NCBI RefSeq assembly: GCF_024979315.1
Contig: NZ_JANLCK010000004.1
Coordinates: 62,001-126,000 of the forward strand
DNA: 64,000 bases
Source: Herbiconiux oxytropis
Lineage (GTDB): Bacteria > Actinomycetota > Actinomycetes > Actinomycetales > Microbacteriaceae
Direction: 5' to 3'
Shown: in pieces, positions 1 to 64,000 of the stretch
Numbering within the stretch: position 1 is the first letter of the stretch
How the letters are laid out: each line of letters opens with the position of its first letter
Notes under the pieces: generated by a model
Databases searched by the model: none
What the model was told of the DNA's origin: nothing
Seen by the model: the letters and a program-made list of their open reading frames with translations, nothing else
Translations under genes and position numbers: made by a program

Positions 1-569
1 CGGCGGAGCTCCTGCTCGGTGTAGGCGAAGCCCGATCCGAGGCCGCCCATGGTGAACGAAGGGCGCACGACGAGCGGGTAGCCGAGGTCTTCGGCGAAGC
101 CCACGGCCTCCTCGACGGTGCGCGCGATGTGCGAGCGCGCCACGTCGGCGCCCGCGTCGAGCACGAGCTGCTTGAAGATCTGGCGGTCCTCGCCCTTGTT
201 GATGGCCTCGAAGTTCGCGCCGATCAGCTCGACGTCGTACTTCTCCAGGATGCCGTGCTCGTGCAGCTGGATGGCCGCGTTGAGCGCCGTCTGGCCGCCG
301 AGGGTCGGCAGGATCGCATCCGGCTTCTCCTTGGCGATGATGGCCTCGATGACCTGCCAGGTGATGGGCTCGACGTAGGTGGCGTCGGCGAAGTCGGGGT
401 CGGTCATGATCGTGGCCGGGTTCGAGTTCACCAGGATGACGCGCACGCCCTCCTCGCGCAGCACGCGGCAGGCCTGGGTGCCCGAGTAGTCGAACTCGAC
501 GGCCTGACCGATGACGATCGGGCCGGATCCGATGACGAGGACACTCGTGATGTCGTCTCTCTTGGGCAT
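1..569 (-). CDS. carB: Carbamoyl-phosphate synthase large subunit, N-terminal part
   Basis: This is the first 189 codons of the synthetase subunit that makes carbamoyl phosphate from ammonia (delivered by CarA), bicarbonate and ATP for pyrimidine and arginine synthesis. The visible protein opens [20 protein letters not shown] and continues with EFDYSGTQ and [11 protein letters not shown], the N-terminal pre-ATP-grasp fold of the carboxyphosphate half, then [11 protein letters not shown]. The ATG overlaps the carA stop by one base (TAATG), so the two subunits are translationally coupled. The remainder, normally about 1,100 residues in total, lies beyond the left edge of the window. Identification is very secure; the gene is incomplete only because of the window boundary. 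Confidence 0.97.
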
Positions 570-1732
570 TACTGGTCGTCTCCTTCAGAGAGTGCGGGGG
601 TGCTCTTCTTGGCGAGGATCATGTCGCGGAAGCGGTCGAAAAGGTACATGGAGTCGTGCGGGCCGGCCGCGGCCTCGGGGTGGTACTGCACCGAGAACGC
701 GTCGAGGTCGAGGCAGCGGATGCCTTCCACCACGTCGTCGTTGAGGCTCACGTGGCTGACCTCCACCCGGCCGAAGCCGGCGGGCGAGTCGACGACGCCC
801 TCGCGGGGCGCATCGACCGCGAAGCCGTGGTTCTGGCTCGTGATCTCGACCCGGCCGGTGACCTTGTCGAGCACGGGCTGGTTGATTCCCCGATGGCCGA
901 AGGGCAGCTTGTAGGTGCCGAAGCCGAGCGCGCGGCCGAGCAGCTGGTTGCCGAAGCAGATGCCGAAGTAGGGCAGGCCTCCGCGCAGCAGGTCCTGCAG
1001 CAGCTCCACGTGGGTCTCGGAGGCCTCCGGGTCGCCGGGGCCGTTGGAGTAGAAGAGCGAGTCGGGCTCGAGGGCGCGCACCTCGTCGGCCGTGATCGAC
1101 TCGGGCAGCACCTCCACGTCGAAGCCGCGCTCCGCGAGGTAGTTGAGGGTCGAGGTCTTCACTCCGAGGTCGAGCACGGCGACCGAGCCGATCCGCTCGC
1201 CGACCGCGGGCACCTGGTAGCGCTCGCGGGTCGACACCACGGTCGAGAGCTTCTGGCCGGCCATCCCGGCGCCCGAGCGCACGGCGTTCAGCTGCTCGGT
1301 GGCGCTCAGCTCGTACTCGGCGCCGGAGAAGATGCCGGCGCGCATGGCGCCGAGGCTCCGGAGGTGCCGGGTGACCGCGCGGGTGTCGATGCCCGAGATG
1401 CCCACCACGCCGTCGGTCTCGAGGTCGTCGTCGAGGGAGCGCTGGGCCCGGAAGTTCGACACGACGCGCGAGGGGTCGCGCACGACGTAGCCGGCCACCC
1501 AGATCTTCGACGACTCCTTGTCGGTGTCGTTGACGCCGGTGTTGCCGATGTGCGGAGCCGTCTGCATGACGATCTGGCCGGCGTAGGAGGGGTCGGTGAG
1601 GGTCTCCTGGTAGCCGGTCATGCCGGTGGCGAAGACGGCCTCGCCGAGGGTGCGGCCGCGCGCGCCGTAGGCACGGCCCTCGTAGCGTCGTCCGTCTTCC
1701 AGCACGAGTACGGCGGGTTCGGTGGTGATCAC
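569..1732 (-). CDS. carA: Carbamoyl-phosphate synthase small (glutaminase) subunit
   Basis: CarA hydrolyses glutamine and passes ammonia to CarB. The 387-residue protein has the N-terminal CPSase small domain ([30 protein letters not shown]) and a C-terminal class I glutamine amidotransferase domain with the nucleophile Cys in [10 protein letters not shown] and the His/Glu pair in [14 protein letters not shown] chose the GTG at 1732 because its product begins [14 protein letters not shown] like other actinobacterial CarA proteins, and because it gives a GTGA overlap with the stop of the preceding gene; the reading frame stays open further upstream but only as a shadow of that gene. It is co-transcribed from the pyrR promoter. 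Confidence 0.96.
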
Positions 1733-2256
1733 GACGAGGGTCCTTCCTGTTGCGGGATGATCGAGTTCGTGGAGTCGATCAGAGTGGTCGAGTCGCCCAG
1801 CTGCGTCGGCCGGAGGTAGCTCTCGACGTCGACGGGGCCGGTGGCGGAGTCGTAGGTCCAGTCCAGGCGCACGAGGCCCCCGGATTCGACGACGCGGTCG
1901 ATGGCCCAGGTGGAGGTGCCGATCGACCGGATGCGAGCTGCCGGGATGAAGGTCTCCGGCTCCCCCGGGATGGCGATCGCGACGCCGCCGCCGAAGACCG
2001 AGGCGATGCCGCGACCGCGGAACGCGAGGCCGGGTATGGTCAGCCGTTCGAGCGGCTGGCCGGCGAGGGTGGTGGCGACGTAGAGCACGGCGCTCTGCGC
2101 GAGGGCCGTTCCCCGCCCGGCGGCACCGGTGTCGTCGGTCGCGGGAGCCCCGAAGGCGGCCTGTCGGCGCTTCCGCGCGCGCCACGCGAGCACCATGGTG
2201 AGGAGGATGGCGAGGCCGAGCGCCGTGACGATGGCACCCCAGAGGAGTCGTTCCAT
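1729..2256 (-). CDS. Small membrane protein with PH-like domain, inside pyr operon
   Basis: This 175-residue protein has a single N-terminal membrane segment (about residues 4-26, [19 protein letters not shown]) followed by a basic stretch (RARKRRQ), so the rest should be cytoplasmic. From about residue 50 the sequence looks like a small beta-rich PH-type domain ([31 protein letters not shown]). Genes of this type commonly sit between pyrC and carA in actinobacteria, but I know of no established function. Both ends overlap neighbours (TGATG with pyrC, GTGA with carA), so it is translated as an integral part of the pyrimidine operon. Function is unassigned; a membrane scaffold or sensor role would be speculation. 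Confidence 0.8.
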
Positions 2257-3581
2257 CAGCGCATCCCCTCTGCCGTGTCGCCCGCGGGGGCGAGCACGCC
2301 GTCCCGGAGGGTCGGGTAGCCGTGGTGGAAGGTCCAGCGCACCGAGCCCGAGAGCGTCACGCCCTCGTAGGGGGTGTTCGTGCTGCGGCCGTGCAGGCGG
2401 TCGAGCGCGAAGCTGCTCGAGGCCGCCGGGTCGACGAGCGTGATGTTGGCGGGAGCGCCGTCTTCGAAGGAGTGGCTGTGGTCGTCGAGCCGGCCGATGC
2501 GCGCCGGGGCCGTGGAGAGCACGCGGGCGACGCCCGCCCAGTCGAGGAGGCCGGTGTCGACGAGCGCGGTCTGCACCACGGGCAGAGCGCTCTCGAGTCC
2601 GACCATGCCGAACGCCGCGGCATCCCACTCGCACTCCTTGCTCTCGCGCGGGTGCGGTGCGTGGTCGGTCGCGATGATGTCGATCGTGCCGTCGGCGACG
2701 CCTTCGCGGAGAGCCTGCACGTCCTCGTCCCGCCGCAGCGGCGGGTTCACCTTGTAGCGCGCGTCGTAGCTCCGGATGAGCTCCTCGGTGAGGAGCAGGT
2801 GGTGCGGGGTCGCCTCGGCGGTCACCTGGACGCCGCGGGCCTTCGCCCAGCGCACCACGTCGACCGATCCGGCGGTCGAGAGGTGGCAGATGTGCAGCCG
2901 CGCACCCACGTGCTCGGCCAGCAGCACGTCGCGGGCGATGATCGACTCCTCGGCCACGGCGGGCCAGCCCTTGAGGCCGAGCTCGGAACTCAGCGCGCCC
3001 TCGTTCATCTGCGCGTTCTCGGTGAGCCGCGGATCCTGGGCGTGCTGCGCGATGACGCCGTCGAAGGTCTTGACGTACTCGAGCGCACGGCGCATGAGCA
3101 GCGAGTCGTGCACGCACTTCCCGTCGTCCGAGAACACCCGCACCCCGGCGCGGGACTGCGCCATGGCGCCGATCTCGCTCAGCCGCTCGCCGGCGAGGCC
3201 GACCGTCACGGCGCCGATGGGGCGCACGGTCGCGTAGCCCGCGGCACGGCCGAGGGCCTGCACCTGCTCCACCACGCCCGCGGTGTCGGCGACGGGCTGC
3301 GTGTTGGCCATCGCGAAGACGGCCGTGAAGCCGCCGGCCGCGGCGGCGCGGGTGCCGGTCAGCACCGTCTCGCTCTGCTCGAAGCCGGGCTCGCGGAGGT
3401 GGGTGTGCAGGTCGACGAGGCCGGGGAGGGCCACGAGGCCCTCGGCGTCGACCACCGTGGTGCCGGCGGGAGCCGAGGTGCCGAGGGCGGCCGACATGAT
3501 CCGGCCGTCCTGCACGAGGATGTCGGCGACCGCGCCGCTGGGAAGGGTCGCGCCCTTCAGCAGGTGGGTGCTGCTCGTCAT
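2256..3581 (-). CDS. pyrC: Dihydroorotase
   Basis: Dihydroorotase cyclises N-carbamoyl-aspartate to dihydroorotate, the third step of pyrimidine synthesis. The 441-residue protein has the amidohydrolase metal motif [10 protein letters not shown] near residue 57, the metal-ligand regions AQHAQDPRL and LHICHLST, and [11 protein letters not shown] near residue 305. The length fits the class I bacterial family. The ATG at 3581 overlaps the pyrB stop (ATGA), and its stop overlaps the next gene. This is a clear single-domain enzyme with no sign of damage. Confidence 0.96.
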
Positions 3582-4534
3582 GCCAGGGCCTCTCGTTCGC
3601 CGGACAGCAGGAGGTAGAGCACTGCCATTCGGATGGACACCCCGTTCGCGACCTGCTCGAGCACGGTCGACTGGGCGGAATCCGCCGCGGCGGCCGAGAT
3701 CTCGAGGCCGCGGTTCATCGGTCCAGGGTGCATCACAATGCTATCCGGGCCGAGGGCCGTGAGGCGCTCGTCGTCGAGGCCCCACTGGCGGGCGTACTCG
3801 CGGGCGTTCGGGAAGTACGCGGCGTTCATCCGCTCGCTCTGGATGCGCAGCATCATCAGCACGTCGGGCCTGATGCTGCGGAGCGTCTCGTCGAGGTCGA
3901 AGCTCACCGCGGCGGGCCAGCTGCCCACGCCGAAGGGCACGAGGGTGGCCGGGGCCACGAAGGTCACCTCGGCGCCGAGGGTGCGCAGCAGCCACAGGTT
4001 CGACCTGGCCACGCGGGAGTGCAGGATGTCGCCGACGATCACGACCCGGACCCCGTCGAGGTCCTTGCCTCGGCTGGATCCCGGGTGCAGTCGCCGGCGC
4101 ATCGTGAACGCGTCGAGGAGCGCCTGGGTGGGGTGCTCGTGGGTGCCGTCGCCGGCGTTCACGACGCCCGCGTCGATCCAGTCGCTCTGCGCGAGCACCT
4201 GCGGGGCGCCCGAGGCGTGGTGCCGGATGACGACGCCGTCGGCGCCCATCGCGGCGAGGGTCTGCGCCGTGTCCTTGAGGCTCTCGCCCTTCGAGACGCT
4301 CGAGCCCTTGGCGCTGAAGGTGATGACATCGGCCGAGAGCCGCTTCGCCGCGGCCTCGAACGAGATGCGCGTGCGCGTCGAGTCCTCGAAGAAGAGGTTC
4401 ACGACGGTCTTGCCCCGGAGGGTGGGGAGCTTCTTGACCTCGCGGGTCTGCACGTCGGCCATGTCCTCGGCCACGTCGAGGATGTGGATGGCCTGGTCGC
4501 GCGTGAGGTCGCGGGTCGAGAGGAGGTGTCTCAT
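3578..4534 (-). CDS. pyrB: Aspartate carbamoyltransferase catalytic subunit
   Basis: PyrB condenses carbamoyl phosphate and aspartate. The 318-residue protein carries the carbamoyl-phosphate binding motif [18 protein letters not shown] (about residues 50-67), the [11 protein letters not shown] motif, and the C-terminal aspartate-binding segment [12 protein letters not shown]. No regulatory PyrI partner is encoded nearby, as expected for Gram-positive bacteria that regulate through PyrR. It overlaps pyrR upstream and pyrC downstream by four bases at each end (ATGA). Confidence 0.97.
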
Positions 4535-5070
4535 CCTTCGATCGTCACCTCCTCCGCGCCGTCGATCTCGGTGAGGTGCACGTTGATGCGCTCGTCGCGG
4601 GAGGTCGGCAGATTCTTGCCCACGAAGTCGGCGCGGATGGGCAGTTCTCGGTGACCGCGGTCGACGAGCACGGCGAGGCGCACCGCGCGCGGGCGGCCGA
4701 GGTCGTTCAACGCGTCGAGAGCGGCCCGGATGGTGCGGCCCGAATAGAGCACGTCGTCGACCAGCACCACCGTGGCGCCGTCGATCCCCCGCCGCGGCAC
4801 CTGGGTGGGGGCGGGCGTGCGGGTGGGGTGCTTGGCGAGGTCGTCGCGGTACATCGTGATGTCGAGCGAGCCCACCAGATCGGCGGCGCTCGCGGCCGAC
4901 GGCTCGATCCGGCCGATCTCGGCCCCGATCCGCTCGGCGAGCACGGCTCCTCGCGTGGGGATGCCGAGCAGCACGAGTTCGTCGGCCCCCCGGTTGGACT
5001 CCAGGATCTCGTGAGAGATCCGAGTCAACGCCCGGGCTATGTCAGCCTGCTGCAGCACTGTGCGCGCCAT
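4531..5070 (-). CDS. pyrR: Bifunctional pyr operon regulator / uracil phosphoribosyltransferase
   Basis: PyrR senses UMP/UTP versus PRPP and binds its own leader mRNA; many homologues also have uracil phosphoribosyltransferase activity. The 179-residue protein has a type I phosphoribosyltransferase fold with the PRPP loop [18 protein letters not shown] (about residues 103-120) and the PyrR-type segments [17 protein letters not shown] and [10 protein letters not shown]. It heads the pyr operon. A strong ribosome binding site AAAGGAGG (5079-5086) precedes the ATG. In mycobacteria PyrR acts by blocking translation near the pyrR start, and the short leader here is compatible with that. Confidence 0.96.
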
Positions 5071-5139
5071 GCGACCGACCTCCTTTCCCGTCTCTCGTAC
5101 GGCCTTTAAAGGATGTCCATGTCTTCGCCCTCCACCCTA
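5071..5139 (-). promoter_or_regulatory. pyr operon promoter and short leader, candidate PyrR site
   Basis: Reading toward pyrR, a -10-like TAGGGT lies at 5139-5134, predicting a transcript start near 5127. The leader then contains a five-codon mini-ORF ATGGACATCCTTTAA (5120-5106) and a small hairpin CCGT-ACGAGAG-ACGG (5102-5088) whose 3' side lies one base from the ribosome binding site AAAGGAGG. The purine-rich loop resembles PyrR binding loops in a general way only. No good -35 box is visible. This is an inference from position and motif. Confidence 0.4.
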
Positions 5140-5255
5140 TCAGCCGCGGTGGGGCCGCCCGTCGCCGCGTTCAGCGCCGCGACACCTCCGGGACACGCCG
5201 CGTTCACCCGCGTGCGGTGCGCTGGTCGGATCCCCATCCCGACCTGAGGAGAACC

Positions 5256-7205
5256 ATGCCCCGTCGTCCCGCCCTCGCCGTGCTCGGCACGTGCGCCGGT
5301 GCCGCCCTCGTCGCCGGAGCCGCGTTCGGCGCGGCAGCCGCGGTGCAGGCCGCGCCCGTGAGCGAGCCCATCAGCGTCAGCGCCGATGACGCGCGTCTGG
5401 CCCTCGACCCGATCTCCGGTTACGAGACCGGGGTGTTCGACGAGAGCGCCGCCGAGATCGTGCAGTTCCACGCCGGCACCGACCGGGCCTTCGTGGTGAA
5501 CGCGCAGGCAGGAGTCGCCGAGGTCCTCGACTTCTCGGACCCCGCGGCTCCCGTGAAGCTGCACGACCTCGTGACCGCGGGTGTCGTGGCCGGTGACGGC
5601 TCCGTGGTGCCGCCGAGCGCCGTCGCCAACTCGGTGGCCGTGCGCGCCGACGGCCTCGTGGCGCTGGCTGTCGAGAACGACCCGAAGACCGACGCCGGCT
5701 GGGTCGTCTTCTTCGACGCCGCCGGCGATGGAGCATCCGCCCTCGGCGCCGTCCGCGCCGGTGCGCTGCCGGACATGGTCACCTTCTCCCCCGACGGCAC
5801 CACGGCGCTCGTGGCGAACGAGGCGGAGCCCGCCGAGGACTACTCGGTCGATCCGGAGGGATCCGTCTCTGTGATCGGACTGCCCGCCGAGCTAGCAGCG
5901 CCCCTGCAGGCTGCGGTGCGGACGGCCGACTTCCACGCGTTCGAGGCCGGGGGCACGAAGGCCCTGCCCGAGGGCGTGCGGATCTTCGGCGGCATCGAGG
6001 GCTCGGCCTTCCCGGTCTCGGAGAACCTCGAGCCCGAGTACATCACGGTCGCGGGCGACGGGCTCACCGCCTACGTCTCGATCCAGGAGGCGAACGCGCT
6101 GGGCGTCGTCGACCTCGCGTCGGCGACGATCACGGACATCCTGCCGCTCGGCACCCAGGACCACCTGAGCGTGCCGATCGACGCCTCGGACCGCGACGAC
6201 GCGGTGAACATCGCCGCCTGGCCCGTGAAGGGCTTCTTCATGCCCGACGCCATCGGCAGCTTCGAGTCCGAGGGCGAGACCTTCGTGGTCTCGGCCAACG
6301 AGGGCGACAGCCGCGACTGGGACGGCTTCAGCGAGGTCGCCAGGGTCAAGGACCTCGGCTCCGACGGCCTTGCACCGGTGTGCGAGCCGCTGGCGTCGTT
6401 CGTGACCGATGACCAGCTCGGCCGTCTCAACGTCACCACCGCGAACGGCCTCGACGAGACGACAGGGTGCTATGCGGAGCTGTTCTCCTTCGGCTCGCGC
6501 TCATTCTCGATCTGGTCGGCCGACGGCACCCAGGTCTTCGACTCGGGCTCCGACTTCGAGGAGATCACCGCCGAGGCGCTGCCGGAGGGCGTCTTCAACT
6601 CGAGCCACACGGATGTCTCGTTCGACAACCGCAGCGATGACAAGGGCCCCGAGCCCGAGGGCCTCGCGATCGGCACGATCGACGACCGCACCTACGCGTT
6701 CATCGGCTTCGAGCGTGTGGGTGGCGTGATCGTCTACGACGTGACCGACCCGGCCGACGCGTCGTTCGTCACCTACGTCAACAACCGCGACTTCTCGATC
6801 GAGGATCCGTCGGTCTCGCCTGAGGCTCTCTCGGCCTCGGGCGACCTCGGCCCCGAGGGGCTCGACTTCGTGCCGGCCGCGGACTCCCCCACGGGTGAGC
6901 CGATGCTCCTCGTGGGCAACGAGGTCTCGGGCACCACCACGGCGTTCGCCGTCGACGTGCTGGTGGAGCCCGTGCCGTCGCCGTCGCCCGAGCCCACCGT
7001 CACGCCCGAGCCCACGCCGACCTCCGACCCGACCCCGACGGCGTCGCCGACCCCCTCGGCGCCTGCCTCTCCCACGGGCGCGCCCGGCGCAGGCGGCTCC
7101 CTCGCCGCCACCGGCACCGACCCGCTGCCGGGCATCGCGGCCGTGGCAGCGCTCTTCGCCGCGGGCCTCGCCGCCCTCACCCTCACGCGCCGCCGCCGGG
7201 CCTGA
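5256..7205 (+). CDS. Sortase-anchored choice-of-anchor I family beta-propeller protein
   Basis: The 649-residue protein has a Sec signal peptide (MPRRPALAVLG followed by an Ala-rich hydrophobic core ending near AAAVQAAPVS), a long beta-propeller-like region typical of the choice-of-anchor I family (VANEAEPAEDY, VVSANEGDSRDWDG, GPEPEGLAIG, GDLGPEGLDFVP), a Pro/Thr/Ser-rich linker (about residues 570-610, PEPTVTPEPTPTSDPTPTAS) and a sorting signal LAATG at about 616-620, followed by a hydrophobic helix and RRRRA. LAxTG signals are the usual housekeeping sortase E type in actinobacteria. The start was chosen at ATG 5256 with GAGGAGAA upstream. Substrate is unknown. It is a single-gene plus-strand unit between two minus-strand operons. 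Confidence 0.85.
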   Translation: MPRRPALAVLGTCAGAALVAGAAFGAAAAVQAAPVSEPISVSADDARLALDPISGYETGVFDESAAEIVQFHAGTDRAFVVNAQAGVAEVLDFSDPAAPVKLHDLVTAGVVAGDGSVVPPSAVANSVAVRADGLVALAVENDPKTDAGWVVFFDAAGDGASALGAVRAGALPDMVTFSPDGTTALVANEAEPAEDYSVDPEGSVSVIGLPAELAAPLQAAVRTADFHAFEAGGTKALPEGVRIFGGIEGSAFPVSENLEPEYITVAGDGLTAYVSIQEANALGVVDLASATITDILPLGTQDHLSVPIDASDRDDAVNIAAWPVKGFFMPDAIGSFESEGETFVVSANEGDSRDWDGFSEVARVKDLGSDGLAPVCEPLASFVTDDQLGRLNVTTANGLDETTGCYAELFSFGSRSFSIWSADGTQVFDSGSDFEEITAEALPEGVFNSSHTDVSFDNRSDDKGPEPEGLAIGTIDDRTYAFIGFERVGGVIVYDVTDPADASFVTYVNNRDFSIEDPSVSPEALSASGDLGPEGLDFVPAADSPTGEPMLLVGNEVSGTTTAFAVDVLVEPVPSPSPEPTVTPEPTPTSDPTPTASPTPSAPASPTGAPGAGGSLAATGTDPLPGIAAVAALFAAGLAALTLTRRRRA

Positions 7206-7226
7206 CCCCGAATACGGATACGGGAG

Positions 7227-7257
7227 CGGCCCGGCAGCGCTGGTCGCTGCCGGGCCG
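7227..7257. terminator. Strong intrinsic hairpin terminator
   Basis: A perfect 13-bp GC-rich stem (left arm 7227-7239, right arm 7245-7257) with a 5-nt loop CTGGT lies 21 bases after the surface-protein stop and 92 bases after the nusB stop on the other strand. It lacks a long T-run, as is common in actinobacteria, and may serve both converging units. Confidence 0.75.
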
Positions 7258-7348
7258 TATCTCTGTACCCGAGGTGGGACGCCGGCCGCGTCGGCGACCG
7301 GCGCCCCACATGTCCCGTGCGCCGCAGAGACGGCGGCGCACAGCAGAG

Positions 7349-7759
7349 TCAGCCCTGCTGGGCTACCTTGGCCAGCACGCCGTTCACGAAGCCGGCCGAG
7401 TCGTCCGTCGAGAGCGTCTTCGCGAGCTCGACCGCCTCGTCGATCGCGACCCCGGAGGGCACCTCGTCGTTGTAGAGGATCTCCCACACCCCGATCCGGA
7501 GCAGCGCCCGGTCGACCGTCGGCATCCGCGCGATCGACCAGCCTTGCGCGTAGGTCTCGATCGTCTCGTCGATCTCGGCGAAGTTCTCGACCACGCCGTC
7601 CACGATGTCACGGGCGTAGAGCCACGACGTCTCGCGGTCGGGCTCCCCCGCCGCGCGGCCCGCCTCGGCGGCGAGCGACTCCGTGATGGGGATCTGCCGC
7701 ACGTCGGCGGCGAAGAGGATGTCGAGGGCCCGCTTGCGGGCCTTCGTGCGTGCGCTCAA
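7349..7759 (-). CDS. nusB: Transcription antitermination factor NusB
   Basis: NusB binds boxA RNA with NusE/S10 and supports rRNA antitermination. The 136-residue all-helical protein shows the family pattern: N-terminal RTKARKRALDILFAAD, the central WSIARMPTVDRALLRIGVWEILY (about residues 73-95) and C-terminal VAIDEAVELAKTLSTDDSAGFVNGVLAKVA. It follows efp after 9 bp and closes the alaS-to-nusB run. Confidence 0.95.
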   Translation of the reverse strand: MSARTKARKRALDILFAADVRQIPITESLAAEAGRAAGEPDRETSWLYARDIVDGVVENFAEIDETIETYAQGWSIARMPTVDRALLRIGVWEILYNDEVPSGVAIDEAVELAKTLSTDDSAGFVNGVLAKVAQQG

Positions 7760-7768
7760 CGCGGTCGC

Positions 7769-8329
7769 CTAGTTGACGCGGCCGAGGTAGTCGCCCGTGC
7801 GGGTGTCGACCTTGACCTTGGTGCCGATCTCGAGGAACAGCGGGACCTGGATCTCGTAGCCGGTCTCGACGGTGGCGGGTTTGGTGCCGCCGGTCGAGCG
7901 GTCGCCCTGCAGGCCGGGCTCGGTGTAGGTGATCTCGAGCGTGACCGAAGCGGGCAGTTCGACGTAGAGGGGCTCGTCGTCCGTGAGCGCGATGGTGGCC
8001 ATCTGCTGCTCGAGCATGAAGTTCGCGGCCTCGCCCACGATGGCGCCGGGGATGGTGATCTGGTCGTAGTCCGTCGTGTCCATGAACACGTAGTCGTCGC
8101 CGTCCTTGTACAGGTACTGGAAGTCGCGGCGGTCGACGTTGGCCGTCTCGATCTTCGCTCCGGCGTTGAAGGTGCGGTCGACGAGCTTGCCGGTGCGCAC
8201 GTTCTTGATCTTGGTGCGCACGAACGCGCCGCCCTTGCCCGGCTTGACGTGCTGGAACTCGATGACGTTCCAGAGCTGACCGTCGATGCTCAGCACGGTG
8301 CCGTTCTTGATGTCGTTCGTTGAAGCCAT
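7769..8329 (-). CDS. efp: Translation elongation factor P
   Basis: EF-P rescues ribosomes stalled at polyproline stretches. The 186-residue protein has the three EF-P domains: the KOW-like N-terminus ([20 protein letters not shown]), the tip loop [17 protein letters not shown] carrying the usual modifiable Lys/Arg position (here KPGKGG), and two OB folds ending [18 protein letters not shown]. It is upstream of nusB (9 bp gap) in the order usual for actinobacteria and 69 bp downstream of aroQ. Confidence 0.97.
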
Positions 8330-8398
8330 GAAAGAAGTGATCCGTTTCGAAGAAGAAGTCGTCAGACCGGCGTTTCGGTCCTCGAAGAGTGTAGCGGC

Positions 8399-8839
8399 TC
8401 AGCCTCCGGGCGTGAGGAGAGCGACGAGGGCGAGGCGGTAGGAGCCGAAGCCGAAGCCCGCGATGACCCCCGTGGCCACCCCTGAGATCACGCTGGTGTG
8501 CCGGAAGGTCTCCCGGGCGTGCGGGTTGGAGATGTGCACCTCGATGAGGGGCAGGCCCGCCTTCGTCACGAGTGCCGCCGCATCCCGGAGCCCGTACGAG
8601 TAGTGCGTGAACGCGGCCGGGTTCAGGATGACGGGGGTCGCGGTGTCGACGGCCTCGTAGAGCCACGAGATGAGCTCGGCCTCGTCGTTGGTCTGCCTGA
8701 GGTCGATCGACACCCGGCCGGCGGCCTCGGCCGTGAGCGCGGCCTCGAGGGCGCCGAGATCCTGCGAGCCGTAGACGTCGGGCTCGCGGCTGCCGAGGCG
8801 CCCCAGGTTGGGGCCGTTCAGAACCAGTACGGATGCCAT
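8399..8839 (-). CDS. aroQ: Type II 3-dehydroquinate dehydratase
   Basis: Type II dehydroquinase converts 3-dehydroquinate to 3-dehydroshikimate. The 146-residue protein has the family motifs: LNGPNLGRLGSREPDVYG (active-site Arg and Tyr loop, residues 7-24), NPAAFTHYSYGLRDA (about 73-87) and IEVHISNPHARE (about 98-109). It lies 11 bp after aroB and completes the shikimate gene set here. Confidence 0.95.
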   Translation of the reverse strand: MASVLVLNGPNLGRLGSREPDVYGSQDLGALEAALTAEAAGRVSIDLRQTNDEAELISWLYEAVDTATPVILNPAAFTHYSYGLRDAAALVTKAGLPLIEVHISNPHARETFRHTSVISGVATGVIAGFGFGSYRLALVALLTPGG

Positions 8840-8850
8840 CGGCTGCTCCT

Positions 8851-9942
8851 TCAGGATGCGATCTCTTGGTACGCGGTGAACAGCATCGAGCTGTCGGGAC
8901 CCTGCAGCACGGTGGGCCGCGCGAGGTCGTCGAGCACGATGAACCGCAGCATGCTGCCACGCGCCTTCTTGTCGCGCTGCATCGTGGCGAGGAGGGTCGG
9001 CCAGCGGCCGGCCGGGTACTCAGTCGGCAGGGTGAGCGAGGTCAGGATGCGACGGTGACGGTCGACCACCTCGTCCGACAGCGAACCGGTCAGTCGGCCG
9101 AGCTCGGCCGCGAACATCATGCCCACCGCCACGGCGGCCCCGTGCCGCCACTGGTAGCGCTCGGCGTGCTCGATGGCGTGGCCGAGGGTGTGCCCGTAGT
9201 TGAGGATCTCGCGGAGGCCGGCCTCCTTGAAGTCGCTCGAGACCACGCGGGCCTTGACCGTGATCGACAACTCGACGAGCCGGCGGAACTCGGGGGTCGC
9301 CGGGTCGGTCGCGGCGTCGAGGTCGGCCTCGATGATGTCCAGGATCTCGGGCTCGGCGATGAAGCCGCACTTCACGACCTCGCCGAAGCCGGCGAGGATC
9401 TCGTTGCGGGCGAGCCCTTCGAGCTGGTCGAGGTCGGCCACCACGAGGCTCGGTGCATAGAAGGCGCCCACGAGGTTCTTGCCCTCGTTGGTGTTGATGC
9501 CGGTCTTGCCGCCCACGGCCGCGTCGACCATGCCGAGCAGGGTCGTGGGCGCCTGCACGAGCGTCACGCCGCGGAGCCAGGTGGCGGCCACGAAGCCGGC
9601 CACGTCGGTGACGGCGCCGCCGCCGAAGCCGATCACGGCATCCGTGCGGGTGAAGTCGGCCTGCCCCATGACCTGCCAGCAGAAGGCGGCGACCTCGACC
9701 CGCTTGCCGGCCTCGGCATCCGGGATCTCGGCGAGCAGCACCTCGTAGCGGCCGAGCAGCGACTCGCGGAGGGCCGCGGCGCGGGCCCCGAGGGTGGGCG
9801 GGTGCACGATGAGCACCTTCTGCACTGCGGGGCCGAGGCCGTCGGACACACGGTCGAGGATGCCGCGGCCGACGAGCACGTCGTAGGAGTCGACGCCGGT
9901 GACAGGGATGACGGTGGTGTCGGGACTGGCGGTGTCGGTCAT
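8851..9942 (-). CDS. aroB: 3-Dehydroquinate synthase
   Basis: AroB turns DAHP into 3-dehydroquinate using NAD and a divalent metal. The 363-residue protein shows the NAD-binding region GFGGGAVTDVAGFVAATWLRG, QAPTTLLGMVDAAVGGKTGIN, and the metal ligands in GEVVKCGFI and NYGHTLGHAIE. The ATG at 9942 overlaps the aroK stop (ATGA). An open frame extends further upstream but only as an antiphase shadow of aroK, so it was not used. Confidence 0.96.
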   Translation of the reverse strand: MTDTASPDTTVIPVTGVDSYDVLVGRGILDRVSDGLGPAVQKVLIVHPPTLGARAAALRESLLGRYEVLLAEIPDAEAGKRVEVAAFCWQVMGQADFTRTDAVIGFGGGAVTDVAGFVAATWLRGVTLVQAPTTLLGMVDAAVGGKTGINTNEGKNLVGAFYAPSLVVADLDQLEGLARNEILAGFGEVVKCGFIAEPEILDIIEADLDAATDPATPEFRRLVELSITVKARVVSSDFKEAGLREILNYGHTLGHAIEHAERYQWRHGAAVAVGMMFAAELGRLTGSLSDEVVDRHRRILTSLTLPTEYPAGRWPTLLATMQRDKKARGSMLRFIVLDDLARPTVLQGPDSSMLFTAYQEIAS

Positions 9943-10448
9943 CGTGCGTTCTCCTGGCTTGCGGTGCGGCTGCGGACCCAGCCGGCGAGATCGGCGGCCA
10001 CCTGGTCGGTGGGCCGGTCGGAGGTGTCGACCACGTGGTCGGCGAGGCGCTCGTAGAGGTCGCGGCGCTTCTCGTAGAGCGCGATCCATGAGGCGAGGTC
10101 GGGCACGAGCGGGCGCTTGCCGTTGCCGAGCCGCGACTCGACGGCGTGCGGCTGCACCGTGAGGAGCACCACAGGGAGAGCCGCGATGTCCCGCTGGGTT
10201 TCCGGATCGAGCACCGCTCCCCCTCCGAACGAGACGACGGCCGAGGTGTCGAGAGCTCGCACCACCTCGGCCCGTTCGAGCGAGCGGAAGTGCGGTTCGC
10301 CCTTCGACGAGAAGATCTCGGGGATGGGGCCGTGGGCGGCCACGATGAGCTTGTCGGTGTCGACGAACGGCACGCCGAGCAGCCTCGCCACGCGCTTGCC
10401 TATGCGGGTCTTGCCGGCGGCCGGCGGGCCGATCAGCACGACCGTCAT
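9939..10448 (-). CDS. aroK: Shikimate kinase
   Basis: This 169-residue kinase phosphorylates shikimate. It opens with a P-loop [21 protein letters not shown] (GPPAAGKT at residues 7-14), then the shikimate-binding DTDKLI, the [13 protein letters not shown] motif and the [12 protein letters not shown] motif; KRPLV near residue 120 matches the lid. It overlaps aroC and aroB by four bases at each end (ATGA), so aroC-aroK-aroB are translationally coupled. Length is normal for a stand-alone AroK. Confidence 0.95.
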
Positions 10449-11656
10449 GCGCGGACGATGCCGGTGCGGAGCGCCTCGGGGATGGCGGCGAGGTACGACT
10501 CGAGGTTGCGCCTGGTCTCGCCGACGGAGTCTCCGCCGAACTTCTCCAGCACGGCGTTCGCGAGCACGAGCGCGGTCATGGCCTCGGCGACGACACCCGA
10601 GGCGGGCACGGCGCAGACGTCGGAGCGCTGGTGGTGCGCCGCCGCCTCCTCGCCGGTCGCGACGTCGATCGTGTGGAGGGCGTGGGGCACGGTCGCGATG
10701 GGCTTCATGCCGGCGCGCACGCGCAGCACGGTGCCGGTGGACATGCCTCCCTCGGTGCCGCCTGCACGGTCCGTCGAACGCGTGATCTCCCTGTTGCCGA
10801 CGGGGCCTTCGCGGTAGAGCTCGTCGTGCGCCTCGGAACCGCGGCGGCGGGTGGTCTCGAAGCCGTCGCCGACCTCGACGCCCTTGATGGCCTGGATGCC
10901 CATGAGCGCCGCGGCCAGCTGCGAGTCGAGCCGGCGGTCCCAGTGCACGTGCGAGCCGAGCCCGGGCGGAAGGCCGTAGGCGAGCACCTCGACGACGCCG
11001 CCGAGGGTGTCTCCGTCCTTCCGGGCGTCGTCGATCTCGGCCACCATGAGCGCGCTCGTCGCGGCGTCCCAGCAGCGCACCGGATCGGCGTCGAGGGCGT
11101 CGACGTCTGTCGGCAGGGGCAGCGGGCTGCCGTCGGGCACCCGCACCGGTCCGATCGCGAGGGTGTGGCTGACGAGCGTGATGCCGAGCTCGCCGAGAAA
11201 AGCCCGGGCCACGGCGCCGAGCGCCACCCGGGCGGCGGTCTCGCGGGCGCTCGCGCGTTCGAGAATGGGGCGCGCCTCGTCGAAGTCGTACTTCTGCATG
11301 CCCACGAGGTCGGCGTGACCGGGGCGCGGACGCGTGAGGGGGGCGCTGCGACCCTTCCCGGGGAGCTCCTCGGCGGGGGCCTCGACGGCCATCACGTCGG
11401 TCCACTTCGGCCACTCGGTGTTGCCGATGCGCACGGCGACGGGGCTGCCGAGGGTGCGGCCGTGCACGACGCCGCCGGACATCGCCAGCTCGTCCTGCTC
11501 GAACTTCATCCGGGCCCCCCGGCCGTAGCCGAGCTTGCGGCGCGCCAGATCGGTGCGCAGGTCATCGAGGGAGACGGGGATGCCGGAGGGGAGTCCTTCG
11601 ACGATCGCGATGAGTTCTTGACCGTGGGACTCGCCGGCGGTGAGCCAACGGAGCAT
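10445..11656 (-). CDS. aroC: Chorismate synthase
   Basis: AroC converts EPSP to chorismate with reduced FMN. The 403-residue protein begins [21 protein letters not shown], the diagnostic N-terminal motif, then [18 protein letters not shown], and carries [14 protein letters not shown] plus the C-terminal [20 protein letters not shown]. There is a 36-bp gap to aroE upstream; the downstream junction overlaps aroK. Confidence 0.97.
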
Positions 11657-11692
11657 ATTAGAGATCTTCCCACAGACGAGGAAGCCTCTCCG

Positions 11693-12556
11693 TCAGGGCA
11701 GGTCCACGGCTCCCAGGAGCTCTGCCGTGAGGGGCTCCTCATCGGGGAGGGGGACGAGGGGGTCGCCGTTCACGAAGATGCGGACCTGGGCCACCGCCTG
11801 GTGGACGAGCATGGCGAGGCCCGGGATGGTGGGGCTGCCCGCGGCCTCCCAGACGCTCGCGAGCTCGCTCGGCCAGGGGTGGTAGGCCACGTCGAGGAGG
11901 GTCGACGAGCCGGGCGCCGCCGCGCCCTCGAAGCGGGTGTGGGCGCCCACACCGCCGGGGAGGGTGCTGATCGTGACGTCGGGAGCGAGCGAGAGCACCG
12001 CGGGGTCGTCGAGAGCGACGACGGCCGAGGTGAGGCCCGCCGCGCGCGCCGACTCCACGACGTCCGCGGCCTTCGACGGTGTGCGCAGCACGATGTCGAC
12101 GTGCTCCGCCCCGAGCTGCGCCGCGGCCACGACCGCCGAACGGGCCGTCGCGCCCCCGCCCACGATCACCGCGTGGGTCGCGAGCGAGATGCCACCGCGT
12201 CGAACGGCCTCGGTGATGCCGTGCACATCGGTGTTGAATCCCGAGAGCCGCCGCTGGTTGCCGTCATGCTCCAGCAGTACGGTGTTCACGGCCCCCGTGG
12301 CTCGCGCCATGGCGTCGACCTCGTCGACGAGCGGCAGCACGGTCTCCTTGAGCGGCATCGTGAGTGACAGCCCGCGCCAGGAGTCGTCCAAGCCTCGCAC
12401 GAACCCCTCGAGCGAGTCTGCGGGCATCTCGACGGCCTCGTACTCCCACGGCAGCCCGAGGGCGGCGTAGGCCGTGCGGTGCAGCAGGGGCGAGCGGGAG
12501 TGCCCGATGGGCGACCCGAGCACCGCGAGGCGACGTGCGGAGCCGAGGTGCGTCAT
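11693..12556 (-). CDS. aroE: Shikimate dehydrogenase
   Basis: AroE reduces 3-dehydroshikimate with NADPH. The 287-residue protein has the shikimate site GSPIGHSRSPLLHRTAY (residues 14-30), the catalytic Lys/Asp region SLTMPLKETVLPLVDEVDA, GAVNTV, and a Rossmann-type segment HAVIVGGGATARSAVVAA. The motif SLTMPLKE replaces the more usual NVTxPxK but keeps the catalytic lysine. It starts 7 bp after the mltG stop. Confidence 0.93.
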   Translation of the reverse strand: MTHLGSARRLAVLGSPIGHSRSPLLHRTAYAALGLPWEYEAVEMPADSLEGFVRGLDDSWRGLSLTMPLKETVLPLVDEVDAMARATGAVNTVLLEHDGNQRRLSGFNTDVHGITEAVRRGGISLATHAVIVGGGATARSAVVAAAQLGAEHVDIVLRTPSKAADVVESARAAGLTSAVVALDDPAVLSLAPDVTISTLPGGVGAHTRFEGAAAPGSSTLLDVAYHPWPSELASVWEAAGSPTIPGLAMLVHQAVAQVRIFVNGDPLVPLPDEEPLTAELLGAVDLP

Positions 12557-12563
12557 CCGGTGC

Positions 12564-13814
12564 CTACTCGATCTCGGGGTGCGCCGCCCACCACGCCTGC
12601 AGCCGCTCCACGGCCGCCGCGTGCTGGTCGACCGTCTCGGAGAACACCGTCTCGCCGGTGTCGAGGTCGACCGTCACGAAGAAGAACCACGGGCCGTCGG
12701 CCGGGTTGAGCGCGGCGTTGATGGCGTCGTCACCGGGGTTGGCGATGGGGCCGGCGGGCAGCCCCGGGTAGAGGTAGGTGTTGTAGATGTTCGCGGGGTC
12801 CTCGCGCTCGGCCTGCGTGGTCTCGACGCGGCTGTGGCCGGCGCCGTAGGCGATGGTCGCATCCGACTCCATGTTCCAGCCGGCGTCGAGCCGGTTCTGG
12901 AACACGCGGGCCACCTTCGCCATGTCCTCCACGCTGCCCGCCTCCTTCTGGATGAGGGCGGCGAACGAGAGCACACGCAGCCGGTCCTCGGCGGGCACTC
13001 CGGCCGCGTCGAGCGACTGGAACGTGCGGTTGACCATCGTCGTGATCATGGTCTCGGGGGTGTCGCCCGGCTCGAAGGTGTAGGTGGCCGGAAAGAGGAA
13101 GCCCTCGATGCTCGGCGCCTCGGCCGGCACGCCGAGGGCGGCGTAGTTCGCGCCCACGGCCTGGAACTGCTCGATCGGAAGGCCCGTCACGTCGGCGAGC
13201 TCCTGGTAGATGCCGGCGGCACTCGAGCCCTCGGGGATGGTGACGGTGTTGTCGACCTTGTTGGCGGGGTCGAGCAGGGCGTCGAGCGCGGAGCGGGCGC
13301 TCATCTGCTCGGCGAGGCGGAACGTGCCGGGATTGAACACCGGCTCGGGTGTGGTGGAGACCAGCTCCTGGTAGAAGGCCGACGAGCTCTTCACGACTCC
13401 GGCCGACTCCAGGTTGTCGCCGATGACCTCCCCGACGTCGCCGGAGTTGATGACGAACATCACCTCTCCGGTGCCGGTGCCCTGGTAGTCCTCGACCTCG
13501 TTGCCGGCGAGGGCTGTCTGGATCTGCGACCCGAAGGTGTTCCAGACGAAGACGCCGCCCCCCACCAGGAGGCCGACGGCCACGACCGTGAAGATCAATC
13601 CGCCGACCCAGCGGCGCGGTTTCTTCTCGCGCCCGCCACCGGCTCCGCCTCCGCCCACCCGGCCACCCCGCCGGCCGCCCGAGGCGGCCTGGGGGGCACG
13701 CGCCGCCTCCGACATCCGGGCGTCGCGCCGCGAGCGCGGCACGTTCTGAGGCCTCTCGGGCTCTCGGAAGAACTCGGCGAACGGGTGGTCTTCAGGTGGC
13801 TGTCGGTCAGTCAC
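12564..13814 (-). CDS. mltG: Endolytic murein transglycosylase MltG
   Basis: MltG cleaves nascent glycan strands at the membrane and sets their length. The 416-residue protein has a cytoplasmic N-terminus rich in Arg/Pro (PERPQNVPRSRRDAR), one membrane segment (about residues 72-92, VGGLIFTVVAVGLLVGGGVFVW), a LysM-like region and the YceG catalytic domain with the catalytic Glu in LIQKEAGSVEDM and VFQNRLDAGWNMESDATIAYG. I chose the GTG at 13814 (AAGGA upstream): it overlaps the ruvX stop as GTGACTGA. A longer in-frame ATG at 13874 would overlap ruvX by 68 bases. Confidence 0.92.
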   Translation of the reverse strand: MTDRQPPEDHPFAEFFREPERPQNVPRSRRDARMSEAARAPQAASGGRRGGRVGGGGAGGGREKKPRRWVGGLIFTVVAVGLLVGGGVFVWNTFGSQIQTALAGNEVEDYQGTGTGEVMFVINSGDVGEVIGDNLESAGVVKSSSAFYQELVSTTPEPVFNPGTFRLAEQMSARSALDALLDPANKVDNTVTIPEGSSAAGIYQELADVTGLPIEQFQAVGANYAALGVPAEAPSIEGFLFPATYTFEPGDTPETMITTMVNRTFQSLDAAGVPAEDRLRVLSFAALIQKEAGSVEDMAKVARVFQNRLDAGWNMESDATIAYGAGHSRVETTQAEREDPANIYNTYLYPGLPAGPIANPGDDAINAALNPADGPWFFFVTVDLDTGETVFSETVDQHAAAVERLQAWWAAHPEIE

Positions 13815-14280
13815 GGCCTTTTCCTTGGCTCGGGGCGATGAGGATGCCGGGCGGGTTTCCCGAGGAACGCTCACTGTCCAGAGCGTGCTGCACGAGTATA
13901 ACCGCGGCGACCTGATCGATCACGGGGCGGGATGTTCGGGTGTTCCTGCCGCTCCGGTGCAGAGCAGCCTGGGCTGAGACGGTGCTGAGCCGCTCATCGA
14001 TCATGCGCACAGGGATCCCGCCGTCTGCCAGAAGCACAGCGAAGTCCCGGGCGTCCTGGGTCGAGGCCGTCTCGCCGCCGCTCATCGACAGCGGGAGCCC
14101 CACCACGTACTCGAAGGCGTCGAGCTCCGCGGCGATCTCCCGGATGCGTGCCAGGTCGGAGCCGTCGGAGGAACGCGGCACGGTCTCGACCGGGGTCGCG
14201 AGCATGCCGTGCAGGTCGGTGCGCGCGACGCCGATGCGGGCCTTGCCCACATCGACGCCGATCCGCACTCCTGACCGCAT
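13807..14280 (-). CDS. ruvX: Pre-16S rRNA nuclease / Holliday junction resolvase-like RuvX (YqgF)
   Basis: YqgF-family RNase H-fold nuclease involved in 16S rRNA 5' end maturation; Holliday-junction activity has been reported for some members. The 157-residue protein has IGVDVGKARIGVARTD (first acidic residue), VVGLPLSMSGGE, MIDERLSTVSAQ and IDQVAAVILVQHALD, the conserved acidic positions. It lies 3 bp downstream of alaS and overlaps mltG, the usual actinobacterial order. Confidence 0.93.
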   Translation of the reverse strand: MRSGVRIGVDVGKARIGVARTDLHGMLATPVETVPRSSDGSDLARIREIAAELDAFEYVVGLPLSMSGGETASTQDARDFAVLLADGGIPVRMIDERLSTVSAQAALHRSGRNTRTSRPVIDQVAAVILVQHALDSERSSGNPPGILIAPSQGKGRD

Positions 14281-14283
14281 CCG

Positions 14284-16950
14284 CTACCCGGCGACCGCGC
14301 GCGAGACGGCCTCGAGGGCCGCGCCGATCGCCTGGGTGTCGGTGCCGCCGCCCTGGGCGAGGTCGTCCTTGCCGCCCCCACCGCCGCCGAGCACGCCCGC
14401 GGCGAGCTTGGCCAGGGCGCCGGCCTTGGCGCCCGAGGCGCGAGCGGCCTCGGTGGTGGCCACGATCACGACGGGCTTGTCGCCGGCCACGGCGGCCAGT
14501 GCCACCACGGCCGCTCCGGTCCCGGATGCAGTGAGCGCCTCGCGCACACCGGTCACGAGCTGGCGCAGCTCGTCGGCCGAGCGGAGCGTGCCGACGTTCT
14601 CGGCGACCAGCGTGACCGTTCCCGCGGGCTGCGCCGTGGCGGCTAGATCCGGGATGCGGGTGGCCAGGGCGCCGGCCTCGAAGGCTGCGATCTTCTTCTC
14701 GGCGGCCTTGAGGTTGGCGCTGAGATCGGCGATGCGGCCGGCGAGCTCGTCGCGCGGGGCCTTGAGCGACGAGGTGAGCTGCGCCACGAGGGCGCGTTCG
14801 GCGGCGAACTCGCGGAACGCCTCGAGGCCCACGAGGGCCTCGACGCGACGGTTGGTCGAGCCGATCGACGACTCGCCCTGCAGGTTGATCATGCCGATCT
14901 GGGCGCTCGAGGAGACGTGGGTGCCTGCGCACAGCTCGCGCGACCACGGGCCGCCGATGTCGACCATCCGCACGACGTCGCCGTACTTCTCGCCGAAGAG
15001 GGCCATGGCGCCCATCGAGCGCGCCTCGTCGATCGGCAGCTCGCGCGTGACCACCTCGAGGTCGGAGCGGATGGCGATGTTCGCCTTCTCCTCGATCTCG
15101 GTGCGGGTCTCGAACGAGAGCGGCTGGTTCCACGAGAAGTCGAGCCGCATGTAGCCGGCCTTGTTGTAGGAGCCGGCCTGGTGCGCCTCGGAGCCGAGGG
15201 TCTCGCGGAGCGCCGCGTGGATGAGGTGGGTGGCCGAGTGCGCCTGGGTGGCGCCGCGGCGCCAGTCGCGATCCACGACGCTGCGTGCGGTGTCGCCCAC
15301 GGCGATCTGGCCGCTCGTGACCTCGGCCCGGTGGCTCACGAGCCCCTTGACCGGCTTCTGCACGTCGAGCACGGTGAGTTCGAAGCCCTGGCCCACGATC
15401 GTTCCGGCGTCGGCCTCCTGGCCGCCGGACTCGGCGTAGAGCGCGGTCTCGGCGAGGATGACCTCGACCTGCTCCCCCGCCACGGCGCTCGCGACCGAGA
15501 CGCCGTCGAGGATCAGGCCGAGCACCGAGCCCTCGGCCTCGAGCTCGTCGTAGCCGCGGAACACCGTCTCGCCGAGGGCGCGGAACTGGCTGTAGACGGT
15601 GAGGTCGGTGATGCCGAGCTTCTTGGCCTTGGCGTCGGCCTTGGCGCGCTGCTTCTGCTCGGCCATAAGCGACTCGAAGGCCACTCGGTCGACCGTGATG
15701 CCCGACTCCTCGGCGATCTCGAGCGTGAGGTCGATCGGGAAGCCGTAGGTGTCGTGCAGGAGGAACGCGGTGTCACCCGGGAGCTCGGTGGCCCCGCCCT
15801 GCTTGGTGGCTCCGACGGCGAGGTCGAGGATCTGGGTGCCGCCCGAGAGAGTGCGCAGGAACGACTCCTCCTCGGCGTAGGCGCCGCGCGAGATGCGGGC
15901 GTAGTCGGCCTCCACCTCGGGGTAGGCGGCCTTCATGGCGTCGCGCGAGGCGGTGAGCAGCTCGGGCATGGTGGGGGCGTCGACGCCGAGCAGGCGCATC
16001 GAGCGCACCGTGCGGCGGAGGAGGCGGCGCAGGATGTAGCCGCGGCCCTCGTTCGAGGGCGTCACGCCGTCGCTCATGAGCATGAGAGCGGATCGCACGT
16101 GGTCGGCGACCACGCGCATCCGCACGTCGTCGTCGTGGTCGGCCCCGTAGCGCCGGCCGGAGATCTCGGCGGCGCGGTCGAGCACCGGGCGCACCTGGTC
16201 GATCTCGTAGAGGTTCTCGACGCCCTGCTTGAGGAACGCGACGCGCTCGAGGCCCATGCCGGTGTCGATGTTCTTGCGCGGCAGTTCGCCGAGGATCTCG
16301 AACTCGGTCTTGGAGGTGCCCTCGCCACGCAGGTACTGCATGAACACGAGGTTCCAGATCTCGATGTAGCGGCTCTCGTCGGCTGCCGGGCCGCCCTCCA
16401 CACCGTAGGCGGGGCCGCGGTCGAAGTAGATCTCGGAGCAGGGACCGGCGGGGCCGGGCTGGCCGGTCGACCAGTAGTTGTCCTCTTTGCCGAAGCGTTG
16501 GATGCGGGAATCCGGAACCCCCGCCACCCGCTTCCAGATGTCGATCGCTTCGTCGTCGTCCTCGTAGACCGTCACCCACAGGTCGCGCTCCGCGAAGCCG
16601 AGGCCGCCGTCGGCCTCGCTCGAGGTGAGCAGCTCCCAGGCGTAGCCGATCGCGCCCTCCTTGAAGTAGTCGCCGAAGGAGAAGTTGCCGTTCATCTGGA
16701 AGAACGTGCCGTGCCGGGTGGTCTTGCCGACCTCCTCGATGTCGAGGGTGCGGATGCACTTCTGCACGCTCGTGGCACGCGGGTACGGCGCGGGGACCAA
16801 GCCGGAGAGGTAGGGGATGAACGGGACCATGCCCGCCACGGTGAACAGCAGCGATGGGTCGTCGGAGACGAGGGAGGCCGAGGGCACGACGGTGTGCCCC
16901 CGATCGCCGAAGAAGGTCAGCCAGCGGGAGCGGATGTCAGCGGTCTGCAC
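14284..16950 (-). CDS. alaS: Alanyl-tRNA synthetase
   Basis: AlaRS charges and edits tRNA-Ala. The 888-residue protein begins MQTADIRSRWLTFFGDRGHT with the class II catalytic core (RHGTFFQMNGNFSFGDYFK, GPCSEIYFD, GMGLERVA), the editing domain with zinc motif HSATHLIHAAL and CAGTHVSSSAQIGM, and a C-terminal domain ending in a Gly-rich GGGGGGKDDLAQGGGTDTQA segment. Full length for the family. It is followed by ruvX after 3 bp and preceded by two small membrane-protein genes, a widespread actinobacterial arrangement. Confidence 0.97.
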   Translation of the reverse strand: MQTADIRSRWLTFFGDRGHTVVPSASLVSDDPSLLFTVAGMVPFIPYLSGLVPAPYPRATSVQKCIRTLDIEEVGKTTRHGTFFQMNGNFSFGDYFKEGAIGYAWELLTSSEADGGLGFAERDLWVTVYEDDDEAIDIWKRVAGVPDSRIQRFGKEDNYWSTGQPGPAGPCSEIYFDRGPAYGVEGGPAADESRYIEIWNLVFMQYLRGEGTSKTEFEILGELPRKNIDTGMGLERVAFLKQGVENLYEIDQVRPVLDRAAEISGRRYGADHDDDVRMRVVADHVRSALMLMSDGVTPSNEGRGYILRRLLRRTVRSMRLLGVDAPTMPELLTASRDAMKAAYPEVEADYARISRGAYAEEESFLRTLSGGTQILDLAVGATKQGGATELPGDTAFLLHDTYGFPIDLTLEIAEESGITVDRVAFESLMAEQKQRAKADAKAKKLGITDLTVYSQFRALGETVFRGYDELEAEGSVLGLILDGVSVASAVAGEQVEVILAETALYAESGGQEADAGTIVGQGFELTVLDVQKPVKGLVSHRAEVTSGQIAVGDTARSVVDRDWRRGATQAHSATHLIHAALRETLGSEAHQAGSYNKAGYMRLDFSWNQPLSFETRTEIEEKANIAIRSDLEVVTRELPIDEARSMGAMALFGEKYGDVVRMVDIGGPWSRELCAGTHVSSSAQIGMINLQGESSIGSTNRRVEALVGLEAFREFAAERALVAQLTSSLKAPRDELAGRIADLSANLKAAEKKIAAFEAGALATRIPDLAATAQPAGTVTLVAENVGTLRSADELRQLVTGVREALTASGTGAAVVALAAVAGDKPVVIVATTEAARASGAKAGALAKLAAGVLGGGGGGKDDLAQGGGTDTQAIGAALEAVSRAVAG

Positions 16951-16958
16951 CTCGCGGA

Positions 16959-17153
16959 CTACTTGGCGTCGGCGATGGCGGAACGGAGCTCGGCCTCGCG
17001 CTCACGGTAGCCGTCGACGAGCGAGTCGCCGAACTCCTTGGTGCGCTTGTCGAGGTCTTTGAAGAACTGCTTGCCGCTCTTCGTCTGGTTGAACTGGTGG
17101 GCTGCCAGGAACCCGATGCCGATTCCGGCGATGAGCCACAGGATCTTCTTCAT
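16959..17153 (-). CDS. Small membrane protein upstream of alaS
   Basis: A 64-residue protein with one N-terminal membrane helix (MKKILWLIAGIGIGFLAAHQ) and a charged amphipathic tail (KDLDKRTKEFGDSLVDGYREREAELRSAIADA). It has a ribosome binding site GAGGAGAACGAC before the ATG and lies 8 bp before alaS. Similar short genes accompany DUF948 and alaS in other Microbacteriaceae. No function is known to me. Confidence 0.7.
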   Translation of the reverse strand: MKKILWLIAGIGIGFLAAHQFNQTKSGKQFFKDLDKRTKEFGDSLVDGYREREAELRSAIADAK

Positions 17154-17195
17154 GTCGTTCTCCTCGTGCGAGTCGGTGCGAAAGCTCCGACCAGT

Positions 17196-17552
17196 TTAGT
17201 CCCGGCGGCGGATGCCCACGAGCGCGGTGCGCACGGCGGCGCTGAAGCCGGCGAGCTTGATCAGGGGCCCGCCGACGGAGGCGGCGAACAGCGCCACGAG
17301 CGACGAGACGTTGCCCGTGACCTCTTCGACGTTCTTCGTGATCGAGTCGACGCGGGCGAGCTGCCGGTTGGCCTCCTGCACCGTGACGGTCGACTCGGAG
17401 AGGATCGGCGTGATGCCGTCGCTGACGTCCTTGATCGAGTCGCGGGTCTGGTCGAAGACTCCCCCGAGCTTGACCAGCGGGATGGCGAGGAGTCCGACGA
17501 GCACGGCGAACACGCCCGCTGCGATGAGGCCGGCGATGTCTCCACCAGTCAT
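17196..17552 (-). CDS. DUF948 family membrane protein
   Basis: A 118-residue protein with an N-terminal membrane helix (about residues 5-27, DIAGLIAAGVFAVLVGLLAIPLV), then a heptad-like helical region (TRDSIKDVSDGITPILSESTVTVQEANRQLARVDSITKNVEEV) and a second hydrophobic stretch (SSLVALFAASVGGPLIKLAGF). This matches the DUF948 family, general stress-type or envelope-associated proteins of unknown role, regularly found upstream of alaS in actinobacteria. Confidence 0.75.
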   Translation of the reverse strand: MTGGDIAGLIAAGVFAVLVGLLAIPLVKLGGVFDQTRDSIKDVSDGITPILSESTVTVQEANRQLARVDSITKNVEEVTGNVSSLVALFAASVGGPLIKLAGFSAAVRTALVGIRRRD

Positions 17553-17577
17553 TGTGAGTGCCCTTCGTTAGACAGAG

Positions 17578-17606
17578 AAAAGCGGGCCACCCGTGGGTGA
17601 CCCGCT
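17578..17606 (-). terminator. rpsD terminator
   Basis: On the minus strand AGCGGGTCACCC pairs with GGGTGGCCCGCT (one G-U type pair) across a short loop, followed by TTTT at 17581-17578. It sits 23 bases after the rpsD stop and upstream of the DUF948 gene, so rpsD is likely a single-gene unit. Confidence 0.75.
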
Positions 17607-17628
17607 CTCCAGTATGCCGTGTCCGCTG

Positions 17629-18258
17629 TTAGCGGGCGGCGTAGTACTCCACGACGAGCTGCACTTCGCAGGTCACGGGGACCTCGGCGCGCTTCGGGCG
17701 GCGCTCGAGGCGCGCCTGGAGCTTGTCGAGCTCGACCGAGAGGTAGCCCGGGGTCTTCGGCAGGAGGTCGATGTGACCACCGGCGGCGGCGACCTGGAAG
17801 GGCTCGGTGCCCTCGGAGCGGGTCTTGACGTGGATGGTCTGACCCGGCTTCACGCGGAAGGAGGGGCGGTCGACCAGCTGGCCGTCGACCAGGATGTGAC
17901 GGTGCACGACCATCTGACGGGCCTGAGCGGTGGTGCGGGCGAAGCCCGAGCGCAGCACGAGGGCGTCGAGACGCATCTCGAGGAGCTCGACCAGGTTCTC
18001 ACCGGTCAGGCCCTTGGCCTTGCGGGCCTCCTCGAACGCGATCTTCAGCTGCTTCTCGCGGATGCCGTACTGGGCGCGCAGACGCTGCTTCTCGCGCAGA
18101 CGGACGGCGTAGTCGCTGTCCTGCTTGCGCTTGGTGCGGCCGTGCTCGCCAGGAGCGTAGGGGCGCTTCTCGAGGTACTTGGCCGCCTTCGGGGTGAGGG
18201 GGATGCCGAGCGCCCGGGAGAGGCGGGTCTTGCTGCGCGTACGCGACTTGGTAGCCAC
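17629..18258 (-). CDS. rpsD: 30S ribosomal protein S4
   Basis: S4 is a primary 16S rRNA binder that starts 30S assembly. The 209-residue protein has the S4 N-terminal domain (SRALGIPLTPKAAKYLEKRPYAPGEHG) and the S4 RNA-binding domain (about residues 97-160, LEMRLDALVLRSGFARTTAQARQMVVHRHILVDG). It lacks the four zinc cysteines, so it is the zinc-independent C-minus form. The start is GTG at 18258 with AAAGGA upstream. It is transcribed alone, away from the alpha operon, and has a structured leader. Confidence 0.97.
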   Translation of the reverse strand: MATKSRTRSKTRLSRALGIPLTPKAAKYLEKRPYAPGEHGRTKRKQDSDYAVRLREKQRLRAQYGIREKQLKIAFEEARKAKGLTGENLVELLEMRLDALVLRSGFARTTAQARQMVVHRHILVDGQLVDRPSFRVKPGQTIHVKTRSEGTEPFQVAAAGGHIDLLPKTPGYLSVELDKLQARLERRPKRAEVPVTCEVQLVVEYYAAR

Positions 18259-18277
18259 TTACGTCCTTTCGTAGAAA

Positions 18278-18336
18278 CTCTTACAGGATGGATGTGCGCA
18301 CGGGTGCGCGTGACTCCACAGGAGTCGAAGTAAGAG
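18278..18336 (-). promoter_or_regulatory. Structured rpsD leader RNA (three-way junction candidate)
   Basis: On the minus-strand transcript a closing 7-bp stem CTCTTAC/GTAAGAG (18336-18330 with 18284-18278) encloses two hairpins: GACTCC-TGT-GGAGTC (18326-18312) and GCGCA-CCCG-TGCGC (18309-18296). It ends 7 bases before the ribosome binding site AAAGGA (18270-18265). A further hairpin, GCCGG-ACCGC-CCGGC, lies at 18357-18343. The arrangement is what an autogenous ribosomal-protein leader would look like; the ligand is not shown by the sequence. Confidence 0.5.
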
Positions 18337-18428
18337 GGATGTGCCGGGCGGTCCGGCTAAAGGACGCGATCCCGTCATCGAGCATCGATCGGCAGCCGCT
18401 CCGAAATGACGCTGATTAGGCGTCTGCA

Positions 18429-18434
18429 AGATTA
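18429..18434 (-). promoter_or_regulatory. rpsD promoter -10 box
   Basis: On the minus strand TGTGCTAATCTTGC contains an extended -10 (TG upstream, TAATCT at 18434-18429). No convincing -35 is seen. It gives a leader of about 160 nt before rpsD and lies between the rarA stop and rpsD. Confidence 0.5.
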
Positions 18435-18449
18435 GCACAGCAGCGGGCG

Positions 18450-19799
18450 TCAGTTCGGCTTTCCCCGCGTGATGTCGCGGAGTTTCTGCAGGCGCGCCGA
18501 GACCTCGCGCTCGTGGCCGTGGTCGGTGGGGTCGTAGTAGGTCTTGCCCACCAGTTCATCCGGCAGGTACTGCTGCTTCACCACTCCCACGTCGCTGTCG
18601 TGCGGGTACTTGTAGCCCTTGCCATGGCCGAGGCGCTTGGCGCCGGCGTAGTGGGCATCCCGCAGGTGCTTGGGCACCCGGCCGAAGTTGCCGGCCTTCA
18701 CGTCGGCGATGGCGGCGTTGATGCCCATGTAGGAGGCGTTTGACTTGGGGGCGGTGGCCAGGTAGACGACCGCTTCGGCGAGCGGGATGCGCCCCTCGGG
18801 CATGCCGATCATCTGCACGGCCTCCGCGGCCGCCACGGCGATCGGCAGCGCCTGCGGGTCGGCGATCCCGATGTCCTCGCTCGCGAGGATGATCACCCGG
18901 CGGCAGATGAAGCGCGGATCCTCCCCCGCCTCGAACATGCGCGCCAGGTAGTGCAGGGAGGCGTCGACATCGGAACCCCGCACCGACTTGATGAAGGCGC
19001 TGATCACGTCGTAGTGCTCGTCGCCGTTGCGGTCGTAGCGGAGGAGGGCCCGATCGACCGACTGCTCGAGCACGGCGCCGGTGATGAGGGGCACCTCGTC
19101 GTCGTCGCCCTCGTCGACCCCGGCCAGGGCCGTGGCGGCCGAGGCCTCGAGGGCGGTGAGCGCCCGACGGGCGTCGCCCGACGCCATCCGGATGATCGCG
19201 GCGCGCGCCTCGGGATCGAGGGCCACCCTGTCGTTCAGGCCCCGCGCATCCGTCACGGCCCGGTCGATCAGAACGCCCAGGTCGTCGTCGGTCAGCTGCT
19301 CGAGCGTGAGCAGGAGCGAGCGCGAGAGCAGGGGCGAGATGACGGAGAAGGAGGGGTTCTCGGTGGTGGCCGCCACGAGGATGACCCAGCCGTTCTCCAC
19401 GCCCGGCAGCAGCGCATCCTGCTGGGCCTTGGTGAAGCGGTGGATCTCGTCGAGGAAGAGCACGGTCGACAGTCCGTAGAGGTCGCGGTTGCGGAAGGCC
19501 TCCTCCATCACCTGCCGCACGTCTTTCACACCGGCGGTGACGGCAGAGAGCTCCACGAACTTGCGACCCGAGGAGTGCGCGATCGCCTGCGCGAGCGTGG
19601 TCTTGCCCGTGCCGGGAGGCCCCCAGAGGATGACGGAGACCGAGCCGCTCGTGCCGCCCGTGTCGGTGGCGAGATTGACGAGGGGCGAACCCGGCCGCAG
19701 AAGGTGCTTCTGACCGGCCACTTCGTCGAGACTGCGGGGTCGCATCCTGACAGCGAGCGGGACTGCCCCGGAGTGGAGTCCCGGTTGCTGATGAGCCAT
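18450..19799 (-). CDS. rarA: Replication-associated recombination protein A (MgsA/RarA AAA+ ATPase)
   Basis: RarA acts at stalled replication forks and is related to clamp loaders. The 449-residue protein has Walker [13 protein letters not shown] (about residues 60-71), Walker [17 protein letters not shown], sensor 1 [10 protein letters not shown], and the C-terminal oligomerisation domain ([35 protein letters not shown]). The ATG at 19799 lies 6 nt after a -10 TACCCT, so the transcript should be leaderless. The open frame continues far upstream through the opposite-strand genes, which is only antisense shadow. Confidence 0.94.
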
Positions 19800-19804
19800 A
19801 CGTC

Positions 19805-19811
19805 TAGGGTA
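19805..19811. promoter_or_regulatory. Overlapping divergent -10 boxes, rarA and cyclophilin gene
   Basis: The seven bases TAGGGTA contain TAGGGT for the plus strand (19805-19810) and TACCCT for the minus strand (19811-19806). The minus box is 6 nt from the rarA ATG (leaderless), and the plus box would give a leader of about 55 nt for the cyclophilin gene. Confidence 0.55.
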
Positions 19812-19871
19812 CTGTGATGGGCCGACACGCCCCGTCGTGACGGCGGTACACCAGGACACACAGGAGGACCC

Positions 19872-20678
19872 GTGGCACCCAGCAATCAGGAGCGAGCTGC
19901 TCGTGAGGCACGGACGCGGCTCCGCGACTACCAGGCGCGCCAGCAGGCGCACTCGGAGCGCATCAGCCGCCGCACGCGGGACAACATCGTCGCCGCCGTC
20001 GTGGTGGTGCTGCTGATCGCCGGTGTCACGGCGGCGCAGATCTTCTACTTCAGCGGTGGCCCCGGCGCACCTGTGGCCTCGGCCACCCCGACGCCGGGCG
20101 CGACCGACGCCCCCGACGACGAGGCGGCCCCGGAGGGCGAGAACACCGGTGACGTGCCGGCGACGACCATCGCCGAGGACCGCACCTGGACCGGCACCCT
20201 CACGATCGACGGCGTGCCGCTCGGCATCTCGCTCGACGGCGCCGCAGCCCCGCAGGCCGTCTCGGCATTCGTCGACCAGGCGAAGACCGGCTTCTTCACC
20301 GACACGAGCTGCCACCGCCTCACCACGAGCGGCATCTTCGTGCTGCAGTGCGGCGACCCCACCGGCACCGGCACGGGCGGCCCCGGCTACAACTACGGCC
20401 CGGTCGAGAACGCCCCCGCCGACGACGTCTACCCCGCCGGGACCCTGGCGATGGCCCGGCAGGGCGGCAACGGCTACAGCATGGGCAGCCAGTTCTTCAT
20501 CGTCTACGACGACTCCACGATCCCGTCGGACGTCGCGGGCGGCTACACCGTGCTCGGCACGGTCACGAGCGGCCTGGATGCGCTGAAGACCGGTGTGATC
20601 GACGAGGGCACCGCAGACGGTGCGGCCGACGGCAAGCCCGCAGCCCCCTCGGTGATCGAGAGCGTCACCGTCGAGTAG
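19872..20678 (+). CDS. Membrane-anchored cyclophilin-type peptidyl-prolyl isomerase
   Basis: This 268-residue protein has a basic cytoplasmic N-terminus (RRTRD), one membrane helix (about residues 39-62, [23 protein letters not shown]), an Ala/Thr/Pro-rich linker ([20 protein letters not shown]) and an extracytoplasmic cyclophilin domain: [53 protein letters not shown] and [10 protein letters not shown]. The catalytic Arg in CHRLTT is present. Start is GTG 19872 preceded by AGGAGGA. It probably assists folding of exported proteins. Confidence 0.88.
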
Positions 20679-20714
20679 CCCGGCCCGCTCTTCAAAGCCC
20701 GCGGCGCCGTGCAA

Positions 20715-20720
20715 TAGGCT
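20715..20720 (+). promoter_or_regulatory. -10 box for the DUF349 gene
   Basis: TAGGCT at 20715-20720 lies between the cyclophilin stop and the DUF349 GTG and predicts a leader of about 33 nt. No -35 is recognisable. Confidence 0.4.
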
Positions 20721-20759
20721 GGTGGCCGTACTCCAGACATCGTCGACAGGAATGGTTCC

Positions 20760-21989
20760 GTGACCGATAGCGAACAGCAACCGTGGGGGCGAGTCGACGA
20801 CGACGGCTCCGTCTACGTCCGTGAAGCCGAAGGCGAGCGCCTCGTCGGGCAGTATCCCGATGGCACGAAGGAAGAGGCCCTGGCCTACTTCGAGCGCAAG
20901 TTCACCGACCTCGCCGGCCAGGTGACCCTGCTCGAGCAGCGCGCCAAGCGCGGCGCTCCGGCCGCCGACATCGCCAAGGCCGTCAAGTCGATCAGCGCCT
21001 CGGTCGAGTCGGCGAACGCCGTCGGCGACCTCGCCGCCCTCAAGACCCGGCTCGAGGCCCTCTCGTCCACCGTGTCGGAGATCACCGAGAAGCAGACGGC
21101 CGAGGCGCAGGCCGAGGTGGCGCAGGCCGTCATCGACCGCACCGCGATCGTGGTGGAGATCGAGACGCTCGCCGCCCACGACCCCGCCAAGGCGCAGTGG
21201 AAGGCGGTCACGTCGAAGATCGACGAGCTGTTCGGCCGCTGGCAGAAGCACCAGCAAGAGGGGCCGCGCATTCCACGCGGCGAGGCCCAGGATCTCTGGA
21301 AGCGCTTCCGCGAGGCCCGTACGTCGTTGGAGACCCAGCGCAAGGCGTTCTTCTCCGAGCTCGACCAGGTGCACCGCGATGCGCGCACCCGCAAGCAGGC
21401 CCTCGTGGAGCGCGCCGAGGCGCTCTCCGAGCGCGGAACCGACGGCATCCCCGCTTACCGCGACCTGCTCACCGAGTGGAAGGCCACCGGTCGTGCCGGC
21501 AAGAAGTACGACGACGCGCTCTGGGACAGGTTCAAGGCCGCCGGAGACGTGCTCTACTCGGCTCGCGGCGAGGTCGTCGCGCGCGAGGAGGGCGAGTTCG
21601 GCGAGAACCTCACCGCCAAGCTCGCGCTCCTCGAGGAAGCGGAGCCGCTGCTCAAGGAGACCGACCGCCTGAAGGCGCGGGAGGCCCTGACCTCGATCCA
21701 GCGGCGCTGGGACGAGATCGGCAAGGTCCCCCGCGACCAGGTCAAGCCGGTCGAGGATCGCCTCCGCAAGGTGGAGGCCGCTGTGCGCAAGCTCGACGAA
21801 GACCACTGGCAGCGCAACAACCCCGAGAAGAAGGCCCGCTCTGAGGGCCTCGCCTCGCAGCTGACCGGTGCCATCGAGAAGCTCCAGCGCGAGATCGACG
21901 ACGCGAAGACGGCGGGCGACAGCCGCAAGGTCAAGGAGCTGCAGGAGGCCCTCGACGCCCGCAAGGTCTGGCTCGACGCGCTCGGTTAG
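20760..21989 (+). CDS. DUF349 coiled-coil protein
   Basis: A 409-residue, highly charged helical protein with no membrane segment. After an N-terminal [28 protein letters not shown] module typical of actinobacterial DUF349 proteins, it has repeated DUF349 units recognisable by W-K/R motifs: [68 protein letters not shown] and [18 protein letters not shown]. The function is unknown; long coiled coil suggests a structural or nucleic-acid-associated role. Start GTG 20760. Confidence 0.88.
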
Positions 21990-22048
21990 ACCACCGGTTG
22001 CTCCACAACTCCAGCGGGTCGGGGCAGTTCTCCACAGATGACAGGATC

Positions 22049-22078
22049 GATGCCGGTCGGGTTCTCCCGGCCGGCATC
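22049..22078 (+). terminator. Long hairpin between DUF349 gene and AbiEi-like gene
   Basis: GATGCCGG (22049-22056) pairs with CCGGCATC (22071-22078), and inside it CGGG pairs with CCCG around a TTCT loop with one T-G pair between, a nearly continuous 13-bp stem followed by ATT. It ends 8 bases before the next ATG, so it may terminate the DUF349 transcript or attenuate the next gene. Confidence 0.65.
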
Positions 22079-22086
22079 ATTCGTGC

Positions 22087-22647
22087 ATGGCCCCCTCGCT
22101 CCCGCTGCTGCTCGATCACCGGTCGCTCCCCCGCCCGGAGCTCGCGGCCGTCGCTCTCGATGGTGAGGTGAGATGCCTCGGCGACGCGTATCTCCCACTC
22201 GACGTGGTCGAGACGCCGGGGCTCCGGGCCGAGTCGGTGCGCCGACTCGTGCCAGAGGGGCTCATCCTCGAGCGCCGATCAGCGGCCTGGCTGCTGGGCG
22301 CGCATCCGCTCTTCGAGGTGCCGCTCCAGCTCTGCGTGCGGTCGACGCGGCGCATCCGGTTTCCGCCCTCGGCGGAGAACGTGGTGCGTCAGGTGGTGAT
22401 CTCGGCCGCGGAATGCGTCTCGGTCGGCGGGCTCGTGGCCACCGCTCCACTCCGCACGGCACTCGATCTCGTGCGGTGGGAGGAGGAGTTCGACGGGCGG
22501 CTGGCCATGGCCGTCACCACCCTCCTGCTCGCTGCCTCGACGACGCCGCACCACGCAGCGCGCCTCCTCGGGGCCTCTCCGCACCTGCCGCACAAACGCC
22601 GGGCGCTCGAGCGGTTGCGGAGGTCCGGTTCGCTCAGCCGCCGGTGA
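22087..22647 (+). CDS. AbiEi-like antitoxin-fold protein, orphan
   Basis: A 186-residue protein with the pattern seen in many Microbacteriaceae proteins labelled type IV toxin-antitoxin AbiEi family: an N-terminal part with [34 protein letters not shown], a middle beta-rich part, and [14 protein letters not shown] followed by a helical tail [15 protein letters not shown]. No AbiEii-type nucleotidyltransferase toxin gene lies next to it, so a toxin-antitoxin role is not supported by context. No clear ribosome binding site precedes the ATG. It converges on relA with a 14-bp tail overlap. Family assignment is from resemblance only. Confidence 0.55.
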
Positions 22648-24889
22648 CGCGGTAGACGTCGTAGACGGCGTCGATGCGGCGCACCGCGTTGAGCACGCGG
22701 TCGAGGTGCGTGGTGTCGCCCATCTCGAAGACGAACCGGCTGATCGCGAGCCGATCGCTCGAGGTGTTCACCGAGGCGCTCAGGATGTTCACGTGGTGCT
22801 CCGAGAGCACGCGGGTGACATCGCTCAGGAGGCCCGAGCGGTCGAGGGCCTCGACCTGGATCTGCACGAGGAAGACGCTCTTGGAGGAGGGCGCCCACTC
22901 GACGTCGATCATGCGCTCGGGCTCGTTGAGCAGGGAGGCCACGTTGTGGCAGTCGGCCTGGTGCACCGAGACCCCGGAACCTCGCGTCACGAAGCCCACG
23001 ATGTCGTCGCCCGGCACGGGCGTGCAGCACTTCGCGAGTTTCACGAGGATGTCGGGGGCACCGCGCACGAGCACGCCGGAGTCGCTGTGGGTGACCCGCG
23101 GGCGGTTGCCCACGAAGACGTCGAGATCGGAGTCGTCGCTCTCGACCTCGGTCTGCAGCGAGGCGAGCACCTTCTCGATCACCGACTGGGTCGAGATGTG
23201 CCCTTCGCCGATGGCCGCGTAGAGCCCTGAGACGTTGTCGTAGTGCAGCTGCGAGGCCACATCGGCGATCGAGTCCTGGTTCATCAGCTTCTGCAGCGGC
23301 AGGTTCTGCTTGCGCATCGCCCGGGCGATGGCGTCCCGGCCCTGCTCGATCGCCTCGTCGCGCCGCTCCTTGGTGAACCACTGGCGGATCTTGTTGCGCG
23401 CACGGGGGCTCTGCACGAAGCTGAGCCAGTCCTGGGAGGGGCCGGAGTCGGGGTTCTTGGAGGTGAAGACCTCCACCACGTCGCCCGAGCCGAGGGTGGA
23501 GTCCAGCGGCACGAGCCGCCCGTTCACCTTCGCGCCCATGGTGCGGTGCCCCACCTCGGTGTGCACGGCGTAGGCGAAGTCGACGGGCGTGGCCCCGGCC
23601 GGAAGACCCACGACCTTGCCCTTCGGCGTGAAGACGTAGACCTCCTTGGCGCCGATCTCGAAGCGGAGCGAGTCGAGGAACTCCCCCGGATCGACCGTCT
23701 CGGCCTGCCAGTCGGAGATGCGCGCGAGCCACGCCATGTCGGTGTCGGAGGAGGCGGCGGGGGCTGCTGCGGCCTTGCCGCCGTTCATCCGCTCCTTGTA
23801 CTTCCAGTGCGCGGCCACACCGAACTCGGCGCGCTGGTGCATCTCGTTGGTGCGGATCTGGATCTCGACGGGTCGGCCGCCCGGGCCGATCACGGTCGTG
23901 TGGAGCGACTGGTAGAGGTTGAACTTCGGGGTGGCGATGTAGTCCTTGAAGCGGCCGGGGATGGGATTCCAGCGCGCGTGGATGGAACCCAGCACCGCGT
24001 AGCAGTCCCGCACCGTGTTGACGAGCACGCGGATGCCCACGAGGTCGTAGATCTCGTCGAACTCGCGCCCGCGCACGATCATCTTCTGGTAGATCGAGTA
24101 GTACTGCTTGGGCCGCCCGGCCACCTTGCCGCGGATCTTGCCCGACTTGAGATCGTCGTTGACCGCGTCGATGACCGCCTGCACGTACTCCTCGCGCTGC
24201 GGGGTGCGCTGGCGCACGAGATTCTCGATCTCCACGTAGAGCTTGGGGTAGAGCACGGCGAACGAGAGGTCCTCGAGCTCCCACTTGATCGACTGGATGC
24301 CCAGCCGGTGCGCGAGCGGCGCGTAGATCTCGAGAGTCTCCTTGGCCTTCCGCTGCGCCGAGTCGGTGGGCACGAAGCCCCAGGTGCGCGCGTTGTGCAG
24401 CCGATCGCAGAGTTTGATGATGAGCACGCGGATGTCGCGCGACATCGCCACGATCATCTTGCGCACCGTCTCGGCCTGCGCGCTGTCGCCGTACTTGACC
24501 TTGTCGAGCTTGGTGACGCCGTCGACGAGCATCGCGACCTCGTCGCCGAAGTCGTGGCGCACCATGTCGAGGGAGTACTCGGTGTCTTCGACCGTGTCGT
24601 GCAGCAGCGCCGCAGCGACGGCCTTCGAGCCCAGGCCGAGCTCGGCGAGGATCTGGGCGACGGCCACCGGGTGCGTGATGTAGGGCTCGCCGCTCCGGCG
24701 CTTCTGCCCGTCGTGCGCGCGCTCGGCGGCCGCGTAGGCGCGCTCGAGAACCGTCAGATCGGCCTTGGGGTGGTTCGCCCGCACCGTGCGGATGAGGGTG
24801 TCGACCGCGCCGGCGGGCTGGGCGCGCGAGAACAGGCGCGGAACCAGGCGCCGCAGGGTAGCGGTCGACGTGGTGGTGGTTTCCGTCAT
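22634..24889 (-). CDS. relA: Bifunctional (p)ppGpp synthetase/hydrolase
   Basis: Long RSH enzyme that makes and degrades the stringent-response alarmone. The 751-residue protein has an N-terminal HD hydrolase domain with intact His-Asp ([13 protein letters not shown], residues 97-98) and DRLHNARTW, the synthetase domain ([68 protein letters not shown]), a TGS domain ([33 protein letters not shown]), a zinc-finger-like region around [11 protein letters not shown] and a C-terminal ACT domain. Both activities should be present. Transcribed alone or ahead of nothing on its strand. Confidence 0.96.
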
Positions 24890-24924
24890 CTCAGGCCTCC
24901 ACCTCGATTATCCCCTACGGATGA

Positions 24925-25926
24925 CTAGGCGGTGACCGTCGCCTTCGATGCGCGCTCGCGATCGGTGAGCACCGCGGCGTCGTGCTTCTTGATCTTGGCC
25001 TCGCCCTGGCGGAACTGCACGTAGAGCGGCGCCGCCACGAAGATCGTGGAGTAGGTGCCCACGATGATTCCGATGAGCAGGGCGAGCGAGATGTCGCGGA
25101 GCGTCGAGGCCCCCAGCACGAACGATCCGATGATGAGGATCGAGGCCACCGGCAGCGCGGCCACGACCGATGTGTTGATCGAGCGCACGAGGGTCTGGTT
25201 CACCGCGAGGTTCACCATCTCACCGAACGTCTGCGTGCCCCGCTCGCCGAGCGCCTCGGTGTTCTCGCGGATCTTGTCGAACACCACCACGGTGTCGTAG
25301 AGCGAGTAGCCGAGGATCGTGAGGAAGCCGATGACGGCGGCCGGCGTGATCTCGAGGCCCGTGATGCCGAAGACACCGGCCGTGATGATGAGGTCGTGCA
25401 CGAGCGAGATCAGCGCGGCGGCCGCCATCTTCCAGGTGCGGAAGTAGATGGCCATGAAGATGGCCACGAGCACGAGGAAGATCACGAGCCCCCGGATCGC
25501 CTGCCCGGTGATGTCGGCCCCCCAGGTGGCGCCGATGAACGAGACCGTCACATCGCTCGTGGGCACGTCGTACGCGGTGGCGAGGGCCTCCTGCACGGCG
25601 GCGGCCTGCTCGTCGTCGAGCTCGTCGGTCTGCACGCGCACGGCATCCTGGCCCAGGGTGCTCACTCGCACCGTGCCGCCCGCTTCGACCTCCTCGACCG
25701 CGTCGCTCGCGAGGTTCTGGTCGAGGGTCGAGACCTGCGAGACCGTGAACTCGGAGCCGCCGCGGAACTCGATGCCGAACTCGAACCCGCCGCGCACGAA
25801 CGGGCCGACGATGGCGATCAGGATGAGGATGGCCGAGATGAGGTACCAGAGCTTGCGCCGGCCGATGAAGTCGATCGAGCGCTTGCCGGTGTAGAGGTCG
25901 TTTCCGAAGTCGGAGAAGCTGGCCAT
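24925..25926 (-). CDS. secF: Protein translocase subunit SecF
   Basis: SecF works with SecD to drive late steps of Sec export with the proton-motive force. The 333-residue protein has six membrane segments in the standard order, the GIEFRGGSEFTVSQV motif after the first, and the C-terminal TIVGFLTILGYSLYDTVVVFDKIREN-type motif with its conserved D and R residues. Its ATG overlaps the secD stop by one base. Confidence 0.96.
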   Translation of the reverse strand: MASFSDFGNDLYTGKRSIDFIGRRKLWYLISAILILIAIVGPFVRGGFEFGIEFRGGSEFTVSQVSTLDQNLASDAVEEVEAGGTVRVSTLGQDAVRVQTDELDDEQAAAVQEALATAYDVPTSDVTVSFIGATWGADITGQAIRGLVIFLVLVAIFMAIYFRTWKMAAAALISLVHDLIITAGVFGITGLEITPAAVIGFLTILGYSLYDTVVVFDKIRENTEALGERGTQTFGEMVNLAVNQTLVRSINTSVVAALPVASILIIGSFVLGASTLRDISLALLIGIIVGTYSTIFVAAPLYVQFRQGEAKIKKHDAAVLTDRERASKATVTA

Positions 25927-27647
25927 CAGGAGTTCTTCCCCTCATCGGTGGGCTTGGTGGAGGAGGTGCCGGCGGTCGCTCCGGAGAGCTCGGCGGCCTT
26001 GCGCTCGGCGATGGTCTGCCGCTTCGCGGCCTCCCGGCTCGACGAGCCCTTCTTGTCGGACTTCGCCGCGGCGCTCGGTGCCCGGAACTGGGCCCGGCCG
26101 CGGTACACGGCACCGAGGGCGCGGGGGTCGAGGCCGCTGAGCTTGTGCCCGTCGCGGAAGAACGGACGCTCGGAGAGCAGCGTGACGAGCGGATGGGTGA
26201 ACATGATCACGACGATGATGTCGACGATCGTGGTGAGACCGAGCGTGAAGGCGAAGCCGCGCACGTTGCCGATCGCGAGGATGTAGAGCACGGCGGCGGC
26301 GAGGAAGTTCACGGCGTCGGAGGCCGTGATCGTGCGGAGCGCACGCTTCCAGCCCGACTGCACCGACGAGGTCAGAGCCTTGCCGTCTCGCAGTTCGTCT
26401 CGTATTCGCTCGAAGTACACGATGAAGGAGTCGGCCGTGATTCCGATCGCCACGATGAGGCCGGCGACACCGGCGAGCGAGAGCCGGAAGTCGATGCGCC
26501 AGGACATCAGAGTGACGAGGAGGTAGGTCATCGCGAAGGCGACCACGAGGGAGGCGATCGTGACGGTGCCGAGCGCCCGGTACTGGATGAGCGAGTAGAT
26601 GATGACCAGGAGCAGGCCGATGGCACCGGCGATGAGGCCGGACAGCAGCTGGGTCGAGCCAAGGGTGGCCGAGATGCGCTCGGACGACTCGGTGTTGAAC
26701 CCGATCGGCAGGGCGCCGAACTTGAGCTGGTCGGCGAGGGCCTTGGCCGACTCCTGCGTGAACGAGCCCGAGATCTGCGCGCGGCCATCGGTGAACGCGC
26801 CACCCGTGGTGGGAGCCGTGATGACCTTGCCGTCGAGCACGATCGCGAACTGGTTCTGCACGCCGGTGAGGCCGAAGAGGCGGGTGGTGACGTCGGCGAA
26901 CTTGGCGGTCCCCTCGTCGTTGAACGTGAGGTCGACGACCCAGCTGCCCGTCGAGGCGCCGTTGGAGGTCGTGCCGACACCGCTCGTGGCATCCGAGATG
27001 TCGGCGCCCTCGATCTCGACCGGGCCGAGGAGGTACTTCACGCCGTTCTCGTCGCACGTCACGAGGGGCTGGTCGGTGGGCGCCTGGCCCGCGTCGTCCG
27101 CCTCGGTGGAGGCGCAGTCGAAGCTGTCGTACTGCGCCTGCAGCGCCGGGGTGACCCAGGCGAGGTCGCTCGCGTTGGTGGGGCTCACCGTGGGAGTGGT
27201 CTCGAGCGCCGGGTCGGGCGTCGCGCCAGGGGTCGAGGTGGTGGCCGAGGAGGCGACGCCCGCGAGCAGCACCGGCCGGAAGTCGAGCTTGGCCGACGAC
27301 TCGATGCGGTCGAGGGTCTCCTGATCGGGCTGGCCCGGGATCGACACGACGACGTTGCGGCCGCCCTGCGTGGTGACCTCGGCCTCGGAGACACCGCTTG
27401 CGTCGACGCGCTGGCGGATGATGGAGACGGCCTGCTCGAGCTGCTCACCGGAGACCTGATCTCCCGACTCGAGCTGCGGGGTCAGGATGACCTGGGTGCC
27501 GCCCTCGAGGTCGAGCGCGAGCTTAGGCGTCCAGGTCGCGTCGCTCCACAGCACACCACCTGCGATCGTTCCGACCAGGACCGCGAACACCACGGCGAGC
27601 CAGACAAGAGTCTTCCACGCCTTCTTGACGGCAGTAGATTGTGCCAC
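25926..27647 (-). CDS. secD: Protein translocase subunit SecD
   Basis: SecD partners SecF. The 573-residue protein has TM1, the motif LALDLEGGTQVILTPQ, the periplasmic-type P1 region with IIRQRVDASGVSEAEV, a shorter SecD family insert rich in Ser/Thr/Ala, and TM2-6 with AGVAGLIVAIGITADSFIVYFERIRDELRDGK. The C-terminus carries a basic Ala/Ser/Lys tail typical of actinobacteria. Start is GTG 27647. It follows yajC after 68 bp. Confidence 0.95.
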   Translation of the reverse strand: MAQSTAVKKAWKTLVWLAVVFAVLVGTIAGGVLWSDATWTPKLALDLEGGTQVILTPQLESGDQVSGEQLEQAVSIIRQRVDASGVSEAEVTTQGGRNVVVSIPGQPDQETLDRIESSAKLDFRPVLLAGVASSATTSTPGATPDPALETTPTVSPTNASDLAWVTPALQAQYDSFDCASTEADDAGQAPTDQPLVTCDENGVKYLLGPVEIEGADISDATSGVGTTSNGASTGSWVVDLTFNDEGTAKFADVTTRLFGLTGVQNQFAIVLDGKVITAPTTGGAFTDGRAQISGSFTQESAKALADQLKFGALPIGFNTESSERISATLGSTQLLSGLIAGAIGLLLVIIYSLIQYRALGTVTIASLVVAFAMTYLLVTLMSWRIDFRLSLAGVAGLIVAIGITADSFIVYFERIRDELRDGKALTSSVQSGWKRALRTITASDAVNFLAAAVLYILAIGNVRGFAFTLGLTTIVDIIVVIMFTHPLVTLLSERPFFRDGHKLSGLDPRALGAVYRGRAQFRAPSAAAKSDKKGSSSREAAKRQTIAERKAAELSGATAGTSSTKPTDEGKNS

Positions 27648-27715
27648 CTCTGTTACTCAGCTTTCTATACCGCTCGTGCCTCGTCGCGAGAGCGTGGATG
27701 GAGGGGACGAGAGTG

Positions 27716-28156
27716 TTACTCGTCGCCCTTCTTGTCGGACTTGTCGGCGGGCTTGGTGAAATCGATCGCCGGCTTGTCGGCGGACGAGGTGGAAGCGGTG
27801 GTGTCGGTCTCGACCTCGTCGAGACGCTCGCCGAACTCGGGCTCGCCGTCGGCGGAGTGGTCGATGACCTCCTGCGACGGGGCGATCGGCGACTCGGTCA
27901 CGACGCGCGTGACGGTCTGGCGGTGCACCTTTAGGACGGTGCCCGGGGTGGTCTCCAGGAGGACCTGGTTCTCCTCGTCGTCCATCTCGAGGATGGTTCC
28001 GTAGAGGCCGAAATTGGTCATGACCTCAGCGCCGACCGCGACCTTGCTCTGCAGCTCACGGGCCTGCGCCTGGCGCTTGCGGCTGTTGCGGAACATGAAG
28101 ATCACCAGGACGGCGAGGACCGCCAGCATGATGATTGTCAACGGATCGAATGCCAT
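27716..28156 (-). CDS. yajC: Preprotein translocase subunit YajC
   Basis: Accessory Sec component. The 146-residue protein has one N-terminal membrane helix (LTIIMLAVLAVLVIFMFRNSRKRQ), then the conserved YajC stretch VAVGAEVMTNFGLYGTILEMDDEENQVLLETTPGTVLKVHRQTVTRV and an acidic tail. The order yajC-secD-secF is standard. A -10-like TAGGAT lies 45 bases upstream. Confidence 0.92.
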   Translation of the reverse strand: MAFDPLTIIMLAVLAVLVIFMFRNSRKRQAQARELQSKVAVGAEVMTNFGLYGTILEMDDEENQVLLETTPGTVLKVHRQTVTRVVTESPIAPSQEVIDHSADGEPEFGERLDEVETDTTASTSSADKPAIDFTKPADKSDKKGDE

Positions 28157-28201
28157 GGAGAAGGCGCCTTCCAGAGGGGTGAGGGGTTGCGGTCGGGCAT
28201 C

Positions 28202-28207
28202 ATCCTA
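28202..28207 (-). promoter_or_regulatory. yajC-secD-secF promoter -10 box
   Basis: On the minus strand TAGGAT at 28207-28202 lies between ruvB and yajC and predicts a leader of about 39 nt. No -35 box is clear. Confidence 0.4.
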
Positions 28208-28234
28208 GGGGGGACGCCTGTAGACCAGCTTGAA

Positions 28235-29269
28235 TTATAGGTCATCGCCGAAGAGCACGTCTGCGTTCCTGCTGAAACCGAAGTGCGCCCAGCCCGCCTT
28301 GGTGGCGATGCGCCCCCGTGGGGTGCGCGAGAGCAGCCCGATCCGCACGAGGAAGGGCTCGACGACCGCCTCGATCGTCTCGGCCTCCTCGCCGACCGAG
28401 ACCGCGAGGGTGTTCAGGCCCACGGGGCCCCCGTCGAAGCGCTCCAGGATGATCGACATGACCGCCCGGTCGAGCCGGTCGAGGCCCAGCTCGTCGACGT
28501 CGTAGAGGAGCAGCGCGGCCCGAACGGCCTCGAGGGTGGCGCCGGTGCCTGCCACGAGGGCGTAGTCGCGCACTCGGCGGAGCAGGCGGTTGGCGATGCG
28601 GGGCGTGCCGCGTGAACGTGACGCGATCTCCCCGAGCGACTCCTCGTCGATCCGCACCCCGAGCATGTCGGCGGCGCGATGGAGCACGCGCACGAGCTCG
28701 TCGGTCTCGTAGAACTCCAGGTGTGCGGTGAAGCCGAAGCGGTCGCGCAGCGGATTCGGCAGCAGGCCCGAGCGGGTCGTGGCGCCCACGAGGGTGAACG
28801 GCGCGAGGTCGAGCGGGATGCTCGTGGCGCCGGCCCCCTTGCCCACCATGATGTCGATGCGGAAGTCCTCCATGGCGAGGTAGAGCATCTCCTCGGCCGA
28901 GCGCGCCATGCGGTGGATCTCGTCGATGAAGAGCACCTCGCCCGGCACGAGCGAGGACAGCACGGCGGCGAGGTCTCCCGCGTGCTGGATGGCGGGCCCG
29001 CTCGTCAGGCGCAGCGGCCGCCCGCTCTCGTGCGCCACGATCATGGCGAGGGTCGTCTTGCCGAGGCCAGGGGGGCCGGCGAGCAGGATGTGGTCGGGGG
29101 TGCGGTTCTGCATCGCGGCGGCGTCCAGCAGCAGCTGCAGCTGGCCGCGGACCTTCCGCTGCCCCACGAACTCCTCGAGCGACTTGGGGCGGAGGGCGCC
29201 CTCGAAGGCCACCTCGGAGTCGGACTCCACATCGGGCCGCACGGGACTGTCGTCGAAGGCGGGCGTCAT
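28235..29269 (-). CDS. ruvB: Holliday junction branch migration helicase RuvB
   Basis: RuvB is the hexameric motor of the RuvAB complex. The 344-residue protein has Walker [18 protein letters not shown] (about residues 63-79), Walker [10 protein letters not shown], the RuvB motif [22 protein letters not shown] and the C-terminal winged-helix domain ([29 protein letters not shown]). Its ATG overlaps the ruvA stop (ATGA). Confidence 0.97.
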
Positions 29270-29889
29270 CGCGAGTCACCGCTCTTGGGCGAGGGGCCGA
29301 GGATGGCGAGCGCAAGGCGCAGCAGCCCCTGCACGTCGGCGGCCTCCTGCGGCGAGGCGCTCTCGAGCGCCTGCTCGAGAGCCGATGACGCACTGCGCTC
29401 GGGCCAGCCGAGGCCCACGAGGGCGCGCTCGACGTTGGCGCGCACGTGCGGCGGCGGACCGCTCGGAATCTCTGTGGTCTCCACGGCGCGCGCGGCGATC
29501 TTGCCGGTGAGCTGGAGCACGATGAGCTTGGCCGTCTTCGGACCGATGCCGGAGACCTTGCGGAAGACTGAATCGTCCTCCCGGGCCACCGCGGTGGCGA
29601 CGTCGGACGGCGCGAGCTCGGAGAGCACGCCGAGGGCCGACTTGGGGCCCACTCCCGTGACCCCGGTGAGCAGCGTGAAGATGTCGAGGGAATCCTGGTC
29701 CGGGAAGCCGAAGAGCGAGAGGCTGTCCTCCCGCACGATGAGGGAGGTGAGCAGGGTCGTCTCGGTTCCGGTGCGGAGGGTCAGCGCGTGCCGCGCGGTC
29801 ACCGCCACGGCGAAGCCGACTCCCCCGACGTCGATCACGGCGGTTCCGCCTGCCACGGAGAGGACGGTTCCGCGGAGCGCACTGATCAT
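29266..29889 (-). CDS. ruvA: Holliday junction branch migration protein RuvA
   Basis: RuvA binds the four-way junction and loads RuvB. The 207-residue protein has the OB-fold N-terminus [26 protein letters not shown], helix-hairpin-helix segments [17 protein letters not shown] and [16 protein letters not shown], and the C-terminal RuvB-binding three-helix domain ([19 protein letters not shown]). It overlaps ruvC and ruvB by four bases each. Confidence 0.96.
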
Positions 29890-30500
29890 CGGGCCAGCCT
29901 ATTGGCCGCCGACCGACGGGCCGTGCCTTGCTCGGCGGCGCGCCACGCCTGCTGGGCCGCGGTGAGTCCGGTTGCTGCGCCGCTGCCCGGCACGCCCTGT
30001 GCACCCTGCGCGGCCGATCCGCTGCCGAGCGGCACGCGCCAGGCGTGGCAGATCGCCAGCGCCAGCGCATCCGCCGCGTCGGCCGGCTTCGGCACGCTTT
30101 CGAGCCGCAGCACCTTCGCCACCATCGTGCCCACCTGCTTCTTGTCGGCCTGACCGTAGCCCGTGATGGCGGCCTTGACCTCGGACGGGGTGTGCAGTCC
30201 CACCGGCAGCGAGCGGCGCGCTGCCGCGAGCAGGGCGATGCCACTGACCTGTGCGGTGCCCATGACGGTGCGCACGTTGTGCTGGGCGAACACGCGCTCC
30301 ACGGCCACGCTGTGCGGGGAGTGCTCGTCGATCAGCGCCTCGATGCCCGCCGAGACGATCAGCAGACGCTCGGCGAGCGGCATGTCGGGCGGCGTCTGGA
30401 TGACCGAGACGTGCACGAGCGTTGCGGTGCGCGTGGCCGTGACGTCGACGATGCCCACGCCGCAGCGGGTCAGGCCGGGGTCGATTCCCAGCACCCGCAT
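29886..30500 (-). CDS. ruvC: Crossover junction endodeoxyribonuclease RuvC
   Basis: RuvC resolves Holliday junctions. The 204-residue protein starts [19 protein letters not shown] with the first catalytic Asp at residue 7, then [20 protein letters not shown] (Glu), and [14 protein letters not shown] (two Asp). A low-complexity Gly/Ala tail extends past residue 165, longer than in E. coli. The ATG at 30500 was chosen over longer frames because the protein begins at the canonical motif. Confidence 0.95.
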
Positions 30501-30514
30501 GGGGCCTCCCCCGC

Positions 30515-31273
30515 TCAGTCGTTCTCGAGTTCGGCCTGCACCTCGGCGGAGATGTCGAGGTTCGTGTAGACGTTCTGCACGTCGTCCGAATCCTCGAGCG
30601 CGTCGATCAGGCGGAACACCTTGCGGGCCGTCTCGGCGTCGGCCTCCACCTGCAGGCTCGCCACGAATTCCACGTCGGCGGAGTCGTAGTCGATCCCGGC
30701 CTCCTGCAGCGCGGTGCGCGCGGCGACCATGTGCGAGGGGTCGGTGAGCACCTCGAACGACTCGGCGCGGTCGGTGACCTCTTCGGCCCCCGCGTCGAGC
30801 ACGGCGAGCAGGATGTCGTCCTCTGTCAGTCCGTCGGCGTGGCCGACGGTGATGACGCCCTTGCGGCTGAAGTTGTAGGCCACGCTGCCCGGGTCGGCCA
30901 TGGTGCCGCCGTTGCGCGTCATCGCGGTGCGCACGTCGGCCGCGGCGCGGTTCTTGTTGTCGGTGAGGCACTCCACGAGCAGGGCGATGCCGTTCGGGCC
31001 GTAGGCCTCGTAGATGATCGTCGTGTACTCGATCGACTCACCGGTGAGTCCGGCACCGCGCTTGATCGCCCGATCGATGTTGTCGTTGGGGACCGAGGTC
31101 TTCTTGGCCTTCTGCACCGCGTCCACGAGAGTGGGGTTGCCGGCCATGTCGGCGCCGCCGATCTTGGCGGCGACCTCGATGTTCTTGATCAGCTTGGCGA
31201 ACGACTTGGCACGGCGCGAGTCGATGATCGCCTTCTTGTGCTTGGTGGTCGCCCATTTAGAGTGTCCGGACAC
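30515..31273 (-). CDS. YebC/PmpR family protein
   Basis: A 252-residue YebC-family protein with the diagnostic N-terminus [33 protein letters not shown] and the following [29 protein letters not shown] and [20 protein letters not shown] motifs. Members have been described both as transcription regulators and, more recently, as translation factors relieving stalling. GTG start at 31273 with AAGGAG upstream. It lies 14 bp before ruvC, the usual actinobacterial order. Confidence 0.94.
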
Positions 31274-31319
31274 GAAAATCTCCTTCAGGAATCAGGGACG
31301 AGTCTACGCGACGGCGCGC

Positions 31320-31940
31320 TCAGGAGCCGCTGGCCCGCGCCGCGACCTTGTCGAGGAAGTAGCGGTGGAAGCGGTAGTCGGCCGTCATCTCCGGGTGGAA
31401 CGAGGTGCCGAGGAGGTTGCCCTGCTCGACCGCCACGACCGTGCCGTCCTCGAGCCTGGCGAGCGCCCTCGCCTCGGCCCCCAGCTCGGTCACGACGGGT
31501 GCCCGGATGAAGACCGCGTGCATCGGGGGATCTCCGAGCACGGGCACATCCAGATCGGCCTCGAACGACTCGGTCTGCCCGCCGAACGCGTTTCGGCGCA
31601 CGGCCACGTCGAGCCCGCCGAAGCTCTGCTGACCTCGGATGGCGTCGACCAGGCGATCCGCGATCATGATCAGGCCCGCGCACGTGCCGTAGACCGGCAT
31701 GCCGTCCGCGATCCGCTCCTTGACGGCATCCGCCACGCCGAAGCTCCGCGAGAGCTTGTCGATCACGCTCGACTCGCCGCCGGGAATGACGAGACCGGAG
31801 ACCGCCAGGGCCTCCTCGGGCCGACGCACCGCGATGACGTCGGCGCCGAGGTGCGTGAGCACCGCGACATGCTCGCGGAAGTCGCCCTGGAGGGCGAGCA
31901 CACCGACCGGGCGGGGATCCCTCTCGGCGCTACCAGCCAC
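31320..31940 (-). CDS. pdxT: Pyridoxal 5'-phosphate synthase glutaminase subunit
   Basis: PdxT supplies ammonia to PdxS for de novo PLP synthesis. The 206-residue class I amidotransferase has [17 protein letters not shown], the oxyanion region [10 protein letters not shown], the nucleophile Cys in [10 protein letters not shown], and the His-x-Glu pair in [15 protein letters not shown]. It starts at GTG 31940 and overlaps pdxS by 11 bases. Confidence 0.95.
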
Positions 31941-32829
31941 GCTCGGCGAGGCGGTGCGGCGCGGGCACGTCGGAGACGTTGATGCCCACCATGGCCTCGC
32001 CGAGACCGCGCGACACCTCGGCGATCACGCTCGGGTCGTCGAAGAAGGTCGTGGCCTTCACCACGGCGGCCGCGCGCTTCTCGGGGTTGCCCGACTTGAA
32101 GATGCCCGAGCCCACGAACACGCCGTCGGCGCCGAGCTGCATCATCATGGCCGCGTCGGCCGGGGTGGCCACGCCGCCCGCGGTGAAGAGCACGACGGGG
32201 AGCTTGCCGGTCTCGGCGATCTCGACCACGAGGTCGTAGGGCGCCTGCAGCTCCTTGGCGGCCACGTAGAGCTCGTCCTTCGACATCGACGACAGCGCCG
32301 CGATCTCGGACTTGATCTTGCGGATGTGCTTCGTGGCCTCGGAGACGTCGCCCGTGCCCGCCTCGCCCTTGGAGCGCACCATGGCGGCGCCCTCGTTGAT
32401 CCGGCGGAGGGCCTCACCGAGGTTGGTGGCGCCGCAGACGAAGGGGACCGTGTAGTCCCACTTGTCGATGTGGTTGACGTAGTCCGCCGGCGACAGCACC
32501 TCGGACTCGTCGATGTAGTCGACACCGAGCGCCTGCAGCACCTGCGCCTCGACGAAGTGGCCGATGCGGGCCTTCGCCATGACGGGGATGGAGACCTCGG
32601 CGATGATCGCCTCGATCAGGTCGGGATCGCTCATGCGGGCGACGCCGCCCTGCGATCGGATGTCGGCGGGGACGCGCTCGAGGGCCATGACGGCGACGGC
32701 GCCGGCATCCTCCGCGATGCGGGCCTGCTCGGCGGTCACGACGTCCATGATGACGCCGCCCTTGAGCATCTCCGCCAGACCGCGCTTCACGCGGTTGGAT
32801 CCGAACTCGTGTGTGGTGCTCTCGCTCAT
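31930..32829 (-). CDS. pdxS: Pyridoxal 5'-phosphate synthase subunit PdxS
   Basis: PdxS condenses ribose 5-phosphate, glyceraldehyde 3-phosphate and ammonia to PLP. The 299-residue TIM-barrel protein has [28 protein letters not shown], the catalytic Lys region [17 protein letters not shown], and [14 protein letters not shown]. Two adjacent ATG codons exist (32832 and 32829); I prefer 32829 because it is better spaced from AAAGGA. It pairs with pdxT. Confidence 0.96.
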
Positions 32830-32856
32830 CATGTCCTTTCAGAAACCAGATGAATT

Positions 32857-33411
32857 CTACTGCTCGGAGGCGTGCTCCTTCGGCCAGGCGGCCTGGATTC
32901 CCGCCCGCACGTCGCCGAGCAGCTGCGGCAGCGCCTTCGTGCGGGCGATGATCGGGAAGAAGTTGGAGTCGCTCATCCAGCGCGGCACGATGTGCTGGTG
33001 GAGGTGCCCCGCCACCCCGGCACCCGCCACGCGGCCCTGATTCATGCCGATGTTGAATCCATCGCACCGGGAGATCTCGGTGAGCACGCGCATCGCCGTC
33101 TGCGTGAGGCTCGCGATCTCGGCGACCTCCTCGGCCGTCGCCAGGTCGTATGTCGCCACATGACGATACGGACACACGAGGAGGTGGCCGGAGTTGTACG
33201 GGAAGAGGTTCAGCAGCACATAGGCGTGCTCGCCGCGGGCGACGATGAGCCCCTCCTCGTCCGTCAGCGAGGGTGCCCGGCAGAAGGGGCACTCGTCGAT
33301 GTGCGGCTGCTCCCCGCCCTGGATGTAGACCATCCGGTGCGGGGTCCACAGGCGCTGGAACTCGTCGGGGATCGCCGCGAAGTCGCCGGAGTCCTCGACC
33401 GGTCGGTCCAT
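32857..33411 (-). CDS. HIT family nucleotide hydrolase/phosphorylase-like protein
   Basis: A 184-residue histidine-triad protein with the active-site motif HLHQHIVPR (HxHxH) near residue 135, and an N-terminal CPFC pair likely binding zinc with PHIDECPFC. It has LLNLFPYNSGHLLVCPYRHVATYDL, typical of the actinobacterial Ap4A phosphorylase-like branch. It overlaps the thrS stop by one base (TGATG), so it is coupled to thrS; in other actinobacteria a HIT gene follows thrS as well. Substrate is probably a dinucleoside polyphosphate by family, not shown here. Confidence 0.88.
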   Translation of the reverse strand: MDRPVEDSGDFAAIPDEFQRLWTPHRMVYIQGGEQPHIDECPFCRAPSLTDEEGLIVARGEHAYVLLNLFPYNSGHLLVCPYRHVATYDLATAEEVAEIASLTQTAMRVLTEISRCDGFNIGMNQGRVAGAGVAGHLHQHIVPRWMSDSNFFPIIARTKALPQLLGDVRAGIQAAWPKEHASEQ

Positions 33412-35399
33412 CAGAGCTGACCCGCTGTGGTCACCTGCTGGTGCGACGCGACGCTCGCCACGATCCGCTCGACGGCCTCGTCGACCGCCACCCCGTTCTC
33501 CTGCGAGCCGTCACGGAAGCGGAAGCTCACCGAGCCCGCCGCCGTGTCGTCGGAGCCCGCGATGAGGAGCACAGGCACCTTGTTCTTGGTGTGGGTGCGG
33601 ATCTTCTTCTGCATGCGTTCGGAGGTGTCGTCGAGCTCGGCACGGATGCCGCGCTTCTTCAGCCGGCGCACGATCTCGGCGAGGTAGTCGGCGTGGTCGT
33701 CGGCGATCGGGATGGCGACGACCTGCGTGGGCGCGAGCCACACCGGGAACGCACCTGCGTAGTGCTCGAGCAGGATGGCGAAGAAGCGCTCGATCGAGCC
33801 CAGCAGCGCGCGGTGGATCATGACGGGCTGCTGCTTCGTGCCATCCGGAGCCGTGTATTCGAGCTCGAACAGCTCCGGCTGGTTGAAGTCGAGCTGCACG
33901 GTCGAGAGCTGCCAGGTGCGGCCGATCGCGTCGCGCGCCTGCACGGAGATCTTCGGGCCGTAGAAAGCGGCTCCCCCGGGGTCGGGGACGAGCTCGAGAC
34001 CGGAGTCGACCGCCACCTGGCGGAGGGTCTCGGTCGCCTCGTCCCACAGTTCGTCGGCACCCACGTACTTCTCGGGGTCCTTCGTCGAGAGCTCGAGGTA
34101 GAAGTCGTCGAGACCGTAGCCGCGGAGCGTTTCCAGCACGAAGTCGAGCTGCCGCGCCAGCTCGTCCTTCACCTGGTCGGGGGTCACGTAGATGTGCGCA
34201 TCGTCCTGCGTGAGGCCGCGCACGCGGGTGAGGCCCGACAGGGTGCCGCTCTTCTCGTAGCGGTAGACGGTGCCGAACTCCGCGAGGCGCAGCGGCAGCT
34301 CGCGGTAGCTGCGCCCGCGGGCACGGAAGATCAGGTTGTGCATCGGGCAGTTCATGGGCTTCAGGTAGTAGTCCTGGCCCTGCCTCGTGATGTTGCCCTC
34401 GGCGTCGGTCTCCTCGTCGAGGTGCATGGGCGGGAACATGCCGTCCTTGTACCAGGTGAGGTGCTGGCTGGTCTCGAAGAGGTTCTTCTTCGTGATGTGC
34501 GGGGTGTTCACGAGCTCGTACTCGTGCGCGATGAGTTGGCGGCGCAGGTAGTCCTCGATCTCAGAGCGGATGATGCCGCCCTTCGGGTGGAAGACCGCGA
34601 GGCCCGACCCGATCTCATCCGGGAACGAGAACAGGTCGAGCTCGCTGCCCAGCTTGCGGTGGTCGCGCTTGGCCGCCTCCTCGAGCCGGGACTGGTAGGC
34701 GCGCAGCTCGTCTTTCGTGGGCCAGGCGGTGCCGTAGACCCGCTGCAGCTGCTTGTTCTTCTCCGAACCGCGCCAGTAGGCGGCGGCGAGGCGGGTGAGG
34801 GCGAAGCCGTTGCCGATCTGGCGGGTGGAGGGCAGGTGCGGGCCGCGGCAGAGATCTTTCCAGACGGTCTCGCCGGTCTTCGGGTCGACGTTGTCGTAGA
34901 TCGTGAGTTCGGCGCCGCCGACCTCGACCGACTCGTTGTCGCCGCCCAGGGCGTCGTCACCGTCGGCGGCCGCGGATCCGCCCTTGAGGCCGATGAGCTC
35001 GAGCTTGTAGGGCTCGTCGGCGAGCTCGGCGCGTGCCTCGTCTTCGGTGACGACTCGGCGCACGAACCGCTGGCCGGCGCGCACGATGCGCTCCATGGCC
35101 TTCTCGATGGCCTTGAGGTCTTCGGGCGTGAAGGGAACGGCCACATCGAAGTCGTAGTAGAAGCCGTCGGTCACGGGCGGGCCGATCCCGAGCCTGGCCT
35201 CCGGGTTGATCGACTGCACGGCCTGCGCCGCCACGTGGGCGGCGGAGTGGCGCAGGATGGCGAGCCCGTCGGGGCTCGAGATCTCGACGGCCTCGACGGT
35301 GTCGTCGTCGGTCACCGTCGTCGCGAGGTCCTTCAGTTCGCCGTTGACCCGCATGGCCACGACGGCCCGGTCGGTGAAGAGATCGAATCCTGTTGCCAC
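33411..35399 (-). CDS. thrS: Threonyl-tRNA synthetase
   Basis: ThrRS charges tRNA-Thr. The 662-residue protein has an N-terminal TGS-like region ([14 protein letters not shown]), the editing-domain [12 protein letters not shown], the class II core with [47 protein letters not shown] and [29 protein letters not shown], and an anticodon-binding domain. I used GTG 35399, which has AGGAG upstream; an ATG 39 bases further upstream has no such signal. It is followed by the coupled HIT gene. Confidence 0.95.
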
Positions 35400-35456
35400 G
35401 GGTGAGGGCTCCTGCCTGCGTCGAAGAGAACCACCCAAGCCTACCGGGGGTCGGGG

Positions 35457-35960
35457 TCAGTCCCAGTCGAGGTAGTCCTCGATGGCCCAGGCGGTCTCGC
35501 CGGCGTGCGAGGAGGGGAAGGCGTGCCCGGCGCCCTCGATCGTGACGACGCTCACGAGTCCGGGCGCCGACTCCTTGAGCGACTCGCCGTTCGCCGGCGG
35601 CGTCACGTCGTCGGCCGCGCCCTGGATGACGAGCACCGGGATGCCCTCGGCCAGCGCCGGCATGGTCTCGGCCGACTCGACGCCGAGAAGGATGACGCCG
35701 TTCACGCGGTCGTGGTGCTCGAGCGCCACGAGACGCGCGAGGGTGCCGCCGTAGCCGTGTCCGCCTATCCAGGCATCCGCCACCTCGAGCTCGTCGAGCA
35801 CGCTCACCACGTCGTGCACCGACTCGGCGGCGATCCGCACCACGCGGAAGTCCTCCCCGGCGATCGAGTGCGCGAGCCCGGCGAGGGTGGCGATGCCCTC
35901 ACCCTGCTCGGCCAGCAGCACGACGGCGGGCCCGGAACCCTCTTCAGCAGAAGCGGTCAT
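35457..35960 (-). CDS. Degenerate alpha/beta-hydrolase-like protein
   Basis: A 167-residue alpha/beta-hydrolase-fold protein lying 57 bp upstream of thrS. The nucleophile elbow, which should be GHSYGG, reads GHGYGG, so the catalytic Ser is Gly. Asp (IQGAADDVTPP) and His (EGAGHAFPSS) positions of the triad are still present. It is short, with a reduced lid, like dienelactone-hydrolase-type proteins. It begins at ATG 35960 (upstream AAAGG); an earlier in-frame ATG lies in the terminator region. Catalysis by the usual mechanism is unlikely; a binding or structural role, or an error in the base, are the alternatives. Confidence 0.75.
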   Translation of the reverse strand: MTASAEEGSGPAVVLLAEQGEGIATLAGLAHSIAGEDFRVVRIAAESVHDVVSVLDELEVADAWIGGHGYGGTLARLVALEHHDRVNGVILLGVESAETMPALAEGIPVLVIQGAADDVTPPANGESLKESAPGLVSVVTIEGAGHAFPSSHAGETAWAIEDYLDWD

Positions 35961-35994
35961 GACTCGACACCTTTCCTCGTGGGGTGGGGAATGG

Positions 35995-36024
35995 AAAAAG
36001 GCCCCCAAGCATTCTCGGGGGCCT
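35995..36024 (-). terminator. Terminator of the tRNA-Gly-Cys-Val operon
   Basis: On the minus strand AGGCCCCC (36024-36017) pairs with GGGGGCCT (36006-35999), loop GAGAATGCTT, followed by TTTTT (35999-35995). A repeat of GGGGGCCTAT lies at 36031-36040. It stands 24 bases after the tRNA-Val end. Confidence 0.85.
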
Positions 36025-36047
36025 ATCTCTGGGGGCCTATTTCTTTG

Positions 36048-36119
36048 TGGGCGATACTGGGATCGAACCAGTGACCTCTTCCGTGTCAGGGAAGCGCGCT
36101 ACCGCTGCGCCAATCGCCC
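36048..36119 (-). tRNA. tRNA-Val (GAC)
   Basis: A 72-nt cloverleaf starting GGGCGATTGGCGCAGCGG and ending ATCGCCC plus discriminator A. The anticodon stem CTTCC/GGAAG frames the loop CTGACAC, anticodon GAC. The T-arm has GGTTCGATCC. CCA is not encoded. It is the last of three tandem tRNAs. Confidence 0.96.
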
Positions 36120-36145
36120 AAAGGTGGTGCTTCTGAGAGACCGAG

Positions 36146-36219
36146 TGGAGGTGGCGACGGGATTTGAACCCGTGTGGACGGCTTTGCAGGCCGCTGCCTC
36201 GCCTCTCGGCCACGCCACC
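36146..36219 (-). tRNA. tRNA-Cys (GCA)
   Basis: Starts GGTGGCGTGGCCGAGAGG; anticodon stem GCGGC/GCCGT with loop CTGCAAA, anticodon GCA. Acceptor GGTGGCG pairs with CGCCACC, discriminator T as expected for tRNA-Cys, followed by CCA encoded at 36148-36146. The T-arm is GGGTTCAAATCCC. Confidence 0.95.
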
Positions 36220-36255
36220 GAATGTGGATTTCCCACAGACGAGTAACTTCACTCG

Positions 36256-36327
36256 AGCGGATGACGAGATTCGAACTCGCGACCCCAACCTTGGCAAGGT
36301 TGTGCGCTACCACTGCGCCACATCCGC
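36256..36327 (-). tRNA. tRNA-Gly (GCC)
   Basis: Starts GCGGATGTGGCGCAGTGG; anticodon stem CAACC/GGTTG with loop TTGCCAA, anticodon GCC. Acceptor GCGGAT pairs with ATCCGC, discriminator T. CCA is not encoded. First gene of the minus-strand tRNA operon. Confidence 0.96.
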
Positions 36328-36358
36328 ATTTCCACCCGCATTTCTGCGTGCGGATTAG

Positions 36359-36388
36359 ACATTAGCCGACTCCTCGGGAGATTGCCAA
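36359..36388 (-). promoter_or_regulatory. Promoter of the tRNA-Gly-Cys-Val operon
   Basis: On the minus strand TTGGCA (-35, 36388-36383) and TAATGT (-10, 36364-36359) are separated by 18 bp and lie about 30 bases ahead of the tRNA-Gly 5' end. Confidence 0.6.
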
Positions 36389-36423
36389 ATCGCCGCCGGC
36401 ACCGCGTGTCGTATCCCGCGGCG

Positions 36424-36454
36424 TTCACGAGCACCCCTCCGCATCCGCTACTAT
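36424..36454 (+). promoter_or_regulatory. Likely promoter of tRNA-Val(CAC) and the acyltransferase unit
   Basis: TACTAT at 36449-36454 is a good -10; TTCACG at 36424-36429 is a poor -35 with a 19-bp spacer. The tRNA begins 14 bases after the -10. No other promoter is visible between the tRNA and the acyltransferase ATG, which is one base away. Confidence 0.45.
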
Positions 36455-36468
36455 CGGTAACTGCCCCC

Positions 36469-36544
36469 GGGCGATTGGCGCAGTTGGTAGCGCGCTTCCT
36501 TCACACGGAAGAGGTCATCGGTTCGAGTCCGGTATCGCCCACCA
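36469..36544 (+). tRNA. tRNA-Val (CAC)
   Basis: Starts GGGCGATTGGCGCAGTTGG; anticodon stem CTTCC/GGAAG frames the loop TTCACAC, anticodon CAC. Acceptor GGGCGAT pairs with ATCGCCC, discriminator A, CCA encoded at 36542-36544. It differs from the nearby tRNA-Val(GAC) mainly in anticodon loop and D-loop. The next gene's ATG begins two bases after the CCA ends. Confidence 0.96.
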
Positions 36545-36545
36545 G

Positions 36546-37709
36546 ATGGTCGTTCAGAGCAAGATCCCCTCGCTGGACGGCCTCCGAGCCGCCTCGATCG
36601 TGATCGTCCTGATCGGGCACGGTCAGACTCTGGGTGATCCGTGGCCCGGTCACGTGGGCGTGACGGTGTTCTTCTTCCTCAGCGGATTCCTCATCACGAC
36701 GCTCCTGCGACGGGAGTACGAGGCCAACCAGCGCATCTCGCTCGGCCGCTTCTACCTCAGACGGGCCCTCCGCATCCTGCCACCCGCCTGGATCGCGATC
36801 ACCCTGTGCGTCATCGTGGGCGCCGCGGGCATCCTGCCCTCGACGATGAACATCTGGGGCACCCTCTCGGAGTACCTCAACTACACGAACTACTACCTGG
36901 TCTACGCCGACCAGGTGCACGGCGAGCGGACCTTCGGGCTGCCTCCGGAATCCACGCAGCTGTGGTCGCTCGCGGTCGAAGAGCACTTCTATCTCGTGTT
37001 CCCGCTCCTGCTCATCGTGCTCACCGCTCTGCGGATCCGGATGCGCACGATCGGCTGGGCGCTGCTGGCCGCGGGCGGGGCCGTGCTCGTCTGGCGCCTC
37101 GTGCTCTCGCTCGAGGGAGCGGGGTTCTACCGGCTCTACGTGAGCACCGACACGAAGTTCGACGGGCTCGTGATCGGAGCGGCGATGGCGCTCCTGTTCA
37201 ACCCGGCGCTCGGCGACCGTCCGCCGTTCGGCATCCCCGAGTGGATCGTGAACCGGGTGCTGGCGCCGGTGGGCGTCGTGGTCTTCGTGATCGCGGCCAT
37301 CTCGCCGGAGGCTCCTCGGCTCGCCGTCGCCGACTCGGCCATCTGCCTCGCGCTCATCCCGGTGTTCTGGTTCGTCATCACCCGGCCCACGAGCGTGGCC
37401 GGGCGCGTGCTCAACCACAGGTGGGTCGCCCATCTGGGCGTGCTCTCCTTCTCCGTCTACCTGCTGCACCGGCTCGTGCTCGGGCTCGTGCAGCTCGCGG
37501 GACTCGAGCCGTGGCTGTCCGACCTCAGCGCCTACCTGCTCGTCCTCATCCCGGCGCAGCTGATGTTCCTCCTGGTGGAGCGGCCGCTCGGTCGCGTGCG
37601 CCGCGACTTCGAGGCGCGACTGCGGCCATCAGGGTGCGTCTCGCCGGCGGGGGTCCGGGGCGAGGCTACCGTGGAGAGCATGTCGGCGACCGTGAGGGCT
37701 CATGAGTGA
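36546..37709 (+). CDS. Membrane acyltransferase (acyltransferase-3 family)
   Basis: The 387-residue integral membrane protein begins MVVQSKIPSLDGLRAASIVI, with IPSLDGLRA and GHGQTLG, the signature of acyltransferase-3 enzymes with a catalytic His in the first helix, plus FFFLSGFLITTLLRREYE and YLRRALRILPPAW. About ten membrane helices follow, with WSLAVEEHFYLVFPLLL as the second signature. These enzymes O-acylate extracytoplasmic sugars. Its ATG has no Shine-Dalgarno and lies one base after the CCA of tRNA-Val(CAC). It ends overlapping the SGNH-like gene by 8 bases, suggesting they act together. Confidence 0.88.
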   Translation: MVVQSKIPSLDGLRAASIVIVLIGHGQTLGDPWPGHVGVTVFFFLSGFLITTLLRREYEANQRISLGRFYLRRALRILPPAWIAITLCVIVGAAGILPSTMNIWGTLSEYLNYTNYYLVYADQVHGERTFGLPPESTQLWSLAVEEHFYLVFPLLLIVLTALRIRMRTIGWALLAAGGAVLVWRLVLSLEGAGFYRLYVSTDTKFDGLVIGAAMALLFNPALGDRPPFGIPEWIVNRVLAPVGVVVFVIAAISPEAPRLAVADSAICLALIPVFWFVITRPTSVAGRVLNHRWVAHLGVLSFSVYLLHRLVLGLVQLAGLEPWLSDLSAYLLVLIPAQLMFLLVERPLGRVRRDFEARLRPSGCVSPAGVRGEATVESMSATVRAHE

Positions 37710-38895
37710 ACTGGACCGGCTCCTTCTGCTGCGCAGAAGGCGCCGGTGGCCCCTCGTGGTCGCGGTGAGCCTGCTGTGCGCCGGAATCATCGTGGGAACG
37801 GGCGCCGGTCTGATCGCCGTGCAGCAGCTGCAGGAGCAGGTGGCCGGACTCGAGGCGGAGCTCGCGACGTCGCGGTTGCAGGATGCTGCGGCGGAATCGG
37901 GCGAGACGGCCGGGCCGGGAACCCTCGCTCCGGCACTGGATCCCGAGCAGGTGGTGGTGGAGGAGACCGACGGTGTCACCTCCTTCACCGATCTCTCCAC
38001 CGGCCTCCGCACGGTGGTGCAGCCCGTCGACCGCTCGAAGCTCACGATCGTGGGCTCGTCGACCATGCGGGAGATGGCCGGCGACTTCGGGGAGTTCGCC
38101 GACCGGCACGACGCCGCGCTGATCGATGCCACCGGCGGCGGCCTGCTGGCCGAGCACATGCTCGCCGAACTCGGCTCCCGCCGACTCGTGACCGACGCCG
38201 TCGACATCCCCGCCTCGGGGCAGACGACCCTGACCTCGCCGAACGTTCCGGCCGGCATCCAGGGTGCGTTCCGCCTGAGCGGGCACTTCGAAGGCTACGG
38301 ATCGGCGGCCGGCACGATCTCGAAGACCGAGGGCCCCGCGACCGTGTGGACCTTCGAGCGGGACGAGGACGGGCTGGCCGTCCGCATCCCGGCGGGCACG
38401 GAGTTCGTGCCCGACCTCGGCACCCAGGGCCGCGACGGGATCGCCGTGCTCAACATCGGCAAGAACAACCTCGCCGCGAGCGACGGGGTGGGCGCTTCCG
38501 ACGTGGACGAGCTGGTCTCCTGGACCGAGGACGCCTACAGATACCTTTCGGCCACGGGCAAGTACGTGCTCGTGGTGGGCCACTTCCAGAACTCCGCGAC
38601 GGCCGCCGACTCCCCCGCCCGGGCCCGCATCCAGCAGTACAACGACGCCCTGCGTGACAGGTTCGGCCCGCGCTTCTTCGACCTCGAGGCGGTCGTGACC
38701 TCCGACGACATCTGGAAGGCCACCGGCATCGCTCCCACCGCGGCCGACCTGGCCGAGCAGCGCGCAGGCAACAAGCCGGACGGTCTCTCGCGGCGGGTCG
38801 ACGGCGCCGTCGATCCCTACCACCTCGACCCTGCGGTGGCGAGCACGATCGCGGGGCTCATGCAGTCGCGCATGATCGATCTCGGCTGGTACTGA
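37702..38895 (+). CDS. Membrane-anchored SGNH-hydrolase-like protein
   Basis: The 397-residue protein has an N-terminal membrane helix (about residues 16-38, WPLVVAVSLLCAGIIVGTGAGLIAV) after an Arg-rich start, a short coiled region, and an extracytoplasmic domain whose motif order resembles SGNH hydrolases: LTIVGSSTMREMAG (block I with Ser), GTQGRDGIAVLNIGKNNLA (GxN block), YVLVVGHFQ and a terminal DPYHLDPAVAS (Asp and His). It has GAGGG before ATG 37702 and overlaps the acyltransferase. Acyltransferase-3 and SGNH domains are fused in known O-acetyltransferases such as OafB; here they are separate. SGNH assignment is by motif order only. Confidence 0.6.
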   Translation: MSELDRLLLLRRRRRWPLVVAVSLLCAGIIVGTGAGLIAVQQLQEQVAGLEAELATSRLQDAAAESGETAGPGTLAPALDPEQVVVEETDGVTSFTDLSTGLRTVVQPVDRSKLTIVGSSTMREMAGDFGEFADRHDAALIDATGGGLLAEHMLAELGSRRLVTDAVDIPASGQTTLTSPNVPAGIQGAFRLSGHFEGYGSAAGTISKTEGPATVWTFERDEDGLAVRIPAGTEFVPDLGTQGRDGIAVLNIGKNNLAASDGVGASDVDELVSWTEDAYRYLSATGKYVLVVGHFQNSATAADSPARARIQQYNDALRDRFGPRFFDLEAVVTSDDIWKATGIAPTAADLAEQRAGNKPDGLSRRVDGAVDPYHLDPAVASTIAGLMQSRMIDLGWY

Positions 38896-38921
38896 AGCGG
38901 CACGAGCAGAGCCGACCGGGC

Positions 38922-38927
38922 TACCGT
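38922..38927 (+). promoter_or_regulatory. -10 box for leaderless small ORF and EI24 gene
   Basis: TACCGT at 38922-38927 is followed by 7 bases and then ATG at 38935, the spacing at which transcription would begin on the start codon itself. Confidence 0.45.
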
Positions 38928-38934
38928 GGTGCCC

Positions 38935-39063
38935 ATGCCACCGACGCACCGACCAGAGCCCTTCGCCCCCGGACTGAGAGCGGCGAGGTTCATCCCGCCG
39001 GTGTCGGTTCACACGGAGTGGATCCGTGTCGTCGGCGCCGCCCTCGAGGAGCACGCGTCATGA
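38935..39063 (+). CDS. 42-codon ORF coupled to the EI24-like gene
   Basis: ATG 38935 to TGA 39063 encodes 42 residues (MPPTHRPEPFAPGLRAARF ... RVVGAALEEHAS) with no membrane segment, and its stop overlaps the next ATG as ATGA. A -10-like TACCGT sits 7 bases before the ATG, so a leaderless message would begin at it. GC bias at third positions is weaker than in neighbours, and I recognise no family. It may be a leader peptide that couples translation to the EI24-like gene, or a chance ORF. Confidence 0.4.
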   Translation: MPPTHRPEPFAPGLRAARFIPPVSVHTEWIRVVGAALEEHAS

Positions 39064-39842
39064 GCGCCTCGCCCGTGCGTGAGCTGTTCGGCGGCGCGGG
39101 GCTGCTCGGGCGGGGGCTCGGCACCTGGGCGCGTGCGCCACGGCTCATGCTGCTTGGCGCTGTTCCCGCCCTGATCGTGGCCGGCGTCTACACGGTGGGC
39201 CTCGTGGTGCTCGCCATCAACGCCCCCGCCATCGCAGACTGGGCCACACCCTTCGCCGACGAGTGGGACGAACCGTGGCGCTCGACCGTGCGCGTCTCCG
39301 CCGCCCTCGCGCTCGTGGCGGCCGGAGTGCTGCTCGTGGTGTTCACCTTCACAGCCATCACCCTCGCAGTGGGAGACGCCTTCTACGAGCGGATCTGGCG
39401 CGACACCGAGGAGCGCCTGGGCGACGCCCCGGCCGACCCGCAGGCCGGCTTCTGGCGGCTGCTCTGGCGGGGCCTCGTGAACGCTCTGCGGCTCGTGGCG
39501 CTCAGCATCGGCATCGGCCTCGGGCTCTTCGTGGTCGGGCTGCTGCCCGTCGTCGGCACCGTCGCGGCCGCCGTGCTCGGCGCGTTCTTCGGCGGCTGGG
39601 TGCTCGCCCTCGAGCTCACGGGCTTCGCATTCGACGCCCGCGGACACGCCCTCCGCGACCGGCGCCGGATGCTCGGGGTGCGCCGGGCGCGCACGATCGG
39701 GTTCGGCGCCGCCGTCTACCTGCTGTTCCTGCTCCCCCTCGGTGCTGTCTTCGTGATGCCGGCCGCCGTCGTGGGAGCGACCATGCTCGCACGCGATGCG
39801 CTCACGGGGAACGCCGAAGCGGGGCGCCACCCTGAAGGATGA
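39060..39842 (+). CDS. EI24 domain-containing membrane protein
   Basis: The 260-residue protein shows the EI24/CysZ-like layout: N-terminal FGGAGLLGRGLGTWARAPRLMLLGAVPAL, a membrane helix near residues 28-50, further helices at about 80-105 (ALALVAAGVLLVVFTFTAITLAV), 140-165 (RLVALSIGIGLGLFVVGLLPVVG) with following AAAVLGAFFGGWVLALEL, and near 220-245. GDAFYERIWRDTEERLGD is the soluble loop. The start ATG 39060 has GAGGAG upstream and overlaps the small ORF. Family relatives include the sulfate transporter CysZ; transport of sulfate is not shown here. Confidence 0.75.
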   Translation: MSASPVRELFGGAGLLGRGLGTWARAPRLMLLGAVPALIVAGVYTVGLVVLAINAPAIADWATPFADEWDEPWRSTVRVSAALALVAAGVLLVVFTFTAITLAVGDAFYERIWRDTEERLGDAPADPQAGFWRLLWRGLVNALRLVALSIGIGLGLFVVGLLPVVGTVAAAVLGAFFGGWVLALELTGFAFDARGHALRDRRRMLGVRRARTIGFGAAVYLLFLLPLGAVFVMPAAVVGATMLARDALTGNAEAGRHPEG

Positions 39843-39849
39843 CGCCCCG
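39822..39849. terminator. Possible terminator between EI24 gene and amtB
   Basis: GGGGCG (39822-39827) can pair with CGCCCC (39844-39849) over a 16-nt loop that contains the EI24 stop; it lies between two converging genes. The loop is large and there is no T-run, so support is weak. Confidence 0.3.
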
Positions 39850-39877
39850 CCGATCAGGTGATGGTGAGTGAGCCGAC

Positions 39878-41089
39878 TCAGTCGTTGACGAGGGCGTAGC
39901 CCTCTTCCCCGTGCACCGTGGTGTCGACGCCCGCAACCTCGTCCTCGTTCTTGATCCGGAAGCCGATGGTCTTCTGGATGACGAAGCCGATGACGAGCGC
40001 TCCGATGAAGGAGTAGAGCAGCACGGCGATCGCCGCGACGGCCTGCGAGGCGAGCTGGCCGAGGTCGCCACCGGTGAAGAGGCCGGTGTCGATGGCGAAG
40101 AGGCCGAGGTAGAGCGTGCCGATGAGGCCGCCGACGAGGTGGATGCCCACGACGTCGAGCGAGTCGTCGAAGCCCATCTTGAACTTCAGCTCGATCGCCA
40201 GGGCGCAGACGGCCCCGGCGACGACGCCGAGCACGAGGGCCCAGCCGGGAGCGAGGTTGGCGCAGGCCGGGGTGATCGCGACGAGACCAGCGACGGCACC
40301 CGAGGCGGCACCCACCGAGGTGGCCTTGCCGTCCTTGATCTTCTCGATGATGAGCCAGCCGATGATCGCCGCAGCGGTCGCACCCAGGGTGTTGATGACG
40401 ATGAGGCCGGTGTTCTGCAGGTCGTTCAGCCACTCGGCGCCGGCGTTGAAGCCGAACCAGCCGAACCAGAGGATGGCGGCGCCCAGCATGACCAGCGGCA
40501 CGTTGTGCGGCTTCTGGATGCCCTTCTGGAACCCGATGCGCTTGCCGAGCACGAGTGCGAGCGCGAGGGCCGCCGCACCGGCGTTGATGTGCACCGCGGT
40601 GCCACCGGCGTAGTCGATGACGCCGGGGAGACCGGTGAGGTCGCCCCAGCTGAAGATCCAGCCGCCGCCCCAGACCCAGGCCGCGACGGGGAAGTAGACG
40701 AGAGTGGCCCAGATGCCGGCGAAGATCATCCACGCGCCGAACTTGGCGCGGTCGGCGATGGCGCCCGAGATGAGGGCGACCGTGATGATCGCGAAGGTCG
40801 CACCGTAGGCTGCGCCGACGAGGCCCTCGTTGTCGGTCGCGAGGGCGCTCAGGCCGAAGTCGGCGAACGGGTTGCCGGCGAAGGCCCAGGGCGACTCGAC
40901 CGCGCTCATGCTGAAGCCGTAGAGGATCCACAGGACGCTCACGAGGCCGAGGGCGCCGAAGCTCATCATCATCATGGAGACGACGCTCTTGGCCTTGACC
41001 AGACCGCCGTAGAAGAATGCGACTCCGGGAGTCATGAACAGCACGAGTGCTGTCGCTGTCAGCGCCCAGGCGATGTTTCCGGTATCCAT
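39878..41089 (-). CDS. amtB: Ammonium transporter
   Basis: Amt/Mep channel that conducts ammonium into the cell. The 403-residue protein has eleven predicted membrane helices with family motifs: WALTATALVLFMTPGVAFFYGGLVKAKS, GDLTGLPGVIDYAGGTAVHINAGAAALALAL (His of the pore), GWFGFNAGAEW and LDVVGIHLVGGLIGTLYLGLF. No GlnK (PII) gene follows, unlike in many bacteria. Upstream DNA has GlnR-like boxes. Confidence 0.95.
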   Translation of the reverse strand: MDTGNIAWALTATALVLFMTPGVAFFYGGLVKAKSVVSMMMMSFGALGLVSVLWILYGFSMSAVESPWAFAGNPFADFGLSALATDNEGLVGAAYGATFAIITVALISGAIADRAKFGAWMIFAGIWATLVYFPVAAWVWGGGWIFSWGDLTGLPGVIDYAGGTAVHINAGAAALALALVLGKRIGFQKGIQKPHNVPLVMLGAAILWFGWFGFNAGAEWLNDLQNTGLIVINTLGATAAAIIGWLIIEKIKDGKATSVGAASGAVAGLVAITPACANLAPGWALVLGVVAGAVCALAIELKFKMGFDDSLDVVGIHLVGGLIGTLYLGLFAIDTGLFTGGDLGQLASQAVAAIAVLLYSFIGALVIGFVIQKTIGFRIKNEDEVAGVDTTVHGEEGYALVND

Positions 41090-41175
41090 AGGTTCTCATA
41101 CCTCTCTGTTGTGCAAGCGGCCCCGCGGGCCGGTTACAGCATGCAGCGGTGAGGTTTCAGAACATGCAGGGCTGT

Positions 41176-41222
41176 GTTTCAGCCGTGTAACGCGAAGGTG
41201 TCCCCTGTAACAACCATGTTTC
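41176..41222 (-). promoter_or_regulatory. GlnR-like operator boxes upstream of amtB
   Basis: On the minus strand GTTAC-ACGGCT-GAAAC (41191-41176) fits the actinobacterial GlnR consensus GTnAC-n6-GAAAC exactly. A second pair, GAAAC-ATGGTT-GTTAC (41222-41207), carries the same half-sites in reverse order. They lie 87 to 133 bases before amtB. No glnR gene is in the window, and regulation of amtB by AmtR is used in corynebacteria instead, so this is an inference. Confidence 0.5.
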
Positions 41223-41224
41223 CG

Positions 41225-42259
41225 TCAGAGCGACGCGGACGCGATGAGGCGGGACACCGCGCGCAGGTACTTCTTGCGGTAGCCGCCCTCCATCATGTCG
41301 CCCGCGAAGACGCCGTCGAGCGGCGTTCCCGAGGCGAGCACGCGGATCTGGGCGTCGTAGACGCGGTCGACGAAGGCCACGAAGCGCAGCGCATCCGTCT
41401 GGTTGGAGAAGGGTGCCACGTCGCCGAGCGCGATGACGTCGACTCCCTCGATGAGCTTGACGTAGCGGGAGGGGTGGATGGTGCCGAGGTGCTGCACGAG
41501 CGATCCGAAGTCGTCGAACGTGATGCTCTCGCCGGCCGCGAGCCGCGCATCGACCGCGTCGGCCAGAGCGGCATCGGTCTCGAAGGCGACCGCGTGCCCC
41601 TCGAGGTCGCGGCGCCGGAAGTCGAGGCCGTCGATCCGCACGATGTCGAAGCGGTCGGCGATGGCCTGGATCTCGCGCAGGAAGTCGCTCGCCGCGAACC
41701 GGCCCTCGCCGAGCGCGTTCGGCGGGGTGTTCGAGGTGGCGGCGAGGCGCGTGCCCTTGGCCACGAGCTCGCCGAGGAACCTGGTCATGAGCATGGTGTC
41801 GCCCGGGTCGTCGAGCTCGAACTCGTCGATGGCGATGAACTTCGCGCCCGAGAACAGTTGTACGGCGTTGGCGTAGCCGAGGGCGCCGATGAGAGCGGTG
41901 TACTCGATGAAGGTGCCGAAGTACTTCTGGCCGGGAGCGGCGTGCCAGAGCGCGGCGAGCAGGTGGGTCTTGCCCACGCCGAAGCCGCCGTCGAGGTAGA
42001 TGCCGGGCTTGGCGACCGGCGTCTTCTTGCCGCGGCCGAAGAAACCGCCCGCCTTGGCCGGCTTCCAGCCCTCGGCGAACGCCCGGATCTTGGCCAGCGC
42101 CTCACCCTGCGAGGGGTAGTCCCGGTCCGGCCGGTAGCTGTCGAACGAGGCCGTGTCGAACTGGCGCGGCGGCACGAGCGTGCGAGCTAGCTCCTCCCCC
42201 GACATCGAAGGGGTGCGCTCTGTCAGGCGCGGGGCGACGGCCTGCCGCTCATCAGTCAT
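41225..42259 (-). CDS. zapE: AFG1/ZapE family ATPase
   Basis: An AFG1-like P-loop ATPase; in E. coli ZapE affects cell division, and mitochondrial AFG1 acts in protein quality control. The 344-residue protein has Walker A GIYLDGGFGVGKTHLLAALWH (about residues 86-106), the conserved FIEYTALIGALG, Walker B FIAIDEFELDDPGDT, and RLAATSNTPPNALGEGRFAASDFLREI. I used ATG 42259, which has AGGA eight bases upstream; an in-frame ATG three codons earlier is possible. Confidence 0.92.
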   Translation of the reverse strand: MTDERQAVAPRLTERTPSMSGEELARTLVPPRQFDTASFDSYRPDRDYPSQGEALAKIRAFAEGWKPAKAGGFFGRGKKTPVAKPGIYLDGGFGVGKTHLLAALWHAAPGQKYFGTFIEYTALIGALGYANAVQLFSGAKFIAIDEFELDDPGDTMLMTRFLGELVAKGTRLAATSNTPPNALGEGRFAASDFLREIQAIADRFDIVRIDGLDFRRRDLEGHAVAFETDAALADAVDARLAAGESITFDDFGSLVQHLGTIHPSRYVKLIEGVDVIALGDVAPFSNQTDALRFVAFVDRVYDAQIRVLASGTPLDGVFAGDMMEGGYRKKYLRAVSRLIASASL

Positions 42260-42362
42260 CCGGGGCATCCTGTGTGTAGAAGTGTGACCCGCCGGTGCAG
42301 CGGCCAGCTCTGAAGACGTAGATTCGTCTGGGGGTCCTTCTACCCTAACTGGAGGTTGTGTG

Positions 42363-43262
42363 ATGACAGTCGAGATCGATCGCTCGGAGAAGTTCGCCGG
42401 CTATGCCCACCCGGAGCGCCTGGTGAGCGGCGACTGGCTCGAGGCGCACCTCGGCGAACCGGGCCTCGTGGTGGTGGAGTCGGATGAGGACGTGCTGCTC
42501 TACGAGACCGGCCACATCCCCGGATCCGTCAAGATCGACTGGCACACCGACCTCAACGACCCCGTGCAGCGCGACTACATCGACGGCGAGGCCTTCGCGG
42601 CGCTCCTGGGCGCCAAGGGCATCTCGCGCGATTCGACCGTGGTGATCTACGGCGACAAGAGCAACTGGTGGGCCGCCTACGCACTCTGGGTCTTCACCCT
42701 CTTCGGTCACGAGGACGTGCGTCTGCTCGACGGCGGGCGCGACAAGTGGATCGCCGACGGGCGCCCGATCACGACCGACCGGCCCTCCCCCGCACCCGTG
42801 GAGTACCCGATCATCGACCGCCGCGACGACGAGATCCGCGCCTTCAAGGAGGACGTGCTCGAGCACCTCGGCCGCCCCCTCGTCGACGTGCGCTCGCCGG
42901 AGGAGTACAGCGGGGAGCGCACCACCGCGCCCGCCTACCCCGAGGAGGGCGCCCTGCGGGCCGGACACATCCCCACCGCGGCCAACGTGCCGTGGGCGAA
43001 GGCGGCCGCCGAAGACGGCACCTTCCGCCCGGTGGCCGAACTCGACGCCGTCTACCGCGAGGGCGCCGGTCTCGCCGAGGGCGAGCCCGTGATCGCCTAC
43101 TGCCGCATCGGCGAGCGGTCGAGCCACACCTGGTTCGTGCTCACCCACCTCCTCGGCTTCGACGACGTCAAGAACTACGACGGCTCGTGGACCGAGTGGG
43201 GCAGCGCCGTGCGCGTGCCGATCGTCACGGGCTCGGAGCCTGGCACCGTCCCCGTCAAGTAG
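42363..43262 (+). CDS. sseA: Thiosulfate sulfurtransferase / rhodanese (SseA-type)
   Basis: Tandem-rhodanese sulfurtransferase. The 299-residue protein has an inactive N-terminal domain ([42 protein letters not shown]) and a C-terminal domain with the active Cys in [17 protein letters not shown]. This form resembles the mycobacterial SseA/CysA2 group, which can feed sulfur to other carriers. GGAGG precedes ATG 42363 by 7 bases; a GTG three bases earlier is possible. sufE follows after 16 bp. Confidence 0.93.
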
Positions 43263-43278
43263 CGGGATACTGGAGGGG

Positions 43279-43710
43279 ATGACTGAGCCGAACCTGCCCC
43301 AGGCCCTCGCCGAGATCCGCGACGACTTCCTCGCGCTCGAGCAGCGCGAGCGGCTCGAGATGCTCCTCGAGTTCTCGAACGAGCTGCCCGAGCTCCCCGA
43401 GCGCTACAGCGAGCATCCCGATCTGTTCGAACGGGTCGAGGAGTGCCAGTCGCCCGTGTTCATCTTCGTGGAGGTCGAGGGCGGCATCGTGCGGCTGTTC
43501 GCCACGGCGCCCAAGGAGGCGCCGACCACGCGCGGCTTCGCGTCCATCCTCGTGCAGGGCATCGACGGCCTCACGGTCGAGGAGGTGCTCGGCATCCCCG
43601 ACGACTTCCCCAACACGCTCGGACTCACCGCCGCGGTGTCGCCGCTGCGCATCCGGGGCATGACAGCTCTGCTCGGCCGCACCAAGCGCCAGGTGCGCGC
43701 CCGCGTCTAG
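43279..43710 (+). CDS. sufE: SufE-like sulfur acceptor protein
   Basis: SufE accepts persulfide sulfur, normally from cysteine desulfurase, for Fe-S assembly. The 143-residue protein has the conserved Cys in RVEECQSPVFIFVE (about residue 55), then LFATAPKEAPTTRGFASILVQGIDG and the C-terminal helix motif GLTAAVSPLRIRGMTALLGRTKRQVR. In Mycobacterium, SseA and a SufE-like partner are adjacent in the same way, so the two probably form one sulfur-transfer unit. RBS GGAGGGG precedes the ATG. Confidence 0.93.
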   Translation: MTEPNLPQALAEIRDDFLALEQRERLEMLLEFSNELPELPERYSEHPDLFERVEECQSPVFIFVEVEGGIVRLFATAPKEAPTTRGFASILVQGIDGLTVEEVLGIPDDFPNTLGLTAAVSPLRIRGMTALLGRTKRQVRARV

Positions 43711-44918
43711 AGCGCGAGCTCCTCGAGGAAGCGCGCGATCGCACGGTTCCAGGCCGCGCGGTCGTAGTTCCAGAGCTTCGTGTGCCTCGCCACCGAGAAC
43801 GGCACCAAGGTGACGAGGTCGGGCCTCGCCTCGGCGAGCTGGCGGGAGCCCGTGGAGGGCACGTAGCCGTCGTCGTCGCTGTGCAGGATGAGCACCGGCA
43901 CGTCGACCTCTGCGGAGCGCTTCACGAAGTCGAGGCGATCGAGGTCGAGCGGCTGGTCCTGCCCGGTGACGATCCCGCCCCAGCGGTGCGTGATGGTGGC
44001 GAAGGCGGCGTCGCCGATGAGCTCGGGCACGTGGCGAGCGCGACCGTGGAAGCGCAGCACGTCGTGCCAGTCGACCGCGGGCGACTCAAGCACGATCGCG
44101 CGCACGATGTCGCGGTGCACAGCTCGCCCCATGGCCTGCAGGGTGATGGCGCCACCCATCGACCAGCCCATGAGCACCACGTCGGTGGCACCGTGGTCGA
44201 CGGCGTAGGTGAGGGCGGCGTCGAGGTCCTGCCACTCGGTGTCGCCGAGGGCGTACTTGCCGTCGTGCGACCGCGGGGCCTCGCCGTCGTTGCGGTAGGA
44301 GATGTGCAGCGAGCTGTAGCCCGCTTCGCGGAACACGGGGACGGCGCGGATGGTCTCGCCGCGGCGGACTCCCCGGCCGTGCACCTGGATGACCCAGCGC
44401 GTCGAGGGCGCCCCGGATGCCTCGGGCGCGGGGGGCACGAACCACGCGGGGGCGGGCCCCACCGGCGTGAACACCTCCACCTCGTCGACGGGCACGTCGA
44501 ACTCGCGTGGGTGGATGAAGAACCAGCCGCTGATGCGCCCGGCCCTGGCCGCGCGCAGGTCGCCGTAGTCGACCTTCAGCACCGTGCGCCGCACGACGCC
44601 GTCGGCGACCTCGCGCACCTCGCCGAGGCGGGCGTGCCCGGTGTCGCCCGAGAAGCGCAGGCTGTAGACCCCCGGGAGGATGGAGTCGGCGGTGACGGAG
44701 AGCGAGACGACGTCGGCCTCCTCGTCGTAGCCGAGCACCTTCACGTCGTCGACGGGCTCGGAGGGCGTGACGATGGCCTTCGACATGAGTGCCGTCACGA
44801 TTGCACCGGCGGCCGCGGCGAGGGCGGCTGCGGTTCCCGCGGCCAGGGCGACGACGGTCCAGGCCGGCACGCGGGCCGGTGCGGGGGCGGAACCTCGGTG
44901 CTGTGGCGTCACGACCAT
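43707..44918 (-). CDS. Membrane-anchored alpha/beta-hydrolase (peptidase S9-like)
   Basis: The 403-residue protein has an N-terminal membrane segment (about residues 20-44, TVVALAAGTAAALAAAAGAIVTALM), a beta-rich domain, and a C-terminal alpha/beta-hydrolase with RWVIQVHGRGVRRGET, nucleophile elbow VVLMGWSMGGAI (GWSMGG), the Asp in LILHSDDDGYVP and a terminal His in ARHTKLWNY. All triad positions are present. It converges on sufE with a 4-bp tail overlap. Substrate is unknown; an extracytoplasmic esterase or peptidase is likely. Confidence 0.8.
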   Translation of the reverse strand: MVVTPQHRGSAPAPARVPAWTVVALAAGTAAALAAAAGAIVTALMSKAIVTPSEPVDDVKVLGYDEEADVVSLSVTADSILPGVYSLRFSGDTGHARLGEVREVADGVVRRTVLKVDYGDLRAARAGRISGWFFIHPREFDVPVDEVEVFTPVGPAPAWFVPPAPEASGAPSTRWVIQVHGRGVRRGETIRAVPVFREAGYSSLHISYRNDGEAPRSHDGKYALGDTEWQDLDAALTYAVDHGATDVVLMGWSMGGAITLQAMGRAVHRDIVRAIVLESPAVDWHDVLRFHGRARHVPELIGDAAFATITHRWGGIVTGQDQPLDLDRLDFVKRSAEVDVPVLILHSDDDGYVPSTGSRQLAEARPDLVTLVPFSVARHTKLWNYDRAAWNRAIARFLEELAL

Positions 44919-44964
44919 CCTTCGCGGTGCATCCGGCGTGCCTTCGCCGCGCGGAACCTAAAGA

Positions 44965-44974
44965 ACTCTAGTCT
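44965..44974. promoter_or_regulatory. Divergent overlapping -10 boxes, hydrolase and DUF3000 gene
   Basis: ACTCTAGTCT contains TAGTCT for the plus strand (44969-44974), 6 bases before the DUF3000 GTG, and TAGAGT for the minus strand (44970-44965), about 46 bases before the hydrolase start. The two boxes share the central TA. Confidence 0.5.
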
Positions 44975-44980
44975 GCACAC

Positions 44981-45577
44981 GTGTCCGATTCCCCCTTCAC
45001 CCCGGATGTCCCGGCGGCATTCGGTGCGGCCCTCGACTCGCTCCGGCGGGCCGACACGCGCGAGGAGCTCGTCGTGCACGAGATCCCGGCCCCCGCCAAG
45101 CTCGCGCCGCACTCGGTGGCTCTCGCGGCCGACGTGAATCCGGCCCGGCACGGGGCCGACTCCGAGCTCGGCACGGGGCGGTTCATCCTGCTCCACGACG
45201 CCGAGCGACCGGAGGCCTGGGGTGGCGAGTTCCGGGTGGTGTGCTTCGCTCAGGCCCCGCTGGAGACCGAGATCGGACTCGATCCCTTCCTCGCCGACGT
45301 AGCATGGTCGTGGCTCGTCGATGCGCTGGATGCGCGCGGCGCCAACTACACGAACGCATCCGGCACCGCCACGAAGATCATCTCCACCGGCTTCGGCGAG
45401 CTGTCCAGTCAAGGCGACGGGGCTCAGATCGAGCTCCGCGCCTCCTGGACTCCCACTGACCACAACCTCCAGGCCCATGTCGAGGGCTGGAGCGAACTCC
45501 TCTGCATGCTGGCCGGTCTGCCACCCGTCGTGGATGGTGTGACGATGTTGCAGACCAGACGAGCGCGACGTGACTGA
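44981..45577 (+). CDS. DUF3000 family protein
   Basis: A 198-residue protein belonging to the actinobacterial DUF3000 family: FGAALDSLRRADTREELVVHEIPAPAKLAPHSVALAADV, RFILLHDAERPEAWGGEFRVVCFAQAPLETEIG, WSWLVDALDARGANY and ELRASWTP, HVEGWSELLCMLAGLPPVVDGVT. No membrane segment or catalytic motif is visible. The GTG start lies 6 bases after a -10 TAGTCT. It overlaps the ribonuclease D gene as GTGACTGA; this DUF3000-rnd pair is usual in actinobacteria. Confidence 0.88.
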   Translation: MSDSPFTPDVPAAFGAALDSLRRADTREELVVHEIPAPAKLAPHSVALAADVNPARHGADSELGTGRFILLHDAERPEAWGGEFRVVCFAQAPLETEIGLDPFLADVAWSWLVDALDARGANYTNASGTATKIISTGFGELSSQGDGAQIELRASWTPTDHNLQAHVEGWSELLCMLAGLPPVVDGVTMLQTRRARRD

Positions 45578-46835
45578 CGAGAAGCAGAACCACACCACAG
45601 ACCAGCCAGGTGGCATCCCGACCCCCGAGCGGCCGGAGGTGCCCGTGCGCACCGTCATCTCGACGGTCGACGACTTCCACGACGCGGTCGAGGCGATCGC
45701 GCTCGGCGAGGGCCCTGTGGCCGTCGACGCCGAGAGGGCGAGCGGGTTCCGCTACTCGCAGCGCGCCTACCTCATCCAGCTCTACCGCCGCGGGGCGGGC
45801 AGCTTCCTGTTCGATCCGCCCGCGATCGGGGAGTTCGCTCCCCTGCAGTCGGTCATCGGCGACGAGGAGTGGGTGCTGCACGCGGCGAGCCAGGATCTGC
45901 CGTGCCTCCGCGAGGTCGGTCTCGATCCCGTGCGGGTCTTCGACACCGAGCTGGGAGCGCGCCTGCTCGGCATCCCACGGGTGGGCCTCGGCTCCGTCGT
46001 GGAGGACCTGCTCGGCATCCACCTCGCCAAAGAGCACTCCGCCGCAGACTGGTCGACGCGACCGCTGCCGGCCTCGTGGCTCGAGTACGCGGCCCTCGAC
46101 GTCGAGCTGCTGATCGACCTGCGCGACTCGATGGCGGTGCTGCTCGAGCAGCAGGGCAAGCTCGAGATCGCCGCGCAGGAGTTCGCGGCCGTGGTGGCGA
46201 AGGAGGAGAAAGCACCTCTCGCCGAGCCCTGGCGCCGACTCACCGGGGTGAGTGCCCTGCGGCCCGACAAGCACCTCGCCGCCGCCCGGGAGCTGTGGCT
46301 CGCGCGCGACGAGCTCGCGCGCGCCACCGACACCGCGCCGGGTCGCCTCGTGCCGGACGCCTCGCTCATGGTGGCGGCACGTGCTCTGCCCACCTCCCGC
46401 CGCGAGCTCGCCGGCCTCAAGCAGTTCTCCGGCCGGGCCAGCCGCAGCGAGATCGACCGCTGGTGGGCCGCCATCGAGCGTGCCCTCGCGACCGACGACA
46501 TCCCCGTGCACCGGCGGGCGACCGACACGCTGCCGCCGCCGCGGAGCTGGGCCGATCGCAATCCTGAGGCCGACGTGCGGCTGAAGAACGCCAGGGCCGC
46601 CCTCACAGCGGTCTCGGAGGAGCGCAGCATCCCGCTCGAGAACCTGCTGACCCCGGATTTCCTCCGTCGCCTGGCCTGGAAGGGCGTCGAGCCGCTCGCC
46701 CTCGAGACGGTGCAGGAGGAGCTCGCCGCGCTCGGCGCACGACCCTGGCAGATTGAGCTGAATGCACAGCCGATCCTGCAGGCCTTTGTGGAAGCCCGCC
46801 AAACGGGCGAGACGCCGCCGATCGCCGAGTCGTAG
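45570..46835 (+). CDS. rnd: Ribonuclease D (HRDC domain 3'-5' exonuclease)
   Basis: A DEDD-family 3'-5' exoribonuclease. The 421-residue protein has PVAVDAERASGFRYSQRAYLIQLYRRG (Asp-Ala-Glu catalytic start), WVLHAASQDLPCLREVG, DTELGARLLG, and a C-terminal HRDC domain (WRRLTGVSALRPDKHLAAARELWLARDELARATDTAPGRLVPD). The second exo motif reads EYAALDVELLIDLR. It starts at GTG 45570 overlapping the DUF3000 stop by 8 bases. Confidence 0.92.
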   Translation: MTDEKQNHTTDQPGGIPTPERPEVPVRTVISTVDDFHDAVEAIALGEGPVAVDAERASGFRYSQRAYLIQLYRRGAGSFLFDPPAIGEFAPLQSVIGDEEWVLHAASQDLPCLREVGLDPVRVFDTELGARLLGIPRVGLGSVVEDLLGIHLAKEHSAADWSTRPLPASWLEYAALDVELLIDLRDSMAVLLEQQGKLEIAAQEFAAVVAKEEKAPLAEPWRRLTGVSALRPDKHLAAARELWLARDELARATDTAPGRLVPDASLMVAARALPTSRRELAGLKQFSGRASRSEIDRWWAAIERALATDDIPVHRRATDTLPPPRSWADRNPEADVRLKNARAALTAVSEERSIPLENLLTPDFLRRLAWKGVEPLALETVQEELAALGARPWQIELNAQPILQAFVEARQTGETPPIAES

Positions 46836-46873
46836 AAAGAATCAAACGATTCCTCGCGGTCAGGGGCCTCTTC

Positions 46874-46879
46874 TAGGAT
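46874..46879 (+). promoter_or_regulatory. -10 box for the fadA-fadB operon
   Basis: TAGGAT at 46874-46879 lies ahead of fadA and predicts a leader of about 22 nt; AGGAGG at 46898-46903 is the ribosome binding site. No -35 is clear. Confidence 0.45.
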
Positions 46880-46907
46880 CGAATCCGATCCAATCCCAGG
46901 AGGCATA

Positions 46908-48113
46908 GTGGCCGAAAGATCTGAAGTCGTTTTCGTCGATGGAGTGCGCACCCCGTTCGGGCGCGCGGGCGAGAAGGGCATGTACTGGCAGACCCGAGCG
47001 GACGACCTGGTCGTGAAGGCGATGACCGGACTGCTCGAGCGCAACCCGAACGTGCCGAAGGACCGCATCGACGACGTCGCGATCGCGGCGACCACGCAGA
47101 CCGGTGACCAGGGGCTCACCCTCGGCCGCACAACGGCGCTGCTCGCCGGCCTCCCCCAGTCGGTGCCGGGCTTCGCGATCGACCGCATGTGCGCGGGTGC
47201 CATGACGAGCGTGACGACCCTCGCGGGCGGCATCGCATTCGGCGCCTACGACCTCGTGATCGCGGGAGGTGTCGAGCACATGGGCCGGCACCCGATGGGA
47301 TTCGACGCCGACCCCAATCCCCGGTTCCTCGCGGAGCGGCTCGTCAGCGGAGAGGCGCTCAACATGGGCAACACCGCCGAGCGCATCCACGACCGCTTCC
47401 CGCAGCTCACCAAGGAGCGCTCGGACCGCTATGCGCTGCGCAGCCAGCAGAAGGTCGCGGCGGCCTACGAGGCCGGCAAGATCCAGCCCGACCTCGTGCC
47501 CGTCGCCGTGCGCAGCGCCGCCGGCTGGGGGCTCGCCACGCGCGACGAGGCGCCTCGCCCCGAGACCACGATGGAGGGCCTCGCCGGCCTCCGCACCCCG
47601 TTCCGGCCGCACGGCCGGGTGACCGCGGGCAACTCGTCCGGCCTCAACGACGGCGCGACCGTCTCGCTGCTCGCGAGTGCCGACACCGCCAACGAGCTCG
47701 GTCTCTCGGTCAAGATGAAGCTCGTCTCGTTCGCCTTCGCGGGCGTCGAGCCCGAGATCATGGGCATCGGCCCCGTGCCCTCCACCGAGAAGGCGCTGCG
47801 CAAGGCGGGGCTCTCGATCGACGACATCGGGCTGTTCGAGCTCAATGAGGCGTTCGCCGTGCAGGTGCTCTCGTTCCTCGACCACTTCGGCATCGACGAC
47901 GACGACGCACGCGTGAACGAGTACGGCGGGGCCATCGCCATCGGCCACCCACTGGCCTCGTCGGGCGTGCGTCTCATGATCCAGCTCGCCCGGCAGTTCG
48001 AGGAGCACCCCGAGGTGCGCTACGGCCTCACCGCGATGTGCGTGGGCCTCGGCCAGGGCGGCACCGTCATCTGGGAGAACCCGAACTGGAACAAGAAGGC
48101 GAAGAAGCGATGA
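46908..48113 (+). CDS. fadA: Acetyl-CoA acyltransferase (thiolase)
   Basis: Last step of beta-oxidation: thiolytic cleavage of 3-ketoacyl-CoA. The 401-residue protein has the acylated Cys in FAIDRMCAGAMTSVTTLAGG (about residue 91), the NEAF motif (GLFELNEAFAV), GGAIAIGHPLASSGVRL (His) and the second Cys in LTAMCVGLGQGGTVIWE. Start is GTG 46908 with AGGAGG. It overlaps the multifunctional gene downstream (ATGA), forming a FadA-FadB pair. Confidence 0.95.
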   Translation: MAERSEVVFVDGVRTPFGRAGEKGMYWQTRADDLVVKAMTGLLERNPNVPKDRIDDVAIAATTQTGDQGLTLGRTTALLAGLPQSVPGFAIDRMCAGAMTSVTTLAGGIAFGAYDLVIAGGVEHMGRHPMGFDADPNPRFLAERLVSGEALNMGNTAERIHDRFPQLTKERSDRYALRSQQKVAAAYEAGKIQPDLVPVAVRSAAGWGLATRDEAPRPETTMEGLAGLRTPFRPHGRVTAGNSSGLNDGATVSLLASADTANELGLSVKMKLVSFAFAGVEPEIMGIGPVPSTEKALRKAGLSIDDIGLFELNEAFAVQVLSFLDHFGIDDDDARVNEYGGAIAIGHPLASSGVRLMIQLARQFEEHPEVRYGLTAMCVGLGQGGTVIWENPNWNKKAKKR

Positions 48114-50245
48114 CCGACTACTCCACGATCGATTTCTCGGACCTCGAGGCGCTCTCGGCCGACGAGGTCGTGACCCACTCGTACGTGCGCGACGTGCCGC
48201 TGAAGAGCGGCAAGACCCTCGCGCTCATCACGCTCGACAACGGGCGCGACCACACCCGCCCCTCCACGCTCGGCCCGCTGGGCCTGCTGGAGTACCAGAA
48301 GACCCTCGAGAGCCTCAAGGCGCGTGCCGCGGCCGGCGAGATCCACGCGGTGGCCGTCACGGGCAAGCCGTACATCCTCGCGGCCGGAGCCGACCTCAGC
48401 CGTGTCGGCGACATCCCGAGCCGTGATGCTGCGAAGAAGATGGCGCAGCTCGGCCACTGGGCCTTCGGCACCATGAAGCAGATCGGCGTGCCGAGCTTCG
48501 CGTTCATCAACGGCCTCGCGCTCGGTGGTGGTGTGGAGGTGGCCCTCGCCGCCGACTACCGCACGATCGACTCGTCGGCCGCCGCCGTCGCGCTTCCCGA
48601 GGTCTTCCTCGGCATCATCCCGGGCTGGGGCGGCGCCTACCTGCTGCCGAACCTCATCGGCATCGAGAACGCGCTCAAGGTCGTCATCGAGAACCCTCTG
48701 AAGAACAACCGCACGCTCAAGGCGAAGGATGCGTTCGAGCTCGGCATCGCCGACGCGATCTTCTCCCCCTCGAACTACCTCGAGGACTCGCTGAACTGGG
48801 CAGACGGTGTGCTCTCGGGCGCCGTGAAGGTGAAGCGGTCGAATGAGCCGGGCAAGGTCGAGCGCCTCGTGAAGTGGGACGCCGCGGTGGGCATCGCACG
48901 CAAGATGCTCGAGAGCCGCATCGGCACGGTCGCCAAGTCGCCCTACCGGGCCCTCGACCTGCTGAAGGCCGCGAAGTCGGGCACCGCCGAGGAGGGCTTC
49001 GAGCGCGAGGACGAGGCTCTCGCCGACCTCATCGCGGGAGACCAGTTCCGGGCAAGCATCTACGCTTTCGATCTCGTGCAGAAGCGTGCCAAGCGGCCCG
49101 CCGGGGCGCCCGACAAGGCGCTTGCGAAGCCCGTCACGAAGGTCGGCATCATCGGCGCCGGCCTCATGGCCTCGCAGTTCGCGCTGCTTTTCGTGCGCCG
49201 GCTGCAGGTGCCCGTCGTGATCACCGACCTCGACCAGTCGCGCGTCGACAAGGGCCTCGACTACATCCGCGGCGAGATCGCGACGCTGCTCGGCAAGGGC
49301 CGCATCTCGCAGGACGAGTCGAACCGCCTCAACGCCCTCGTCTCGGGCACCACCGACAAGGCCGATTTCAACGACGCCGACTGGGTGATCGAGGCTGTAT
49401 TCGAGGAGCTCAGGGTGAAGCAGGACGTCTTCGCCGAGATCGAGAAGCACGTCTCCGAGACCGCGGTGCTCGCCACGAACACCTCGTCGCTCTCGGTCGA
49501 GCAGATCGGTGCGAAGCTCGCGCACCCCGAGCGGCTCGTGGGCTTCCACTTCTTCAACCCGGTGGCCGTGATGCCGCTGATCGAGGTCGTGAACACCCCG
49601 GCGACCGATGAGGCGACGCTTTCGACCGCCATGGTCGTGGCCAAGAACCTCAAGAAGAATGCCGTCATCACCCGCGACACCCCCGGGTTCGTGGTCAACC
49701 GCATTCTCGCCAAGGTGCTCGGCGAGGCCATGCACGCGGTCGACACCGGCACGCCGTTCGAGGTCATGAACCGCGCGCTCGATCCGTTCGGCCTGCCGAT
49801 GACGCCGTTCGAGCTGCTCGAGCTCGTGGGGCTCAAGGTGGGGGCGCACGTGCTCGACACCCATCACGCCGCGTTCCCCGAGCGGTTCTTCGAGAGTGCC
49901 AACCTGCACGCGCTCGCGGAGCACGGCAAGATCTTCGACCGCGACGGCAAGGGCAAGATCACCGGCTTCGACAAGAAGGCCGTGAAGATCGTCTCGGGCG
50001 GCACCACCCCCATGACGGAGGAGGAGATCCTCCGCCGCGTGGAGGACGGCCTCGCCGACGAGGTGCACCGCATGCTGGAGGACGACGTCGTTCACGCGGC
50101 GGAAGACATCGACCTCTGCCTCATCCTCGGCGCCGGCTACCCCTTCCAGATGGGCGGCCTCACGCCCTACCTCGACCGCGTGGGAGCTTCCCAGCGAGCC
50201 TTCGGCGGCACCTTCCACACCCCGCCGATCGTGGGAGTCGACTGA
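48110..50245 (+). CDS. fadB: Multifunctional enoyl-CoA hydratase / 3-hydroxyacyl-CoA dehydrogenase
   Basis: FadB/FadJ-type enzyme carrying the hydration and dehydrogenation steps of beta-oxidation. The 711-residue protein has an N-terminal crotonase domain (AVAVTGKPYILAAGADLSRV, INGLALGGGVEVALAADYRT, LPEVFLGIIPGWGGAYLLP), a Rossmann-type dehydrogenase domain (VGIIGAGLMASQFALLF near residue 345, ADWVIEAVFEEL, LATNTSSLSVEQIG, RLVGFHFFNPVAVMPLIEVV) and C-terminal HAD domains. ATG 48110 overlaps the fadA stop. Both activities look intact. Confidence 0.95.
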   Translation: MTDYSTIDFSDLEALSADEVVTHSYVRDVPLKSGKTLALITLDNGRDHTRPSTLGPLGLLEYQKTLESLKARAAAGEIHAVAVTGKPYILAAGADLSRVGDIPSRDAAKKMAQLGHWAFGTMKQIGVPSFAFINGLALGGGVEVALAADYRTIDSSAAAVALPEVFLGIIPGWGGAYLLPNLIGIENALKVVIENPLKNNRTLKAKDAFELGIADAIFSPSNYLEDSLNWADGVLSGAVKVKRSNEPGKVERLVKWDAAVGIARKMLESRIGTVAKSPYRALDLLKAAKSGTAEEGFEREDEALADLIAGDQFRASIYAFDLVQKRAKRPAGAPDKALAKPVTKVGIIGAGLMASQFALLFVRRLQVPVVITDLDQSRVDKGLDYIRGEIATLLGKGRISQDESNRLNALVSGTTDKADFNDADWVIEAVFEELRVKQDVFAEIEKHVSETAVLATNTSSLSVEQIGAKLAHPERLVGFHFFNPVAVMPLIEVVNTPATDEATLSTAMVVAKNLKKNAVITRDTPGFVVNRILAKVLGEAMHAVDTGTPFEVMNRALDPFGLPMTPFELLELVGLKVGAHVLDTHHAAFPERFFESANLHALAEHGKIFDRDGKGKITGFDKKAVKIVSGGTTPMTEEEILRRVEDGLADEVHRMLEDDVVHAAEDIDLCLILGAGYPFQMGGLTPYLDRVGASQRAFGGTFHTPPIVGVD

Positions 50246-50264
50246 CGTTCGCGCTCTCTCGGAC

Positions 50265-50306
50265 CGAGTGGCCGCCGCAGCTTCTCCGAGTGCGGCGGCC
50301 ATCTCG
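50265..50306. terminator. Bidirectional hairpin terminator after fadB
   Basis: TGGCCGCCGCA (50269-50279) pairs perfectly with TGCGGCGGCCA (50291-50301), and an outer CGAG/CTCG extends the stem with one bulged base. It lies between the fadB stop and the end of the converging membrane gene, and is followed by CCCTTTT on the plus strand. Confidence 0.75.
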
Positions 50307-50330
50307 TTCTCACCCTTTTCGCAGGGGGGT

Positions 50331-51209
50331 CTAGAGGATGTCGGCGATTGCTAGGCCGGGCTCCAACGCCGAGAGGGCGCTGACTGCCGAGATGGTCACG
50401 GCGGCCACGGCCAGCAGAGCAAGGAACACTCCGACGGCAGCGAGCATCCTGCGTGTCCGTGCAGAGGAGCCTCCGCTCAGGGACCGCCGCCTCCAGCACG
50501 TCACGCTCCCCGCACACGTGACCCCGGCCACGGCAAACGCACCCACTGCCAACGCTCCGTGGTACCGGGTAATCTCAGCTAGCAGCACCGTCAGGACCGG
50601 CGACTCTCCTGATGGGTTTGTGGGGTCGAGAGCGGCCGCGACGATCGAATCGATGGTGGGTGCGATCGTCGTCTCGGCGCCGCTCCCGGGCAGCACCTGA
50701 AGAAGCGACACCAGCGGTGCGGCTGCGGACTGGACGTTTGCGAGGAGCACAACGACCACGAGGGACCCGACGATCATCGCCCCCGTTGCTGCGACGAGGA
50801 GGCCTGCAGCACCCTTCCGGGCTCGCAGGTACCGCTGCCAGAGAGCAATCGACATCATTGCGATGACCGTGATCAGCAGCGCGGTGATCACCACCTTGAT
50901 GAGATGCCACTGGAACCAGTAGCTCATGAGCTCGCTCAGCAAGGCGGGAAAGCCCTTCTCGCCAGCACGCCAGTATTCATCCAAAGCCGTCGCGACGGAG
51001 TTCTCCAGTGCGGCGGGCTCGGTGTACGCGCCGTAGCTACCGCGCAGAAGCGCAACCGGTGCGATGACGAATCCGGTCACGAGTGCGACCGTCGCCGCGA
51101 GCAGTCCGATGATGGCGGGCCAAGAACGGAGTCGGCCAGGATCGCTGCGTTCTGTTCTCGTGTTCTCACCTGGATTGATTTCACTATTCATGCCGTCATT
51201 ATGGAACAT
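50331..51209 (-). CDS. Hypothetical four-helix membrane protein
   Basis: A 292-residue protein with about four membrane helices (near residues 32-52, 105-127, 140-160 and 255-285) and a large extracytoplasmic loop (LRGSYGAYTEPAALENSVATALDEYWRAGEKGFPALLSELMSYW). I recognise no family. GAGGG upstream supports ATG 51209; an internal ATG at 51191 lacks one. Codon third positions are less GC-rich than in its neighbours, and it sits between two conserved units, so it may have arrived by transfer. Function unknown. Confidence 0.6.
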   Translation of the reverse strand: MFHNDGMNSEINPGENTRTERSDPGRLRSWPAIIGLLAATVALVTGFVIAPVALLRGSYGAYTEPAALENSVATALDEYWRAGEKGFPALLSELMSYWFQWHLIKVVITALLITVIAMMSIALWQRYLRARKGAAGLLVAATGAMIVGSLVVVVLLANVQSAAAPLVSLLQVLPGSGAETTIAPTIDSIVAAALDPTNPSGESPVLTVLLAEITRYHGALAVGAFAVAGVTCAGSVTCWRRRSLSGGSSARTRRMLAAVGVFLALLAVAAVTISAVSALSALEPGLAIADIL

Positions 51210-51281
51210 GATGAACCCTCATGTCGTGGTACGGCGGGACCATAGTGGTCTGCCGAGACGGCTGGTGTCGGTGGGCATTCG

Positions 51282-51287
51282 TATGCT
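51282..51287 (+). promoter_or_regulatory. -10 box for leaderless DHFR-like gene
   Basis: TATGCT at 51282-51287 is followed by 6 bases and then ATG 51294, consistent with a leaderless transcript. Confidence 0.5.
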
Positions 51288-51293
51288 TCGGGC

Positions 51294-51833
51294 ATGACGA
51301 CGACGACGCAGTACTACGTGGCCTCGAGTGTGGATGGGTTCATCGCGGATCGGGAGGGGAAGCTCGACTGGCTGATGCAGTTCGGGTTCGAGGAGTTCAC
51401 GGCGGGATACGAGGCGTTCCTCGCCGAGGTGGCCGTGGTGGTGATGGGGGCGGAGACGTACGAGTTCGTGCGTGCGGAGGGGCACGCCTGGGCCTACCCC
51501 GAGCAGACCGCGTGGGTGCTCACGCGACGTGACCTTCCGCGGATGGAAGGCGGCCACATCCGCTTCGCCCAGGGGGATGTCCGCGACCTGCACGCCGAGT
51601 GGGTGGAGGCGGCGGCCGGCCGCAACATCTGGATCGTGGGCGGCGGCCAGGTCGCGGCTCAGGTGGCCGACGCCGGGCTGCTCGACGAGATCGTGCTCAC
51701 CACGATGCCGGTCGTGCTGGGCGCGGGCACTCCCCTCCTGCCCGTCGGCACCGCCACCGGAGCGCTCGAGGTGAGCGGCACCGAGGTGCTGCCGAGCGGG
51801 GCGATCGCCTCGCGCTACCGCATCACCCGCTGA
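51294..51833 (+). CDS. Dihydrofolate reductase family protein (RibD C-terminal-like)
   Basis: A 179-residue protein of the RibD C-terminal/DHFR-like family: [85 protein letters not shown]. It should bind NADPH, but the substrate is not known for most of these stand-alone proteins. The ATG lies 6 bases after a -10 TATGCT with no ribosome binding site. It converges on dxs with a 19-bp tail overlap. Confidence 0.82.
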
Positions 51834-53785
51834 AACGGGCCGGTGTCGGCGTCGGAGGCCTTGGGGGCGTCCGGATCTTCGCTGATGGGCCGGGCGATCG
51901 GGATCTTGTCACCGCGCACCTGCGCGATCACGTCCTCGGCGATCTGGGCAGGCGTGAGCCCGACCTTCCGCAGGATCTCGTCGCGGCTCGCGTGGTCGAT
52001 GAACTCGTCGGGCAGGCCGAGCTCGGTCACCGCCGTGTCGACCCCCGCATCGCGGAGATCCTGCCGCACGCGCGTGCCGATGCCCGCCACGCGCACACCG
52101 TCCTCGATCGTGATGACGAGCCGGTGCGCATCCGCGAGCTCGATCACCGAGAAGGGCACGGGCACGACCCATCGGGGGTCGACGACGGTCGTGCCGATCC
52201 CCTCGGCTGAGAGCAGGTCGGCGACCTCCAGGGCGATGCCCGCCATGGTGCCCACGGCCACGATGAGCACGTCGCCGCGCTCGTCCTCGCGCAGCACGTC
52301 GACGCCGTCGCCCGTGCGCCGCACCGCCGGCAGCTCGGGGCCGACTGTGCCCTTGGGGAACCGGATGACGGTGGGTGCGTCGGTGACCCGCACGGCTTCG
52401 GCGAGCTCCTCGCGCAGGCGCTCAGCGTCACGCGGGGCGGCGAGGCGAATGCGGGGCACGATCTGCAGCAGCGCGAGATCCCACATGCCGTGGTGGCTCG
52501 GCCCGTCGGGCCCGGTGATGCCCGCGCGGTCGAGCACGAAGGTGACACCGGCCTGGTGGAGCCCCACATCCATGAGCACCTGGTCGAAGGCGCGGTTCAC
52601 GAAGGTGGCGTAGAGCGCGACCACGGGGTGGAGTCCGCCGAAGGCGAGCCCGGCGGCACTCGTGACGGCGTGCTGTTCGGCGATGCCGACGTCGAAGACG
52701 CGCTGCGGGAACCGCTCTGCGAACTTGTGCAGGCCCGTGGGCCGGAGCATCGCGGCGGTGATGCCCACGATCGTGTGGTCGTTCTCGGCCTGCACCACGA
52801 TCTCGTCGGCGAAGACGCTCGTCCACGACGGCGCACCGGAGGGCGCCGAGAGCGGCTCCCCGGTCTCGGGGTCGATCTGGCCGACGGCGTGGAACTGGTC
52901 GGCGACGTCGGTGAGAGCGGGCTGGTATCCACGCCCCTTCTCGGTGATCGCGTGCACGATCACGGGAGCCGCGTACTCCTTGGCCTGCCGGAGGGCCTCC
53001 TGCATGGCCACGAGATCGTGCCCGTCGACCGGACCGAGGTACTTGATGTCGAGGTTCGCGTAGAGCGCGGAGTTGTTGGTGACCCGGCTCAGGAAGCCGT
53101 GCAGTCCGCCGCGTGCTCCGCGATACAGCGCGCGAGCCGGAGCGCCGAGGCGATCGAACAGCTTGCGGCTGGACTGATGCAGGTCGTGGTAGCCCTTCTT
53201 CGTGCGCACGCCGTTGAGATAGCGGGCCATGCCGCCGATCGTGGGCGCGTAGGAGCGGCCGTTGTCGTTGACGACGATCACGAGGTTTCGCGAGTTGTCG
53301 TCGCTGATGTTGTTGAGGGCCTCCCACGTCATGCCGCCCGTGAGAGCACCGTCGCCCACGACGGCCACGACGTGCCGATCGGTCTGGCCCGTCATCTCGA
53401 AGGCGCGGGAGATGCCGTCGGCCCACGAGAGCGAGCTCGACGCGTGTGAGGACTCGACGACGTCGTGCGGGCTCTCCGAGCGCTGCGGATACCCGGCGAG
53501 ACCACCCGCCTGCCGGAGCAGGGAGAAGTCCTGACGCCCCGTCAGGAGCTTGTGCACGTACGACTGGTGGCCGGTGTCGAAGACGATCGCATCCCGAGGC
53601 GAGTCGAACACCCGATGGATGGCGATCGTGGTCTCGACCACACCGAGGTTCGGGCCGAGGTGACCGCCGGTCTTCGAGACCTCCGCCACCAGGAACGCAC
53701 GGATCTCGGCCGCGAGGACCTCGAGCTCCTCCGGGGAGAGAGCGTCGAGGTCCCGCGGTCCGCCGATCCTCTTGAGCAGGCTCAT
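51815..53785 (-). CDS. dxs: 1-Deoxy-D-xylulose-5-phosphate synthase
   Basis: First enzyme of the MEP isoprenoid pathway, thiamine-diphosphate dependent. The 656-residue protein has [45 protein letters not shown], the TPP motif [19 protein letters not shown], and the transketolase C-terminal features [20 protein letters not shown] and [22 protein letters not shown] used ATG 53785, whose product begins [16 protein letters not shown], with AAGGTGG upstream. It lies 64 bases after acnA. Confidence 0.96.
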
Positions 53786-53848
53786 ACTGTCCACCTTCCC
53801 ATGACGGCGTGATCTTGAAGTCTACGCCGCCAGGGAATCAGGCAACGA

Positions 53849-56686
<2,838 letters not shown>

Positions 56687-56792
56687 GTCGACCTCACCTT
56701 CGCTGACTCACGACAATCTTGGTTCGCGAGAGGGGTGAATGGCTAGCAAGGGCAACCTAAGGCCGCTCTGCCCTGCCGTTCACGCCCGATTG

Positions 56793-56816
56793 ATTTATCT
56801 TGACGTCAAGATAAAT
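56793..56816. promoter_or_regulatory. 24-bp perfect palindrome upstream of acnA (candidate MarR-type operator)
   Basis: The half-site ATTTATCTTGAC (56793-56804) is followed immediately by its exact reverse complement (56805-56816). It is unusually AT-rich for this genome and sits between ctpE (3' end 56826) and acnA. Perfect palindromes of this size suit a dimeric MarR- or TetR-type repressor; MarR-family TamR controls aconitase in Streptomyces, but identity with its motif is not established here. Confidence 0.6.
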
Positions 56817-56825
56817 ATAGCACCA

Positions 56826-59231
56826 TCACTCCCGGTCGAAGACCAGGTCGCGCCGTCGGGCCACGCGATACCAGAGCTCGACTCCGGCGGCTCCGACGGC
56901 ACCCGCCACCAGCGCGATCATCAGGGCGAGCGGATCGCCGAGCTCGAGCTGGAAGAAGTCACGGGCGGTCGGCACCACGAATGCGAGCGCGAAGGCCACG
57001 GCGACCGCGAGCACGAGGCCGAGCCGCCACGAGGTGAGGGGCCTCGCCAGCACGCAGAGCACCCAGAGCGACACGATGAAGAGCGAGATCGTGGTGAGAC
57101 TGCGCGCTTCTGCGAGCGGCACGCGCTCCTGCAGCACGGCGAAGGCGGCCACGACCGCGGCCGAGGCGATGACCCCCGTGGGAATGGAGAAGGCGAGAAC
57201 GCGCTTCAGCACTCCCGGCCGGTAGCGCCGCCGATTGGGCGCGAGCGCCAGGAAGAAGGAGGGGATGCCGATGGCGAGCGAGGAGACGAGGGTCATCTGT
57301 CGCGGCAGGAACGGGAACTTCCAGAGCAGTACCGCCGAGACGAGTGCGAGCACGATGCCGTAGACGGTCTTGGCCAGGAACAGGTTCGAGACCCGCTCGA
57401 CGTTGGCGATGACGCGCCGAGCGTAGGAGAGCACGGTCGGCAGCCGGTCGAAGCGCCCCTCGAGCAGCACGATGCGGGAGACCGCCCGGGTGGCGGGGGT
57501 CGCATTGCCCATCGCGATGCCGAGATCGGCGTCCTTGATGGCCATCGCGTCGTTGACGCCGTCGCCCGTCATGGCGACCGTGCGGCCCTCGGCCTGGAGG
57601 GCATGCACCACGCGGCGCTTCTGCTCGGGCGCCACACGGCCGTAGATGCTCGAATCCCGGAGTGCCCGATCGAGTTCGTCGTCGGCCGTCAGCGCGCTCG
57701 CGTCGACCGCGTCGTGCTCGAGGCCGAGCTCCCCCGCGATGCGGCCGACGGTGACCGGGTTGTCGCCCGAGAGCACGATGACACGCACGTCCTGCTCGGC
57801 GAAGAAGTCGAGGGTGGGTCGCGCGTCCGGTCGCACCGACTCATGGAACACCACGATCGCCGCCGGCCGCACGCCGGCCTCGAGCGGGCCGCCGGCGGGC
57901 TCGTCGGCCCAGTCGCCTGCCCGCCCACCGGCTCTGGCCAGAGCGAGGGTGCGTCGGCCGAGCGCGGCGATCCCCTGGGCCGTGCCGAGGGCATCCGGAT
58001 GCGAGGCGAGCAGACGCTCGGGGGCGCCCAGCAGCCAGGTCTGCTCGGTCCCCGTGGCCTGGTCCACCACGGTGATCGCGCTGCAGGCGCGGCGGGAGCT
58101 GAACGGAAGGCGCTCGGCGACGGAGGGACCGGTGCCCTCGGCCGCCTCGGGATAGCGCTCGCGGAGAGCGAGCGCCGTCTGGTTGGCGGCGACGTCGTGG
58201 GCGATGAGGCCGAGCACGGTGTCCACGGCTCCCTCGGGCACGGCGTCGTCGACCACCACGAGCCGCTCGAAGCCGATCTCGCCCGTGGTGAGGGTGCCCG
58301 TCTTGTCGAGGCAGAGCACGTCGACCCGTGCGAGCACCTCGACGGCCGCGAGCTCCTGCACGAGCACCTTCTGCCGGCCGAGCTGGATGACGGCCACCCC
58401 GAACGCGAGGCTCGTGAGCAGCACGAGCCCCTCCGGGATCATGCCCACCACGCTCGCGACGGCGTCGAGACCGGCCTGCCGCCAGGTCTCGACCGGCACG
58501 ACGGCCAGATCGCCGAGGTCGCCACCGGCGTAGGTGAGCACGCGGCCCACGAGCACGACCACGATCACCGGCACGAGCAGCCAGGTGAGGTAGACGAGGA
58601 TGCGCGTGGTGGCCGCCCGGAGCTCGGAGTGCACGAGGCTGTGCTTGCGGATCTCGCGGGTGAGGGTGTTGGCGTAGGAGTCGGCGCCCACCGCGGTGAC
58701 CCGGGCCTCGGCGGTGCCGGAGACGACGAACGAACCCGAGAGCACGGGGTCGCCGGCGCTCTTGGCGATGGGCTCGGACTCCCCCGTGAGCATCGATTCG
58801 TCGACGAGGAGGTCGGCCACCTCGCCCAGCCGCGCATCCGCTGTGATCTGGTCGCCCGGTCGCAGCAGCATGAGGTCGCCGAGCACGACCTGCTCGGGCT
58901 TCAGCACGACCGTGTCGCCCGCACGCCGCACCGCGGTCTCGGGCGCCGCGAGCAGCGCCAGGCGCTCGAGGCTCGCCTTGGCCCGCAGCTCCTGCACGAT
59001 GCCGATGAGCGAGTTGGCCACGACGATGCCGAAGAAGAGGCCGTCGCCGAGGTCTCCGAGCAGCAGCACCGCGACGAAGCACACCGTGAGGATGCCGTTG
59101 AAGAACGTGAAGACGTTCTCGCGCAGGATGCTGCCGACCGAGCGGGACGTCGTGTCGTCGGCGACGTTGGTCTGCCCTGCGGCGATCCGCGACGCCACCT
59201 CCTCGAGGGAGAGGCCGGGATCGCCGGGCAC
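56826..59231 (-). CDS. ctpE: P-type cation ATPase, CtpE-like
   Basis: A P-type ATPase that pumps cations across the membrane. The 801-residue protein has TGES at 149-152, the membrane motif VVGMIPEGLVLLTSLAF (PEGL at 266-269), the phosphorylation site LCLDKTGTLTTGE (Asp 309), and MTGDGVNDAMAIKDADLGIAMG. The PEGL form and overall length match mycobacterial CtpE, a calcium transporter in M. smegmatis; ion specificity here is inferred. No metal-binding N-terminal domain is present. It follows the DUF3159 gene after 3 bp. Confidence 0.87.
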   Translation of the reverse strand: MPGDPGLSLEEVASRIAAGQTNVADDTTSRSVGSILRENVFTFFNGILTVCFVAVLLLGDLGDGLFFGIVVANSLIGIVQELRAKASLERLALLAAPETAVRRAGDTVVLKPEQVVLGDLMLLRPGDQITADARLGEVADLLVDESMLTGESEPIAKSAGDPVLSGSFVVSGTAEARVTAVGADSYANTLTREIRKHSLVHSELRAATTRILVYLTWLLVPVIVVVLVGRVLTYAGGDLGDLAVVPVETWRQAGLDAVASVVGMIPEGLVLLTSLAFGVAVIQLGRQKVLVQELAAVEVLARVDVLCLDKTGTLTTGEIGFERLVVVDDAVPEGAVDTVLGLIAHDVAANQTALALRERYPEAAEGTGPSVAERLPFSSRRACSAITVVDQATGTEQTWLLGAPERLLASHPDALGTAQGIAALGRRTLALARAGGRAGDWADEPAGGPLEAGVRPAAIVVFHESVRPDARPTLDFFAEQDVRVIVLSGDNPVTVGRIAGELGLEHDAVDASALTADDELDRALRDSSIYGRVAPEQKRRVVHALQAEGRTVAMTGDGVNDAMAIKDADLGIAMGNATPATRAVSRIVLLEGRFDRLPTVLSYARRVIANVERVSNLFLAKTVYGIVLALVSAVLLWKFPFLPRQMTLVSSLAIGIPSFFLALAPNRRRYRPGVLKRVLAFSIPTGVIASAAVVAAFAVLQERVPLAEARSLTTISLFIVSLWVLCVLARPLTSWRLGLVLAVAVAFALAFVVPTARDFFQLELGDPLALMIALVAGAVGAAGVELWYRVARRRDLVFDRE

Positions 59232-59234
59232 GGC

Positions 59235-60011
59235 TCAGCCTGCCGGGGTGGCGGTGGGCTGGGGCTTCGAGTACGCGGTGCGCACGAGCAGCCAGGTGAC
59301 CCAGAGCACGACGGCGTAGAACGGCACGCCGAGGATGAGCTTGACCGATCCGAGGAGCTCGGTCTGGCCTGCGAAGTAGAGCGGCAGCTCGGCGATCAGG
59401 CGGATGGCGAACAGCCCCACCCAGCACCAGCTCGCCACGAGCACGACGCGCCCTTTCGCCGTGTCCTTGCGGTAGCCGCCCGGGTCGTTCGCCAGCAGGC
59501 TCACGATGATCCCGATGAGCGGCCGCCTCGCGAGGATGGAGATGAGGAAGACGACCAGGCACACGATGTTGATGCCGATGCCGAGCACGAAGTTGTCCTC
59601 CGCGCGGCCCGTGAACAGCGCGAGCGCCGCGGAGACGCCCACACCGAGGAGTCCGGCTACCGCCGGCATGACAGCGCTCCGCATGACCAGTCGCGCGATC
59701 ACGAAGACCACGGAGACCGCGATGGGCGCGATCACGGCGAGCGGCAGGTTCTTGGTGAACGTGTAGAGCACGAGGAAGCCGAGGCCGGGCAGGATCGACT
59801 CCACGAGCCCGCGCACGCCGCCGATCGCACGCAGGAGCGAGGCCCCGGTCGGGGTCTCCCCCGGTGCGACCTCGCTGATGCCGGCCTTCCGGGCGGCTTG
59901 GGCGAAGGCCTCGTGGAACGTCGGCGGCCGGTCGGTGCCGTCGACCTCGCTCGTGTCGGCGACGGTCTTGTCGACGGCGCTCGGGGTGTTCTCGTGGGCG
60001 GGATCCGTCAT
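59235..60011 (-). CDS. DUF3159 family membrane protein
   Basis: A 258-residue actinobacterial membrane protein with an acidic Thr/Asp-rich N-terminus and about five to six helices (LPGLGFLVLYTFTKNLPLAVIAPIAVSVVFVIARL, VMPAVAGLLGVGVSAALALFTGRAEDNFVLGIGINIVCLVVFLISILARRPLIGIIVSLL). The GRAEDNF and ARRPLIG motifs are typical of DUF3159. Function is not known. It is coupled to DUF3710 (TGATG) and ctpE. Confidence 0.9.
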   Translation of the reverse strand: MTDPAHENTPSAVDKTVADTSEVDGTDRPPTFHEAFAQAARKAGISEVAPGETPTGASLLRAIGGVRGLVESILPGLGFLVLYTFTKNLPLAVIAPIAVSVVFVIARLVMRSAVMPAVAGLLGVGVSAALALFTGRAEDNFVLGIGINIVCLVVFLISILARRPLIGIIVSLLANDPGGYRKDTAKGRVVLVASWCWVGLFAIRLIAELPLYFAGQTELLGSVKLILGVPFYAVVLWVTWLLVRTAYSKPQPTATPAG

Positions 60012-60700
60012 CAGCTGCCCGCGGGCTGCGCCCCGCCGGTGGCGGCGGTCTTCGGGATGGTGAGGGGGATGAGGTCCCGCGGCGGCATCGGCTGCGAGCC
60101 GCGCACCACGACGACGCTGCGGAAGAGCTCCTCGACGGCCGTGCGGGCTGCGGGGTTCTGGATGGCCTCGCCCGCGATGACACCGCGGAGGAGCCAGCGC
60201 GGTCCGTCGACGCCGACGAAGCGGGCCACGCGCAGGCCCTGGCTGCCGTCGGGAGCCGTGGCGGGGACGCCGGCCACGAGCTCGGGCCCGAACGGGCCGT
60301 TCTGCACCGTGCTCTTGCCACCCTGCTTGAGTATCTGGTCCTCGATCTGCTCGCGGATCTCGTGCCAGAGACCGGTCGAGCGGGGTGCGGCGAACGCCTG
60401 CACCTGGAGCGTCGACTTGGCGTAGTCGAGGCCGACCGCGACGACGCGATTGGTCCCCTCCTCGACCTCGAGGCGGAGGTGCAGCCCCTCACGGGGAAGG
60501 ATCTTGATGCCGCCGAGATCGACGTAGGGGCGGGCGGGGTTGGCCTCGGAGGCGTCGAAGGGCCCGTCGGTGGCGCGGTCGGCGGGTGCGGACTTCGCGT
60601 CGCGGTCGATCACGTCGGCGACGTCGGTGCTCTCGACCTCGGTGGCCGGTTCGGTCGCCTCGGAGTCGGGCTTGATGTCTTCGGGCTCGTTGTCGGTCAT
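60011..60700 (-). CDS. DUF3710 family protein
   Basis: A 229-residue soluble protein with a Glu/Asp/Thr-rich N-terminal third (about residues 1-50) and the DUF3710 core: VDLGGIKILPREGLHLRLEVEEGTNRVVAVGLDY, LQVQAFAAPRSTGLWHEIREQIEDQILKQGG, GPFGPELVAGVPA, GVDGPRWLLRGVIAG. It overlaps dut (ATGA) and DUF3159. The pair is widespread in actinobacteria next to dut, but no biochemical role is known to me. Confidence 0.9.
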   Translation of the reverse strand: MTDNEPEDIKPDSEATEPATEVESTDVADVIDRDAKSAPADRATDGPFDASEANPARPYVDLGGIKILPREGLHLRLEVEEGTNRVVAVGLDYAKSTLQVQAFAAPRSTGLWHEIREQIEDQILKQGGKSTVQNGPFGPELVAGVPATAPDGSQGLRVARFVGVDGPRWLLRGVIAGEAIQNPAARTAVEELFRSVVVVRGSQPMPPRDLIPLTIPKTAATGGAQPAGS

Positions 60701-61155
60701 GACTGGTTTCCGTTCGTGGGCGACGAGTATCCGGTGGAGCCGAACCCGCCTTCGCCCCGATCGCTCCCGGGGAGCGTCTGGACGGGCACGAACACGGCTC
60801 GCGTCACCGGCATCACGATCAGTTGCGCGATTCTGTCGCCGACGGCGATATCGTACGGCACCCGGCTGTCGGTGTTCAGGAGGATCACCTTGATCTCCCC
60901 GCGGTAGCCCGCGTCGATCGTCCCGGGAGAGTTCACGACGGTGATGCCGTGCTTGGCCGCGAGACCGCTCCTCGGCACCACGAACCCCGCGTGGCCGTCG
61001 GGCAGGGCGATCGACACGCCCGTGCCGACGAGCCTCCGCTCACCGGGCTCGAGGGTCACCGCCTCGGCCGAGAGCAGGTCGGCGCCCGCGTCGCCGGGAT
61101 GCGCGTAGGAGGGCACGTTCGCCGCGGAGATCAGGATCTCGATGGAGGAAGTCAC
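60697..61155 (-). CDS. dut: dUTP diphosphatase
   Basis: Trimeric dUTPase that removes dUTP and makes dUMP. The 152-residue protein has the five motifs: AHPGDAGADLLSAE, VVPRSGLAAKHGITVVNSPGTIDAGYRGEIKVILLN, IAVGDRIAQLIVMPV, and the C-terminal GSDRGEGGFGSTG arm. The GTG start at 61155 lies 6 bases downstream of TAGCCT and has no ribosome binding site, so the message is probably leaderless. It is the first gene of the dut-DUF3710-DUF3159-ctpE run. Confidence 0.95.
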   Translation of the reverse strand: MTSSIEILISAANVPSYAHPGDAGADLLSAEAVTLEPGERRLVGTGVSIALPDGHAGFVVPRSGLAAKHGITVVNSPGTIDAGYRGEIKVILLNTDSRVPYDIAVGDRIAQLIVMPVTRAVFVPVQTLPGSDRGEGGFGSTGYSSPTNGNQS

Positions 61156-61161
61156 CCGTCG

Positions 61162-61167
61162 AGGCTA
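61162..61167 (-). promoter_or_regulatory. -10 box for leaderless dut transcript
   Basis: On the minus strand TAGCCT (61167-61162) is followed by six bases and then the dut GTG at 61155. Confidence 0.5.
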
Positions 61168-61194
61168 GTGCAGAAAGGATGATCGAATAGAGGC

Positions 61195-61656
61195 ATGTCG
61201 CACTATCGGGAGAGACTCTCTCCGTCGCTCTGGGTTCTCGCCTCGACCGCGCTCGTCATCCCGGCGAGCATGATCGTGTTCGCCCCGCTGCCCGGCGTGC
61301 CCGGGCTGCTCGTGGGGCTCGTCGTGGGACTCGTGCTCTACGCGGGAGTGCTCGCCCTGCTCATCGGGCTCGCTCCGGTGATCGAGGTCGAGGGCGGCAG
61401 ACTGCGCGTGGGCCGGGCGGCCATCCCGATCGAACTGCTCGGCGACTGCGAGGCCTTCGCGCGCGAAGAGGCGACGGCCGAGCGCGGCCCCCGGCTCGAC
61501 GCGAGGGCGTACCTCTGCATCCGCGGGTGGATCGGGCCGGTCGTGAGAATGCGAATCGCCGACCCGCAGGATCCGACACCGTACTGGTTGGTGTCGACCC
61601 GGCGGCCCGGCGATCTCGTCGAGGCGCTGAAAGGCGCTGGTCGGAGAGCGGCCTAG
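61195..61656 (+). CDS. DUF3093 family membrane protein
   Basis: A 153-residue protein with two membrane helices (about residues 14-35 and 37-62, LWVLASTALVIPASMIVFAPLPGVPGLLVGLVVGLVLYAGVLALLIGLAPVIEV) followed by a soluble beta-rich domain: GRLRVGRAAIPIELLGDCEAF, DARAYLCIRGWIGPVVRMRIADPQDPTPYWLVSTRRPGDLVEAL. This is the DUF3093 pattern, usually found beside dut. Function unknown. It converges with the DUF4193 gene (4-bp tail overlap). Confidence 0.87.
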   Translation: MSHYRERLSPSLWVLASTALVIPASMIVFAPLPGVPGLLVGLVVGLVLYAGVLALLIGLAPVIEVEGGRLRVGRAAIPIELLGDCEAFAREEATAERGPRLDARAYLCIRGWIGPVVRMRIADPQDPTPYWLVSTRRPGDLVEALKGAGRRAA

Positions 61657-61946
61657 GAGGCGCACTCGACGCAGATCGCGCCGAGCTTCTCCTCATGGTC
61701 GATCTGCGAGCGGTGCTTCACGAGGAAGCAACTGACGCAGGTGAACTCGTCGGCCTGCGGAGGCAGGACGACGACGTCGAGGTCGAGGTCGGAGAGGTCG
61801 GCTCCGGGCAGCTCGAAGCCACCCGGGTTGTCGGCGTCGTCGACGTCTACGACTCCGGACATCTTGTCCGGCACCCGCTCCTTCAGCGCTTCGATCGAAT
61901 CCGAGTCGTCATCGGTCTTGCGCGGTGCGTCGTAATCAGTCGCCAT
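61653..61946 (-). CDS. DUF4193 family zinc-ribbon protein
   Basis: A 97-residue acidic protein beginning MATDYDAPRKTDDD, the typical DUF4193 start, with a C-terminal four-cysteine ribbon FTCVSCFLVKHRSQID ... ICVECA that probably binds zinc. The middle DDADNPGGFELPGADLSDLDLDV is conserved. I chose ATG 61946; another in-frame ATG lies two codons upstream. Function unknown; it sits next to dut and sepH as in other actinobacteria. Confidence 0.87.
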   Translation of the reverse strand: MATDYDAPRKTDDDSDSIEALKERVPDKMSGVVDVDDADNPGGFELPGADLSDLDLDVVVLPPQADEFTCVSCFLVKHRSQIDHEEKLGAICVECAS

Positions 61947-62031
61947 GCCCATCCACTTCTAGAAAACAGCCCATTAACCAAATCGGCGGCGTTAGTTTGC
62001 ATCAAACGGGCGGGAATAGCAAACCGTCGCA

Positions 62032-62048
62032 TGAGTAATGAATACTCA
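62032..62048. promoter_or_regulatory. Inverted repeat between DUF4193 and sepH
   Basis: TGAGTA (62032-62037) and TACTCA (62043-62048) form a perfect 6-bp inverted repeat with a 5-base centre ATGAA. It lies 98 bases before sepH, in the 200-base divergent gap 61947-62146, the most AT-rich non-coding part of this end. Could be an operator. Confidence 0.35.
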
Positions 62049-62146
62049 CGCCGCCTGCAACTTGCGGCACGCCCGGAACATTCCCCGACGGCGCCCCCTC
62101 CTCGTGGCATCCTGACAGCGAACGCGACCCTTGGAGGCCTTTCACC

Positions 62147-63343
62147 ATGCAGGATTTGACGGTTGTCGGAGTCGAGAACGGGGCACTGATCGTCTCGAGC
62201 GACGGCGGTGAGCGCTATCGCATCGTCATCGACGAGCTGCTCCAGTCGCGGCTGCGACAGGGCATCGCCTCGGCGGAGGGCGGCAAGAAGGTCTCCCCGC
62301 GCGAGATCCAGACCCATGTGCGGGCCGGACTCTCGGCCTTCGAGGTCGCCGAGCTCACGGGCGCGTCGGTCGAGTACATCGAGCGATTCGAGGGCCCCGT
62401 GCTCGCCGAGCGCCAGTTCATGGTGGATTCCGCTCTGCGCGTACCCGTGCAGCCGACCTCCCCCGCCGACCCCCTCGGCGAGGAACCGCTGTCGACCTTC
62501 GGTGACGCGCTCGAGGAACGGCTCGAGGGGCTCACCGCCCAGGACGTCCGCTGGGCGAGCTGGAAGGACGAGACCGGCTGGATCGTCAAGCTCACCTTCA
62601 CCTCGCGCGAGATCGAGCACGACGCCCGCTGGCAGTTCGATCCCAAGCGCCACGTGCTCACCCCCCTCAACAACGAAGCCACCACCCTCTCCCGGCACGG
62701 TGAGCTGGCCGAGGGCCTCATCCCGCGCCTGCGGGCGGTGTCGTCCACCGTCGACGCCGCCGACCCGGCCGACGCGCGCTTCGACAGCGGGGCGTTCTCG
62801 CCGCTCGAGCACCCGGCCGCGCAGGCGATCTCCCCGGCCTCCCCGGCCTCCCCGGCCGAGGCTGCCACAGCGGCTCAGCCTGCGGCCGAGCAGCCGCCCG
62901 TGCGATCGGATGCCGCTGGGGCAGGTCGCAAGGAGCAGGGCCGACCGTACGACGGCTTCGCGATCAAGCGCACGCCCGACACGGGCGAGACGGCCGACCA
63001 CAATCAGACCGCCGATCTCCTGGAGGCGCTCCGCCGCCGCCGGGGCGAGCGTGAGTCCGCCGCGTTCGAGCCCGAGGCGCCCGAGATCGCCCAGGCCCGC
63101 GACGACGACGAGCGGCAGTCAGAAGCCGGTGTGCACCCCGCGTTCGGTGGCCCGAGGGCCGTCGCCGACGTCCCGGACACGCCGTTGGAAGGGCTCGAGG
63201 CCGAACTCGGTTTCTCTTCGTCGTCCGAGCCCGAGGCGCGCCAGCCCTCCCCCAAGCAGGGTTCGGCGAGGCGCCAACGTGCCTCCATGCCCAGCTGGGA
63301 CGAGATCGTCTTCGGAGCGCGCAGCGAGGACGACCCGGCCTAG
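62147..63343 (+). CDS. sepH: Septation protein SepH
   Basis: SepH (formerly DUF3071) binds FtsZ and promotes Z-ring assembly in actinobacteria. The 398-residue protein has the conserved N-terminal domain (MQDLTVVGVENGALIVSSDG, VSPREIQTHVRAGLSAFEVAELTGASVEYIERFEGPVLAERQF, with a helix-turn-helix-like motif near residues 60-80), a second conserved segment (QDVRWASWKDETGWIVKLTF, HDARWQFDPKRHVLTPLNNEA) and a long Pro/Ala/Glu-rich disordered tail ending MPSWDEIVFGARSEDD. ATG 62147 follows GGAGG. Confidence 0.93.
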   Translation: MQDLTVVGVENGALIVSSDGGERYRIVIDELLQSRLRQGIASAEGGKKVSPREIQTHVRAGLSAFEVAELTGASVEYIERFEGPVLAERQFMVDSALRVPVQPTSPADPLGEEPLSTFGDALEERLEGLTAQDVRWASWKDETGWIVKLTFTSREIEHDARWQFDPKRHVLTPLNNEATTLSRHGELAEGLIPRLRAVSSTVDAADPADARFDSGAFSPLEHPAAQAISPASPASPAEAATAAQPAAEQPPVRSDAAGAGRKEQGRPYDGFAIKRTPDTGETADHNQTADLLEALRRRRGERESAAFEPEAPEIAQARDDDERQSEAGVHPAFGGPRAVADVPDTPLEGLEAELGFSSSSEPEARQPSPKQGSARRQRASMPSWDEIVFGARSEDDPA

Positions 63344-63377
63344 GCAGGACACCTAGCCCGAGCGCGGCTCGACCGGG

Positions 63378-64000
63378 TCAGAGCGCGAAGGCACCGGCCC
63401 GCAGGAGCGGCACGAGCGTCTCCTCCGAGGTCAGCGAACCGTGCTGGCCCACCATGGAACGGCCCGTGACATCGCCGTCGCGGCCGTCGTAGTAGGCCAC
63501 GAGTTTGCGGGCGGCCACCAGAACGTCGCCGATCCGGGGCAGCACCGCGTCGTCGACCTCGCCGAACCAGCCCGCCTGGATCGCCTCCTCACGGGTCGCG
63601 ATCCAGGCTCGGGAGTCTTCGCGGCGGTGCCAGGCGTCGGCGAGCCGCGTGCGCGCATCCGGAGCCGACCCCTGCTCGAGGTAGAGCTGCACGCAGCGCG
63701 GGTCGCCGCCCACGTGGCGAACGCCCTGCACGAGTTCGGGCACGTCGCCGAAGATCACGTGGCTCGAGGCGGGCACATCGACTATGCCGTGGTCGGCGGT
63801 GAGCAGCAGGCCCTCGCGCCGGCCAAGGCGTGCCGAGAAGCGGGCGTACTCCGCGTCAAGCGCCTCGAGGGTGGCCAGCCACCGGTCGGACTCCCAGCCC
63901 CGCGCGTGCGCGATCTGGTCGAGCTCGGGAACGTAGAGGTAGACGAGGCGTCGCCCGCCCTGGTCGAAGAGGGCACGTGCGGCGTCGAAGCGCTCGGCGA
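63378..64000 (-). CDS. Alkaline phosphatase / type I phosphodiesterase family protein, C-terminal part
   Basis: The last 207 codons or so of a gene running past the right edge. The visible protein has RLVYLYVPELDQIAHARGWESD (metal-ligand Asp and His) and LLLTADHGIVDVPASSHVIFGD (Asp-His), the nucleotide-pyrophosphatase/phosphodiesterase motifs, then a C-terminal region with GDVTGRSMVGQHGSLTSEETLVPLL. It lies tail-to-tail with sepH. Substrate is not indicated; the N-terminus, with its nucleophile, is outside the window. Confidence 0.85.
   Translation of the reverse strand, partial: AERFDAARALFDQGGRRLVYLYVPELDQIAHARGWESDRWLATLEALDAEYARFSARLGRREGLLLTADHGIVDVPASSHVIFGDVPELVQGVRHVGGDPRCVQLYLEQGSAPDARTRLADAWHRREDSRAWIATREEAIQAGWFGEVDDAVLPRIGDVLVAARKLVAYYDGRDGDVTGRSMVGQHGSLTSEETLVPLLRAGAFAL

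Follow-up and report, generated by a model that had tools for sequence, protein, structure and literature searches.

An acyltransferase gene one base behind tRNA-Val(CAC) in Herbiconiux oxytropis, a candidate for tRNA punctuation in a bacterium

Introduction

How is a protein-coding gene transcribed and translated when its start codon directly follows a tRNA? The question is raised by a locus of Herbiconiux oxytropis, contained in the 64,000-nt stretch of DNA analysed here (the window), at which tRNA-Val(CAC) is followed by a gene of the acyltransferase-3 family (AT3). In animal mitochondria, mRNAs are punctuated by tRNAs, as Montoya, Ojala and Attardi reportedly described in 1981: excision of the tRNA before the start codon sets the 5' end of the mRNA and leaves leaders of zero to a few nucleotides. 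In bacteria, the E. coli tRNA-tufB operon provides a case in which tRNAs and a protein gene share a promoter and the precursor is cut. In the known cotranscripts of this kind, the protein gene keeps a leader with its own Shine-Dalgarno (SD) sequence, whereas AT3 has neither.

The arrangement studied here resembles that of animal mitochondria in that AT3 starts directly after a tRNA and leaderless initiation is proposed. It differs in lying on a bacterial chromosome, in concerning individual genes and not an entire genome, and in having an encoded CCA. The likeness extends to the actinobacterial leaderless mRNAs described in PMC4633059, PMC3848588 and PMC4681348, which have no leader or SD sequence, begin with the ATG or close to it and use the ordinary ribosome; the 5' ends of the known ones, however, are made by transcription initiation at or close to the start codon, whereas that of AT3 would come from tRNA processing. 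Among the titles and abstracts of the literature matches listed, none reports a protein gene of bacteria that begins at the 3' end of a tRNA. While tRNA punctuation itself is known, its bacterial setting thus looks new.

Results

The junction and its start codon

ARAGORN places tRNA-Val(CAC) at 36469..36544 on the forward strand, with an encoded CCA at 36542-36544. A lone spacer base, G (36545..36545, + strand), separates the CCA from the ATG of the AT3 gene (36546..37709, + strand; 387 aa), in agreement with an earlier sequence-only reading that had put this ATG one base past the CCA. The gene is identified by its profile match, its GC3 and its homologs: the protein scores 90.2 bits (E 1.7e-25) against the PF01757 (Acyl_transf_3) profile, whose gathering score is 31, and is therefore a member of the family, and the ORF is full-length and intact with a GC3 of 0.92.

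Upstream of ATG 36546, no in-frame ATG, GTG or TTG occurs back to the stop codon TAG at 36363; the first in-frame start codon downstream is GTG 36600. The motif IPSLDGLRA is present at all ten homologous loci aligned, three of which have one residue changed (the ten include L033 and L076, whose sequences are identical), and the in-frame start nearest to it lies 2 to 25 residues upstream in the homologs and 6 in the window. Because no in-frame start exists upstream and GTG 36600 would cost the protein its IPSLDGLRA, ATG 36546 is the only credible start of AT3. It had been raised as an objection that the true start might be a downstream codon; checked against the homologs, the conserved motif favours ATG 36546 instead. 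The varying N-termini of the homologs leave some room for translation starting further down or within an uncut precursor, with ATG 36546 not being the start, but the loss of a conserved motif, together with the lack of an SD sequence and of any in-frame start upstream, makes this highly improbable.

By eye, no SD sequence fits before ATG 36546. The gene has the form expected of a leaderless one, with no usable leader and with the tRNA and one G alone preceding its ATG. It also has the form expected under tRNA punctuation, in which the start adjoins or overlaps the tRNA 3' end: the offset is +1 for AT3 and −1 for a second gene of this genome, a Gfo/Idh gene treated below.

Promoter, terminator and folding signals

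Between 36400 and 36548, the sole TANNNT on the forward strand is TACTAT (36449..36454, + strand), a −10-like element beginning 20 nt upstream of tRNA-Val(CAC) and putatively belonging to the tRNA promoter. A TANNNT precedes this tRNA in all 15 congeners, by 16-20 nt in 14 of them and by 35 nt in the remaining one (L075). Primary leaderless genes have a TANNNT a few nucleotides before the start, but none begins within 36450-36548, so that AT3 falls outside the ordinary class of primary leaderless genes. The earlier claim that neither an SD sequence nor a separate promoter fits between tRNA and gene is thus borne out.

Leaderless-type promoters seem to exist in this organism, judging by the window, where TANNNT stands 5-8 nt before an early start in 4 of 47 gene-like ORFs (rough gene calls), against a background of 0.002 per start triplet. 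An SD-like motif precedes an early start in 33 of the 47. ORFs 44981, 51294, 61155, 29889 and 19799, each with a TANNNT 5-8 nt before the start, are likely ordinary leaderless genes. The presence of such promoters would suit an account in which a cryptic promoter inside the tRNA makes a primary leaderless mRNA from 36545-36546 and tRNA processing is irrelevant. The sequence TATCGC (36533-36538), 7 nt before the ATG, does have the TAT of TATAAT, yet it lacks the final T of TANNNT and is fixed by tRNA function. A sigma-70 promoter scan of 36000-39100 was negative, albeit with a consensus other than that of actinobacteria, and the Gfo/Idh junction likewise has no TANNNT inside its tRNA, the only one upstream of that gene lying before the tRNA. 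A promoter of this kind is accordingly an improbable source of the AT3 mRNA.

Our own script detected no terminator in the 90 nt that follow the tRNA-Val(CAC) body; in 8 of 15 congeners, including the nearest one (G008), the script found a hairpin with a T-rich tail after this tRNA. Five terminator-like sites were detected across 36000-39100 (0.9 in shuffles), three of them on the forward strand: two upstream of tRNA-Val(CAC), at 36012-36038, and a weak hairpin inside the AT3 gene, at 36649-36664. Over its first 40 nt, the predicted AT3 mRNA forms a hairpin of −13.7 kcal/mol starting from the G of the AUG, with 11 of 200 shuffles being equally stable. As modelled, this hairpin on the AUG should hinder initiation and counts against strong expression.

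At the congener loci L062, L063, L065 and L074, an EI24/CysZ-like gene follows tRNA-Val(CAC) at 10-60 nt; by eye it has an apparent TANNNT of its own before the ATG, and no terminator was found between tRNA and gene at these loci.

History of the fusion

All 15 congeners carry tRNA-Val(CAC), with a 100% match over the aligned 74-76 nt, but none has an AT3 match within the 7-13 kb examined around it (0/15). The comparison of this junction across relatives, which the sequence-only reading had called for, thus shows no conservation, and a conserved tRNA-Val-acyltransferase junction is rejected. Compared with G008, the window is 95% identical up to 36542, 89% identical over 37697-39008 and 96% identical from 39010; between the first two flanks, G008 has 71 nt with a terminator, in place of which 1154 nt containing the acyltransferase are found in the window. 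An assembly misjoin is unlikely, since both flanks are colinear with G008.

Homologs of AT3 occur in five congeners at 47-57% identity, and a paralog is found in the same genome. Some AT3 match, mostly distant, exists in 16 of 16 genomes of the genus; at E <= 1e-60, matches are confined to 5 of 299 family genomes, H. oxytropis itself included. No tRNA was found within ~1.5 kb of eight homologs from the congeners and the same genome. In a set of six homolog loci, three of which are among those eight, five have no tRNA nearby; at the sixth (L335), a tRNA-Arg lies on the other strand, ~0.7 kb past the 3' end of a homolog with an interrupted frame. These comparisons make the tRNA-Val(CAC)–AT3 fusion, seen in one genome, look recent and local. 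AT3 may have been inserted here, or it may have been ancestral and then lost in G008. A genomic island at tRNA-Val(CAC) gained no support within the window, which has neither a duplicated tRNA 3' end that would mark a second attachment site nor a supporting repeat; even with up to 3 mismatches allowed, the final 18 nt of the tRNA do not recur within the 64 kb.

A young junction invites the suspicion that AT3 is a recent insertion that came to abut the tRNA by accident, is hardly or not expressed and is on its way to being lost. The fusion being confined to G000 (H. oxytropis), with none in the 15 congeners, would agree with this, as would the patchy distribution of relatives in the family, the paralog of 59% identity elsewhere in the genome, the strong hairpin on the first codons, the weak terminator-like hairpin within the gene and a region in flux, which lacks ~0.8 kb that in G008 carries an esterase-like frame. 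On the other hand, the ORF is intact and full-length, with high GC3 and conserved motifs, and, as the Gfo/Idh fusion demonstrates, selection can maintain a junction of this type. We consider a silent insertion unlikely, although clearly less so than the cryptic promoter.

A second fusion at tRNA-Thr(CGT)

From the 47 Rfam tRNA matches in the genome, 46 distinct tRNAs were examined, two tRNA-Met genes that share their first 60 nt having been merged in the tRNA-end survey. An ORF of at least 100 aa starts within 3 nt of three of the 46, namely Val(CAC), Thr(CGT) and Ser-GGA. The Ser-GGA ORF was rejected, as it reads through a terminator hairpin, and a homology-backed gene at the tRNA end is found only for Val(CAC) and Thr(CGT). 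In the latter case (tRNA at G000:C23:88852-88927, junction to 88929; L192 1501-1578), the A of the CCA is at the same time the first base of the ATG of a gene for a Gfo/Idh/MocA oxidoreductase (PF01408, E 1.6e-26).

This junction recurs in one of 29 further loci of tRNA-Thr(CGT), that of G008 (the comparison did not include any G011 locus). The Gfo/Idh proteins of G000 and G008 both comprise 327 aa and are 95.4% identical, with a dN/dS of 0.094 and a dS of 0.232 (Nei-Gojobori); for comparison, the EI24 gene of the same genome pair has a dN/dS of 0.108. In nine congeners, a gap of 47-125 nt separates the tRNA from the Gfo/Idh ortholog that follows it; our script found a terminator in seven of these nine gaps, and several show, by eye, an SD-like GGAG before the Gfo/Idh ATG. 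The homolog starts ~1.2 kb from the tRNA in G005, G006 and G014, and the flank examined in G004 contains none. On the simplest reading of these alignments, the ancestor of G000 and G008 lost terminator, leader and SD sequence, and Gfo/Idh would have stayed under purifying selection. With a dN/dS of ~0.09, the case indicates that a tRNA-fused gene lacking both a leader and a visible promoter can persist under such selection, and it provides the strongest support, by way of sequence comparison, that a tRNA-welded gene can be expressed here. Folding at the start of the Gfo mRNA is not unusual (111 of 200 shuffles are as stable), but the best single-strand fold of its 120-nt Thr precursor is not the cloverleaf, a point against tRNA punctuation.

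Frequency of tRNA-fused genes

The pattern of a tRNA end plus an ATG occurs in 290 of 398 family genomes, so that an ATG near a tRNA end is evidently frequent by chance. From this survey 30 loci were taken, which do not represent a random draw, and ARAGORN confirmed a tRNA in 23. Three of these 23 have an ORF of at least 100 aa, and all three were rejected: two begin in terminator hairpins and one crosses the next tRNA. For the genus, 36 tRNA-like places were chosen by eye among the matches listed, in which G004, G008, G013 and G014 do not appear; 11 of them have an ORF of at least 100 aa and were rejected by terminator position, GC3 or a known downstream start. Within the ATG starts, T-arm pattern and listed rows that were surveyed, no other convincing gene start at a tRNA was found among the 23 family and 36 genus loci, which lend no support to a widespread class of tRNA-fused genes. 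A real gene starting at a tRNA end is, on these counts, likely rare.

One ARAGORN call within the window, a tRNA-Ser(CGA) at 35240-35319, lies inside thrS on the opposite strand and is absent from the Rfam tRNA matches; we take it as spurious.

tRNA 3' processing and the proposed route of expression

The sequence-only reading had proposed that tRNA cleavage would free a leaderless mRNA. The fact that the sole recognizable promoter is that of the tRNA, the leaderless-type starts elsewhere in the window and the existence of a second leaderless fusion, under purifying selection, speak for this core of the proposal; the exact 5' end given for the mRNA, at or one base before the ATG, is less secure. 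A cut after the CCA would leave a 1-nt leader (G-AUG), whereas cuts between the Cs, as described in PMC4681348 and PMC3848588, would leave 3 nt. According to the former, S. coelicolor cuts the majority of 12 CCA-encoding tRNAs between the Cs; according to the latter, some CCA-encoding tRNAs of P. acnes are cut between the Cs and others a few nucleotides past the tRNA. A cut between the Cs would yield CAG-AUG at AT3 and C-AUG at Gfo/Idh, and one a few nucleotides past the tRNA, as in some P. acnes tRNAs (PMC3848588), would enter the AUG of AT3. In mycobacteria, an RTG at the RNA 5' end was found to be necessary and sufficient for leaderless initiation (PMC4633059); given that necessity, a leader of 3-4 nt may lower efficiency. 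A cut after the CCA would destroy the AUG of the Thr-linked gene, and the persistence of Gfo/Idh therefore fits a cut before A76 followed by CCA repair.

In a search for the nuclease, none of 40 genomes of the genus and its relatives passed the RNase Z model TIGR02651 at its cut-off of 293 bits; as only 9 of 14 well-known control genomes pass this cut-off and the other 5 are missed, the negative result does not amount to absence of the enzyme. The best matches, at 244-246 bits, are limited to G016, G041 and G050, and H. oxytropis shows a split match of 33-34 bits.

In our judgement, AT3 is somewhat more probably than otherwise a tRNA-punctuated leaderless gene, expressed from a shared transcript through a tRNA cut and a leaderless start, and the product of a recent event. 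RNA polymerase would start at the tRNA-Val(CAC) promoter, whose −10-like element is conserved, presumably near 36461. At the tRNA end, it meets no terminator where G008 has one, and transcription would run on into AT3 and probably the next gene. Processing of the tRNA 3' end, at or inside the CCA, would then free an mRNA with 1-4 nt ahead of its AUG, and the ribosome would start on that AUG in the leaderless mode common in actinobacteria. The fusion seems to have arisen recently at a tRNA end and not to be a long-standing means of regulation, with Thr(CGT) as a second such event, common to G008. The suggestion that acyltransferase output is tied to tRNA transcription found no comparative backing, as none of the 15 congeners shares the junction; a coupling of AT3 output to tRNA supply is speculation. 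In addition to the fused tRNAs CAC and CGT, the genome contains the U34 isoacceptors TAC and TGT, and these could read the codons of the fused tRNAs by wobble. Speculatively, disturbed 3' processing of the CAC and CGT tRNAs may be tolerated given these isoacceptors.

We see an even chance for the broader proposition that tRNA punctuation operates in some actinobacteria. A gene would become welded to a tRNA once terminator and SD sequence are deleted, and a CCA-internal cut would by itself make the leaderless mRNA; A76 of the Thr tRNA would serve both the CCA and the start codon, requiring an earlier cut and CCA-adding repair, and the fused state would be under purifying selection in two species. 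If true, mitochondria-like tRNA punctuation would have arisen afresh in a bacterium, and the junctions would offer a natural in vivo assay for the position of the tRNA 3' cut in these bacteria. They would likewise test whether 1-4 extra bases at a processed end are tolerated in leaderless initiation, and show how terminator, leader and SD sequence can disappear while the gene stays functional. The Gfo/Idh junction would be the sharper test, since its start codon shares a base with the CCA.

The downstream gene and 3' flank

The next gene (37702..38895, + strand; 397 aa) likely belongs to the same operon, its start overlapping the AT3 stop (ATGAGTGA). By eye, the protein is hydrophobic over a stretch near the N-terminus and contains a GSSTM motif. 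Its match to a GDSL-lipase profile is weak and below the cut-off (E 0.051), and an SGNH-type role is a guess from the GSSTM motif. Its predicted structure, at a mean pLDDT of 39, is unusable, and sequence searches of the PDB gave nothing useful. The gene is kept in G008 at 90% identity, where AT3 is absent, with a dN/dS of 0.196 between G000 and G008. It may have its own promoter, a candidate separate −10 being TACCGT (37667..37672, + strand), which lies inside the AT3 3' end and is proposed from the sequence and a repeat (D16).

Within 37664-37709, TACCGT is followed after 7 nt by ATG 37680, which could open a leaderless mini-ORF in the AT3 frame, MSATVRAHE, whose end would coincide with the start codon of the 37702 gene. 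Through this segment, AT3 runs past most of its homologs. Further downstream, at 39009/39010, ~0.8 kb of G008 (L061) is missing in the window. The frame found there in G008 looks esterase-like by its HGGG motif, and 38919-39008 may be a remnant of that esterase-like segment.
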